Shown here: piece after piece, positions 1 through 64,000 of the stretch
Position numbering within the stretch: position 1 is the stretch's first letter
Layout of the letters: each line of letters starts with the position of its first letter
NCBI GenBank assembly: GCA_963457665.1
Contig: OY735215.1
Span: 37,900,325-37,964,324 of the forward strand
Origin: Thysanoteuthis rhombus
Taxonomy: Eukaryota; Mollusca; Cephalopoda; Oegopsida; Thysanoteuthidae
DNA: 64,000 nt
Reading direction: 5' to 3'
Translations under genes and position numbers: made by a program
The notes under the pieces: generated by a model
Seen by the model: only the letters and a program-made list of their open reading frames with translations
What the model was told of the DNA's origin: nothing
The model's database searches: none

Positions 1-274
1 GTTGAAAGAAGGTGAAATAGTGAACGATGACTGTAATGGTATCATACTTCGGTGAAGTATTGCTTGAACATTATCAAAGTTTATATAGATAGGTACAAAT
101 AGATCTACACCTCCGTTTCTTTCATAAATTACATGTTTATGGTAATTGCTAAAAGTATCGAAATACTCTCCCAATAACTACTTTTGTTGATATTTTATAC
201 CCTATCGTATGTTTAAGATTATAGTTTTCTTTTTTCTTAGTATTTGTTTATTTTTTTCATTGAAATTATGCATA

Positions 275-721
275 TTTTCGAAAACAGTCTTACTAACCAT
301 TATATATATATACATATATGTGTAGTCTGGAAAGCTTTGCATCTTTAAACACTAACCACATTAAAAGAAAAAACTTATTGGTAATTCTTTTTGTGTCACT
401 TCAGTCATTTAATTCCTAACATCAGTTAACGTAATTTACGTAATTTTCTTCAGTGTTTTGGGGGTTTTATGTTAACAGTTACATCAACATGGCTCCCAAG
501 CAGTGTTGATCAAACACCACCTAACTTTCAGCTATGGTTTTAATGTATAGCTTACGTCACACACGTCGTTTGTTACTTTATACAGGGTACTATCATTATT
601 TACTGTACCTGGATGTTATTTTATACTGTACATCATTTTATTTCTCAAAACACTGGGCCTACTTACGTGAGTTACCCAAAAAAGAAAAACGTATTTATCG
701 ATGAAGGATCAGTAAATACAG

Positions 722-726
<5 letters not shown>
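275..726 (+). repeat. Dispersed repeat family A, copy 1
   Basis: This segment aligns by eye with two others in the window, near 40,660-41,500 and 62,460-63,165. Shared landmarks in order are a block reading AGCAGTGTTGATCAAAC, a block around TTTTAATGTATAGCTTA, a block around TTATTTTATACTGTACATCA, and an end block around CGATGAAGGATCAGTAAATA. The copy stops in a long (AT)n, whereas copies 2 and 3 continue for about 400 bp past this point. No coding potential is conserved between copies. It is an unclassified interspersed repeat; strand is arbitrary. Confidence 0.6.
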
Positions 727-813
<87 letters not shown>

Positions 814-814
814 A
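727..814. repeat. (AT)n microsatellite
   Basis: About 40 AT units in an almost perfect run, placed exactly where family A copy 1 ends. Confidence 0.95.
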
Positions 815-960
815 TTTGTTTGGTTGTAGTTACAAGCGGCGTATTTGTTAATATGAAAAGACACAAACATTTGATTGGCACTGCAACCGGTCACATGACC
901 TTGCTCAATCTCCAGACGTAACTGCTCGAAGTTGATTGTCTTCAGCGCTGAACCTAAAGC

Positions 961-1245
961 CATCGGATTAAGAATGGATTAAGAGCAAGGACTTGTGACC
1001 TTTGAGCCTCTTCAAATACAATATGGTGACGAACAGCTTTGAGAATTGTATCCGACAGACAGCGCTCTTTGGCAGCGATCGCGAGTGACGTCAGAGTTGT
1101 CATGACAGCACAATTAAAAGTTGTTTGCCGCCGTTCGTGGAGGGTTCGTGGCGGCTTATGTGTGATTAACACGGGAATATCATCGTGTGAAAAGTGAGCG
1201 AAGCGTGTAGAGATAATAAAATTTTCTCCGGATAAACGCAACCAC
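961..1245 (-). other. Open minus-strand frame, possible coding or transposon fragment
   Basis: Roughly 95 codons without a stop on the minus strand in a locally GC- and CpG-richer patch, unlike the AT-rich surroundings. The predicted peptide is of ordinary composition, with segments such as HKPPRTLHERRQTTFN and AAKERCLSDTILKAVRHH. I do not recognise a family. The frame continues upstream only into microsatellite, so no credible start is visible. It could be an exon, a decayed transposase piece, or chance. Confidence 0.25.
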
Positions 1246-1334
1246 CGAATAAGGATGGATAAGCCCAGTGCATCCATAAACATGCATAATACGTATATGT
1301 ATATACACATATATACACACACATACACAGACAT

Positions 1335-1336
1335 CA

Positions 1337-1370
<34 letters not shown>

Positions 1371-1390
1371 ATGTGTGTGTGTGTGTGTGT

Positions 1391-1422
<32 letters not shown>

Positions 1423-1423
1423 G
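1335..1423. repeat. Compound (AT)n(TG)n(TA)n microsatellite
   Basis: An AT run passes into two TG runs separated by TATG, then a long TA run. Confidence 0.9.
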
Positions 1424-1499
1424 GATGTCTGTGTATGTTTGTGTAAATATGTATATATACATATACATGTGTTTGTGTGTCAGTTGAGAAAAAAATCTC

Positions 1500-3400
1500 A
1501 ATGAAAAACAAATTCTAACCCGAAATTTTTCATTATTACATCGATATCTTCTGATGCATTTCGACGTTTGCCAACAATCCTTTTCAGCAGTACTGAGAAA
1601 ATTGTAGATTGTTTGTATATGTGTACATGAGAGTCAAGTTTGGTTTGAAATACAAAAAGGCCTATGAGAGGAAGGTCAGAGGGTGTTTATATCCGTGTCA
1701 ATGTTGAAATTGTCTTAGATAAGAATGGGCAGTAAGAGGAGGGTCATGATGGAATTGGTTAGTCCTCAGGTATGGTTTGTTTGATTATGTTTTTTTTATG
1801 ATGATGTGGTGTCTAGCATTTAATGGATAGAGTGTTGACACATGTTGGGCGGAGTGGAAGTATGAGCATAAATATATATTCATATATATATATATAATAT
1901 CAGCAATATGGTTATAGATGTGATAAGATGACGTGATGAAAGTTTACAATTGACAGAATGGTGACAGAAAATTATAATAAGTCTACGTAAAGCAAAGGTC
2001 AGGTGTGATGAGGTGATAGTGGATGCTATGATGTTGATAAGTTTAGATTAAAACTAGCTATCAGTAAAGAATTTTAGATGTACAAATCAACTTCAAATTA
2101 TCTCTTTCTAATTGACACTCTTTTCGAAACTCGTATGAAAGCGTTCCAATGAAATCTTTCGTAAGCTGAGACGATGTTATTGGAAGAAGCAATTACCATT
2201 TTTAAATGGAAAAAATTTGGGATGTTCCGCACTCGTAAGCTCGTATTAGATTTCCACTATAATTGCATTGAAATATTACTTAGAAAAATATTGTCTACAG
2301 GATGTTTTGAGCGTTATATATCCCAAGCCTAACAACTTTATATGAAAGCCCAGCAAGTGTCACGACATGTGCAAGTGCATGTCTAGGATAAAGATGAATT
2401 TCATCGTTAAATGCCATCTGCATCTCCATTAAATCTTTATATCAAAATGTTTGACAGGAAAGTACAGTTCCTGTGCAATAAATTTTAATTCATTTTGTAT
2501 TTTTTTCTTATGTGTGTGTGTGTGTGTAAAAAAAAAAAGCTGCTCCAAGCTGTTCAGGTTGTAATTTCAAGGATTAAAAAAAATCTGTAATGTCTTTTTA
2601 AATTATCTCCCAGTGTCCCTCGTTCTCGTTTACCCAAATTAAGAATGGATTAAGAAATCAATCACCTTGTTCTTTTGAAAATGTAAGGTAACGTAATGTT
2701 CACCGGAGCCCAAATCGACAATTACTCAAAAGAGTTTGGAGAAAGAGAGAAAAAGCAAGAATACAGAAATGCCATTAAAAAATATGGTTGATAATGCATT
2801 ATCTTGAAAAAAGGATGATATTTCTGCTACAATGTAAAATCAATAACGAACAGGCGGCATGCTGTGTAGGGGGCGATCAATTGAAAAAATGTAATCCATG
2901 AATGAGTTATTTCTCCGGTCCTTTGTCTGGTGATGATCACTAAATAGTCCAAATTTCCAGATAACAAGCGTGAATGTTGCCAGATACTTAGAGACCAATT
3001 TAGTATAATTTCACATCGTAAACGAACATTATCGTAGTGAAGGGGTTTAAAAAACAGAACGAAATTTTTTTTTGAGACATAATAAGGAGTAAACGTTTTA
3101 ATGTCCAGCCCTATTGCTCAATTGGTCAAGAAACTTATGTTGACAGTTTTGGTTGACGGTTTCCAATACGGTGCTGAGGGACCGGGGAAAATGAAAGTAA
3201 GCTAATAGATATGATTTACCAACCGTAAGATTTTCGAAGCTAAATCGGTAAGAACAGCTGGCATGAATAACCAGACACCCCAAAGCAAAGGGGTGGGAGT
3301 CTGAGTCTTACCAAGTGCTTATCTGACCCCCTACTCTATATTACCTGCCGTATACTGAGAATCTGAGTAGTTGCGGTATACAATTGCAATTAACATGGTA
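1500..3400. other. Non-repetitive AT-rich DNA, nothing recognised
   Basis: No frame of note on either strand and only a short (TG)n near 2,513. A 17-bp word, ATTAAGAATGGATTAAG, at 2,638-2,654 also occurs exactly at 967-983. Confidence 0.6.
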
Positions 3401-3424
3401 GAAATCAGCAGCAGCGGCCTTTTA

Positions 3425-3640
3425 GCACCTGTCGTTCCCAAAATTCGCTGGACCTCCCTATCATGGGTTTCACGGAGCCAATACTTTCTAAATTTGTCTT
3501 GTTCGTAACGCCATCTTATTTTTCACCGGACACAATTTTGCATATGATCACCAGGGTTCCAAGCTGTGGGTCTTAATGGCCATTGGGTGTCTGCAACAAC
3601 TTGACTGACCAACTTGTAGCCTGGTCTGGCATTGTTCTCT
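3425..3640 (-). mobile_element. RTE-type LINE 3' end fragment
   Basis: Reverse complement matches the 3' coding end of the plus-strand copy at 18,890-19,512: a stretch equivalent to the tract coding for K(I/M)DR....KYWL...HDREMW. Recognisable words read on the minus strand include AAGTATTGGCTCCGTGA and CCCATGATAGGGAGGTCC. It is 5' truncated with many substitutions and no open frame, so an old dead copy. Confidence 0.65.
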
Positions 3641-3649
3641 GCTTCTGCT

Positions 3650-5530
3650 GTCTAGTAGTACAACAGATTACATTTCATTAGGAGAGGAGATGGGCGCTGC
3701 CGAATAACTCTTTTTTACTCTGAAGATATCATGAAAGCAATATCCAACGTGTGACCCAAGGATCCTCAGGGTCATGGGACTCACAGACTGTTATTAATCA
3801 CATTTTGATTAGTTCTAAGCATATTTTGTATTCGTCTGAATTCCCCCAAAAAGGGGTCATTAAAATGTATAGCTTCTTTGTGATAGTTGTTCTCGTCTCA
3901 GTTCATCTTTTAAACGCGATTTTTAGCCCTCTCCAGGTTGGTATTGTTATTGGGGAGAGTTTGGAAAACCTATCCTCCCAGGATTCTGATCCCCTCCCAA
4001 TTTACGACAGTGATCTGTGAAAGACAATAAAGTGCAACGGCCGAAACGTTGTGTTCAAAAGATCAACCGAGATTAGGACAATCGTCCGAGAAATGCATTT
4101 GTAATGTTTTATTCCTTTAACTTGCATAACTGTCTGACAGATAAAGTTTTCTCTTTACTTGAATTCTCCTCATAAATAAATAAATATTTTTTTATTGATA
4201 TATTTTCCATCTTCAAATAGCATGGAATAATTATAAATGGCAAATGAAAAAAAATCACGTCTGTCAGATATTTATTCCAGATAAACCATTTCTAAAGTTG
4301 ACTAGCTTTCGAAAACATTACATTCATCCCAAGAGAGATCTGAACCTCAAAGGGACTTTTGAAAACTGGACACTGATTTTGTTGATCAACAACAATTAGC
4401 ATAACAAATCTTGTTTCAATATTTGAAAGATAAGTACAGGTTTTTTGATAATTTTTCTAAAAGAATACTTCTTCAAATCACCTTAAGGAGCTTAATTAAC
4501 TATGAAGATGATTTGGTAATTCCGTTGTTTGACACAGCCATCAGTTGAAATTTAATGTGAAATTCTCACAGTATTTTGTTTGATCTATGTACTTTGTAAG
4601 CATCCGATTTAATACAATGACATTGAAGGGGATCATGTATAAAAATAATGCTCATTTTATCTATGGGCTTTGTGTATACACTTATCTAGTTTCGAGGTTG
4701 GATCCAGGCAGACCACTCAAGATTTAGGTGGGTTTACTTTTTGAGAAACTTTTTCAAAACTTTGTGATATTCGTCAGTAGAAATGCTGTTGTTGAACTAT
4801 TCATAAAGTTTTGGGCGCCTGTACATTGACGGTTGGAGAACCGTTTTCAGATAGCCTCCTCCATCAGCTATGCTTTTGTGTGGATCAATAATTTTGAAGT
4901 CAGAATTATTAGCTAAATTTTGATCTGAAAATTCCATCATAGGTTGTGCGATCTTGGTGATTAATGGAGAAATATTTGATGAAGTTCATTGACAAGAATA
5001 AATGCTTATTCTCTCATAACATTATAGACTTACTGACTTACATACGTTGCAGAGGGGTCAATTAATCCACATATACGTATTAATATGTATTTATGAATAT
5101 TTTTTAGGTGATATAAATGCTTTTTTATCCTTAGGTTTGGAATGTATTGACATACCCGCGAATTAAGATGAATAGATAAGCCTGTAGTATGGCAGAGTTA
5201 TCACCAGAATTTTGATCTGATATTTTCACAGTATGATGTTTTATCTACGTAATTAATCGAGTTTTGATTTGATATCTTCACTATATGGTGTTCAGTGTAT
5301 GTAATTGATATTCAACACCGAATTAAGTGCATCAAATAGGATGGAGATTACGATGAAAAATAGATAATCGCTGAGTGAAATAAATACCTATTTTTTCCAT
5401 CATTATGCTGTAGGCTCACTGGCTTAACCACGTAAAGTTTGATAGCATCATTGGCAACTAAGACGGCTTGGCGTTATATAAGGGGAGCAGACAATCAGAC
5501 AAAACGGAAATAACATAATTTATAAAGTCA
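3650..5530. other. Unannotated AT-rich DNA with a hammerhead-like relic
   Basis: No convincing gene. The 89-codon plus-strand frame ending at 4,020 has no recognisable domain. At 4,014-4,055 the words CTGTGAA and CCGAAACGTTG are spaced like the conserved cores of hammerhead-type motifs of Penelope-like elements, with one base missing from the first core. The rest holds nothing I can identify. Confidence 0.4.
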
Positions 5531-5534
5531 CATT

Positions 5535-5536
5535 AT

Positions 5537-5609
<73 letters not shown>

Positions 5610-5625
5610 TATGTATATACATATA

Positions 5626-5678
<53 letters not shown>
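5535..5678. repeat. Compound (AC)n(TA)n microsatellite
   Basis: (AC)n of about 13 units followed by interrupted TA runs broken by ACAT and GTAT words. Confidence 0.9.
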
Positions 5679-5679
<1 letters not shown>

Positions 5680-5799
5680 CATGAAGTTAATTGTCTGTCC
5701 ATATGTGCAAACATATGAGAAATGTATAAAATTAACGAGAGTAACCTGCCATGATTTGAATGTCCAACCCAAAGATAGGAAAATGAGTGACCTATTCAT

Positions 5800-6960
5800 T
5801 ATACCACCAAGCTACTGTGTGAATATATGGTAAAATGAACTTGGAAATACCAAGTAAGGCAATTTCTTGAAATAGTATTCGCAATTATTCGAATACACTC
5901 ATAATTTGAAACTATTTGAAGTCTCATATATTTCTTCTTCTTTTTTTCAAAGTAAATTGATGCGTTAAAATCATTCATAACGACAGAAGCTAAATTTAAC
6001 ATCCTCTTTGAATTTTTATTTCATTTTAACAAGACTGCGATCTCTTTAAAGTTTAAAATGTCTCATCGCTTTGATTATTTTTTCCAAGTAGTAATTAATT
6101 TCATTATTGTTAGGATATTAATTTTATAGCAGAAAAATGAAAATAGAATGCTATAACATGATTTACAAGCGATGAGTGAGATATTAAATTGAAAGAAGAA
6201 AAGTCAAACCAGGCCTTGGGTGAGGATGCTATTAAAAACTGTCAGCCTAACTAACCGTCAACATATATTTCTTCAGTTTTCAAGTTGGTCTGGCTGGCTA
6301 TGTACGTATGTATATAAGAGAGTATTTATGCATGAGAGTATCATGTGCATAAGCCATACTAATGGAAGTAGAGGGCTGAACAATTTGAACTTTTACGCCT
6401 TATTATGTCGACAAAAATATTTTCGTTCATTTTGCAATGTAAGTTTATGCTGGATCGGTGCCTGACTTTGTGCCAGACAGCATCACGTTTCCTTATAAAT
6501 TTCACACTTTTTAATGATCACTGTCCTACAGAAGGTGAGAGAAATAACTCATTCATCGATCTCCTCTTTCCCCACTTTTTGACTGATCACCTGATTCCAA
6601 AAGACGTAAATGTTTCTACTAAGTGACTTATCGGATATGTTTTCTTGACTGTTTACACCACGATTCTTTCTAACGGATTTTTTTTCTTTTCACTCAGACC
6701 CATGTAAATGTTCTCTGCTATAAAAAAATCAGGTTAGCTTGCGTATACACGATCATTGTGGAGCTAGCAATGCCTGCCTCCGCCAGGTATCTAGTTCCAG
6801 ACAAGGCTGGGAACTTTTGCTCGTTTGTTATAAATCTTTGTGGCAAGAGGAGAAAAACTCCGCTGAAATTTAACAAAGCTCGCTAAAATCATGTAAAAAA
6901 GCTGCTCCCAAATGAGACCCAGACTTTTTCTATCAGCTGAATAAGAAATAATTAGACAGT
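5800..6960. other. Unannotated AT-rich DNA
   Basis: Short overlapping frames only (longest about 80 codons), with no recognisable motif. I see nothing supportable here. Confidence 0.6.
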
Positions 6961-6982
6961 CTGATTTCAACTCGCCTGGCAT

Positions 6983-7757
6983 TTCAATTTTTTTTCTTCT
7001 TCTTCTTCTTCTTCTTCTTTCTCTTCTTCTTCTTCTTCTTCTTCTTTTCTTTCTTCTTCTTCTTCTTCTTCTTCTTCTTCTTCTTCTTCTTCTTCTTCTT
7101 CTTCTTCTTCTTCTTCTTCTTCTTCTTCTTTCTTCTTCTTCTTCTTCTTCTTCTTCTTCTTCTTCTTCTTCTTCTTCTTCTTCTTCTTCTTCTTCTTCTT
7201 CTTCTTCTCTTCTTCTTCTTCTTCTTCTTCTTCTTCTTCTTCTTCTTCTTCTTCTTCTTCTTCTTCTTCTTCTTCTTCTTCTTCTTCTTCTTCTTCTTCT
7301 TCTTCTTCTTCTTCTTCTTCTTCTTCTTCTTCTTCTTCTTCTTCTTCTTCTTCTTCTTCTTCTTCTTCTTCTCTTCTTCTTCTTCTTCTTCTTCTTCTTC
7401 TTCTTCTTCTTCTTCTTCTTCTTCTTCTTCTTCTTCTTCTTCTTCTTCTTCTTCTTCTTCTTCTTCTTCTTCTTCTTCTTCTTCTTCTTCTTCTTCTTCT
7501 TCTTCTTCTTCTTCTTCTTCTTCTTCTTCTTCTTCTTCTTCTTCTTCTTCTTCTCTTCTTCTTCTTCTTCTTCTTCTTCTTCTTCTTCTTCTTCTTCTTC
7601 TTCTTCTTCTTCTTCTTCTTCTTCTTCTTCTTCTTCTCTTCTTCTTCTTCTTCTTCTTCTTCTTCTTCTTCTTCTTCTTCTTCTTCTTCTTCTTCTTCTT
7701 CTTCTTCTTCTTCTTCTTCTTCTTCTTCTTCTTCTTCTTCTTCTCCTCCTCCTCCTC
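6983..7757. repeat. Very long (CTT)n / (GAA)n tract
   Basis: About 770 bp of nearly pure TTC/CTT triplets on the plus strand, a polypurine (GAA)n on the other, ending in five CTC units and CAGCGG. Single-base interruptions near 7,018, 7,047, 7,130, 7,206, 7,370, 7,552 and 7,636 shift the phase. This is why translated frames show blocks of poly-E, poly-K and poly-R; these are artefacts and not proteins. (GAA)n tracts of this length are known to form triplexes and to be unstable. Confidence 0.97.
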
Positions 7758-7799
7758 CAGCGGACGCTGTAAGTAACAAAATTTTTTAAAAATGGGCAA

Positions 7800-8785
7800 A
7801 TTTCGCAAAATTTCACGTACAAGTTGACCTGTTGTTTGAATTTATTACTGAGATATTTGCTCGATATGCACTGGGTGAAGTCATTATTCTTACTTAGCAA
7901 AAGCCACGATTCACCTTGTGAGAAATCAACTGAAATAAGTATATAAATGGTCAGAAGCGAGGTGCATTGGATGACCAAAAAAGTTTCTTCTTTTTGGTTC
8001 TTAGGTGGAAGTGAGAGCGTTTGATTTTAACACACGTCATTAAAAAATATCGATTTTCATTGTATTACGACAGCTATCATATCAGCAATCGTTTTTATTG
8101 GTTTGTCCAGAATGTCCATCCTGTTTTCATCTTTGATTACAATAGGTACGTTTAGTTTTAACTGACTTTACTCAAAAAGATCATTTTTTATCGTCACATC
8201 TGTCATATCAGCGTGCATTCGATCAAACAATGTTTAAAAAAAAGTCGCATTTCTCTTTATTGATTCTAACATTTCGCTTGGACACACCATTCTTGAAAAG
8301 CATCATTGTCAGCCTTTTTAAGTCCATACCTGTACAACACCTTTTCCAATCTCATTCCACGACAAGCGTGATAGCACTTATCCATGACATGTCTCGTTGG
8401 CTAACTTTCCTACCCTGTCTCTTGATCATGTGTTTGGCTTTTTTTCTTACTGCGTTTACTGCCCCACGGGCACCACCAATCGGTTTGTGTTTTTATCCAC
8501 CTGTTTTCGCTCAACAAAAAAAAGCAAAAATATTGCTCGTTTTTCTTCCACTTTCACTGTTAAAGCAAATAAAATAAACATAAGTTAATTTTGACTATGG
8601 AGTAGGAATGCACGCTGATATGGAAACTGTCACAATACAATCGAACTTGATCCATTGTATTGAATTTAGTAGAAATCAAACATTTTGAATGCCACCAAGC
8701 AGGAACTGAACAAGCATTTAAGGGTATCTCGCTGAAAAGAGGCGCGAATTCGGTAAGTGTTATCAGGGCTGATATCAGAATTCAT
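7800..8785. other. Unannotated AT-rich DNA
   Basis: Contains a 115-codon plus-strand frame at 8,230-8,577 that is hydrophobic (LLIMCLAFFLTAFTAP) but shows no family signature or splice context that I trust. Nothing else recognised. Confidence 0.5.
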
Positions 8786-8995
8786 CATCCTCAGCTTTTT
8801 ATCTAATGTTGTACATAGACCTTCCCCGAGATTTGCCAGACCTCTCTATCGTGAGCCTTAAGGAGCCAATACTGAATTTGTGTAGTTCGTCTCTCCATCT
8901 CATATTTTACGGCAACACTTCTGCACAAGATCTCTTGGGATCCAAGTTTCGAGTCGTGATGTCCGACGGTTTTTAGACATTCGTGCAACATGGAC
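8786..8995 (-). mobile_element. RTE-type LINE 3' end fragment with CAT-repeat tail remnant
   Basis: Minus-strand reading matches the RTE 3' end at 19,300-19,512, including the codons for YWLL..HDREVW.I.GKVYVQ. A short CATCATC at 8,784 on the plus strand corresponds to the (GAT)n tail of the plus-strand copies, so the 3' junction is still visible. It is truncated after about 210 bp. Confidence 0.75.
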
Positions 8996-9744
8996 TTCAG
9001 AAAAACAAGTGTCACGTACAACAAACTCGTAGAAGACAAAATTAACGTGTTTAAATTTCATGTGAGGAAATTCATTATCTTAGTACGAAAGCATATTGGA
9101 AAGGCATGAATCCAATTTCCTCTATTCTTCCGATATCTAGACAAACAAAACTCGTCACTGCCGTGCCACAGCAATTGATGGGGGAATTAAGTGTGTGACT
9201 GAGATCAAAGATCAACCACTCTCCAATAGCTATCTTTCCAGCCCAGCAACTACGGGGGTGAGTTAGATACAACTGTTTTCAACCTTGACAGATGTCAGTT
9301 ATGCACGAAAAACATTGAAATGATCACGCACTATCCAGACATTTGAGACATGAATTCTGTCACGACAGAGATATTTTTCAGCGAACATATAAGAAAAAAA
9401 GCTTCTTTTTTTTCTTACTAACAATAAATGTTACTTTGAATTAGATCTGTTTTTAGAAAACGTTACCTGGTTAGACATGGCTTCAGGTAATATTGCGAGT
9501 AATACAATTAACACATTCAGCACCAAAGTTTTTTTTCCTCGTTGGCGTGTGTAGGCCAAGGATAGAACAATTGGGATTCCAGGAGACTAAATAGATTTGC
9601 TGAAAAGTAAGTATTGGTAGTAGTAGTTTGCTGAAGACAAAATAAAGACAAGGTACTAAGGGGGATTGGAAACATTGATTAAGATCGAGAAAAACCAATG
9701 CACCTTGCTGTGATACTATCATCAGCCTTTTCATTGTCTGTCGT

Positions 9745-9965
9745 TGGAAATAGACCTTCCCCAAGATTTGCCAGACCTAACATGGATCTCACACAGCCAA
9801 TGCTTTCTGAAATGGTCGAGTTTGTCACGCCATCTCATATTCTGCTGGGCTGGGTTTCACACGTGATCTCTGGGGGTCCACGCTGTGAGTCATTATATCC
9901 AGCAGCTATCTGCCATTATTGCAGCTTGACCAGCCCATTACCATTTTTTTTAGATAATGGAAGGC
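9745..9965 (-). mobile_element. RTE-type LINE 3' end fragment
   Basis: Same family and orientation as the copy 750 bp upstream. The plus strand reads CCTTCCCCAAGATTTGCCAG, nearly identical to the 8,819 copy, followed by the AGCCAATGCTTTCTGAA and CCACGCTGTGAG landmarks, and reaches farther 5' (CCAGCCCATTACCATT) than that copy. Several stops interrupt it. Confidence 0.75.
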
Positions 9966-10137
9966 AAATCAGATTGGTGGATTTTTACTGTTGTGGTATG
10001 ATCGATCTTTTGTAGGTGTTCCACATAAGACCTTGAGCCAGCCCAGACTAAGCCTAATAAATATCTGTACAAAAGCTGACCTTTCTCCTTTTGATATTAT
10101 CATTCAGTTTAAGGTGAGCCACTCCTTCGACCAAAAC

Positions 10138-10221
<84 letters not shown>

Positions 10222-10228
10222 GAGAGAC

Positions 10229-10261
<33 letters not shown>

Positions 10262-10272
10262 TAGATAGACAG
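10138..10272. repeat. Compound (AT)n(GA)n(CAGA)n(TAGA)n microsatellite
   Basis: Four simple-repeat types succeed one another without spacer: AT, GA, CAGA, then TAGA. Confidence 0.95.
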
Positions 10273-10384
10273 TACAAATTAGGCCTGCGATATAGCAAAA
10301 CATAATATCATATAAACCGATGTCTGATATGTGATTGATTTATTTCATATTTTAAGTTACTTTAATGTCGAGTTAGAAATATCG

Positions 10385-10465
10385 TAGAAGGTAGATTTGC
10401 CACACAAACATGTTTATGTTTCTGCCCTTTTGCAGCCTCTTCAGGCGACTGATTATGTATGTTCT
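10385..10465. repeat. Dispersed repeat family B, copy 1
   Basis: Shares with 23,657-23,740 the ordered words GTAGATT, CACACAAAC (ACACAAACT in the other), GTTTCTGCCCT, GCCTC and CAGGCGA. About 80 bp aligns with small gaps. It may be a SINE fragment, but no RNA polymerase III box is evident. Confidence 0.5.
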
Positions 10466-10481
10466 AGATTCCCGGACGATT

Positions 10482-10766
10482 CGATCTTAACCTTGATTTT
10501 TAGATTAAATTTATTGCCTACGTTTGTGTTACATCGACATGAGGGGAGTAGATAATGTTGATTAGATGTTTCTTTGAGTTCATACACTGAAGGTAATGTA
10601 ATCAGTTTTACCCGCACACTCATCATAAAAAAAACAACATTATCTAATCAACATTATCTACTTCCTCACGTGTCTAAGTAAATTAAAAACAATACAATCC
10701 GCCATGGTCATAGAGGACATTACCATAGGCGATAAATTCAATCTAAAAATCAAGATTAAGATCAAA
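10482..10766. repeat. Fold-back (long inverted repeat) element
   Basis: Left arm 10,482-10,570 and right arm about 10,640-10,766 are imperfect reverse complements. The outer pair is GATCTTAACCTTGATTTTTA with TCAAGATTAAGATC; the inner pair is GTAGATAATGTTGATTAGAT with ATCTAATCAACATTATCTAC. About 70 bp separates the arms. This architecture fits a MITE or foldback transposon. No open frame lies inside, and I could not define a target-site duplication. Confidence 0.7.
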
Positions 10767-10945
10767 ACATCCCTTAGAACACAATTCAGCATCCACTTAT
10801 AGATATTCCTACACTAAGTAACTTATAACCACCACCAAAACACACGCACTACCAAAAAAAAAGCAATAAAACAAAAGTAAAAACTCCCCCCGCCATAGCA
10901 ACACCCACAAGACTCTGCCCCAATTCCCCAAACAGGAATCAAAAA

Positions 10946-11037
10946 CTCTCTCTCTTCTCTCTCTCAATAAATATCTCTCTCTCTATATATATATATATAT
11001 CTATATATCTATCTATCTATATATATATATATATATT
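10946..11037. repeat. Compound (CT)n(TA)n(CTAT)n microsatellite
   Basis: CT runs pass into TA and CTAT units and end in a TA run. Confidence 0.9.
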
Positions 11038-11039
11038 AG

Positions 11040-11683
11040 CAAGCATCAGCCCTTCAACTTTTATGTTATGTGTTTAATATAAGAACAACCAAGAGTTGTT
11101 AGAGGCAAGGAATCGATGCAAATGTTACTGACATCAGAAGGCTTTGAATATAAATGCTTCATTAATGAATTCACGACGGAGAACAATTGAAAACAATTCA
11201 CTACAGAAATTTACTGAAAATCGGGGAGAGAGTTTCAATAGCCACCTATTATCATAAGCGTTCCTGACAGGATAAGTTTATAAACTAATTAATCCCCCGT
11301 GAAAAAACTCACGGACGTATTGGAATTCCTCTCACCGGGAGATTACGCAGTTGGAGCACGTTCGTTGTTGAGAAATGTTAATCAGCACAATCGCTACCTT
11401 CAAGTGGAAATGTCCATTGTTACGGATAGAGAGATAGAGAGAAAAAACCAATGTTAATTATATGAGTAAATATCTTGGTCTAACTTAAAAAAATAGAGTT
11501 GACTTTATTTTTCTATTAAATAAAAAGATAACAAGAACAATCCTCATGAAAATTATAGTTGTAAACAGGTATGTAAAATTCACTTTCCCTTATTTTGATT
11601 TGAACCCAAGTTTTAGATATTCACAAAACTTTATCATACTAATACGCACGTGCTTGTTTGATTCTAATAAATAAATACATTTA

Positions 11684-11685
<2 letters not shown>
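11040..11685. other. Unannotated DNA
   Basis: No frame or repeat recognised. Confidence 0.5.
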
Positions 11686-11688
<3 letters not shown>

Positions 11689-11755
<67 letters not shown>

Positions 11756-11790
11756 TAAAGGAAGAAAGAAAGAAAGAAAGAAAGAGAGAA
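11689..11790. repeat. (AT)n followed by (GAAA)n microsatellite
   Basis: About 31 AT units, then a short GAAG/GAAA run. Confidence 0.95.
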
Positions 11791-11799
11791 ATAATATAA

Positions 11800-12600
11800 A
11801 AGCTGAAGTAATCATTTTCCGTTGGAGTGAAAGTCGGAGTGAAGTTTGATCCTGCCGGAATCAGGCTTGTTCTCCTAGTTTTTCATGTCAGATAGTCTAA
11901 TGTTATTGACTGCGAATACAAATAGCTAATAGGAATAACCATCAAAGTCCTTATGAACTGGACAACTTCAGTTAACCTTACCTGCGTATTTTAAAACAAA
12001 CTTTGTTTGCTCTTCGTTTAAGCTGTCTCGGATTTCGGAACTGTTTCAGCGTTCACGACAGGCAAACGGCACGTCTTGAGCAGACGGCAATGATTTACTC
12101 AAGCAAGCGAACGTGCTCCAACCGCGTGATCTTCCGGTTAGAGAAGTTCAGTCAATAAATTGTTACCTTTGAAGAAATTGCTTCTCTGCATCCGGGGATA
12201 GTTTGGTCTCGTCACAACGTTTTCACTTAAGATCATTGCAACAATCATCGTTCAATTAGCGGGTGTTTTATGGCTTGATACGTATTGGTTAGTTTTCACT
12301 TTGGCCACCAATTAAGAATCTTTTCTATCCCCATAAGATGGAGAACGTGATTCGAAGCAGGTTCAAGTTGGATGGGTATTGAAAGTGAAAATAGACACTA
12401 TTTTAAACGTATGTAGGTATATCTGTATAACTATTAACTGTTGAGGAATTTTTTTTATAGTTTCCGTCATGCTGAAAGCACAAAATTCACCCTAATATCA
12501 CTAGATATGCTATATCGTTTGTACTCGTAACTGGAATAATATATACGTCTGGCTACGTCCACCTCCATTTCAGGCAATTTCTGCACCGTTTGTACTTTAC
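11800..12600. other. Unannotated DNA
   Basis: Somewhat GC-richer than its flanks around 12,030-12,240 but without a frame I can support as coding. Confidence 0.5.
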
Positions 12601-12621
12601 ATATAATAATTGAACATACAT

Positions 12622-12628
12622 GCATATA

Positions 12629-12704
<76 letters not shown>
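12622..12704. repeat. Compound (AT)n(GT)n microsatellite
   Basis: About 25 AT/TA units followed by 14 TG units. Confidence 0.95.
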
Positions 12705-12707
<3 letters not shown>

Positions 12708-13221
12708 CATTATTACTATCAATGTGTTTTGATAGAAGTAAAAAAGCTATTGCATTTTTTAAATACGTAATACTTGTCAATTTAGCTGAGTTTGTAAGAG
12801 AGCTGCTTGGTGATCATTTGTTGCTATTTCAAATCACCAGTGGAGAAATGATTTTTATACATTGGTGACAGGACGGACAATATAGAAAGGTTCACTCCTT
12901 CTAGATTTGGTGAGGATTACCCTTATTCTTGTTGATCAGCGGGGATTAAAGTCAACCCCAGTGTCCAGCTTTGACTTGAGTTGGACGATGAAATAGGGGA
13001 AAAAGGTTGTGTACGTATTTACATATATGCGAAGTTAAGTGCAACTTTAGCATTATAGTTATATTCGAAATAGAGCCCCCTGTTCAGTCTACTTGTTTTT
13101 TTCTCAAAACTTCTTACTTTGAAAACTTCCCCTATGTCCATTTAGCATGCATGGCTAGTTTCTATGACATAATAGACAGGTGCACTGTCACACACACATA
13201 GTTAGACAGTGTAGCATCCCC

Positions 13222-13286
13222 CCTCACTCTCTCTCTCTCTCTCTCTTTATCCATATACATATATTATAATTATAATAATAATTAGA

Positions 13287-13378
<92 letters not shown>
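13222..13378. repeat. (CT)n and (AT)n microsatellite cluster
   Basis: A CT run, then ATTATAATAATAATTA words, then two long AT runs separated by AAATAATAATTA. Confidence 0.9.
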
Positions 13379-13379
<1 letters not shown>

Positions 13380-13438
13380 AAGGATAAGAATACTAAACAT
13401 ACAACTGACTGTTTTAGCAAGGATAGTTATGTTATCAA

Positions 13439-13704
13439 GAAACGGATATATGATCCAGAATGATTAGAAACAATTATTTGGGCTTCTACATTACAGGCGC
13501 TCAATGGTGAGAAAAACGTTACTGGCTGCCACATGGTTGCAGGTTCGATTCCTGCAGCAGCCTTATTTTCTCTTATTGTTCATTCTATTTATAGAGTCTA
13601 GCCCAAATAACACATCCACTGCGTAATAACAGTTGATCATTCTAAATAGAGTTTCAATATAACATAATGCAATTCATCCTTTCGTTGGATCATACATCCA
13701 TTTC
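13439..13704 (+). mobile_element. tRNA-derived SINE-like unit, copy 1, with inverted ends
   Basis: Contains a perfect RNA polymerase III B box, GGTTCGATTCC, at 13,542-13,552, flanked by CAGGTTCGATTCCTGCAG as in a tRNA T-arm. The A-box region (GCGCTCAATGGTGAGA) is degenerate. The 3' part matches the copies at 16,836 and 49,395 through words such as TCTAAATAGAGTTTCAATATA and a GGATCATACATCCAT end followed by (AT)n. Unusually, the ends are inverted repeats: 13,439-13,456 pairs with 13,687-13,704 (16 of 18 match) and 13,476-13,484 with 13,600-13,608 (9 of 9). Confidence 0.7.
13542..13552 (+). promoter_or_regulatory. RNA polymerase III B box
   Basis: GGTTCGATTCC matches the tRNA-gene B-box consensus at every position, in SINE copy 1. 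Confidence 0.75.
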
Positions 13705-13705
13705 T

Positions 13706-13708
<3 letters not shown>

Positions 13709-13760
<52 letters not shown>
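13709..13760. repeat. (AT)n microsatellite
   Basis: About 25 AT units lying directly after the 3' end of the tRNA-derived unit, as also seen for the copy ending at 49,562; probably seeded by the element tail. Confidence 0.95.
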
Positions 13761-13763
<3 letters not shown>

Positions 13764-14365
13764 GTGTCATCCACTGACAGCTGTTTCTATGTCTTACATC
13801 TCTTCAGTGTGGCTATAGACTTTCCTATTATCCCCTCCTGCACCACGATTTCTTGCCTTTTCTTCGGGATCAAAGTTCCATGGCAGAGCCCAAGGCACAG
13901 CTACTGACACTTGCCCATCGAATGGGCCGGATATTGGGTGTTGTGGATGGTGTCAAGACCGAGTGCGCCGGTACAGAGCGTCGGCCAATGAGGTTTTACT
14001 GAGGCTGCCACTGCTAAGCGCATCAGGGAATTTTGGACTCGTCTTTCGGCTCTCCTATTATTACTTGTCTCAGCTGCGGGGGGTCAGTTTCCCCGGAGCA
14101 GCCCTTTTCCATTGCACTTGAAGGAGCAGGTCCCTTGGTGGACGCTTTCGTGGTGGAGGTTGCTTTGGTTGCATTGCAAAAACCAGCCACGTCGGCTGGA
14201 GCCATTTTTGGACGGATGGTTTCCTATTCTTCTCACGTTAAGCTCGACCTTGTGATGGGACAGCGAATAATCACCCAATCCAGTACCACGAGACAGGATT
14301 GAAACCTTGGCTTCAGACCCAGAAACCGATAACGTACCTCTGGACTATGGAACTGGACAAGCAGT
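13761..14365 (-). mobile_element. tRNA-derived SINE-like unit, minus strand, with long body
   Basis: Read on the minus strand from about 14,360, a tRNA-like head is seen: an A-box candidate TAGTCCAGAGG (14,347-14,337) and a B-box candidate GGTTTCAATCC (14,306-14,296), 30 bases apart. The first fits the loose TRGYNNANNNG consensus and the second differs at two positions from GGTTCGANTCC. The body is GC-rich and long for a SINE. It ends in a 65-bp tail (13,761-13,826) that recurs at 14,516-14,581. Cephalopod Ceph-SINEs have a long conserved central body, but I cannot confirm membership from sequence alone. Minus-strand frames here (about 60 codons) are unlikely to be proteins. Confidence 0.45.
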
Positions 14366-14515
14366 AAGGCTGAATTGAAGCGATATTTACTTATTTACAG
14401 ATAAATTCCCCATACACCAGTATGCTCTATTCCAATGGAAAAGCATTGCATGAGCTTACAATGGACGAGTTACCTCACTTAAAGAGTGCTCAACCCTGAA
14501 TAGAGGAGCATTAAT

Positions 14516-14579
14516 TATTGTGTCATCTGCAGACATCTGTTTCGATGTATTACATCTTTTCAGTGTGGCTATAGACTTT

Positions 14580-14581
<2 letters not shown>
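14516..14581 (-). repeat. Second copy of the 65-bp SINE tail
   Basis: Matches 13,761-13,826 at most positions: both contain ATTGTGTCATC, CATCT, TTCAGTGTGGCTATAGACTT and the final TCC. This copy is followed directly by (AT)n. Confidence 0.75.

Positions 14582-14624
<43 letters not shown>
14582..14624. repeat. (AT)n microsatellite
   Basis: About 21 AT units abutting the 65-bp tail repeat. Confidence 0.95.
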
Positions 14625-14626
<2 letters not shown>

Positions 14627-14629
14627 CTG

Positions 14630-16100
14630 AATTTCTACGGTTAGCAAACCTATCACTAACAGCATTACAGAATCTGGTCTTCTTTTGCTGCCTCATAATT
14701 ACGACATTGTTTCACGTTAAACTAGTATTAATAAATACATTCACATAATCTCATCCATCTATCTATCTAAATATATATGTGTGCGTGAGTGTATGCATGT
14801 GTACATGTGTGTGCGTATTCATCTGTAGGAAGAAAAAAAACGTATCAAGCCCTACGAAAGAAAAACACATCAAACGAAAACAACTGGAAAAAATATCAAA
14901 GTGACATAACTAGGAAGCTGAGATCAATAATCGATTTGAAGCGATCGATAGATCAGAATAGAGCTTTGATCCGGTCTCCAAACAGGTCAACCAAGCATGT
15001 TCGTTATTGATCACAGTAAAAAATCGATAACAATACAAGTCCTCCATTTTGATCACGTAACAAATACACCATAGGGGAGGGTCGGTGGAAGTCTGCCATA
15101 GAGCAATGGGGAGCAAGCAAGTTTCTAGAGCCGTATTCAGTCTGGTTACATCGATTCTCATGTGGTATTAATGTGGATCTGCATAAGACTTACTTACATT
15201 TAGTTATTCTATGGTTTGGATTTTGGCTGAGTTGGCTGCGTTTTCTAAGGGTTTTTGCTGTTTTGCAGCACGATCTCCAAAGATTATCGTAAGCTTGGTA
15301 AACATGACTTGAGGAAGCGTATCTGCCAATAAAAAATTTAGATTTATCCTGGCTCAAATGTTGGAATCTGAGTAGAAACCATCGCCTTTGAATACTCAAA
15401 AGCGAATAAAAAAAATAGGATCATCTTTTTTTTACGATAAATCTACAAAAGAAATTATATTCAGTAATTCTTCCTTCTTTACAGCCAGATTATCAGACTT
15501 GAAATAGGTGGTAATTCGTCTCCACCTGAGAAATAGTTACTTTGCTATCTGAAACTTATACCAAAGGTTATCAAAACTCGGGAAAATTACGAATAGTGAA
15601 TAGTTTGTACTCCAGGTATTTCATATTCAACAAATGAACATGATCGAAATTTAGCCAAGTCCAAATGCTCAGAAGATCAAAAAAATACAACAGAATAAAC
15701 TAAATACACGTTAAATTCTCTGCTTCTTGTTTTTCTTGATTTTTGATTTTAGTTATTTCAAGAAGTTATTTGCAAGACAGTAGGTGTTGGCTAATTTTTT
15801 CGCCCTTGAAAATATGACGTCACGGAATCAGTAACGCCATCTAGTGTGAATATGAGTTGTGAGTTGATCTGCGTACAACTTACCAAGGTCGCTGTTTCTT
15901 TTTTTCATCTAGATTCAAGGCTTCATGTGATTTTCTCTTCATTTGAAAGCAAAACTAACACGAACTCTTTTTCTTCGTTCGTGGTTAATCAAAACTGAAA
16001 TCAAAGGAGATAGAACCGGCTGTTACTTCACACGCCTACCTACATCGATTAAGATAGCGATTACAAACCATGCATTTCTGTAGAGTTATATATTTTGGAG
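14630..16100. other. Unannotated DNA
   Basis: No frame above about 83 codons and no recognised motif. The 15,000-15,400 stretch has modest frames on the minus strand without family signatures. Confidence 0.5.
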
Positions 16101-16119
16101 CGTATATACTTGCTTATAC

Positions 16120-16175
<56 letters not shown>

Positions 16176-16272
16176 AGAGAGAGAGAGAGAGAGAAAGAGA
16201 CTGAGATGTATACATATATGTATATATATATGTGTGTGTGTGTATATATATGTGTGTGTGTGTGTGTGTATG
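16120..16272. repeat. Compound (TA)n(GA)n(TG)n microsatellite
   Basis: A TA run, a GA run of about 10 units, then two TG runs broken by TATATA. Confidence 0.9.
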
Positions 16273-16279
16273 TTTGTAT

Positions 16280-16830
16280 GTATAGTGATGTATATATTCA
16301 TTTGTGTACATGAGTATATCTAAGTAGATATGTATTAATCTACTTACTTACATATATGCTTATGTATATATACTGATGTTTGCACCATTGCACCCATTAT
16401 CCATACAAAAGTAAATCGTGCTATATATGCGTACATTTATAAATATGAATATATATCAGCGAATACCTGTTCATACAAATGTGAACACACAAATAATATA
16501 CTTATAGATATATGTACTTATCTGCATACATATATAATTTCATACACTCACATACTTATGTGTCCCTCTGTAGATGTTTTTTTTTTATATAGACTAGTAA
16601 GCAGACATATAATTTGATACAAACATATATATATTTAAATGTATCTGTGTCTGTTTTCGTTATGTGTACATATAATACACATAAGCATGAATTGTTATAT
16701 GTATTCATACATATAACGCAATTTATAATCTCTGTATCATATATCCTCTTTTAATTACATAATTGTTGTGCCAAAAGAGACAAATAGAGAAGATATAGAT
16801 AGTGAATAAACAAGATTAGAATTTGGAGTC
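16280..16830. other. Degenerate TATG/CATA-rich DNA
   Basis: Many scattered CATATA and TATGTA words suggest a decayed microsatellite field. No gene. Confidence 0.5.
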
Positions 16831-16835
16831 AAAAC

Positions 16836-17070
16836 AGTCATTTGGGCCTTTGCATTACCGGCGTTGGTTTAGCGTAATGGTAAGAGTAACAATTTGATTA
16901 AGTGGCCACCGTATCGATCGCAGGTTCGATTCCTGCTGCAGTTCCATTTTTTAACAGTTGTTTATTCTATTTACGTTGTCAATGCTAAATGATACATCCG
17001 CTATGTACTAAGGGGAGTGCATTTCAAAAAAGAGTTCCAACATAATCTCACTCAATTTATGATCATATAT
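16836..17070 (+). mobile_element. tRNA-derived SINE-like unit, copy 2
   Basis: Shows both internal promoter boxes of a tRNA gene: A box TAGCGTAATGG at 16,870-16,880 and B box GGTTCGATTCC at 16,923-16,933, 42 bases apart. The T-arm is intact (GCAGGTTCGATTCCTGC). The upstream words TTTGGGC and GCATTAC.GGCG and the downstream tail align with copy 1 at 13,439-13,704. It is a tRNA-derived retroposon and not a functional tRNA: the acceptor stem does not close and flanking sequence is repeated elsewhere. Confidence 0.75.
16870..16933 (+). promoter_or_regulatory. RNA polymerase III A and B boxes
   Basis: Type-2 internal promoter of SINE copy 2: TAGCGTAATGG at the start and GGTTCGATTCC at the end of this interval. 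Confidence 0.7.
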
Positions 17071-17079
17071 AACTAAATG

Positions 17080-17690
17080 AATAAACTCTAAAGGAGACTA
17101 TGTAAATATAAAAAATGTCTCATTCATCACATCAAGTTTAATATATCTCCCTGGCAAGGCTATACCATGGTAATTTCTTCTTATATATAAGGCATCACGT
17201 ATTTATGATAAGAAGTCTTCTTACACCATATTACGCGGCTTCGTTAACATTGTAACGTACAGAAAGGCTCGTCTTGTTCGTGATGTCGCGAGACTTCACG
17301 CTGGCTAACTTCTTTGAGGTAACTTTTCTCCAGACAAATCGAGGAGAAAAACGCGTTTGCAAAAAAAAAAAAAAGCTTTGTAAACAAACGAGAATCAAGA
17401 GAGAGAGAAAGAGAAAGGTATAGAGAAATGGAGAGTAGAAGATGAGAGGAAAAATTCGAGGGAGAGAGGGAAAAAAGAGTGAAAATCTGGAGGGTGTTGT
17501 GGTCGGCCTAGATTGAGACTATCACGGCTGCTGGCTGAAGTGAACAATGTCCATTAATAACGGTAACAATAGTCAAATTGAGTTTGGTTTTCTCGGTATA
17601 CATGTCAGCAAAATGTGAGACACGAATTTTTCTTCTTTTTTTCCAAATGTTAACCTTTTTTTTTTCACCTTCATTTCTTTCTGATCTTTT
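17080..17690. other. Unannotated DNA with purine-rich patch
   Basis: 17,397-17,490 is GA-rich (GAGAGAGAAAGAGAAAGG type). Nothing else recognised. Confidence 0.5.
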
Positions 17691-17698
17691 TTCTTCGA

Positions 17699-18175
17699 CT
17701 AGAAGTTTGATATTTCTTCTTCTTTGTCTGTAGACTGACTTGTTAGTCGTATTGGTGGCGATTGTGTTCTCGTTCTGAATGGTCTCGGCTTTAGTTCACA
17801 GAGGCCAAGTTTTACTTCTGTGGCATACGCCATAAGTTTGTGACCTGGAAAATCTCGAAAAGATGTTTGTAAAGCAAAATAAACTTTGGTCATGGATCAA
17901 GTTCTCTGTGGACTCATTTGGCTTGAAGTTATCGTAATAGGCCTCTCAGGCTCTGTTCTTTTCTAACATGTGACATCAGTTCACGTGTCCCATTTAGTCT
18001 CGGTGTTAGTTCTGGTTTAGTGAAATTAATATCGAAGAGCCTTAGCCACCAAAGGTGTTGAAGTGTTCTTCCCTTTTTACATGCACGTGTGTTTCTGTAT
18101 TCGTTTTCACGCTTCAGCGGTCCTGGCCATAGCGTTTCGTCTACAGACTTGTAAGTTGGCATTAGTACTTTTCTA
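17699..18175 (-). other. Two adjacent open minus-strand frames containing a repeated motif
   Basis: Minus-strand frames at 17,929-18,162 (77 codons) and 17,699-17,893 (64 codons) lie in line. The first begins PTYKSVDETLWPGP, encoded by a segment that recurs at 18,517-18,570 where it reads PTYKFVDKTVWPGA, so this is a repeated sequence with conserved amino acids. Family unknown; a decayed transposon ORF is the likeliest explanation. Confidence 0.3.
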
Positions 18176-18516
18176 AGAAAGGTATTTTCGATTCTTGGGG
18201 AGAAAAACTTGTTTGAATATTTTGGGGCCTTTTATTAGATATAGTTTATTACAAAACATCTAGATTTCCCAGAATCTAAATGTTTGTTTTTTTTAAACTC
18301 TTTTCAAGAATGTTTCCTGTGGATAACGCCAGCGATGTCATGTGTTCATTCTTAAATTGATTTTTTTTTCACAAGTATTCAAATTTTGTCGCTTCGCTTG
18401 TTCTATTATTGACTTGAACAACTGTATTGCTAAACGTTGGCAAACGGTGCTATCCTCTTTTATTCGTGCGTGTGATGTTTAGTGTGTTTGTTCGTTTGTC
18501 TGTGTGTTCTATCGCT

Positions 18517-18570
18517 CCTGGCCATACTGTCTTGTCGACAAACTTGTAAGTTGGCAACACTTCACCACTA
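18517..18570 (-). repeat. Second copy of the PTYK.VD.T.WPG-encoding segment
   Basis: Plus strand reads TCCTGGCCATACTGTCTTGT and ACTTGTAAGTTGGCA, matching 18,119-18,165 at most positions. Confidence 0.6.
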
Positions 18571-18889
18571 AACACTTCCCATGAATGTTTTTTATTTTAT
18601 TTTTGAAAGAAAAGTTGTTTTTTTTTATCTTTTTCTGACAAGTCTATTAATGGCATCAAGATTCTTCGGAATTTTTTTTTTGTAGATTTTTTTCCCTTTT
18701 AAGATGCTTTTAGTAGAAAACGCCGGTTATTTACTCTTCCAATTTGAGGGCTGATGGGACTCTCTAATCAAATACCTGATTTTAAACTTGAATATTTCAT
18801 TTCATCTTTAAATAGCATTTTTTGTTGAAGATACTTTTGGCGTGGGTCAGTAAAACGAAAAATTCATATGCAACAAACACATTAAGAAT

Positions 18890-19512
18890 AAGAACATAAC
18901 TGTCAAAATGTGAGTTGCGAAACTGGGGATAGTAGACCACTCCATCTACCTAGGACAACGAATCTCTATGAAACTCAAAAAAGTAGAAGAAATCAAGCAA
19001 AGAATCTCCTTTGGCAGAGCAAGCTCAACCTTCAAAAATAAAAAAAAATCCCAATAATTCTAAGAAGAGTAAGCAACCAATGCATCCTCTCGATAGTCAC
19101 TTATAGAGCTGAAACATGGAACCTAACCAAGAGACAGGCCTGCAAACTGAGAAGTATGCAACGTGTGCACGAGAGAATCATGCTAAACCTCAAATGGAGA
19201 TATAAAAAAAACAGCACAATATATCAGAAAGGAAATGAGAGAAGAATCTATTAGAAAACTTAAATGGAAATGGGCACGTCATGTTGCGAGAATGGCAGAC
19301 AACTGATGGATATCACGGCTCACAATATGGATCCCCAGAGATCACATGCGAAACTGAGGCCGACAATTATACAAAATGGATAGATGAACCAGACAGATTC
19401 AGAAAATACTGGCTCCTTGACGGCCATGATAGAGAAATGTGGTGGATCTTGGGTAAAGTCTATGTCCAACGATGGACGACAGAAGACTGGTGATGATGAT
19501 GATGATGATGAG
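18890..19512 (+). pseudogene. RTE-type LINE, 5'-truncated 3' end with (GAT)n tail
   Basis: Conceptual translation, crossing stops and frameshifts, gives the C-terminal region of an RTE-clade reverse transcriptase: YLGQRI, then EEIKQRISFGRAS, NQCILSIVTYRAETWNLTKRQ, LRSMQRVHERIMLNL and WKWARHVARMADN. This order is the usual one for the thumb and C-terminus of RTE proteins. It ends with RKYWLLDGHDREMWWILGKV, a stop, and a (GAT)n tail (19,492-19,511), the kind of short tandem tail RTE elements carry. Missing are the endonuclease and RT catalytic domains. This is the clearest 3' end of the family and serves as reference for the other fragments. Confidence 0.8.
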
Positions 19513-19519
19513 TGAAGTT

Positions 19520-22380
19520 ATACTTGAATACTTAATCAAAGATGAGAAGTTACTGAGTAACACTTTCTTAACGCTAAAAGAACTGTAGAAACATCGTAAG
19601 TACATTTATTGACAAGATAAAGCGTGGTCCCTTTGAACCCCTGTAGATAGATAGTCAGTCATATCCACAAAATTAAAAGAAAAAAAACATTAGGAGAAAG
19701 AAAGCGAAAAGGGGTTGATAAAAAACGGTTGAAGATCTTCAAGTTCCATTATCAGTAGAAGAGACCGCAAAAGAAAAGTGATCATTGCCTTCAAAAAAGA
19801 GACCAAACGTTGATCACTGGACAGACAGGGTAGACAAAGCATAGAGTAGAGGCTGTTGGTCTATGGGCCAAACACCCTTCCCAGGCCGCTGGCAGTTGAA
19901 AGACATTGAACTCTCTCTGTCATTCACTGTTGAGTCTGTTGAGTCTGGAGTGAAAGACTAACAATGTATTTTCAGTCGGCCGAAAAAGAAAAATAAAGGT
20001 TCGAAAGGTTTTGAATCCAAATATGCATCTATTCGTTCCCTCCCGTGCTGCAGCCGAGATTAGCAATTGTACAAAGAAAGGCATTATCCATCAGTTCTAA
20101 ATGGAATTTGATTATATTCATTCTTTGATGGATATTTTTGTAATTTGTTGCTACGGTTGTTCAATTTACAACATAATCTTTTCTAATTCTGATTCTCAGA
20201 AAAGCAGACTACAAACATCCTTTTTTACTTTCTCCATAACACGGAAATTATTACACACACATAATGAGAGATAGAGAGAAAGATAGAGAGAGAAGGGGAG
20301 AGAGAGTGATATGCAGAGAGAGATATAGAGCGAAAAAACCCTCTATGGGTAATGGCATCTGAAAGATACTTTCTTATGGTGTCACACTCTTGAACCAGCG
20401 TCCTTCCCAATTTGCTACATACCAGTACAGTCATCTTTCGTTATTGCTATTGGTAATCTCATTGCTTTCTCTGTAATCACGTTCGTTGTCTGAAATCTCT
20501 CTTTGCAAGTTTAAAAATTGTAGGTGCCAAATCCAGACTGTGAGATTGGGGGTGACAACTGACAAACTTTGCTAATGCGACTCATTGTAAAATAAAAGAA
20601 TGGGCATTGTGAATGCACCGGTCAGACATTGCACAAGCTCCCTCGATGGCATCTCACTGCCGATGGAATAACTCCACAGGAAAGGATGTGTTCACACATG
20701 TCCAATTTACATTAGGGCCACGCAAACGGTTCTCGAGATGTTCAAAACAGTTTGTTCTTTTGCGGACAGACTTTGTATATATCGGGTTGATCAGGAATAT
20801 TGCATTTTCACCAGGAAATGAAAACAAAAAAGATACAAATCTAATTGATCAATGAGGTATTCATTGTTATTACCAACCATAGAAGCCAAATATAAAGGCA
20901 ATTTTTCCATCGGGAGGTTCGCAGACAATGCAATAGTGTATGTGCGGACACTACAATAGAATAATGGAGCGCTGATTTTGCAATATTATTCATTGATTTT
21001 TATGCATTGATTCGATGTAATCTTCCCAGAGTAGATTTCCAAGAATAAATTCTCAAAATCTGGAACTAAAATTGAAAAAAATATATTAGAAAAATGATTA
21101 TCCAACGTTTAAACAGTGAAGCAACTTACGGTCCATCATTTTTCCCAACTCTCTCCCTCTCTCACTCTCTCTATTTGAACCTCTTTTCCCTCTCTTACTC
21201 TCTATCTTTCTCCCTCTCATTGATATATTTGGGAATAAGAATTTAATACAAGTATTTCATAACAGCTAGATTATACTGTGTAGACTGACAGTAAGTCTCT
21301 TTAGGGTAGAGCCTTGCAAACTACGCGTCGTGACACTTCAGTGTGTTGCCGTGTAATTTTGCATATCTTTCAAAAGGTACTTTTCATGAGTCAGATGAAC
21401 TGCTGGGATGACATATATTTGGCTTGACTAATTAAATTCAGAAAACGTGTCACCATTTTTTTTTAAAGTGTGTCACTGATGCCAGTTTTGGAAGCTCTGC
21501 TTTAAGGAATGATAACAAGTGAAAAGTTTCGCAAACTTTAAGTTGATTTTTTTTCTTCAGATTAGTCGTTTCTTATATTTCCTGTTTTATCTGTCATCAA
21601 GAAGCCGTAAAGCAAAGATTCTACATAGCTCTTCTTATATATTCCACGTTGCACTGCAGCTTACATACAAAAACTAAACTAACCAAGTTCATATACAAAG
21701 ATAGATAGATACAGAAAAAAAACTATTTCTGGAATTAGCTTGTAGTGACAGAGAGAAAGCCAAAATAGAAATAGAAAGCAAGCAACAGAAAATCTGCAAC
21801 GAAACCAAAATGTCGCCAAGGAAAAGGTATTCTTCTGTTTCTATCTATCAGGAGAGATCAGGTTTGTCAGAGAAGAACAAAGAACAAGAAAATGCATAAA
21901 ACTTCAGGCTGGCTTTCAACATTATAAGCGCAAAGGAAAAGACTGCATTTCAGAGTGTTATTTAGAGAATAATACTTTTTATTATTGAGTATGCATCTGG
22001 ATAACTGTTTGTGTGCAGAAATGCATGCCTTCTCGATGCGTGCGTACGTCACCAGCCAAAAACCGCTTACGATGTATTATTGAAAGGCCTTAGCAAGATA
22101 TGCCAACAAAAGTTATTACATGAAGGTATTAATTCTCAAAATACTGTAACCTCGCGAGCTCATACTTGTTTCGTGAGCGTGCCGATCTCTGTTAAAAAGA
22201 ATAGAGGGGAAATACAATTTCAAAGATGGTTAAGTGCCAGGTCTATAATGAAAGTTATGCAGTCCATTCTTAGATAATATTTTGTATCAACATGGATAAA
22301 ATCGATAAAAATGTACGAGTAGAAATATGCTTCGATCAAAAACAGTTGATTGCGTGTTAAAATTCCCCGAGAATGTTAAC
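19520..22380. other. Unannotated DNA
   Basis: Only short frames (up to 88 codons) without domains. Small AGAGAG-rich and CTCTCT-rich patches occur at 20,268-20,330 and 21,150-21,220. Nothing else supported. Confidence 0.5.
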
Positions 22381-22386
22381 AGTCTC

Positions 22387-22481
22387 AGGGAGGTGAGTTA
22401 TTGTTACTGTATAATGATATTAGTTCGAACAGATTGTATGAACAGTAGATGCAAAAAAGAATTCGTAAGAGGGAATGGTAG

Positions 22482-22532
<51 letters not shown>

Positions 22533-22780
22533 GCATGTCCGATTTTCGAAGGTTTGTTTTATGACATTTCTTCACTTTTACAAAAAAAAGCAAATATTGA
22601 AAAAAACGTTGAGCATTTGATTAAAATGTAGCCATTATAGAGGCAGTGGGCACCCTATTACTTCTCTTTTACTCCAGTCTCCTGTACCTCTCACCCACAC
22701 CCCATAAAAAAAATTACCAAAAAAAAAACGGATGGTCCTGCTAAAATAACATCATCTCCATCCTCAGATTTGGGAACTGT
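22387..22780 (+). repeat. Direct duplication, first copy, carrying (AT)n
   Basis: Aligns along its length with 22,822-23,205. Shared words in order: GAGTTATTGTTAC, AGTTCGAA, AGATTGTAT, AGATGCAAAAAA, ATTCGTAAGAG, an (AT)n run, CCGATTTTCGA, TTCACTTTTACAAAAAAAAG, GCCATTATAGAGGCA and CTAAAATAACATCATC. Both copies carry the (AT)n at the same internal position (22,486-22,528 here). Confidence 0.85.
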
Positions 22781-22821
22781 AGGACAGCTTCACTCAGTGC
22801 ACACTTATACCTTACCCAGAG

Positions 22822-22912
22822 AGGAGAGTTATTGTTACCGTAAAATTATATAAGTTCGAAAAGATTGTATCAACGGTAGATGCAAAAAACTATTCGTAAG
22901 AGCGAATGGATG

Positions 22913-22970
<58 letters not shown>

Positions 22971-23205
22971 CAGTACGCCCGATTTTCGAGGGTTTGTTTT
23001 ACGCCATCTCTTCACTTTTACAAAAAAAAGCAATCATAAAGAAATAACGTTCAGCGTTTGTTTAGCATGCAGCCATTATAGAGGCAATGATCATCTTATA
23101 CTTTTCTCTTCTATACCGCTGTCTTCTGTACTTCTCACACACAAAAAAAACAAATGCTGATTCCACTAAAATAACATCATCATCATTTTCAGATTTGGAA
23201 AATCC
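22822..23205 (+). repeat. Direct duplication, second copy, carrying (AT)n
   Basis: Second copy of the preceding unit, about 435 bp downstream. Its (AT)n at 22,913-22,969 is longer. Divergence outside the AT run is roughly one base in six by eye, so the duplication is old or these are two independent insertions of one repeat. Confidence 0.85.
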
Positions 23206-23554
23206 ACACTTTACGCTCATACCATTGGGAAAGGTATGAATCGACTTTTCCCGTGCTCTGTTTCCCTATCAATTCTCCCAACGAACAATGTCTGATTGCT
23301 GACATACTATAATTGTTGATGGAAGTGAGTGAGTAAGTAAACATTTGGCCAAACCAATCACAACCATATTTGCCGAGATGTATTATAAAAAGACTGTAAC
23401 CCACTGAGTAACACTTCACAGGGACCAATCATCCTTTGACTATAGAGTGATACAATCTCATTTCCCCAGAAGTATTTCAAAAACCCACATTTCCACACTC
23501 TGCGGGGGCTTGTCATTAAGTTATGTTAATCATGCTCAAAGTTATACTTCTTTC

Positions 23555-23642
<88 letters not shown>
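23555..23642. repeat. (AT)n microsatellite
   Basis: About 40 AT units with one ACAT interruption, adjoining family B copy 2. Confidence 0.95.
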
Positions 23643-23643
<1 letters not shown>

Positions 23644-23656
23644 TGTATGTAAATAA

Positions 23657-23740
23657 ATAGTAGATTGTGGATTCGCTACACAAACTAGCTCGTGTTTCTG
23701 CCCTCTTTGGGCCTCAGCAGGCGAGTTCATTTCCAGCTCT
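23657..23740. repeat. Dispersed repeat family B, copy 2
   Basis: Pairs with 10,385-10,465; here the words are GTAGATTGTGGATTCGCTA, ACACAAACT, GTTTCTGCCCT, GGGCCTCAGCAGGCGA. Confidence 0.5.
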
Positions 23741-23759
23741 ACTCTAAAACAACTGAACC

Positions 23760-24385
23760 CCACGAGTAAAATGTTGTATGTATCGAGCACTCTACGAAAT
23801 AAACCCATTGCATTTCAGAAGTGGCTTTATACTATTGATATATAATTATATTATGTTATACTGCTGGCCTGATTTATGCCACATATACTGTATGTTTGTA
23901 TGTATGTATATTGCATTTATTAGACATTATGTTGATATTACTTGATTTTTTATGAGAATAAAACTGTTATAAATAAGTTATAAAACAATTTTATTTTCAT
24001 CAGTTTTACGAGAAAATGCGATACAACAGTTACATCGTTATGAAGCACATCGGCAACGAACCTGTTGTAATTAAATGATCAGTAATATACAAAATACGTA
24101 TTATTGCAAATATTTCGAGAAAGAATAACTGAGTTAATTTGAAAAGACCTTTTGCTAATTTTACGAACAAAACGGGGGATTTTGTTGGATACCAGTAAAC
24201 TTACGAACTTCTAAGTAAGTCTGTGAGCCAGAGTGTATCCTCGTTTGCAGATTAGGGAGATGCTGTCCGGAAAATGGATTCCAGGGGCCAAGCACGGTTT
24301 ATCTAGAACATATACCACTCGCAGACGTGATATGACTGATCCCAGGCGTAGGACTGATTTCGAACAAAAAGTAAAGTTGACTGCC
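23760..24385. other. Unannotated DNA upstream of the LINE cluster
   Basis: No frame or repeat recognised; homology to the R4/Dong-like element starts near 24,390. Confidence 0.5.
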
Positions 24386-24389
24386 GAAT

Positions 24390-25239
24390 AGATGATACGC
24401 AAAAATCAGGGGAAAATATAATATTTTATTCAACAAAGTTAAATAATCTAGTGATGATAGTAGAATGAAATTTGGAATGGAGATATGCGCGCTAATGGTA
24501 ATGCACAGGGGACGCCTGAGCGACAAAAAGAGTCGAATTACCGGACAACAGAACAATTAGAGCATTAACCTATAGAAATAACTAGGAGGTTCTTGAATGT
24601 TATTTATCAAGAGAGGATGGCATGAAAAAGAAAATTACAAAGAAGAATAATGAATATAACGCCATGAGAGATCAGAGGAAAATAAATTATACTTTCAAAG
24701 TGTGGATTCGTTATTTGGGGTACTGTAGAATTCTAATGGCCCTGCCGGAAGCTTTTCCAGTTAACGAGGCTCCCCTGAGGCAGAAGAGTCGTGTGTCCGA
24801 ATCACACCGGGAGCTTATCCTTCATTACTAACCTGTGCCATTTACTAACGGCCGTAAACCGACAGTCTGATCAGCAGGGGGGGGGGGGAGGTAGCAACTA
24901 AAATTTAGAAGAGAGGAAATGCTAGTCAAAAATCAAGCAAGAGATGAAAAAGTGTGGAAGATAAAAGTTAGGAGAGTACTATTGATAGTGGGTACGCTCA
25001 AAACCGTACCAAAAACATTGAAAGCGAGATTGGAAGAAGTAGAGATAATAGGAAATATTGAGACTATACAGACCACAGCACGGCTAGAGACTGCATGAAT
25101 TCTGAGGAAATTGCTAGAAATATGAGATCTACGACCCCAGGTGTGAGCAGTGGCCAAAGAGAGAGAGAAGAGGAGAAAAAAAACACATAGTGCTACTGTA
25201 ATATGCGAGGGAGTTATGAGAGGGGGACTGAAGACCTGA
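24390..25239 (+). pseudogene. R4/Dong-like LINE, decayed copy a
   Basis: Two blocks align with the full-length copy. The first, 24,390-24,648, corresponds to the region from the YMDD box to YLGVLE..; the nucleotides for FGME and MVMHRGRLS are recognisable. The second, 24,906-25,239, corresponds to the C-terminal residues VVPVIVGALRTVPKTLRERLEE and runs into the 3' UTR, where it stops inside the first hairpin (CTGAAGACCTGA at 25,228). Between them, 24,650-24,905 replaces most of the zinc knuckle and endonuclease with unrelated sequence, including a G10 run. The join to copy b has no (TAA)n. Confidence 0.75.
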
Positions 25240-26606
25240 AAAGAAATGAAGGAGAAAATAAAGAGAGAATACCTTAAAAGGATAAGGAAAATATTAAAGA
25301 CCAAATTAAACAGCAGAAACCTAATAAAAGGAATGAACACATGGGCTGTGTCAGTAGTGAGATACACAGGACCATTCCTAGGATGGACAAAGGGAGAACT
25401 CCAATCAATGGACAGGTGAACAAGGAAACTTATGACAATGCATAAAGCTTTAGACCCTAGAGATGACACAGATAGACTATACGTTAAGAGAAAAGAAGGG
25501 GTAAGGGGCTTCATCGGCATAGAGGACTTGAACGGCACCACAAACAAGGAAAGAAAAATGGGAAAAGAAAAAATTGTACGGAGAGTTCAAAAGACAGATA
25601 CAAGATGTGGAAGACGAGAGATCATGAACATGGTTACGGAAGGGAAACCTGAAGAGAGAAACAGAATCGCTCATCATGGTAACTCAGAACAAAAGCATCG
25701 GGACAAATTATATAAAAACAAAAATCGACGGAATACAGACAGCAAGTGCCGCCTACGTGGTGAAAGAGATGAGACCGTAAATCACAGAACAAGTGTATGT
25801 AGTCAATTCACCCAGAAGGAGTATAAGCACAGAGACGATAGAGTAGCAACGATGATACACTGGGAACTGAGTGAACGAATGGGATTCAACCATGGGGAAA
25901 AGTGGTACCAGCACAAACCAGAGGCAGCCCTGGATTAATGGCAACCACAAATTACTCTGGGACTTTGACATCAAAACCGACCATCTCATCCAGGAAAGAA
26001 GACCAGACTTGGTAATCGTCGACAAGAAGAGGAAGACCTGCCAAATAGTAGACGTAGCTCTACCTGCAGACCATAGAGTAAAGAGGAAGGAGAGTGAAAA
26101 ACGGGAAAAATACCAGGATGTAGCAAGAGAACTGAAGAAGATGCGGAACATGAAAGTCAGCGTAGTACCAGTCATAGTGGGCGCCCCAGGAACTGTCCCA
26201 AAGACACTGAGGGAGAGACTGGAGGAGATCGGGATAAAGGGAAGGATTGAGACTGAGCAGACCACAGCACTGCTGGGAACTGCGCGGATAATAAGTGCTA
26301 GAAATATAAAAACTGCCACATTAATTGTTAACAGTGACCGAACAGAGGAAGGGAAATGAAAGCGGAAACGAAAACGACAGCACTGGCATGATAGGTGAAA
26401 GAGAGAAGAGATGTTGGCTGAAGACCTGAGGAGACTTATTGTCACTCAGCCTTCAGCAATGACCACTGCGCAACCGGTGTGAAACTGTAAACTGCAGTAT
26501 TACTGTAGCCTATGAGAACTAGGAGAGAAGGGCCGGTGTCTCGAGAAGACTTGCTGTCCCTCAAACTCCAGCGGTTACCACCAGGCAACTGGTGTGAGAT
26601 TGCAAA
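25240..26606 (+). pseudogene. R4/Dong-like LINE, 5'-truncated copy b
   Basis: Begins at the codons for EEMKEKIKREYL and continues to the 3' UTR. Open frames at 25,432-25,938 and 25,871-26,359 are offset by a frameshift after HKPEAALD. About 34 codons present in the full copy (from CVQRAKVVL onward) are deleted after IED. The zinc knuckle has lost its second cysteine (CRLRG instead of CRMCG), while the endonuclease motif RRPDLVIVDKKRK is intact. The 3' UTR with both hairpin modules follows, then (TAA)n. A dead copy, closely related to the full-length one. Confidence 0.85.
26417..26594 (+). ncRNA. Duplicated 3' UTR hairpin module of copy b
   Basis: Hairpin A1 26,417-26,457 is intact; B1 26,464-26,479 has a GCAA loop and one C-C mismatch; C2 26,492-26,508 is CTGCAG/CTGTAG around TATTA; A2 (from 26,532) has lost its outer left arm by mutation but keeps GAC/GTC; B2 26,579-26,594 is perfect. 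Confidence 0.6.
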
Positions 26607-26671
26607 TTATAATAATAATAGTAATAATAATAGTAATTATGATAATAATAATAACAATGATAATAATAATT
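26607..26671. repeat. (TAA)n tract, imperfect
   Basis: TAA units interrupted by TAG, ATTATGA and ACAATGA, linking copy b to the UTR-only copy c. Confidence 0.9.
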
Positions 26672-26903
26672 GACGTAAGAACCACAGCATTGCTGTGATA
26701 GGCAAGGGAGTAATGAGATAGAAGGATGGCTGAAGACCTGAGTAGACTTACTGTCACTCAGCCTTCAGCAATAAATACTTGACAACTGGTGTGAAACTGT
26801 AAACCACAGTGGTGTTGTGGACTATGAGAATGTGTAGAGGAGGGCTGGAGACTTGAGGAGACTTGCTGTCACTCTACTTGTAGTGGTAACAACCAGCCAA
26901 ATC
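26672..26903 (+). mobile_element. R4/Dong-like LINE, copy c, 3' UTR only
   Basis: An extremely 5'-truncated copy consisting only of the duplicated 3' UTR. Hairpin C1 is perfect here (CACAG, loop CATTG, CTGTG at 26,683-26,697), A1 is perfect (26,729-26,769), C2 is CCACAG/TTGTGG (26,804-26,820), and A2 (26,844-26,884) is intact on its left arm only. It sits between two (TAA)n tracts. Confidence 0.85.

Positions 26904-26940
<37 letters not shown>
26904..26940. repeat. (TAA)n tract at the 5' junction of the full-length copy
   Basis: About eleven uninterrupted AAT/TAA units, immediately followed by the 5' end of copy d. Confidence 0.95.
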
Positions 26941-26941
<1 letters not shown>

Positions 26942-26944
26942 TAG

Positions 26945-29900
26945 AGTGAACTACAAGAGATTCGCATTAATGTAGAGAGAGGTTCAGGTGACACATCTGA
27001 AGAATGCCCCCCCAGCACAATTAGTACCAATAACAAAACTAGAATAATTCCCCATGAGACCCCCACAGTAAGGTATGTATCAGAGGGTGATGACGAGGCA
27101 CCTACAGAAGAAGAGAACACCAAAATACAAGCTTTGAAAGAGATCATGCGAGGAGAGAAAACAACACTCCCCTCCCTAAGAGACAAAGACAGAAAGAAAG
27201 TCGGAGAAGTGACCGAGCAGGTCAACTGCCTCTTACAGCACATAGAAACAAACACCCTCCTAGAACTCAACAACCTAATTTATGCAGGGGCGAAAATGGT
27301 AGGACAATGCTTTACAACACAAGATAGGGACCCGAGCAATAATAGGGAAGGGAAACCCAACTGGGAGAGAAGGTTACAAAGGCAGATCTCCCAACTACAG
27401 AGAGATGAAGTACTGCTTAGAAATACACCACACACAGACAGACCACGAGTAAGACTTTATAACAAATACAAGGTAACGCAAAAAGGCATCGCAACTGTAG
27501 TCGAAGAGTTACACCAAAAAAGACTAGCCAAAGAGGCAAGACTAAAAAGATACAGACTAAGAACAGCCCAATACACACAAAACCGCACATTCCAAAACAA
27601 TGAGAAAAAGTTTTACCGAGATTTAAATGGGGAAAGAAGGCAGGACATGAAACCAGATGCCACAGAGGCTAAGAACTATTGGAATAGCATATGGGGGCAC
27701 CCAAAAAGACATAACGTAACACCGCAATGGTTAGGAAACATGAGAAAAGAACTAGGAGAAATAGACAAGGGAGAACCAATAGTACTGAATGAAACCACAT
27801 TGAAACATACTCTTAGGAAAGTAGCCAACTGGAAAGCACCGGGTCCCGACGGGATCCATGGGTATTGGTTCAAAAAATTTACCACGTTACACGGCAGACT
27901 CACTCACCTACTCCAAAATTGTTTGAATGAAGGCAAAGCACCAGAATGGATGACTAAAGGCAGAACCACCCTCATCCAAAAAGACCCGGGAAAGGGGAAC
28001 ATAGCAAGCAACTATAGACCAATCACTTGCCTACCACTTATGTGGAAAATCCTGACCGGGCAAATAGCAGAGAGAATATACATGTCAATGGATAGAAGGG
28101 GGCTACTACCAGAAGAACAGAAAGGGTGTAGGATAGGAACCAAAGGGGCAAACGATTTACTCTACATAGACCAGATGATCTTAAAAGAAGTAAGGAAAAG
28201 GAGAAAGAATATCGCAATGGGATGGATAGATTACAAAAAGGCATACGATATGATTCCACATAGCTGGATACTCGAATGCCTTAGAATGTTCAAAATTAGC
28301 GAACCGGTGGTTAAATTCATTGGTAATTCAATGAAAGACTGGAAAGTAGATTTGACAGCCGCAGGGGACAAACTAGCCGAGGTAGGGATAAAAAGGGGGA
28401 TCTTCCAAGGAGACTCGTTGTCCCCACTATTATTTGTTCTAAAAATGATACCGCTTAACAGAATCCTGAAAAACAGCAAAGGATACCACTTCTCTAAAAC
28501 AAAAGGAAAGGTCAACCACTTAATGTACATGGACGATATTAAATTGTTTGCGAAAAACAGGGGAGAGCTTGAGACTCTGTTCAACGAAGTAAGGGAATAT
28601 AGTGAGGACATAGGAATGGAGTTTGGGATAGAAAAATGTGCAATCATGGTGATGCACAAAGGAAGGCTTTCAATGACTGAGGGAATTGAACTTCCGGACA
28701 ACAACAAGATTAGGGCATTGACTGCACAAGACCGATACAAGTACCTAGGTGTCCTTGAATGTGACACGATAAAACGGGAAGAGATGAAGGAGAAGATTAA
28801 GAGGGAATACCTTAGAAGGATAAGGAAAATATTAGAAACCAAATTAAATAGCAGAAATCTAATAAAAGGAATGAACACCTGGGCTGTGTCAGTAGTTAGG
28901 TATACAGGACCATTCCTAGGATGGACAAAGGAAGAGCTCCAATCAATGGATAGGCGAACAAGGAAACTTATGACGATGCATAAAGCATTACACCCTAGGG
29001 ATGATACAGATAGACTATACGTTAAGAGAAAAGAAGGTGGTAGGGGGCTCATCAGCATAGAAGACTGTGTCCAGAGAGCTAAAGTAGTCCTAGATAGATA
29101 TGTGCAAACAAATAGTGAAGAAATCATAAAGAGCGCGAGGGATAGTGCAACAAACAAAGTAGAAAGCAATGGAACGGTACAGCAAACTAGAAAAGAAAAG
29201 TGGGAAGGGAAAAAATTGTACGGCGAGTTTAAAAGACAGATAAAAGATATAGCAGACGAGAAATCATGGACGTGGTTACGAAAGGGAAACCTTAAGAGAG
29301 AAACAGAATCGCTCATCATGGCAGCCCAAAACAAAAGCATAAGGACAAACTACATAAAAGCAAAAATCGACAGAACACAGACAAACAGCAAATGCCGCAT
29401 GTGCGGTGAAAGAGATGAGACAGTAAACCACATAACTAGTGAATGTAGTCAACTCGCCCAGAAGGAGTATAAGCATAGACACGATAGAGTAGCAACGATG
29501 ATACACTGGGAACTAAGTAAACAAATGGGATTCAACCATGGGGAAAAGTGGTATCAGCACAAGCCAGAGGCAGTTTTGGAGAATGACAACCACAAACTAC
29601 TGTGGGACTTTGACATCCAAACTGACCACCTCATCCAGGCAAGAAGGCCGGACTTAGTAATAGTAGACAAAAAAAGGAAGGCCTGCCAAATAATAGACGT
29701 TGCTGTGCCTGCAGACCATAGAGTAAAAAAGAAGGAGGGTGAAAAAAGGGAAAAATACCAGGACCTAGCAAGGGAGTTGAAGAAAATGTGGAACATGAAA
29801 ACCAGGGTAGTACCGGTCATAGTGGGAGCACTACGAACTGTCCCCAAAACGCTGAGGGAGAGACTGGAGGAGATCGGGATTAGGGGGAGGATAGAGACCG

Positions 29901-29959
29901 TACAGACCACAGCACTACTTGGAACTGCACGGGTACTGAGGAAGGTGCTAGAGATATAA
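26945..29959 (+). CDS. R4/Dong-like LINE protein: reverse transcriptase with CCHC knuckle and restriction-like endonuclease
   Basis: An uninterrupted frame of about 1,004 codons, open from just after the 5' (TAA)n; the first in-frame ATG is at 27,146, so the true N-terminus may be missing. Numbering residues from 27,134, the reverse transcriptase shows NWKAPGPDG (232-240), the first catalytic aspartate in WIDYKKAYD (D366), QGDSLSPLLF (from 425) and YMDD (465-468). A CCHC knuckle follows, C754-X2-C-X8-H766-X4-C771. The C-terminal restriction-like endonuclease has RRPDLVIVD with P839, D840 and D845, followed by ACQIIDVAVP. This order (RT, CCHC, endonuclease at the C-terminus, no APE domain) is that of the R2 superclade; the (TAA)n setting points to R4/Dong. 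Known members cut target DNA and copy their RNA in place. No disabling change is visible. NeSL- or HERO-like membership cannot be excluded. Confidence 0.9.
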   Translation, partial: SELQEIRINVERGSGDTSEECPPSTISTNNKTRIIPHETPTVRYVSEGDDEAPTEEENTKIQALKEIMRGEKTTLPSLRDKDRKKVGEVTEQVNCLLQHIETNTLLELNNLIYAGAKMVGQCFTTQDRDPSNNREGKPNWERRLQRQISQLQRDEVLLRNTPHTDRPRVRLYNKYKVTQKGIATVVEELHQKRLAKEARLKRYRLRTAQYTQNRTFQNNEKKFYRDLNGERRQDMKPDATEAKNYWNSIWGHPKRHNVTPQWLGNMRKELGEIDKGEPIVLNETTLKHTLRKVANWKAPGPDGIHGYWFKKFTTLHGRLTHLLQNCLNEGKAPEWMTKGRTTLIQKDPGKGNIASNYRPITCLPLMWKILTGQIAERIYMSMDRRGLLPEEQKGCRIGTKGANDLLYIDQMILKEVRKRRKNIAMGWIDYKKAYDMIPHSWILECLRMFKISEPVVKFIGNSMKDWKVDLTAAGDKLAEVGIKRGIFQGDSLSPLLFVLKMIPLNRILKNSKGYHFSKTKGKVNHLMYMDDIKLFAKNRGELETLFNEVREYSEDIGMEFGIEKCAIMVMHKGRLSMTEGIELPDNNKIRALTAQDRYKYLGVLECDTIKREEMKEKIKREYLRRIRKILETKLNSRNLIKGMNTWAVSVVRYTGPFLGWTKEELQSMDRRTRKLMTMHKALHPRDDTDRLYVKRKEGGRGLISIEDCVQRAKVVLDRYVQTNSEEIIKSARDSATNKVESNGTVQQTRKEKWEGKKLYGEFKRQIKDIADEKSWTWLRKGNLKRETESLIMAAQNKSIRTNYIKAKIDRTQTNSKCRMCGERDETVNHITSECSQLAQKEYKHRHDRVATMIHWELSKQMGFNHGEKWYQHKPEAVLENDNHKLLWDFDIQTDHLIQARRPDLVIVDKKRKACQIIDVAVPADHRVKKKEGEKREKYQDLARELKKMWNMKTRVVPVIVGALRTVPKTLRERLEEIGIRGRIETVQTTALLGTARVLRKVLEI

Positions 29960-30202
29960 GTACTGCAACGAATCGTAGCTCTGTCATGATATGCGAAAGA
30001 GAGAGGAGACATTAGCTGAAGACCTGAGGAGACTTATTGTCACTCAGCCTTCAGCGATAACCACTGGGCAACCGGTGTGAAACTGTAAATCGCAGAATTA
30101 CTGCGACCTATGAGTACTAGGAGAGGAGGGCTGGAGACTTGAGGAGACTTGCTGTCACTCAAACTCCAGCGGTTACCACCAGGCAACTGGTGTGAGATTC
30201 CA
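29960..30202 (+). ncRNA. Structured, internally duplicated 3' UTR of the full-length LINE
   Basis: Two half-units of about 105 bases. Hairpin A1 30,015-30,055 and A2 30,130-30,170 each have three stacked helices (7, 5 and 3 bp). Hairpins B1 30,062-30,077 and B2 30,177-30,192 have 6-bp stems closed by GCAA. Hairpin C2 30,090-30,106 has a 6-bp stem TCGCAG/CTGCGA with loop AATTA; its first-half counterpart near 29,975 is degraded in this copy. Differences between halves are largely compensatory. In R2 elements the 3' UTR RNA is bound by the element protein to prime reverse transcription; the same role here is inferred. Confidence 0.7.
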
Positions 30203-30216
30203 AATAATAATAATAA

Positions 30217-30247
<31 letters not shown>

Positions 30248-30261
30248 AAGAAGAAGAAGAA
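30203..30261. repeat. (TAA)n passing into (GAA)n
   Basis: Five TAA/AAT units become AAG/GAA units without spacer, joining the full-length copy to copy e. Confidence 0.95.
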
Positions 30262-31052
30262 ATAGGGAACGTGAAGAGAAAAAAAGAATTGCTTATCATG
30301 GCAGCCAAAAACAAATGCATCAGGACAAACTATATAAAAATCAAAATCGATAGAACACCGACAAACAGCAAGTGCCACCTACTTAGTGAAAGAGATAAGA
30401 CTGTATATCACATAAATGTAGTCAACTCACCTGGAAGGTGTATAAACATAGGCACGATTGAGTAGCAACAGTGATACCCTGGGAACGAGTAAACAAATGG
30501 GATTCAATCATACGGAAGAGTGGTACCTGCACAAACCAGAGACAGCCGTGGATAATGGAAAGCTCAAATTTCTTTGGGATTTTGACATCCAAACGGATCA
30601 CCTCATCTAAACGAGACGACTGGACCGAGTAATCATGGACGAGAAGAGGAAAAACTATCAGATAATAGACGTGGCCGTGCCTGCCGATCTTAGAGTGAAG
30701 AGGAAAGAGAGTGAAAAAAATGGAAAAATACCAAGATCTGACGAGTGAACTGAAGGTATGGAACATGGAAGTCTGGGTGGTACCAGTAATGATATGTGCA
30801 CTCGAAACTGTTCCACGGACATTGAACATAGAAGGAGGGAGAAAAAAAAATACCCAAACGGTGAGCTGAAGACCTGAGGAGACTTACTGTCACTCAGCCT
30901 TCAGCGATGACCACCGGATAACTAGTGTGGAACTGTAAACCACAGTATTGCTATGGACTATGAGAGTGTGGAGAGGAGGGCTGGATACTTGACAAGATTT
31001 GCTGTCACTCAACCTCCAGCTGTAACCACAAGGCAACTAGTGTGAAATTGGT
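30262..31052 (+). pseudogene. R4/Dong-like LINE, 5'-truncated copy e
   Basis: Starts within the codons for RKGNLKRETESLIM and includes the knuckle region and endonuclease in broken frames: the second and last cysteines of the knuckle are damaged and stops interrupt the endonuclease. The 3' UTR retains A1 (30,865-30,905) without change, B1 with a mutated loop (ATAA), C2 as CCACAG/CTATGG (30,940-30,956), A2 (30,980-31,020) and B2 with one mismatch (31,027-31,042). Confidence 0.85.
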
Positions 31053-31053
31053 G

Positions 31054-31097
<44 letters not shown>

Positions 31098-31137
31098 TAT
31101 TATTATTATTATTATCATTATTATTATTATTATTAAT
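31053..31137. repeat. (TAA)n head-on with (TTA)n
   Basis: About 14 ATA/TAA units on the plus strand switch abruptly to ATT/TTA units for about 12 more, forming a self-complementary palindrome-like tract at the end of the LINE chain. Confidence 0.95.
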
Positions 31138-31139
31138 TA

Positions 31140-34100
31140 TGCTTCATCAAATGAAAAAAAAATGATATGGTCCATTATTCTCTTTTTTCTTATTCTCACT
31201 TTTTTTATTCGGTATTCCAAATGATATTCTTTCTCGTTCAATCTTCATTTTTCCCCCGCCGAAGAAGCGTGGAAGTAAAAAAAATCATAATTAAAAGTTT
31301 TCGAACGCGGGAGAGATTGATGGAGAAAGCTCACGGACGGTGAAACAGTTAGACGGGAATCTGACAGGAAAATAACTATTACTAGTATGGTGTAATAGTA
31401 GTTATTAACTCAGCTTAGTTACGTGCGAGAAACAGAATTCGATGAAACTGAAGTCCCTTCCCGATTCAGTTGTCAGAAACAGGTGGAATCCAGGCCACGG
31501 ATAAAACTGTCTGCATCATCGCCAAGGATTGGTAATGAATCAAGGCAAAAACCGGATATGATTAGAAGTGAAATGATATTTCTACATATCAAATTCTGAG
31601 TTTGATTGTATATATCGAGTGCATGATTTTCATAGAATATGTTTATAGGAATAAAGTAACGCTGATTGAATTGGCATTTTCTTCCCTCTTTATTTCCAAC
31701 TTCTCCAAATAAGATCTATGACATTGTTCACCGTTTCTTTCTAATTGGCTCGGAAATATTCATTGTTAAAAGGCTTCACAATAGATTGTCAATTTATTTG
31801 AATATTTAAATCTGTATGATTCCGATGATTGTTATGCCAGGTGTTCATGATCCAACTTTTCTTTTCATCTTATATACGATTCCTTATATTCATTCGCTTT
31901 TTGTTCCTTCCTCAACATCTTCTAATTCTGTGACACGTTTATTCCTTCCCCCTTTTATTCAGTCGTTCGTCCGCTCATTCTAGCTCTTACGTTCCTTTGA
32001 CGATACCATGTCCAATGGGCGGCCGGCTTTCCCCCGCCCCCACTTGAACAATAACCATTCCTGATCGACGAAGCCATTAAAGCATTTCGACTTGGTCAGA
32101 TCCCCCGTGATAATAGATGTCACGAGGTTGTTCGGTCACGTGGTATCCCAACGAACTTCCGTCGCATTTTTATCACCTCCCGATGTTGAAAAGCTCTTTA
32201 GAGAGATCAATGATAACAGAATTATGAACAAAAAAAAAGGTGGAAGATGTAAAGAAAGAATCAAACGTAGGAAATGTTTACATTGAACTCGTTGGAAACG
32301 CGAGCAGATTTCAAAACAAAGTCTCATCTATTGTTTCGGCCGGCTTTGTTATTCTCCACACTCGGAACACTATGTTATTCAGTTTAATAATAATAACTAC
32401 CTTTTATGCTGTCTTCCCTCTTGTTCTTAGTAATTTTCCTACTATCAACGTTATTACCAACGCTGTTGTCGTCAACTTTATTCCATTGTTTAATCTATCC
32501 AGCGTCAGTTTTTAAAAAGATAAGTCTCCGTGTGGGTAGGAGTGTGTGCAGTTCAAAAATGATTGGTAAGCGGAGACGTCAACACCAAGGCAACATGGAA
32601 CCGAATGAAAGAGAACTTGATTTGTCCTCGAGGATGAAATGGTTGTAAATGCCTATGGAAGCTGGTAGTTTCTGAACGAGCTGAGCTGATGATACTGGCT
32701 ACATGTTCGAGAAAGGCATACAGCTCTTAGTTCCCTTGAATGATTGACATAGCAAAACGTCACTTCTTCCATTTTCCTCTTTTTGTTCATATGCCGTACG
32801 AAGAAATGCTTGAAAATATACGATAACACTGTGACCCATAGGGTCAACGTTTGATAAAAATCAGCGCAATCTGATGTGACTTGAATGAATCTAGATTCAT
32901 ACACTTTTGCGAAAAAACATGGATTATTACTCTATAATTAGCGCTTAATTGTAATATCCCTCAATTATAGGATAATTATGGTATAGGTATAAATGGGATC
33001 ATATTCAGATCCCACATCCCTGCAATTATTATTAACGGAAAAATTCCCCCTTTTTTTCTTCTTCACACTAAAGCATTCTAAGGCTCCTTCAATTCCAGAC
33101 CTCTGACAACTATATACTTTTTCGACTACGCTGGGGTCATAAACAGATCTTTAGTATTATATAGATAAGGAAAAGGACTGTGCTCTCACAGTACCGATGT
33201 CTTACCTATTTTGAGTGTGAGCGTTAGCAGTTCTTGGTTGTGTTGCATTACGATGTTATCAAATTAATTCAGTAGTTCTCAGTCATTTTTTCTACGCAGT
33301 CTTTTCACGATATTTCAGAATGTCGTTCCCTATTCCAAGATTACGTGACTAAAATGGGCATTCTGAATAACTTGCATAAAAGTGAAATATCCTGTTAGTT
33401 TGAATCTGCCAACCATTGGTTGCAATCCAACCCCAGAACCGTATAATGTACTAAGGCATATATTCTCCCTCCTAGTTGAGAACCTGTGGGTTAGCCTAAT
33501 CGTACACTGTCAAGTCTTTAGAGGGCAATTTTTAATGGTACAAGTGCAGGCAAGGAAGAAAAAAACTTGCTGTAAAACTGGTAATCTAATCCTCTTACGC
33601 CACTGCTGGAACCCTAAGGAGAGATGATGTATCGAAAAAATTATCTCGTTTATTTTCTGTATTTGTCAAAAAAGACCCTCCTTTTAAAAACAGGAAACAA
33701 ACAATAAATATTCAGACAGGAATCTTCATTTCTGTTGTCTTAGTTACAATGTCCCAGTCTAACAGTTTCCCGACCTCGTAGAGTCATCTGAAATTCTGGG
33801 ATGAAACATTGCAATTACGTCATTGATTTTTCAGACTAGTATCTTTACACCGACGACGTATAATATCTCTAGAATATATTTGCCAAGGATGAAAAAACTA
33901 GTCTTAATAAAATGAGGGCTGTGACTGTTTCTGAGTTTCAGATGGTATTTATGGTTGTCTGATATCAGGTATACACTAATAATTCAGAAATGTCCTATCG
34001 TCATTTAGGAAAAAAAAGTGTTTTTCCGACACTTAAAATAATGATGGATCTGTGTGTTGTCAAATTGGTGGTGTTGTCTGCAACAATATAAAAATGATTT

Positions 34101-35090
34101 AATAGTAGGAAGAAAAAAATACAAATATTATATAAATGCCACTTATGAAACAAGATATCGGAACATATAGATATATTTGGTCAGAAGATGAAAGAAGAAA
34201 TTATGCGCTTGACTAGAACCAATGAAATAAAAAAACTGGTATTTCTCAAAACACGAATGGAAAAGGATTTATTGTGATGATAAATAATGTTTGAACACCT
34301 GAACTATTTTCCTGTCCAAAAGTACGAACATAAGTACGCTCACACATACACACACGTACATACACACATACACACAAGCTCACACATGCATACACATAAT
34401 AATGCAGAGTCATTCAAATGTCATGTATTAATTTTTTAACGAATTAGCTTTTCTTCTTTTTTATGAAAATGAACCCCTACCTTGCACAAATATGTAATAA
34501 GCACTTTGTCCGTACAGCCATCACCTTATCCCGGAGACCAACGTGCCAAACCCCTAAGTGCGATCGATGTTCATATTGATGAACGTAGACTAACGGATAC
34601 TTGTCTTTTCTCCATTAGTATACGCCAATTAGTGGCTGAAAATACCTGAGTGTTATACAATCTTAATTGTAAAGACAAGAGAAAAAGAAAAAGATACTGA
34701 TTATTTACGCCATTATAATAAGGATGAGCTGAATGAGGGTTATCTTTCGATCAACTTACTGGGGAATTCGAAAATGTTGACCAAATAATTGATGTGTTTT
34801 GCCTAGTAAATAACTTGATTGCAAATTGCCTCCTGTCTGATGTTACTTTAACTCAGAAATGTAACTAATAGTCTTAACTACGTCTTAGCGAGTCGAAATG
34901 GGTAGACGAATAGCCGGAAGCCCCATGTCAGAAACCTCAGGGCAGTTTTTGTGTACACTACACTACATTCACTTATTAGAAAATAAGAACGATTGATAAA
35001 ACGAATGAATAGTTTTGTCTTTTACCTCTACACAGACTGTATTATTGCTTATTCACACATTATTTATCGCATCATCATCATCATTTTCAT
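31140..35090. other. Unannotated DNA
   Basis: No frame above 91 codons with a recognisable domain. 32,090-32,320 is slightly GC-richer, with a CACGTG at 32,139 and a 64-codon frame, but no splice context. A weak CACACA/CATACA-rich patch lies at 34,340-34,398. Confidence 0.5.
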
Positions 35091-35099
35091 ATTTTTTTT

Positions 35100-35310
35100 A
35101 TCGTCCGTCATAAGATACGGCAGACCTCTATATTATGGAGCTAATACTTTCTTAAATGTACAAGTTCGTCTCTCCCTCGTGTATTTTGCCAGCCTCGATA
35201 ACGCGTGTGATGTTTCATTATCCATGTTGTGAGTCGTGATGTCCATCAGTTATCTGTAATTTTTGCAACATGACCAGCCCATTGCCATTTGAGTGTTTTA
35301 ATGGATTCTA
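35100..35310 (-). mobile_element. RTE-type LINE 3' end fragment
   Basis: Plus strand carries the reverse complement of the RTE 3' landmarks: GGAGCTAATACTTTCTTAAA, TTCGTCTCTCCC, ATGTTGTGAGTCGTGATGTC and ACCAGCCCATTGCCATTTGA. It lies head to head with the plus-strand RTE copy starting about 35,400. Confidence 0.7.
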
Positions 35311-35399
35311 TATCTCGGATTCCTGTTTTTTCTCCTGATATATTGTACTATGGTTATGTGTGTACATGTTGATGAAAGTGAATTCGAAACTTGGTAGGT

Positions 35400-37480
35400 A
35401 ATATACATCATGTCTAAATCAAGACGTATGTTCATTGGGTATTGTCGGTGGAATTTGTATATGTTTACTCTAGTCTATCTAGAAACTGGAAACGAAAAAG
35501 ACTTCAACCTTGCAAACAAAAACAACGCAGTGAAAGATACAAAAGCTCTAGATCAAGTCAATGTAGTAAGTAACCACAGAATGGTGAGGTGTAACATTTC
35601 AACTTAGGAGAGAATACATGAAAGTGTTATGCACCAAACAGCAACCACTTGACCTGCAAAAAAAAAAACTCAAGCAATCTTTTGAGCCCGAACTAAAAAA
35701 CAGATATGAACCTCTCACTGTACCGGAAGAGAGCAACAGCAGCAGCAGCAGCCGCAATAGACGTTACATCAAAATAACAAAACCTCTGCTTGAAGACGTC
35801 AATATGTTTAAGTCTCCGAACAAACAAATCATCAATAAACTCTAAGAGACAAGGAATGCAGATATCTGAAAGAGCCGACAATAATGGAAAAAAAATGTAG
35901 CAACAGAGGAAAATAGACAGAAGATACGGGGGGGATCTAGACAACAAATACTGCATTAAGTACAGGAAACTGACTAATAACTAACGTATTTGAATAGAAT
36001 TAAGACACAACGACGTACAGAGATCGAATTACCGAACGAGCTCAATGATTCTACAAGATCCTCTATCGCCCCGAATAGCGGCCTTGAAAGAAATACCATG
36101 TACCAGAAACGAGCTATCCGTTTGAAGACTTCTAAGAAGTTACCCCGTGAGAAGTGGAGCCAGAAATCTGACATTTCAAGGAAGGGAAATCATCTGGACC
36201 GTATAAAATCACCATCAACCTACTCAGAAAGCTGGTAAAAGCATTGCTAGCCCAACTATTTCACGAATGTCTCAAATAGACTAAAGTCACAGTACATTAT
36301 AACGTCACAATCTTCATGCAACTATTTAAAAAAGGGAAAAAAGATCCAGGTAACTACGAACCAATTAACCTACTCAATGAAATAACAATTTACAAAAGTG
36401 TTTACCAATCGAATAACCAGACCACTATGTGTTAACGAACCACAAGAACCGGCTGACCCCAGAAAGCAGCAAAATACAGAACGCTACCCACAGTGCCATG
36501 TGTTGACTTCAGCAGGGCGTTCCAATCTGTTTGAACCCCGAAGTCATCAATAAAATCACATAAAGTGGCCATTCTATGTCAGAATTTAGCAACATATCTA
36601 CCAACTATGTGACATCTTTATAAGCTGTAAAGCTTCAGGCTCAAAAGAGGTGTGAGAAAAGGCGACATCAGCTCATACCTACTCTTCAAAGTTTGCCCCA
36701 GAATGATGTTTGGAAATTTAGACTGGGCAGTTAAATCAGACGTAACCTAGGGTTAGCAGACAACATCGTACTCTCTGCCGAAAACCTTCACGAATTCCTG
36801 ATAATTTACACAAACTGAATAAAAAAAATGAACTTCTTCGGAACCAATATCATGTACAGGAAATATGTTGGGATCAACGATCAAAAATCGGAAATGCAGT
36901 GCAACAGGAGTTAGACCACGACATTATTTGGGAGAGACAGTGTCCATAATTTATTCAAATGAAGAAGAAATCAAACAATGAATCATCGTTGGTTAACCAG
37001 TGTTCGATAGAGGTAGCTCAACATTCAAGTACAAAAAAATGTCATTAGTTTTCAAAAGAAGTGTCAACAACCAGTGCACCCACCTGATAGACACTGATGA
37101 AGGAGACACATGGAACCCGACTGAAAGACAAACTGAAAATAAGAACTATGCAACGTTCCCAATGGCAAATCATGCTCAACATTACATGGAGATCATAAAA
37201 CAGCACAGTGTATCAAAGAAACAAAAACAGGAGTCAGAAATATAATAAAATCTATTACAGAACTCGCATGGCAATGAATGTGCAACTTAACGACTTATAA
37301 CGAGGATCTCAAAGATCAGATGCAAAATTTAAGCCGGGAAAATATGATGGTGTACCATTTTAGATTTGTTTAGGATATATTGGTGCTGTGATTCTTGATT
37401 GGCACCCATGATTGAGAGGTCAGGCGGATCTTGGGAAAGGTCTGTTCCCAGAGACGGGCGTTAAAAAGCAGATGATGATA
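35400..37480 (+). pseudogene. RTE-type LINE, decayed, from endonuclease C-terminus to 3' end
   Basis: The most complete RTE copy in the window, read with many frameshifts and stops. In order: SNHRMVRCNIS (35,410-35,607 frame), matching the SDHR box that closes the AP endonuclease; KKKLKQSFEPELKNRYEPL in the linker (35,618-35,845); then RT pieces GKSSGPYKI, LLAQLFHECL, LFKKGKKDPGNYEPINLLN and VDFSRAFQSV; then the ETHGT.LKD..KIRTMQR region; and the 3' end LGKGLFPETGVKKQMMI with a GATGATGAT tail at about 37,470. Nothing is functional, but the domain order is that of a nearly complete element lacking its 5' part. Confidence 0.75.
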
Positions 37481-37499
37481 AGTATCTATACCTCGAATA

Positions 37500-39410
37500 G
37501 TGTGGTTAGTAAGTTCAATTCTTCAAGGTCTTATTATGATTCAACGTGTTTTTGTTTCTTTTCAGGCGTATACTTAGTTACCTCAAGCTTTGCAACGATG
37601 CCATAATCATACAACATCAACACTATTCTATTCAAGGTATTTATGTAATAAGGACAAGACAAATGCTTGCATCTGTGTATAAGTCTCGGAGACTTATAAA
37701 TAGCTGCGCCCTGGAGTTTAAAAGTTTTTCTATAAGAGTAATTGCAGCCTGAGTTGAAAATAAGAAAGCTGAGCCGGAATTAAAGGTTCATTTAGGATTC
37801 AAATTACTTTCTCCGACCATACTGGAAAAAGGGACATCTCTTTATGCAACACTACTGTTGCCATAATTGGTATCTTTTGTTTTTTTGTTGTTTTTTTTTT
37901 TTAAATAATTTATTTTAAACAGAAACATTGGAAGGTACACTAGTGCAGAGATTAGAAGCTAAAAAAATGGGATCGTTGGACCCAGTTCAAACACTGATAA
38001 AGAAAAATTTGAATTCTTTTCCCAATATATATCATATGCTTTCGATTCATTAGAACTTTTTCACTTGTAAAAATATCAGTTTTGAAGGATTTCATGGGTT
38101 GGTCTATTTGCAATGTAACTCTGATGCTGAACTGGACCCTTACTTTCAGATCATCGTAGGAAATCGACAAATGTGAATTTTTCTTTCCCTGATTACTTAT
38201 GTCTACCAGTTTTTTCAAGGAATCTGACACTAACAAGGCAATCGAAATGGTATCTTTTTGAGAAAAAAAAGTAACCTTTTCTCTAACTCTAAAACTACCC
38301 AAATACGACAAAATACACGGACACTATCTCAATTAGAGGGTCTGCTTTGATGTTATAATTTACAAGCACCAAAAGTGAGCACAGGAATTTTCATGAGAAA
38401 GAAATTGATTTTGAACATTAGAAAGGTTGACACGGAACTGTGTTCAGCTACTCGGGATGGAGTGATGGTCCATCAGCTGGCCAAATAGCACACCCCTCCG
38501 CTTGGGAGGGCGTGCAAGGCCGACTCAATTTGATATTTCAGAATTCTAACAAATATAATTTGTTTCGTTGTTTTATAATATCTTTTTTTTATGTTGGATA
38601 TCATGGCCAGCATATGAGAAGGGTGCATATTTGTATTTAACAAAAGATAGCTTACAGGGAATCATATTTGATTGAAACAATGAACGTCTGTTTGATTTTT
38701 TTAGGTTTTATGATCATTCACGTTGCCCTGAGAACTACATAAATTGAATTTACTGTTTTGCATTTTTCAAATTCCTCCCTAAGTGGGTTTAAGTGGGGGT
38801 TCAATTCTCGATGGGAGTTCATGCTAAATTGATTACTTGGTTTATGTGCAGCAGAATCCCGCTTGGTTTTTGAGGATTCAAACTTTTTTCAAGCGAATAC
38901 TGCCTGAACAAACGGCAAAAGAAATCACTTACACATTAATCACCACTTTTCACATTTGATTTTTAATTGATCATCAACTCGACATGCTTCCAAGAGACAC
39001 GTGAAGGTTTCTAATGACCAAGTTTCCATATTTTTGAAAGTGCCCGCCCGATTAGATGCTATTAGATAGAGTAGTCAGTCCCATACGTTAAACAACAGAA
39101 ATAGCAAGGATGGAAGAAGTGTGATGTTATTGAAAAGTATAACATTAATAGACAAGACGTCATTAAATGGAGTGATGCATTAACAGAAAAAAAATCTATT
39201 CACATCATTTTTTTTTACCTGTAGCTAATTAGGTTATAACATAAGATTGAAGATAACACTAGAAGAATATTTCATATTGCTATATTTCACTAATGTGAAA
39301 AATAATTGAATAATAAAAAAATACCTAGTCTTCCTCCTCCTCCTTCTGCCACTACAACCACAAATGGTGGACGCTCCATTGAACTAATGGTTCCTGTTTG
39401 AAAATAAATT
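37500..39410. other. Unannotated DNA
   Basis: Short frames only. A small GC-rich inverted word (CCCCTCC, GCTT, GGGAGGG) occurs at 38,492-38,510. Nothing else recognised. Confidence 0.5.
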
Positions 39411-39414
39411 TCAT

Positions 39415-39416
<2 letters not shown>

Positions 39417-39470
<54 letters not shown>
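39417..39470. repeat. (TA)n microsatellite
   Basis: About 26 TA units. Confidence 0.95.
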
Positions 39471-39471
<1 letters not shown>

Positions 39472-39821
39472 CCATATGTATTCAATTATATGAAACCTAT
39501 TTTGGTCAAAACTGTATTATGTTGAAGCTAAAGACGCTCCTTTCAGTTGAAATGTCAATCCATTCAGATGAAATGATCTTTAATTAAAATAAACTGAATC
39601 ATGATTTTCTTTTTTGTATTAATTTAAATAATTATGAAAATCTAGTTGAATATTTTCATTGCAAAAGTTGACATTTTTTCTGCTTATTAATGAGAGAAAT
39701 ATTAATTTCACATTTCAACTTACCAGGGTTTGCTGGAATAATGTGATCAGTTCATATTCATATATCTATATATGTAGATTAACTTAATATTTTTGTGGCT
39801 ACAAGAATATGTAATGTCCAG

Positions 39822-40003
39822 TTCTGGAGGTTCCAACCCAGCAGCAGCATCTCCCCATTACACTTGGCGGAGAAGATACACGTACGTATCACTGGGTGCA
39901 GAGATTGATCAATTCTCGAGGTTCCGACCCTGCTGCAGCACCTCCCCATTACATTTAGCAGAAGAGATATGCTTGCATATCATTGGGCGCAGAGACTGAT
40001 TAA
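39822..40003 (+). repeat. 91-bp tandem duplication
   Basis: Two units, 39,822-39,912 and 39,913-40,003, each 91 bp with no length difference. Conserved words include AGGTTCC.ACCC, GCAGCA, CTCCCCATTACA and TGGG.GCAGAGA. They differ by about one base in six. Each unit can form a short stem between GAGGT and ACCTC (or GGAG and CTCC) around its start. Confidence 0.85.
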
Positions 40004-40659
40004 GGTCGTCACCCACACGTACGTGGTTCCCTACATTAAACTCGACGTTTCATAATATCCAACCCTCGTTGGAAGATCATCGCAGAGTCCTTCAGCGTAC
40101 ACGATCAAATTTATTTGTTGTTCGAGTACGACAATGCTAAACTTAACAAAATCAGCGACAAATGCTCCAACAATTTTGAGTGTATGTGTTCGTGAGTATG
40201 TGTGCATGTAATCCAGAATTATCCAGGCATTTCTTATTGATTTGAAAAAAATGTTCCAGATAATGGCATCTGACCCCCTTGAAAGACTTTGCACGCTCAT
40301 TGCAACGTCCCTTTCACGAAATAGTTTATAAGGACTCCTTTCAGGATCACCATATGCTGATTCCTCATATTTTCCTTAATCTCGTCCAGGGTCTTAAGTC
40401 TCCGATCTTTTGAATCTGGTAGGTTTAAGGTAAGCTGAGGTAGGCCTCTGACAGACCTGGAGGTTTGCATTGATCTACTCCCCTAACATACTTTAAAAGA
40501 TATGAATAACAGATAGATTGGTCAACTCATTCAGCCCATTTGAATGCGACGATCACACCGTACACAACCTCACTCAGTTGCCTTACTGCCGTCTAACCTC
40601 ACGAGAATGTTTGCTAACGTATGCGCGGTAAGGTGCTCTCTGATTGGTTGTCAATTACA

Positions 40660-41500
40660 TCAGGTCTATGCAAACAGTTCTCTAAATATTCAAACATATA
40701 TATATAGTCTAAAAAGCTTTACAGCTTTAAACACTTTAGAACAAATCTCTTCAGTGTTTTTCAAGTTTTACATATACTTTGTTATTATAGTGCTATCTGT
40801 AAACTTTCTTTTATGGGGATCATCATTTTCTTACCATGCAACTACTTCGACGCTTTTGAAAACAAAACTGTTACATCAACATGGACCCAGCAGTGTTCAT
40901 CAAACATTTCCTCTCTTTCAGTAATAATTTTAATATATAACTCATGACATGCATGTAGTTTTGTCAATTTATCAAGGGTATTATATAAATGTATTCTATA
41001 TGTATGTTATTTCATACTACGGTCCATTTAATTTTTTTTTATAGAGGTTTTACTCACTTAGGTTATCATAAAAGACGTATTTAACGATGAGGGATCAGTA
41101 AGTATAACAACAGACGTTACTCACTGATGGTGTCACTTCTATTGAATATTTTCCCATATGAATATTTAATCCATATTGAATCCATGGTGTCGGTTTTAAT
41201 CTTAGATTGCAAGCGAACCTAATTATATCATCTTTTAGAATAATAATTACGTAGAAACGGTACTTTGTGCTGATTTTCTGCTTACATTTTCGACTGATAA
41301 ATTTGAAAAATCCTCCCTTACAAACCTTGGAGTTAAATTTTTCCAAGTCTTATACTATCCCACTTCAGTCAATGTATTTTTCTTTCAAGTTATCAAATAA
41401 ATTATTGTTATATACACGATTAAAACAAAACCAGACAACTTTCTCACCAGTAGTATCACCTTAATTGGTTATACCATTGATTTGCGACTTGGTATTCAAT
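40660..41500 (+). repeat. Dispersed repeat family A, copy 2
   Basis: Longest copy of family A. It matches copy 1 through CAGTGTTCATCAAACA and CGATGAGGGATCAGTAAGTA, and copy 3 further on through TTACTTCTATTGA-type words, TATTAAATAAA-like AT blocks and ACAAAACCA.AC.ACTTTCT. No conserved frame; class unknown. Confidence 0.65.
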
Positions 41501-41544
41501 GTTCGATAAGTACATATAAGTGAGCCAAATGGACCGGAGCCAAG

Positions 41545-41550
<6 letters not shown>

Positions 41551-41618
<68 letters not shown>
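41551..41618. repeat. (AT)n microsatellite
   Basis: About 33 AT units. Confidence 0.95.
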
Positions 41619-41620
<2 letters not shown>

Positions 41621-41814
41621 AGAATCAGGAATGGAAACATGGTATAATATAATATCCGATGTGAGATGGGTTTCTTTCATAAAACGCTCGATACTTTCAA
41701 TGTTGAACATTATATTGATTGAGAGTAGAGCTTAAAATATAATGTAGTAAGGATTTGCTACAAAACACGTCTATTGGATAAACATACTTGAGTAGCAAAT
41801 TCTTACTCCATTAT

Positions 41815-41819
41815 CTCTT

Positions 41820-41867
<48 letters not shown>
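41815..41867. repeat. (CT)n(TA)n microsatellite
   Basis: CT run of about 13 units, then a TA run of 12. Confidence 0.95.
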
Positions 41868-41938
41868 GTTTCCATTCTTGAAAATATCATGGGAATCCAG
41901 AAATCTTTCGTCATTAATGTACTATACGTAAATGTCTA

Positions 41939-41979
41939 CACACACACACACACACACTCACGCATATATATATATATAT
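41939..41979. repeat. (AC)n(AT)n microsatellite
   Basis: About nine AC units, a TCACGC break, then eight AT units. Confidence 0.9.
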
Positions 41980-41999
41980 GTATGTCTGAGTGTTTACAG

Positions 42000-43010
42000 T
42001 GAATTTCAGTTTTTAATGGACGCAGGTGCTGTTTCAAGACAACTTCTATTTTGTTGACTGCAGTAAAGCTAAATTTAATAGAATTACAATACGACTCCCA
42101 CCTTCTCTCGCACATTGAAATCACGTGATTAAGCATTGCATATAGTTATTTCTGTTTCTCTCTCCTTGAAATGTCCTCAGGCACCTAACACCTCCGGCTC
42201 TGTCGTACCGTTGAATTATATTGCTTTGTTCTAAAATATCACTTTTTTTTTTAGGTTTTGTTTGATTTTTCGAAATTACAGCTTCTTTCTCACCTTCCGA
42301 GAAATCATTCGGAAATTCCACTATTATTCTCTTTGTTTTTCTCAGAACGAATAATTTTGGTCACAATTAAATTCCTGAGACAGTAATTCTGTTAAACCCC
42401 ATATATTACCAGGCGAAATTGCATTTAATTTTGTTATGGAACATTTTTCCAGATTTTACCCCCATTGTATTTCAGCACAGCTGGATATTTCATTCACAAA
42501 GGATTTGTACTGAGCAACAAACCCTCGGTTTTACAAGATCATTTCAGTATGGATTCCCTTCTTTATATAAATTTAATTGACCTAAGCCAAGCCCACCAAA
42601 AGAATTATTTTGTATATATTGTTAAGATCAATATCAACAGACATTGTCTAGCCTAATATAAAGATATTAACTTATATAAAATAACATACGACATGTTTGA
42701 CAAAAGCTATGAATCAAAATCCTAGTTGATGGGGAGGTGGAGTTTAATCAATATTGCTCAAAAGCTTTGTTGATATAGCCTTATTGTTTTGTACATCCCC
42801 AGAGCGGTCACATTGTAGACTACTGATGACCCCAACGAGAAAGATTCACACGCATAGTAACTTAATATCAGTTTTTTTGTGAAACGGACAAACAAAAAAA
42901 ACTCCGAAGAAAATAACTTAACTTACATTAACAGATATCAACACATATGGGGAAATTAGAGACTGAAATGAAATATTTTTTTTCTTATGTATTAAAACTA
43001 TAAAGCTTTT
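42000..43010. other. Unannotated DNA
   Basis: No supported feature. Confidence 0.5.
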
Positions 43011-43014
43011 TTTG

Positions 43015-43017
<3 letters not shown>

Positions 43018-43065
<48 letters not shown>
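43018..43065. repeat. (AT)n microsatellite
   Basis: About 23 AT units. Confidence 0.95.
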
Positions 43066-43067
<2 letters not shown>

Positions 43068-43439
43068 AGCGCTTTTGAAGTCATTCTAATCACCTTGTCC
43101 CTCCTTTTGTTAATTTCACCCTTCCTGTTTTTTTTATTATGAGTACAGGCGATTTGCCAGTCTAATCAGCAAGACGTGCGCATTTAGACTCTCCCATTTT
43201 TCGATAGCCTTCACTAGCCTCTCGATGTCATTTCTCTTTTTTCTGATCTCATTAGTTGTTTGGCAATTTCTGCTCTTTTGGTTCCGTTTTTTTTAGTTTT
43301 TCTTTATTATTGTATTACTCCTCTTCTTAATTAGTTCCCATTGAATATTTCTTTGTGCTATTGTTTTCATTTGTTTCGCCTATCATTTTTGCGATTTTTT
43401 AAAATGTCTGTCAGATTTTTTCCTCTTCAGGTCCATACT

Positions 43440-43700
43440 ACTTTCAGTATTCCACAAGGCATGAAATACCAAATCAGAATCACACAAATGGCAATGGAAA
43501 TGTCAATTCAAAGATTAACTCTTAGAGATGGTAGAAGATCAACATGGATCCTAAAGTATCGTACAAGTAATTGGGCAATGAAAATGGAAACTGATTGGGA
43601 ATATAGCTAGGAGAAAGAACAACAGAGGTAGCAAAAAGCTACCCAATTGGCGCTCGTTGGGTTCTGAAGGCAGTTAACCAAACTCAAAATGGAGTGATGA
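43440..43700 (+). pseudogene. RTE-like LINE fragment of a different subfamily
   Basis: The plus-strand frame at 43,341-43,610 contains QMAMEMSIQRLTLRDGRRST, which resembles the (Q)RAMERSMLGISLRDRKR-type box in the C-terminal part of RTE proteins, followed by a weak equivalent of the KLKWQWAGH segment. It diverges clearly from the other RTE copies here, which read QR...RIMLNL.WRDRKT. Short and weak. Confidence 0.4.
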
Positions 43701-43909
43701 GTTTTACTTGCGGGATCTTGCACAGATTAGCACAAGGTAAAGTGAACTTATCACGGCTAATGCTTCATGTATACATTGATATCAGAAAATTACGCTTATA
43801 CGTGAGTCTAAACTTACATTGGTCAATATGTTTAAAAGATTGTGCTCCATTGTATACTATTGTTCATTTGGACACATCTTTATATGTACATATATATGCA
43901 TCACATGAG

Positions 43910-43913
<4 letters not shown>

Positions 43914-43965
<52 letters not shown>

Positions 43966-43978
43966 CATATACATATAT
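43914..43978. repeat. (AT)n(ACATAT)n microsatellite
   Basis: An AT run then four ACATAT units. Confidence 0.9.
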
Positions 43979-44159
43979 AAACATAGTAGGTTTATGAATA
44001 TATTTGCATCACATAAGATTATACATGTATATATATCTATTTTTTAAACATGTTCGCATCACATATGATTATATATATATATACATACATTTATCTCTCT
44101 TTCTACACACACACACATATACATATATATGTTCATAGATATGTTTGCATCACATCAAA

Positions 44160-44428
<269 letters not shown>

Positions 44429-44459
44429 CGACAACTATGACGCAGGTGCAGCTTTAAAT

Positions 44460-45112
44460 GAATATTACCGACATTAAGTGCATCCAAAATTTTAATTCAA
44501 ACAAATCTATTCTTCCACTTTTCTCTTTTACTTCTTTAAACACAAAAGGCAAGCACAAATACACCAGCAAACAATTCTATGATATTTTTTCCCGAATCGA
44601 TCACCGCATCCAGATAATTGGAATCTTACTGGCAAATGCGTACTTTAAGGAAGTCCAAGTTCGATTGAGTAAACAAGCGTTTGCTCATTTTCAATATATC
44701 AGTTGCCAATTTATCCATATATTACGGTCTTAATCATGAAATGTTCCCTACACATCACTGCAAAGGATGCTAAAACTGAAAGATTGACTGATGCTTTTGC
44801 TTTTTACACACATTCAATGTAAATAAAGGTATGATTCGTTATCATTGATTGGGTTTCGAGCTCTTAACAGCAATTGTGTCTCCCTAAGTAGTTGAAAAAT
44901 ATTTAAATACGATTTCAATTAGTGAACACTAAACTTTTCAGGATTTTGTAGAGATGGCATGTTATCATCTGATGATTGTTGGAAAATATATTAGCGCTTC
45001 AAATGGGTCATGTTCGATTAAATATTCACTGTTTTCTGTTGTTTTTATCATTCTCCACCTGACTATTCTAGAATGCAAACTCCATAACTTGATACATTGT
45101 CCTTGGTATGGT
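44460..45112. other. Unannotated DNA
   Basis: A 91-codon plus frame at 44,458-44,733 shows no recognisable domain. Nothing else supported. Confidence 0.5.
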
Positions 45113-46060
45113 GCGACTATTAAGCGGGGACAATCAATCAGAGAGAACTGAGCGTGAGAAGAAAAAACTGAGCGTGGGGACAATTGGTTGCAGGGACAAT
45201 TGAGCGTGGGAAGAATTGAGCGAGGAAATTGAGGATATAGACAATTGAGTGGGGAGATGATTGAGTGGAGAGCCAATTGATCGGGGAGACAATTGAGCAG
45301 ATGACACTATCAATACGACAGCTATAAAGCCAAAAAGGTATAAAATAGAGGTGATAATTGTCATTTTGGGGTTGCTGAAATACCTGAAAGAAATGCAGAA
45401 ATCGAAGGAAAATATTTTCATTAATTTTTTTTCTTCAAAAATTTTCTTTTCAAATAAAATCATAAAATTTGACCATTTGAAATTGTAGTAAGCAAGGATT
45501 TGAGTTTTATTCCAACTTTGATTGTTGTATTCCATATTTATTCTTAACAATCAACCAAAAATGGTTGGATATTTGAATAAGTGAAAGATTTGAATAATCT
45601 GTTTATCAAACGAAAATGCATATATTATAAGATTTGAAGATACCATGTGTCTATTACATGAAAATCAAATAAACTTTTTTTGTAAATTCCACACATGCAT
45701 ATTTACAATTTTTTAAATCCATTTTTTCAAAAGATCACATACATTAGAATGATTGTAACAAGCCTAATAAATAAAAGATCTATTCGAATAAGTAGGATAT
45801 GATTACATTTTTACATAGGTTATATCAGATCTGGGACAGGGGGTCCATTAGTGCTTATGTTTGAGAAATGTGTTCATTTTAGACAATCACTAAGCATTTA
45901 CTACTTTTCAGCGACACCAGATTATAAGCTCTCTTTGAAATTGAGCGACAGAAGTCCGTAATGTCATTAATTCAAAAAAATCATCAGTTCATGCCTTTCT
46001 CACGTTATCATTGTGTGATTGAAAATGTCTTCTGCTTAATTGTCCCCGCTCAATAGTCGC
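45113..46060. mobile_element. Non-autonomous element with 23-bp terminal inverted repeats
   Basis: The left end 45,113-45,135 (GCGACTATTAAGCGGGGACA plus ATC) and the reverse complement of the right end 46,038-46,060 match at 21 of 23 positions. Inside the left end lies about 170 bp of degenerate tandem units built on GGGGACAATTGAGCG. The remaining interior is AT-rich without a transposase. Minus-strand frames through the left array (for example 45,134-45,550) give serine/leucine repeats and are artefacts. No target-site duplication is obvious. Best explained as a MITE-like DNA transposon of unknown superfamily. Confidence 0.7.
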
Positions 46061-46099
46061 CAATCGGTCCCTGAAGATTTCAACACCAGAGCAACTCTC

Positions 46100-46820
46100 C
46101 TCCTTTGCACCAGAAGGAGAGGATTGTGTATTGCCCTGATGCTTCTATAGCGCAGGCGGCAGGGAATGGACAATTTTACCTCTACTCATCTACACCGATG
46201 TGAGTCCGCATAAAAAAAACCCACCTCTGTTATATTTGCGTTTCTACAGAGGGGAATAAATGTTGACATCTCTTCTAGGAAAACTTTCTCTTTTTTTTTC
46301 TGTAAATATCGGCACGTTTACTTCTTTTTGATTTCTATCACTCATTTATTTTCTCGTTTGTTTGCTCACTTGATTATTACTTTGCGGTAATTTTCTTCCT
46401 TTTTGTTGGTTTTCATTACCGGTAAGAGTGTTTTATTTTTGGATTTTGTACTCTAAAGTTCATTCGTTTTCCATTCGTTTTTTCACCTAATTAATTTTTG
46501 GTCTCTTCTCCAGTTGAAATACAAGAGGGGGCTTACTCGAAGATTGAATAAATAAAGAGAAATAATTAAGAAAAAAAAATAGCAAGTTGCAGACAAATTC
46601 TTGGCGTAGTATCCTTGAGGGATGTAAAATGGAAAACAAATCCAGTCTAAATGTAACGAAGAACTATTTTTGAAATAAAATGATGTTACAAAAGAGAGAG
46701 AAAAAAAACATAGTGAAAAAACCTTTTCTTCGTAGAGAGAAAATGTGTTCAACAAACATCAGGAAACAAAATGACAAAACGTAAAAAAAAGACGAGAATA
46801 TCTTGATAAATAAACCGTAT
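46100..46820. other. Unannotated DNA
   Basis: No supported frame; minus-strand 46,483-46,755 is phenylalanine/leucine-rich from T-rich sequence and unlikely to be coding. Confidence 0.5.
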
Positions 46821-46822
46821 GC

Positions 46823-46825
<3 letters not shown>

Positions 46826-46857
<32 letters not shown>
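46826..46857. repeat. (AT)n microsatellite
   Basis: About 15 AT units. Confidence 0.9.
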
Positions 46858-46859
<2 letters not shown>

Positions 46860-46899
46860 CTGACATCTGACAACTTATCCATCCCACCGTCATAAAAAC

Positions 46900-48200
46900 A
46901 AATTCCTATGTGTAGATATCTGTAAATATCTATATATAGTGATTGGACTCAGAAATTCCACTCTGTGGTAATAGTTAAACATCTGGTCGAGTAGACAATT
47001 TACTAGTGTTTAATGAGCTCAATCCATACTACATGAACTACGGGTCAGTTAATGTGAAATTTACATTAATTTCCCTAGAGATGGTATGACTGCTTTTAGT
47101 CACTTGCCTGTCACGGTGTTTAATGGAAAATGGAATGTATGATTGAATATGTACTTAGAAGAAATGCTCATTCACTCACACCTACCCAGATATTAGCTAT
47201 AAGCTTTTACTTCGATAGCCAACCTTGACATGACAGACAGACAGACAGATTGATACGACAGACATAGATGAATAGAAAAATGAAAGGATTTTGGCACACG
47301 CATACACACACAGAGGGGCATGCATTCGCAAACACACACATAGAGAATATCCATGTCTGGACTTAATTGCTAGCGAAGAAATATCTGTAATCCATGCTTC
47401 AGTCAACGTTACCGTTATAAAAATATGTGCACGCGTATTTCTTATTGTAAAATCCTGATAATTAAAAACCGAATAACTCTAATATACGTAATAATACTGT
47501 ATCACAGACGTTCGTTGTCTTGAAGATGAACATTCAACAGTAGTTAATAATGATATCATCATGATCAATATATACATGGCATTTTCCAAAGAGTATTTTT
47601 CATTGTAAGAGGAACAATTATAACCCATTATCTCAATCCTGACTACTCTTTACCTCTTGCTCAATATGAAAGTAAACAATTTAAAAAATAAGACAGGGGT
47701 GAAAAGTAATCAACATTGATATAATGGGTCATCTTTTTCGTTCCAAAAGTCTCTTGAGCTTCACAAGTCTTGTCATTTATTTTGGTCAGGGGACCGAGTC
47801 CAGTCAGACTGTCTGCGAACGTTGCCAACAGCTCAGAGTAGCGCTAATAAGATTGAGTAGATTATAGGCTTCCGCTTCGAAGTTGAAAAGAGTTACGGCG
47901 TCTTGTACAAAACGATAGACATTCGTTAAATTCTCGATCAGACAATATGGAGGCAGGCTTGCCTTTCGTCTTGATTTAATTTCAGTCGCTTTTATCAGTA
48001 CGATAGACCGTTGGGGCAATAAAAATTAACTCGTTATCGTGTAAACAGGTGGGAGTTCGTAATCAGAGAACGGGCTTTATCTAATACTGGCACATTCAAT
48101 CCGTTTTGTGAGATGCACTTTTAAGTGTTAAACGGGGGAACTCTTGGTTAATGATGCACCAAACAATTATCCTGATATTCTTGCAGACATCGATACCCGC
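46900..48200. other. Unannotated DNA
   Basis: A 71-codon minus frame at 47,804-48,019 lies in a slightly GC-richer patch (RFVQDAVTLFNFEAEAYNLL) but without convincing splice sites. Otherwise nothing. Confidence 0.45.
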
Positions 48201-48208
48201 ACGTCCTT

Positions 48209-48480
<272 letters not shown>

Positions 48481-48589
48481 GTGTGTGTATTTTTGCGGAT
48501 GAATGCGTTTATGTGTGTGAATGTGCAGTCAATGGGTTAATAGATACATAACCTAACTGAAAGAAAAGCATTGTTATTTTATTTTATTT

Positions 48590-48609
48590 TATTTTTTTTT
48601 TTTTTTTTC
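48590..48609. repeat. T tract with (TTTTA)n
   Basis: ATTTT units run into about 17 T. Confidence 0.8.
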
Positions 48610-48882
48610 ACGAACAACGCAAAAAATCCTTTTTCATTCAAACTTTAAATTCAGTCTTATTTCAGGCTGGAATATTTCTATCCCAAAACCTAAGCATTTA
48701 CTAAATAAGCCGTGTTACGAACCTATTTTGGACAATACAAGTTCGACCAGATCTCATTTCGATCGAGATGAACTGTCTGCATTCACAATGCCACGGCATT
48801 CGACGGGTGCACAAAAGGGAAATTATACAAAAGAGAAAAACAAAAGAAGGAAGAAAAAAGAAAGGGGGAAAGAGCAGAAGTA

Positions 48883-49164
48883 TTGGAGTCTAGGCAGATA
48901 GAGAAGTCAACGGTAGACATGGACTCATCCACTTATGTTCAACTAGGATATGTTCTCGATTGTTTGGTCTTGCAATTTAAAGCCGTTCAATTTCGCCCTG
49001 TCTGCATTTGTCAATGGTACTCGAATGAAGGGAAAAATGCTTGGTGCGTCTCCTATTTACAAGGACAATTGATGAAACTCATTATTTTCGCATCAAAGTT
49101 GATCGACAGCCCCGATAAATGTGGTCTCAACAGACATCATTATAACAACTTGTTAAAACTTTGA
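48883..49164 (+). other. Open plus-strand frame, possible coding fragment
   Basis: 93 codons beginning at a TTG, with mixed amino-acid composition including VCICQWYSNEGKNAWCVSYL. No recognised domain, no clear splice borders. Recorded only as a candidate. Confidence 0.15.
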
Positions 49165-49394
49165 ACACTTGTGGAGAAAACTTTTGTTAAGGTTTGCTGA
49201 CGACGATGTCCTAAACATTTAGCTCTCTCCTATGCGCCCTCTATGTAGATATCAAATGAGCTGAAACTGTCGCTGCAAGGAGGGAGTTTGTGTATCGGCT
49301 ATCTTATGTTATGCTTGAAATACGGCATTCGAAATCTTGGATTCTAACTATATTTAATTCCTTATAAACCATAAAACTGGATGCCCCACTCACA

Positions 49395-49562
49395 ACATCA
49401 GTAACAATTTCGATTCCAGCAGCAGTCATTTATTCTCTTTGTGTTGTGTATGCCAAATTTTACATTTGCTGTGTAATAATGGGATATCATATCTAATAGA
49501 GTTTCAGTATAATATAAAGCAGATTATAATCATTTCTGTCGGATCATGTATCCATTCCTTCA
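49395..49562 (+). mobile_element. tRNA-derived SINE-like unit, copy 3, 5' damaged
   Basis: Retains a mutated T-arm (TTTCGATTCCAGCAGCAG) and the family tail: TGTGTAATAA, ATAGAGTTTCAGTATAATAT, and GGATCATGTATCCATTCC, ending directly in (AT)n as in copy 1. Confidence 0.65.
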
Positions 49563-49780
49563 TATATATATATATGCATATATACATATATACATACACA
49601 CACACATATATATATATATATCTTCTGTATCTTTTTCTGCTTTTTTTTTCGTTACAATTCTTTTTCTTCTTGTTCTTGTTCTTGTTCTTGTTCTTCGTCG
49701 TCTTCTTTTTCTTCTTTTTCTTCTTCTTCTTCTTCTTCTTCTTCTTCTTCTCCTCCTCCTCCTCCTCCTCCTCCTCCAGT
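49563..49780. repeat. (AT)n, then (TTGTTC)n, (CTT)n and (CTC)n tract
   Basis: After AT/AC runs, TTGTTC units (49,670-49,695) become TTC units and finally eight CTC/TCC units ending in CCAG. The order (CTT)n then (CTC)n then CAG also occurs at the end of the 770-bp tract near 7,757. Confidence 0.9.
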
Positions 49781-49799
49781 GTGCATTCTCATAGTCCCT

Positions 49800-51700
49800 C
49801 AACCTTTTTTTTCATGATTCAAATAAGTCAGAACAAAGTTCTGACGTACGAGTTTTATTTTGAACTTGTTTCCCAAATCCAAACATTGAGAGACAAACCA
49901 ACTAAACTAAAATAACTGCACAAAATAACTCTAACAAGATGACGAATACGATGTCAACAACAACGAATATGCCATCAGTACAACTAACATTTTCTGTAAG
50001 AAAAGTCAATCGCAACCCAAACGACTTTCATTCTAAAATAACTTTCCAATTACTTTCCAGGTTGCTTGTCTATTTAGTTATCTCACCCCGAGAAAATCAA
50101 AGAGTAAAACAAACTGAAAAATTTTACAACCAAATTTAAACATACACCAAGCAAATCAGAAACTATGGCAGATTTTTAAAAAAAAACAAAAACCGAATAA
50201 TTTCAAAATGCGTCATGCGAATTAAAAATCCACGCCATGATTCAATTCGCTTGTTCTATTTTTCTATTTTTTATTTTGCATGTCTTACGTGATAATTTGG
50301 TTCCCTCATTCGTTTATTTTGATGCTGTAGTTTTTAATTTGACTGGCGTATTTTAAAATTTGGTGGCCAAGTCTTTTAATTCACTTTCTTTACTTTTTAA
50401 TTTGTCTGGGAAAAAGTATAGTTAGATTTTTATTATACTTTTTATAGCTATTATTGACTAGAAAAATGTCTGTTGCTTCGCTAAAAGTATAGCAAGGAAC
50501 GGAACTCTAAAACCCCGTCGTGTCTGAAAAACCCGTGGGTGTTGTCTGAGCAAATCTTTCGTTCACGGTCACTTAAAAGTGAGTTCGATCCCACCTCACT
50601 ACACTTTCTCACCTCCCCTTTTTCCTCGACGGTCAAGTTCAAGCTTTCATCCGTACCAAATATCTTCATGTTCCTCTTCCTACCCTTTAGCACACATTTA
50701 CCTGATTCTATACCCTTCTCTCCATCCTCCGTGCGGTGATATGATTGCATTCTCTCAATATCTTCTCAAAACCCTGTCTATTAAACGTTATGATTCTATT
50801 TTCAAGGTGTGAAACGGAAGTGTGACTGACAGGTGAACAGAAGGACAGGCACGTTGTTTATTACATTGTCGATTTAAAATGAATATTTTGTGTTACCTAT
50901 CGAGCTGACTAAATTCACTTTTAGTTTAATTTTCGCAGTTACTTTACCTAATAAATTAAGGTGCTGTTGGCCGTTATTGGATTCGGCGAGCTGAGTTCGA
51001 ACTCTGATTGGGACGTGTCACATTCCCTTTGAACTAATACACTAGGAAAAAGCATTAGACTAATTTTTCTTCAACTAATTATGAGTATATGACGTGTGAA
51101 GTGAATCACATTGATGTGGGTGTTTGCCACCCTTAAGTCTATTTTCACAAATTGCAGTTCTCAAAAACTTTGAAGTCTAACCGAAAACAGAGGAGCAAAT
51201 TGAAAATTGGCGACATTGAATGTCCACACAGAGACGCTTTCGCCATATCTAACATAAGGTCGATATTTGATTTTTTTAAGGGAACATAGAAGGAGATTGA
51301 AGATTAGAAGTGTCTGGAATATTGCAACTGAAAGGAAATATTTTCATCTTCATAGTTCATAGCAGAAGATTGATTTCCTTTTCTACGTCCTATGTTTTGT
51401 CATTTCCTACATTTCTGTTCTACGTATCTTCAAAGGAGAATAATTCAAAATTGGTTCAACTAAGTAATTGCCCTTCGTGTACAATAGTTGTTTTCATTAA
51501 AAGCTTATCCAAAAGAGATACAGAATTATCAGTTGGCATTGCTGTACAGTTCTTTATCTGGATGTCCTTTCATCTATGTTCTTTCATCTATATCCTTTAC
51601 ATTCTTTGTCTCTTCATCGTTTTTCTACTCACTACTAACAATAATCAGCCTTTTAAATCCTTTGATTGGACATGACCCTTCCCTAAAGTCAGTCATTTTT
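49800..51700. other. Unannotated DNA
   Basis: Several overlapping frames of 66-121 codons on both strands at 50,480-50,812 and 51,310-51,844 show no family motif. I see nothing I can assign. Confidence 0.45.
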
Positions 51701-51714
51701 TTTTTTTGCTCCGT

Positions 51715-51915
51715 GAACGTCACAGAGCCAAAACATTCTGAACCTGCCCAATTCATTATATCAGCGTATTTTATGCTGGTCAAAACTTTGCTCAGGATCT
51801 CAAGAGATCTATGTTGTAAGTCAAAATGTCAAGCCTTCGTCTGATATTCTTGCAGCTGGTCCGCCCATTTCCATTTGCTTGCCAATGGCTGACAGGATAT
51901 TTCTAATATGTGTTT
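51715..51915 (-). mobile_element. RTE-type LINE 3' end fragment
   Basis: The plus strand carries CAGAGCCAAAACATTCTGAA, TCAGGATCTCAAGAGATCTA and a GCAGCTGGTCCGCCCATTTC segment, in the same order as the other minus-strand RTE ends. More diverged than those at 8.8 and 9.8 kb. Confidence 0.55.
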
Positions 51916-52604
51916 GATCTCTTACATATTGTGCTGCTTTGTCATCTTTCGTACGATGTTAACTATGATTAATTCCTGTGCCTGTAGTATTGTTTTTCGT
52001 GTTTTTTCGAGCCAATTCTTATTTTTTTGACCTGCATATCAAAATGCATTTATTCTTCAAAAAAATTATAATTTTTATTTACGTTTTCTTTTTTTTAAGA
52101 TTCCATCCTAAGAATTTCTTTTTTTCATTCGAAGCTTTTTTTCGGACAATTGGGTCATTTTTTGTCAATTGTGTTGGCCCTACAACGTTTCGTCCGATCC
52201 ATTTTCCGGTATTCCTCCTATCGGCAACTTCTACAGGAAAAAAAGTAATGCTTTGAATAGAACATTTCAACGTTAAAAGCAACAATGTAACATGTTATTC
52301 TAGTTTCAGCAATTTTTCAACTGCTTGTTCCATGATTTTAATACTCAGGCATAAGTTTAGATTTTAAAACAACTGCATTTATTCGAATTAAGCGAATCCT
52401 ACATAGATCGATAAGATATATAGATATATAGATAGAGTGGTGGGGACGAAAAAGGTCTTTCATTATTATATTTATAACCATTAATCAAATTTCGAATTGA
52501 AAGTAAATTTCATTAAACTTTCAATTTTGGTATGTTTATCGGCTCTACCTTCGGGAAGCAAGATTAAATAGAATAAAAATATGAATTACACTTTAAATCA
52601 AATC

Positions 52605-52606
<2 letters not shown>

Positions 52607-52655
<49 letters not shown>
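52607..52655. repeat. (GA)n microsatellite
   Basis: About 24 uninterrupted GA units. Confidence 0.95.
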
Positions 52656-52659
<4 letters not shown>

Positions 52660-52950
52660 GAAATCAAAGGAGTCAACGTTCAATACGAATAAAAATCTGC
52701 CAGCGCCTCTTTCCAATCCGATACGAGTTTATATCTGATTAACAAAACGCAGGGATCGAATGATTTCTGATCCATGGGAACACTGATCAATACTTGTAGT
52801 TTGATTCCTTTTTACTTTTTTAATTTGTACGTATGTTTGGAATTGGAGCAGATTCATGGAAGTACAGAGCGTTGGTTACCTTATTTCAATGCCAAATCTC
52901 CAAGCTGCTAACCTCGGCGATTTGATGGAGGGCATCCTCTCAATGATACC

Positions 52951-53055
<105 letters not shown>

Positions 53056-53059
53056 GGTG

Positions 53060-53850
53060 GATCAGAAAGTCCATAGCCTGACGAAGCTATTAGCTAAATC
53101 AAGATCTTAAACTATCGCTGTACCCTGCTTGGTTTATGTCATAGAAAAAGCGTTTTTTTTCGTCATGAGGCAGATGACTTACTAATGATCTTGTTCACAC
53201 TCACGGACGCATACATGTGTGTATAACAAATTATGTCCTTGTTTGCAATCATAGTCACAGTTAAGATCGTCAAGTAAGCAACATTGATATAATGATGCTT
53301 CCGACGAGACTTGAACTCGCATAACCGATTGGTAGTCATCTGACATAGAAAGTACCTTAACAAATGATTGAGATAGCCAACCAATTGAAGTCATTAAAAT
53401 TTTATGTATAACTTTGTTCTTGATGATCTGATTTTCACTCCATCCCATTTGTTTGTTTGTTAACACCTAGTGATAGTATTACTTGACGTAAAGGTTTGAA
53501 ATTCCTCGAAACGTTCAAGATGCAATCATCTAAGAAATCCTGACTGATTACAACTAATTGGACCACCATTGCCATCGAAGATGGCAAAGAGGTCTAATAT
53601 TTTTGTACGTCATATATGCATGTGTTTGTTTGTATATTTGATCAACCACATGTTCCAGAAACTCCAGACCGTACCGTTTTGTCTAAAAACTTGAAAATTG
53701 AACCTGCACTTCACTACACCCTTTCGAAAAATGTATTTTTAGTTTGGGAAAAAAGAACACCTTTTTTTACCTTTTGGAATCCTCATTTTGTTGGGTTTAT
53801 AAATAATAACATGTAGATTTCCTAGAATGTAGATTTATGCATATGTTTTT
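53060..53850. other. Unannotated DNA with an inverted-type core motif
   Basis: Contains CCTCGAAACGTTCAAGATGC near 53,504, similar to CCGAAACGTTG near 4,047. No gene supported. Confidence 0.4.
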
Positions 53851-53862
53851 ACTTTGTTTTAC

Positions 53863-53983
53863 CAGTGGTAAACCCAAGTGATGTCAAAATAGAATCGACC
53901 ATATTTACTACTCGATGTTTTTCTAATAGAATTTCACCTCTATGTCTGACCATTTGCATTCCCGGAAGCTCTTCTGAGAAAAC
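53863..53983 (-). CDS. Candidate internal exon of an unidentified host gene
   Basis: 121 bp on the minus strand with only one open frame, encoding a 40-residue segment that includes ELPGMQMVRHRGEILLEKHR and VVNMVDSILTSLGFTTG. It is bounded upstream by a textbook acceptor, an eleven-T pyrimidine run then GCAG, and downstream by CTG followed by GTAAAA, a plausible donor. Phase is 0 at entry and 1 at exit. The peptide is charged and looks helical, unlike any repeat in the window. I do not recognise the protein, and no neighbouring exon could be found with confidence. Confidence 0.5.
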
Positions 53984-53999
53984 CTGCAAAAAAAAAAAG

Positions 54000-54640
54000 A
54001 ACAGGTGTTTCTTCATAGATAATTTGTTTTTCGATTTTCCAATGGTGCTCCAGGTGTCACGAGAAGGTGGAGATTTCGATCGCCCCATTCCGTCCATCTG
54101 TTCTTCTCGCTCCCCAAGTTTACTTGAGCAATTACCTACGATCCAACATCGGCTTACTAAGCCCATCGAAGATTCATGTAATCCCCCGTCGATCGTTCAT
54201 TTTGGGGACCTGTTCCCTACTTCACTTTCATGTCACTGGACGAGGTGTTGAACTTCCCCTGATTGAGACGAGCTTTCCATCTCCTTCACTGGATGGTGAC
54301 GAAATCAAAAAGGGCTTGGATTGGGAAAAGGGATGGATTCATACCCTGGAGGGGTAAAAGAGATTGTATCCATGCTTTTCCCTCCCAAGGACATTAATTT
54401 AAATTGATCCATAACTGTCCCAGCAGGGTTAGAACGCAGTTCGCCCATTAGGTTTCTCGTTATTCAAACCATTACCAAACCTACGTCCCAATAGATACGT
54501 ACTTATAATATGAAGCATACATTCAGACCAAGGGAAGCAACCACTACTGTCTTTCAATGTATTAACGACCTATAACGGAAGTGGGCATTTAATTTAGCGA
54601 GCAGCTACCACAAACGTGTATTCATATCACCCTCTATGCC
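54000..54640. other. GC-richer unannotated DNA
   Basis: 54,050-54,350 has overlapping frames on both strands of 96-128 codons and a more balanced base composition than its surroundings. No domain recognised; could include untranslated or repeat sequence. Confidence 0.4.
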
Positions 54641-54651
54641 CTTCTATCTAA

Positions 54652-54882
54652 ATGCCAACTGTGCCTAATAACATAACAACACTTACTCACACACAATCAA
54701 TCGAATATTACGGTACAATATACGAAGGTGAACCTTGTTTCGTGTGTCGTTTATGCGTGGGAAAACAAATTCGAGACAACTGTGCCAATAATTTTACGCT
54801 GGGTCGTAAATGTCAAGTATGTTCTAAGTTTCGCCATATTTTACAATTAGCCGGGTCTCATGTCAGTGACATGACGCTATAA
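54652..54882 (+). CDS. Possible small cysteine-rich ORF, unrecognised
   Basis: 76 codons from an ATG, with six cysteines in two clusters: C29, C32, C35, then C44, C54 and C57, spaced C-X2-C-X2-C-X8-C-X9-C-X2-C. Such spacing could bind metal or form disulfides. There is no signal peptide, no known family that I can name, and no splice evidence. A TATAAATA word lies 3' of it at about 54,927, not 5'. Chance remains quite possible. Confidence 0.2.
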   Translation: MPTVPNNITTLTHTQSIEYYGTIYEGEPCFVCRLCVGKQIRDNCANNFTLGRKCQVCSKFRHILQLAGSHVSDMTL

Positions 54883-55042
54883 TATTCACGTGATTAACAT
54901 TCGTTTGACTTTTGATCTTCCCTCCGTATAAATAGGCATGGTTGGCTTATGGAAAATTATCAATATGTCCCAATGTAACGATCTATACGATTGATTTTTT
55001 TAAATACTTACCCATCTGCATATCTATTAAGCCAGCTCTATC

Positions 55043-55086
55043 TATGTATTATGTATGTATGTATGTATTTATGTATGTATGTTTCT

Positions 55087-55146
<60 letters not shown>
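55043..55146. repeat. (ATGT)n, (CT)n and (AT)n microsatellites
   Basis: ATGT units with ATTT interruptions, then CT units, then AT units. Confidence 0.9.
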
Positions 55147-55156
<10 letters not shown>

Positions 55157-55419
55157 GCATATAAATGTGTGTGTGTATATATGTATATGTATATATATCA
55201 CCGTATTTCCAATTGTCTATATCTATTTTTACACACAGATTTTCTATTCTATTTGTCCATCCATCTATCCATCTATCAATCTATCTATATATCAGTATAA
55301 CTACATATATTCTGTTACAGTATCTCACTCAGTTTGTCTCAATATATCGATCTCTCAATCCTTTTTCATCTATCTCTATATATATATATGTGTGCGTGTA
55401 TATATGTCTGTGTGTTGTA

Positions 55420-55564
55420 TATATATATATACATATATATATATATACATATACATATATATATATACATATACATATATATACATATACATATATATAT
55501 ATACATATACATATATATATATACATATACATATATATATATACATATACATATACATATATAC

Positions 55565-55640
<76 letters not shown>
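55420..55640. repeat. AT tract with 20-bp higher-order period
   Basis: Pairs of C spaced 6 bp (ACATATACAT) recur at 55,448/454, 55,468/474, 55,504/510, 55,524/530 and 55,544/550, mostly 20 bp apart, with one 16-bp step at 55,484/490. A pure AT run follows from 55,572. Confidence 0.95.
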
Positions 55641-55643
<3 letters not shown>

Positions 55644-55843
55644 TGTGTATTTGTGGATATTTTTATATATGGATTGTTCTACAACAGTCTGTTCGATACC
55701 GCGACCGTAATTATCCAAGTAGATCTTGTTGGAAATTTTCCAGTTGAATTCTGATTTCTATTTATTGTTCGTTTTGTTGAATATCTGCGTCATTAGGTCA
55801 TATCATTTATCGTTTATTTCTTTCTAGTTCTTACTCTCGAGGG

Positions 55844-55844
<1 letters not shown>

Positions 55845-55882
<38 letters not shown>

Positions 55883-55908
55883 TAGATAGATAGATAGATA
55901 GATAGATG
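55845..55908. repeat. (TA)n(GATA)n microsatellite
   Basis: About 17 TA units then seven GATA units. Confidence 0.95.
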
Positions 55909-56101
55909 GATGGGTGATGATGAGTGAGGAGCATAAGGATACAATTTCCAATAATATTACCAAGTAGACGATACCAAAATTAATATTATTCGAATCTTTT
56001 TGATATTTTTTCATTGAAGTTACTCCTTGGACGGAGCCTAAAGGGGAAGCATTTTAGTAAAAAAAGAGTTGATTTAAACATTACTATTTTCCGAACTGAC
56101 C

Positions 56102-56106
<5 letters not shown>

Positions 56107-56147
<41 letters not shown>

Positions 56148-56149
56148 CA

Positions 56150-56200
<51 letters not shown>
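56107..56200. repeat. (AT)n(GT)n microsatellites
   Basis: Two AT runs separated by GTGCATGTGTGTGTC, the second followed by ten GT units. Confidence 0.9.
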
Positions 56201-56201
<1 letters not shown>

Positions 56202-56654
56202 ATCCATTTGCCTTGTTCCTATGTATTATGTTTGTAGCCATCAATTTATCCCACTTTTGCTCACCATGGATATACGACTACATAGAGAACCATTGATATT
56301 TCTTGAGATCAGTTTAGTTTCCCCACAAGGCAACACGTATGTGAGCCCAAAAGAGCATTGAACTCTGTACAGTGTGCATATAGCTAATCATTGCCCTGTT
56401 TCCATTTCTTTCCTCTTTCATAATTACTAAGACTAGGTCAGTATGACAGGAAGCTAAATCGTTGTGCATTCAGTGAGGAAAGAACTCTGTATTCCATTAA
56501 TAATCTGCTAGACTAGCTTGCTGTCGGTTGCTCTGTGGCAAGGATCTCTCGGGGTTCTGAACCAAGGTGCAACACCCCTGCAACATGCGTTAGAAAGGGA
56601 CACCGGTACACGAATAAAAGCGGGAGGTGCAGACAAAAGAAAAGAGTTTGATTC

Positions 56655-56890
56655 TGCTCCAGAATGTCACTGTGTCGGAGCATTTGAACTGGTTCACATC
56701 ATCTTTTTCTGTACCGACCTCAGTTTTAGAATATGGTCACGAAGGATCCACGTTGTGGGTTGCAATATCCAGTCATCATCGGGTATCCTTGCTACATGGC
56801 CTGTCCATTGCAATTTACATTTGCTAATGGCTTCAAGGATATCTATAACCACTGTTGGCACTTTGATATATTGCTCGAAAGACTGATGTA
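56655..56890 (-). mobile_element. RTE-type LINE 3' fragment retaining the W.GHVAR box
   Basis: The minus-strand frame at 56,694-56,894 reads LEAISKCKLQWTGHVARIPD and DDWILQPTTWILRDH, which matches the KLKWQWAGHVAR..D.RW....W.PRD box of RTE proteins. It is thus slightly more 5' than the other minus-strand fragments and keeps about 65 open codons. Confidence 0.75.
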
Positions 56891-56894
56891 ACAC

Positions 56895-58370
56895 GATATT
56901 CGGAGGCCTGTTTCCTAGGCTCGTTCTGTCACCTGCTGGTATTTTGTATCGTAATAATGATTAATTAATTCATTAATCAATGCAGAGAGTACCATACTAA
57001 TAAATAATTAAATAATAATTAATAAATACCGGGAAAGAATCACGGGGGGATATGGGAAGTGTGGGCCGATGTAGCACTTCAGAAAATTGAATCAAATCGA
57101 TGGAAAAACAATTCGATCCGGGGAAATTCTGTGCATAGCGTGTGAATCGGCAACTAGGTGGACACCATTAAAACGGGAACCGTGGCGCGAAATGATCAGC
57201 CACGTGACATGGTTTCCTGGACACCTGCCAAGTCACGTGCTATGATGTCCGGCTTGATGATGGGGCCATGTAACACGTTTTTCTTCTCACCCTTTGAAGC
57301 GTAGGTAACCAGGGAAATTGGAACATTTCTTCGTGGGAAGTCAGCTAGTGAGAGAAACAATCCAATCAATAGACCTTGCATAGATGCGAACACTATATGC
57401 AGGGGGTTGCAATTATAAGAGAAACAGACATTAGTTTTAAGGCTAGAAAGTTATATCGCCCAAGTCTTCCGAGTTGATAAAAACCTTAGCAATATCTACC
57501 AGCTCCCTTGAGATGGATAGGTTGATAGATGTGTATGTACAAAGTTAGGACACGCTTGTGCACATAATGCATATTACCCTATTGTCAATTGTGTGTCAAA
57601 AAATCATTCTAACGATGAGAATAAAGAAAAATACATGTTGTCTCTTTTGTACTAAAAAAATATAAATCTTCTTCCATTATTTAAAACAACTGGCTCAAGT
57701 TCTCACTCTGCCCAATGTTGAATATAAAAGAGCTCCACCGAATTTGGCATGAATACTCAATAGACCTAGGAAAATATTTCAAAGTGAAAAGTCTTCAGAA
57801 GAAAATTGGGGTATTGACAAGGGGCTGGGTCCATTTACAATGTAACTGCACTGCTAAAAAGAACTCTTACTTTCCGTACAATATACATATACACGTACAC
57901 ATACGACCAGGAGACTGTCCGATGGGAAAAAGTGAAAAGCTCAAAGAGAAACAAGAAATTTCTCATTAATGTTTAGTTTATATTTATTGGATAAATGCAT
58001 CAGGATTCGCAGCGTGGTCTTGGTTAAAATATGTGCGTATAGTCCACTAGTGTCAGAAGTGGGTATACGAGCTAAGACTAAGAAAAAAACCTACATTTTG
58101 AATGCTGATTTTTTAGTTGGACAAACCTTCCTCACTTGATAGTTGCCGTAAAACAATTTTTTCTTGGGTATCTTTCCCACATTATCTGGCTTTTTGAGTC
58201 AAGTTTAGAGAATAACGGAAAGTATCGAAGTAGTGATGTCGTTAACTGTTGGTTAAAGGGGAAATAACTCCGTATTATCTATTGATTTATCATAATGAGT
58301 ACCAACTGAAGACTAAGCGTTGGCATTCAAGGTGGGAACATTTTAGAAATGTTTATACTTATGTAGTATG
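56895..58370. other. Unannotated DNA
   Basis: No supported frame. 57,040-57,380 is GC-richer with a CACGTG-like word (CCACGTGAC) at 57,200, and could be unique sequence, but nothing is recognised. Confidence 0.45.
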
Positions 58371-58379
58371 CTAGTTTCC

Positions 58380-59940
58380 TTTGACGGGTTGTTACTGAAC
58401 ATGTTGATAGGATTTACTACTTCGTATGATAAATAGATCCAGTGTGAAAAGGATATTGATGTCATAAATCTCTCTAATACCAGGATGGCGGTGTATCTGA
58501 TGTTTGTGACTGTGACCCCTCTCTGTTGTTCATAATGCTCTTTGTAGAAAGGGGTTTAGGCTGTTTGCATGATCTTGCAGTGAGTATCTGTGTTTATTTC
58601 TACTACGCTGTATGCTATTTTGTAAATGTGTATCAGGTCACTTCTCATCCCTCTGAATTGTGAAGTGGGAAGATGTTGTATTCGGAATTCGTCTTCATAT
58701 GGTAGGTCTTTTAGTTGCAGTGCCAGTTTGATAGCTCTCCTTTGTAGCCTCTCAAGCATTTCTTGGTATATTTGTGTGTGTTTAGACCAGCTATTGCTTG
58801 TATATTCTACATGTGGTATTACCAGGCTTTTGTAGAGCAAGTTGAATCTAGCAGTGTCCATGTGCTGGAAGGTGCTTCAGATTATATGGAGCATTTAATT
58901 TGATTAATTGATGTTTCCTTCAATATGCTCATTGGAGTTCAGTTGTTCATCTACTATCACCACAGGATCTCTTTCTTTGATTACTCATGTTGGGTTGTGG
59001 ACCCTTATATGATTTGTTACTGTTCCCCGATACTGTATTAGTTTCATTAGGAATGGTTGCTGAAATCGAAATCTAGAGAGAGACATTTATTAATGATGAA
59101 GCTCATTTGAATCCTCTCAGCGCATTGTGCAACTGTGTTAATGTCTTTCTGGATTCAATCTGTTTTATGTAGATTCTTCGATACTGCACTGAACTTTTTT
59201 TCATCCACAGAACTCTGAAACGTCCTGGAGGTCATTATCATGTGTCATGTTACTTATGTTACAGTGACTTTTTGTGATGAGTAGCCTCAAGCAATGCTTC
59301 GCCCCGATAGTCATTCATAGAGCTGAAACATGGAACCTAACCAAGAGACAGACTCACAAACTGAGAAGTATGCAGCGTGCAAATGTGAGAATCATGCTCA
59401 ACCTCATATGGAGAGATCGTAAGACAGCACAGTATATCAGAAAAAAACAGGGGTCAGGGACACCATAGAATCCATTTGAAAACTCAAATGGCAATGGGCA
59501 GGTCATGATGCAAGAATGGCAGACAATCAATGGACATCACGACTCATAACATGGATATCCAGAGATTACATGCGAAATCGAGGTCGAGAGAATAAAAAAT
59601 GGAGAGATGAACTAGACAAATTCAGAAAATACTGGTTCCGTGACACCCATGATAGAAAAATGTGGCAGGCCCTGGGGAAGGCCTATGTGTAACAAAGGAT
59701 GTTAAAAAACTGATGATGATGAACCTTTAACCTTGACTGTTTTCTGATGCTGAGAAAATTTTCGATCCATTTTACAACGCTACCTTGGATACCATAACTT
59801 TGTAGTCGGAGGATAAGCCTATGGTGTAGTACCTCGTCAATGGTTTTTTTCCTGGTAGAAATGAATAACACCCACTGTGATAGTGCTTCTTCACGCTATG
59901 CATTGTGTGTCTCTAATAGACTTGGGATTGAATATCTTTC
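58380..59940 (-). pseudogene. CR1/jockey-type LINE relic, split by an RTE insertion
   Basis: Minus strand. The upstream part (59,683-59,871) reads DEVLHHRLILRLQSYGIQGSV and WIENFLSIRKQSRLKV, the region after the AFD box of CR1/jockey reverse transcriptases. The downstream part reads ERDPVVIVDEQLNSNEHIEG, then RFNLLYKSLVIPHVEYTSNSW and MLERLQRRAIKLALQLKDLPY, the usual C-terminal order, with the 101-codon frame at 58,556-58,861 still open. Farther down, YEVVNPINMFS near 58,420 matches the C-terminal end. The segment holding the FADD box is missing, where the RTE fragment lies. Dead copy. Confidence 0.75.
59265..59720 (+). mobile_element. RTE-type LINE 3' end nested in the CR1-like relic
   Basis: Frame 59,274-59,468 gives SLKQCFAPIVIHRAETWNLT and LRSMQRANVRIMLNLIWRDR, the same family as 18,890-19,512. 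It continues through RKYWF.DTHDRKMWQALGKA to a GATGATGATG tail at 59,713-59,722. It lies on the opposite strand within the CR1-like relic, so it inserted after the CR1 copy. Confidence 0.8.
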
Positions 59941-60145
59941 TCCCGTGAAACCGTAGTCTTTTGTTTTTAGATTTCGTTGTCTGAAAGGTGTTCAGATATA
60001 ATGCGTACCAGTATTTTGCAGCATATTATTTTGTTCTCACATAACACATACTTATCTGTTTATCCTGATAAATATCATTCGCACGAATAATCAACTACGA
60101 AACAAGTACAAGGGTCGTTAGTATTTTGAGATAGTTCCAATCGGC

Positions 60146-60508
60146 TCATTTTGTTTTTATATTTTCAACGCGGAGTTCTGCTGCTGCATGACGTGTGTAT
60201 CTCTGTTGCTTCCGGCGAATTACTTCCTCCGCTTTCATCTGCGGAGGAAGACGGCAGTGTTCCGTTGCGTCACGATCGAACAGTCCAAACAACAAAGGAG
60301 GGTGCCGTATCGAACGGACGAGTATCATGCAGCTTTGTAAATCTATTTCTATCTTTTTGAATAGATCTCTTGCTAATACCGCCAACCGATTATTCGTCCT
60401 TTTCATCTCGGTCTTCGCACTTCCCTTGATCTGGCCGTGATAATCGATCAGCGTTCGCCCATCTTCCCTGTTCATATTCGTTTTACAAATCTTTGTAAGC
60501 TGAAACAA
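60146..60508 (-). CDS. Candidate 3'-terminal exon of an unidentified gene
   Basis: Minus-strand frame open for about 120 codons, ending at a stop at 60,146. It begins after a plausible acceptor (TTTTGTTTCAG, ending at about 60,509). The peptide is basic and mixed, with DYHGQIKGSAKTEMKRTNNR near the start and VIRRKQQRYTRHAAAELRVE near the end, and the DNA is GC- and CpG-richer than its flanks. The opposite strand also has frames of 69-81 codons. No family recognised; an untranslated or repeat origin is possible. Confidence 0.3.
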   Translation of the reverse strand: MFQLTKICKTNMNREDGRTLIDYHGQIKGSAKTEMKRTNNRLAVLARDLFKKIEIDLQSCMILVRSIRHPPLLFGLFDRDATEHCRLPPQMKAEEVIRRKQQRYTRHAAAELRVENIKTK

Positions 60509-60519
60509 AAGAGTACCCG

Positions 60520-61430
60520 ATTGAAACGATGGTAAGAGCAGAAGGAAAAAAAACACATACTAAAATTATGAAAGATGTCGTTCACACTCGTGATAGCGGT
60601 TGCATGTCGATAGGACACAGACGTGCGTACGTCCAGTTCAGAGAGTCCATTTCCAGCGAGTTTACATTCGGCATCTTTCATTCTCAGTGAGAATATATAT
60701 TCAGCTACCTCCATTTTCAATGAGACTTCATTCAGCGCCTATCGTTTCAGCAACTTCTGTTTTTCAGCGAATACACGTTCGGTGGCAACGTTTCAGAGTG
60801 CATACTTGATTGGGAAACTTTATTTCAGAATTTTACCATCGAAATAACCAAGTATGTAACGTATCAGAAGTCGTATTAAACATATAGTAGAATATCGAGA
60901 ATGGAAAGTGTTCTGGATTTTTTTAAATTTACATTTATTTCAGTTGATACAACGTTGTAAATCATTATTCATAATTCTTGTTGCTATTAACCTTCATCTT
61001 AAAAGCTGTTGCTTTTTGACGCAACAAAAATCAGATTAGATAAGGGATAGCAAAAATGAAGGTTAATATTGGCAAAAATTATTGATAACGATTGATAATT
61101 CTTCAACTGAGATGAATAAAAATTACTAGTAATGATTTATAAAACCTCAACAAAATTTAACAAAATTATGAATAACGATTTATGATATTCCTTCAACAAA
61201 AAAGAGTAAAAAAAAAGAATACTCACTGCTGAAGAGTACCCAGACTGAGCTCAGCTGCCATAAAAAGCAACAATAATCAAGATGGACTTTAAAAATAAGT
61301 AGCAAAAACTAATATTCATGTTCAGGATTACTTGCAAACGGGACCAACCTCAAGTAATAGCGATTATGACTTCACAGCAAAAACAGAATCGTTGTGATAG
61401 TCGATAATTTTTCATGCATGGTCGGTATTT
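60520..61430. other. Unannotated DNA
   Basis: 60,600-60,850 has two overlapping plus frames of about 70 codons rich in short tandem-like phrases (TTCAGCGA, TTCAGTGAG, TTCAGCAAC) but no domain. The rest is AT-rich. Confidence 0.4.
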
Positions 61431-61439
61431 GTGTATACG

Positions 61440-61855
61440 TATTGCATTATACGCTGCTATGAATCTGAAAAATGAAACCTAACCAAAAGACTATCCTTCA
61501 AAATGAGAACCATACAACGTCTGAGACTCATGCTCGAAATCACCAGAGGAGATCAAAAGACAGCAGAATATATTTTAAAAAAAGATGTCAGAGACATCAT
61601 TCAAACCATTAGAAAACTGAAATGAGCTGGTCATGTCGTGTCAATGGCAGATGACAGCTAGATATCTCAACTCAGAACATGGATCATCAGAGATCATGTG
61701 CCAAACTGTTACTGGCAGAAAATAAGATGGTGCAACGAAGGTGACAAATTCAGGGAGTCCTGGCTCTGTGAAGCCCATCTTAGAGATATCTGGCAAATCC
61801 TGAGGAATGTCTATGTCCAATGATGGATGCTGAAAGGACGATGATGATACGTGAA
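61440..61855 (+). mobile_element. RTE-type LINE 3' end fragment
   Basis: Plus strand carries AATGAAACCTAACCAAAAGA, ATGAGAACCATACAACGTCT and later TTAGAGATATCTGGCAAATC, TGTCTATGTCCAATGATGGA and a GATGATGAT tail at about 61,840. Same family as 18,890-19,512, with stops throughout. Confidence 0.7.
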
Positions 61856-62369
61856 GAATTATGCACTGACATATAAGTAAACAATTGCTGAAAGTTGCTA
61901 ATAGCTGAAACAGTGGACATTGATTGTAAATTCACTGGAAATAAACTCGCTGAAATTTAAAACAACCAGTTAAAATGTCTGTTGTACAGGATAAATCATA
62001 ACAAAATGGCCTATGACTTTCGTTTTAATCAAGATCCGTATTCATAGCATTCAAGATTTTACTAAAAAGTTCAGGGATTCTGTCATAAAGATTACTTAAC
62101 CTAGCACGGAGTTTTTACCGTTCCGTTTGAAACACCTCCTCATTTCTTATAAAACCACCATGGCTGTTTTTCTGCAAGGATGAGACTTCAGCATAACAAA
62201 TACTTTATCATTATTATTATCGTTTGATAACCTCCACGGAATAGGGAGAGTCCTTCTGACCCATGTATCTTATATTCTATCTAAAAACAATAATTCTTTG
62301 CAGGCTTTCTGAAGATTACCACAATTACATCGAATCTACACAGGATACTATCAGTCTATCTCTTCCTAA

Positions 62370-62371
<2 letters not shown>

Positions 62372-62439
<68 letters not shown>

Positions 62440-62451
62440 TATATATATATG
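62372..62451. repeat. (TA)n microsatellite
   Basis: About 38 TA units with one TAATAT break. Confidence 0.95.
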
Positions 62452-62459
62452 AAGTCACT

Positions 62460-63165
62460 TATTTCCCAATATCCGTCAATGCAATTTGTGTAATTTTCTC
62501 TAATATTTCTCCTCTGTTTACACATACCTTGCTATTATGATACAATGTACAAATTTTCGTTTTTTGGGAACATCAGTCGTTTACCATGTAAACGTTTCGG
62601 GTATTGAAAAAACAAAACAATTATATTAACAGCTATGACTTTAATATATATCGCTTATGTCATACATTTAGTCTGTTATTTATATAGGGTATCATCAAAA
62701 TATGAATATTATTTTATACTACACATCATTTATTCAAAAAGAAAACGGGGCTTATTCACATGGATTAACCCTAAGACGTAATTAACGATGAAAAATCAGT
62801 AAGTATAGCAACAAACATGATACACTGTTTGTGTTACTTCTATTGAGTGTTCATCCATGTGTATATCAAATCTGTTGTGTCAGTTTCTATCTTGGACTAC
62901 ATGCACATCAAATTGTGAGATGATCTTTAAAAATACTAATTGCTCAGAAAAACTTCTGACTTGATTTTCAACCGAACGATTTGACAGTTTTTCTTTAAAC
63001 TTAATTTCCGTACTTCGTATACCATCAATTTGTTTTTTTCCTTTAAATTATTAAATAAAGTATACATATATTCATGGTTGAGACAAAACCAAACCACTTT
63101 CTAACAGGTTGTAACACCTCAATGGGCTATTCCATGAATATATTTGGACAATTTGCTACTCAAAA
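62460..63165 (+). repeat. Dispersed repeat family A, copy 3
   Basis: Aligns with copies 1 and 2: TTTGTGTAATTTTCT at its start (copy 1 has ACGTAATTTTCTTCAG), TTATTTTATACTACACATCA, CGATGAAAAATCAGTAAGTA, then with copy 2 only through ACAAAACCAAACCACTTTCT. Begins directly after the (TA)n. Confidence 0.65.
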
Positions 63166-63180
63166 TTCCATCTTCGATCA

Positions 63181-63181
<1 letters not shown>

Positions 63182-63229
<48 letters not shown>
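63182..63229. repeat. (CA)n microsatellite
   Basis: About 23 uninterrupted CA units at the 3' end of family A copy 3. Confidence 0.95.
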
Positions 63230-63230
<1 letters not shown>

Positions 63231-63239
63231 ATCTCTTGT

Positions 63240-64000
63240 CAACAATATGTTTATTAATCAATTTGATTATGAACAATTCTGGACGTATACAATTAAAAAT
63301 ACAATTTTTTCCTCTTCAATTCGATTCCTTCTAACTTGATCGAAGTTCACACTATCTGATCAATTCGTAATATGAAAAAATAGGTAGTTTGAAGTGCTTT
63401 CTCTCTATCTCAGTCTTACTTCATATTTTCTCTCTCCCTCTCTCTCTTTCCCTTTTCTCACTCCCCACCTCTCTCTACATCTTTTGCTAAGAATATAATC
63501 TTCATTACATCAAGTACAATACCATAATTGATTAAACCCAGCCTTTTGCTGCTATTATCCAGTCATATAAGGTATTTGTGGGCGAATGGATTGAGCCTTA
63601 CACCCCTTACTCCTTATCTATCAATCGATCGCTGTGTGCCTTGTGTGACTCCGAGAAAAGAGATAAGTAGGTTATCAATACTTGATGAAAGAGCAACATA
63701 CAGCAGAGATTCTAAAGTAATACTTGAATGAAAATCAAACTGATAAAACTAGTTATTAAATCTATCTAAACATGCCTTCATGACTAGTTTTTTTTACCTA
63801 GTGTTCCGTGGAGTCGTAATGTTTCGTATTTGGATTTTGAGACTCGTTTCCTTGATTACCAATTACCTGTATGCGCACATATTGCACAAAAAAAAACAAG
63901 GAAAAAGTTCTTTGTACCGTATTTCAATGCTTATGGTATATAATCAAGATTCAGCTCCGGTAAGTGAATCCATTCTCTTGATGAGAGGCCAAAAGTATTG
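63240..64000. other. Unannotated DNA
   Basis: CT-rich patch at 63,400-63,480; no gene recognised before the window ends. Confidence 0.5.

Follow-up and report, generated by a model that had tools for sequence, protein, structure and literature searches.

The 3′ UTR of a LINE retrotransposon in the genome of the cephalopod Thysanoteuthis rhombus is composed of two homologous units in tandem, which are predicted to fold into closely similar RNA hairpins and which differ in a manner that largely preserves those hairpins. We consider it probable that this UTR is a duplicated template-recognition RNA for target-primed reverse transcription (TPRT), with unit 2 acting at the priming point and unit 1 having an accessory role. 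Positions given below refer to the window, i.e. the whole stretch of 64,000 nucleotides that was analysed (Table 1), whilst whole-genome counts refer to 2.73 Gb in 514 contigs.

The LINE is encoded by a single open reading frame containing a recognisable reverse transcriptase (RT) domain (Pfam RVT_1, E 2.7e-27); in the PDB its sequence is best matched by R2 retrotransposon proteins (E 2.7e-23). C-terminal to the RT domain two motifs were identified by eye, a CCHC knuckle and a PD...D endonuclease motif, and we take these to be marks of LINEs with a restriction-like endonuclease (RLE); the Pfam zf-RVT model scored 23.7 bits on the frame, under its cut-off of 27.5. On the basis of these sequence features the element is classed as an RLE-type LINE (R2 group) that is Dong-like, and it behaves as a TAA-targeting, Dong-like element since the frame starts directly after (AAT)n and the 3′ UTR runs into (TAA)n. 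R4/Dong elements carry an HDV-like ribozyme at the 5′ end; no match to that ribozyme was obtained with Rfam (E≤1; 25400-31200) for this copy, which may be 5′-truncated. The unit contains the string CTGAGGA, which resembles the hammerhead core; no Rfam family for a hammerhead or other known ribozyme was matched in the unit with the same threshold and interval.

Table 1. Positions of the LINE, its 3′ UTR hairpins and further UTR copies within the window. MFE, minimum free energy
Feature	Positions	Strand	Description and basis
Second complete two-unit UTR	26370-26607	+	Downstream of a decayed related element; profile matches 104.0 and 94.7 bits
Third two-unit UTR copy	26677-26903	+	Between two (AAT)n tracts, no ORF; second unit 3′-shortened; 88.3 and 67.5 bits
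LINE open frame	26945-29959	+	1004 codons open after TAA repeat; stop 29957-29959; stop-free translation from 26945
CX2CX8HX4C zinc knuckle (CRMCGERDETVNHITSEC)	29393-29446	+	Seen by eye in translation
PD-X14-D restriction-like endonuclease signature	29648-29698	+	Seen by eye in translation
LINE 3′ UTR	29960-30208	+	Two ~115-nt units after stop codon
Unit 1 hairpin C remnant, TCGTAG/TCATGA	29973-29989	+	3 Watson-Crick pairs, 2 G.U, 1 A.C mismatch
Unit 1 hairpin A	30015-30055	+	7 + 5 + 3 bp, 5-base loop; sequence, MFE fold, RNAalifold (16 chosen units)
Unit 1 hairpin B, CACTGG-GCAA-CCGGTG	30062-30077	+	6 pairs, GNRA-type tetraloop; sequence, fold, RNAalifold
Unit 2 hairpin C, TCGCAG-AATTA-CTGCGA	30090-30106	+	Fold, unit alignment, pairing counts
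Unit 2 hairpin A, GCTGGAG/CTCCAGC, TTGAG/CTCAA	30130-30170	+	Sequence, fold, RNAalifold
Unit 2 hairpin B, CACCAG-GCAA-CTGGTG	30177-30192	+	~10 nt ahead of tail; sequence, fold, RNAalifold
Element end + TAA tail or target, AAATAATAATAATAAT	30202-30217	+	Followed by (AAG)n, 30218-30261
Fourth two-unit UTR copy	30820-31055	+	First unit without 5′ part; followed by (ATA)n; 77.2 and 90.9 bits

The division of the UTR into two homologous half-units, proposed in a first-pass annotation of this DNA, is borne out by the sequence and by a repeat finder, which matches 30004-30090 with 30119-30205 at 76% identity and a spacing of 115. The arms, inner helix and tip with a 5-base loop described for hairpin A are present as claimed in both halves, in the sequence and in the MFE fold. 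In unit 1, the outer arms GCTGAAG/CTTCAGC correspond to 30015-30021/30049-30055 and the inner helix CTGAG/CTCAG to 30024-30028/30043-30047, and the tip is GAC/GTC. For hairpin B, both versions and the shared GCAA tetraloop were found as described, although an additional, one-sided U.G to C-G change had not been listed. The description of each half as comprising hairpins A and B was correct as far as it went, but overlooked a third hairpin, C, within the ~115-nt repeat; in unit 1 of the window none of the six pairs of its hairpin C remnant is present in the unit's MFE. The MFE of the complete UTR is -84.6 kcal/mol (z = -4.14, with 0/200 shuffles as good) and includes both A and both B hairpins. 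A structured RNA conserved beside the priming tail, which is a trait of R2-like 3′ UTR handles, is found in this element.

Within hairpins A and B, the two halves of the window differ at 14 of the 66 compared columns, and all 21 pairs stay paired; three pairs are double-compensated, in addition to the U.G to C-G change. When the same substitutions were placed at random (100,000 trials), at least three double-compensated pairs were obtained in 0.77% of trials and all 21 pairs were kept in 0.15%, with both outcomes occurring together in 0.014% (P = 0.00014).

For comparison across copies, 119 units were collected from sampled loci, of which 64 were nonredundant (<97% identical); a gap filter removing rows with >12 gaps in 121 columns (2/64) left 62. 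Units whose E exceeded 1e-9, or whose match covered ≤80 model positions, were left out, as was the locus L001, which is the same place as the window. From a subset of 16 chosen low-decay units RNAalifold recovered hairpins A and B unaided, with 3 of the 21 pairs double-changed, but from all 64 nonredundant units, including decayed ones, it recovered almost nothing (-0.55), a result which we attribute to the decay of dead copies. The 27 unit-1 rows gave parts of A and B (-7.4), and no structure was returned for the 27 unit-2 rows.

Shuffling tests were carried out on an alignment of 48 units (46 of the 62 nonredundant units and the window's two). Paired cells amounted to 88.0%, compared with 85.0 ± 0.3% after shuffling, a level reached in 0/500 shuffles, and the covariation of the 27-pair structure was 0.224, compared with 0.169 ± 0.006 for shuffled alignments (0/500) and 0.049-0.111 for slid structures. 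The excess of double-changed pairs was weak (12 versus 9.0 expected; 27/500 shuffles as high), and the number of further pair types was unremarkable (36 versus 34.1; 70/500 shuffles as high).

A tree-based null (200 nulls), generated by our own script modelled on R-scape, was applied to all 62 units, to 27 unit-1 rows and to 25 unit-2 rows. Pair by pair, 0/27 pairs reached E<0.05 in each of the three sets, in a test of low power, given the small number of source-level changes. With all units included, the summed score of 81.0 exceeds all 200 nulls, the highest of which is 78.6, and that for unit 2 alone (48.3) exceeds its highest null of 40.5, whilst the score for unit 1 alone (9.2) lies within the nulls (mean 1.7, sd 16.7). 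Amongst the top 25 column pairs the number of structural pairs was 0 for all units, 0 for unit 1 and 1 for unit 2; when all column pairs are considered, E<0.05 is reached by a single one, between columns 21 and 30 in unit 2, and this lies outside the structure. The first-pass annotation had taken the paired changes as strong evidence for a selected RNA structure and had looked to a large copy alignment for covariation above phylogenetic expectation. The pooled tests support such a structure; significant covariation of individual pairs is, however, absent from our 62 nonredundant units, which make up a smaller alignment than the one it had in mind. The evidence for selection at the RNA level is real but modest.

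Were the structure of consequence only in copied RNA, stems would be expected to be more conserved on branches common to several copies than elsewhere. Using one tree with parsimony states, we compared internal branches (those with ≥3 leaves, used as a proxy for source lineages) with all others. Stem substitutions accounted for 44/150 changes on internal branches versus 267/630 on the others (Fisher P = 0.0039). In relative rate, A stems stood at 0.46 and A loops at 0.80, B stems at 0.72 and the B tetraloop, with 2 against 25 changes, at 0.34. Changes in A and B that keep pairing were also more frequent on internal branches (12/19 versus 55/168, P = 0.012), the corresponding values for the single hairpins being P = 0.05 (A) and P = 0.11 (B). 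For hairpin C there was no keep/break difference between the branch classes (P = 1.0) and the stems were no slower (rate 1.13).

The type of wobble tolerated in the helices gives an indication of the strand on which they act. In a palindromic stem, A to G in one arm and T to C in the other represent the same mutation on opposite strands, but give G.U and A.C, respectively, in the sense RNA. Exact genome-wide counts in matched contexts were G.U 1267 versus A.C 158 for hairpin B and G.U 614 versus A.C 13 for hairpin C, which favours sense RNA over DNA as the form under selection and suggests that G.U source lineages spread in B and C whilst A.C ones did not, although these are counts of copies rather than of independent events, such that one G.U lineage per helix would suffice. 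Pair 49-81 of hairpin A in unit 1 goes in the opposite direction (G.U 60 versus A.C 108) and provides no support. In the sampled copies, hairpin C of unit 2 is present as CCACAG/CTGTGG, CCGCAG/CTGTGG and TCGCAG/CTGCGA, all of them paired; we infer that these variants represent one stepwise compensatory path.

The exact 16-base core is present 34,475 times genome-wide, compared with once for a reversed-pattern control, and units were found in 3/20 stretches of 10 kb in a random sample of 200 kb. Among the matches listed (100 places), 66 cores are arranged as 33 pairs with a distance of 115-116 nt, and no triple is present. Amongst nonredundant units typed as 1 or 2, the nearest neighbour has the same unit position in 51/52 cases, and since units sort by position in this manner the duplication predates the sampled subfamilies. 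At one locus (L025, 889-1232) an array of three successive 115-nt units is located ahead of the TAA tail, which indicates that the module number can change. More distant relatives were also inspected: a strongly decayed element (L058; 35-73% amino acid identity by segment) is followed by both units (61.3 and 61.6 bits), a distant element beside L025 (L057; 31% amino acid identity) has no unit at E≤10 in 302 bases, the place of its UTR being an estimate, and in a further locus (L015) the downstream fragment stops short of the C-terminus.

Within the window, the second UTR copy belongs to a decayed relative of the LINE at 24396-26293, which is in several frames and has main pieces with 56-65% amino acid identity; the UTR-only copy at 26677-26903 is either a short 5′-truncated copy or a non-autonomous form. 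The TAA tails of some copies (30218-30261 in the window, and L003, L054 and L056) pass into, or are replaced by, AAG, ATG and GTA-type trinucleotide arrays, as though mixed microsatellites were seeded by copies or served as their landing sites. The window also contains a (TTC)n array of 750 bases with 97% matches (6994-7744) and a 91-base unit in two copies head-to-tail with 79% matches (39822-40000). A protein scan of IMG/VR gave no relatives; the 16-base core is present in 3 IMG/VR contigs, which have no encoded relative at E≤1, and a weak profile match of 28 nt (14.7 bits) was dropped as chance, the contig set having been chosen by the same core pattern.

The two units differ in hairpin C. 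When units of at least 110 nt were folded singly, with near-identical copies counted and a hairpin regarded as formed if ≥60% of its pairs were in the MFE, hairpin C was formed in 41/52 unit-2 rows versus 1/54 unit-1 rows; the corresponding values were 40/52 versus 48/54 for hairpin A and 43/52 versus 43/54 for hairpin B. In nonredundant rows, the mean number of possible hairpin C pairs was 3.48/6 in unit 1 and 5.24/6 in unit 2, with certain old unit-1 copies retaining 5 pairs, whereas the mean pairing of A and B is nearly equal between the units (A, 13.67/15 in unit 1 versus 13.64 in unit 2; B, 5.33/6 versus 5.20).

The units also differ in their relation to the target sequence. The end of unit 2, in the form of the youngest subfamily's string (29/54 unit-2 rows), is joined to TAATAATAA at 6055 exact junctions genome-wide, which is a raw number and not a share of all unit-2 ends; the unit-1 end string (38/54 rows) is present 14,023 times and is joined to TAATAATAA once. 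TAA repeats follow 41/47 readable unit-2 ends (7 more are cut by the locus end) and 0/54 unit-1 ends. The insertion into TAA repeats that is typical of Dong elements is thus observed for this family, and the junction counts suggest that the start of reverse transcription lies after unit 2, with unit 1 not being an alternative start. As there is no UAA after unit 1 in the RNA, these counts speak to the start of copying and not to the binding of unit 1 by protein. The sole genomic place with an exact unit-1 end directly into TAATAATAA (G000:C3:28461852) possibly represents a single internal start. The earlier proposal of two handles per transcript is not supported if these are understood as equivalent starting points, both because of the junctions and because most copies of unit 1 have a weak hairpin C or have lost it.

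These features, together with the precedent of R2, inform on a possible mechanism. Each unit presents the long three-part hairpin A and the GNRA-capped hairpin B, to which unit 2 adds the retained hairpin C before A. The element's own RT would bind the UTR RNA, the A-B pair likely functioning as the handle by analogy with R2, and TPRT would start at the TAA tail directly after unit 2, which would position the RT; unit 1 may be an accessory that provides added affinity, placement or RNA folding. A role of the 3′ UTR as a protein-binding handle for TPRT, which had been the best guess of the first-pass annotation, is plausible on this analogy. More tentatively, the handle may have been duplicated and then specialised, such that unit 2, in which stepwise compensatory changes have maintained hairpin C, brings the RT to the TAA priming point, whilst unit 1, with C weakened and A and B kept, offers a further binding site, one that a second protein molecule, for instance, could occupy; the UTR would then be a built-in dimer platform. 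There is perhaps a similar chance that unit 2 is the sole handle and unit 1 a relic in the process of being lost. The near absence of unit-1 ends joined to TAA repeats (1/14,023) and the formation of hairpin C in so few unit-1 rows are what would be expected of a relic; hairpins A and B of the window's unit 1 are, however, intact, and the near-equal mean pairing of A and B in the two units is not readily reconciled with loss.

The hairpins could alternatively be inherited from one ancestral unit and be under little or no present selection, with the paired changes being a small number of chance events that copying has spread. This would be consistent with the lack of any significant pair relative to the tree null (0/27), with the hairpin A pair in which A.C outnumbers G.U (108 versus 60), and with the small number of source-level events. 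We nonetheless judge it improbable in view of the permutation result (P = 0.00014), the slower change of stems on internal than on other branches, the G.U excess of ~8:1 in B and ~47:1 in C, and the three hairpin C variants of unit 2, all of which are paired. The excess of G.U over A.C in B and C is peculiar to the sense RNA, whereas the two transitions would be equivalent in a DNA palindrome, and it is thus highly improbable that the palindromes act as DNA in target marking or recombination, even though copies are located near one another and in TAA arrays. It might instead be proposed that the structure serves not RT binding but the 3′-end formation, translation, stability or export of the element RNA, since a GNRA hairpin close to the 3′ end could protect the RNA; the location directly ahead of the TAA tail and the R2 precedent for RT binding, as described in passages of the R2 literature (PMC11371274, PMC12222951, PMC4117753), both favour template recognition, and make such a role in RNA fate unlikely. 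A duplicated template-recognition RNA remains our preferred interpretation of the UTR.

Stringent LINE and SINE tails of the UnaL2 type consist of a single short 3′ stem-loop and short repeats, and are recognised by the RT. The present UTR shares a 3′ stem-loop structure with these, but has two multi-hairpin units in place of one short stem-loop. R2 elements (Bombyx, Drosophila, Taeniopygia) are, like this LINE, of the RLE type, and the passages compared describe their structured 3′ UTR as recognised by the RT for TPRT: in the R2Bm 3′ UTR the RT binds an element of two hairpins, and in that of R2Tg a pseudoknot (PMC12222951), the RNA-binding motifs of R2 lie N-terminal to the RT domain (PMC4117753), and in Drosophila willistoni compensatory changes are reported at the 3′ end between R2 and a short derivative (PMC3414825). 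Unlike this LINE, which is located in TAA repeats, R2 sits in 28S rDNA, and the passages on R2 that were compared do not mention a handle duplicated in tandem. Dong (Bombyx mori) and R4 (Ascaris) are likewise RLE-type LINEs, and the TAA flanks observed here have a counterpart in the Dong assay, which was described with TAA repeats upstream (PMC3774820). In cephalopods, Dong-R4 LINEs are named amongst the expanded or recently active families (PMC8967140, PMC13282606); the descriptions concerned are silent on UTR structure. Within the open-access literature (titles and abstract openings, subscription journals being mostly uncovered), a duplicated 3′ UTR module in R4/Dong or R2 elements was not found, which is weak evidence of absence.

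The manner in which RLE-type LINEs choose their own RNA has been worked out mainly for R2. In the passages compared, R2 is the main source on template choice by LINEs of this type (PMC11371274, PMC12222951). The tandem handles described here, with thousands of natural variants per half in one genome, allow the parts that are needed at the priming point to be compared with those that drift. They are also relevant to the number of protein molecules, one or two, that act on each RNA, and could define the minimal template content for a TAA-targeting LINE.
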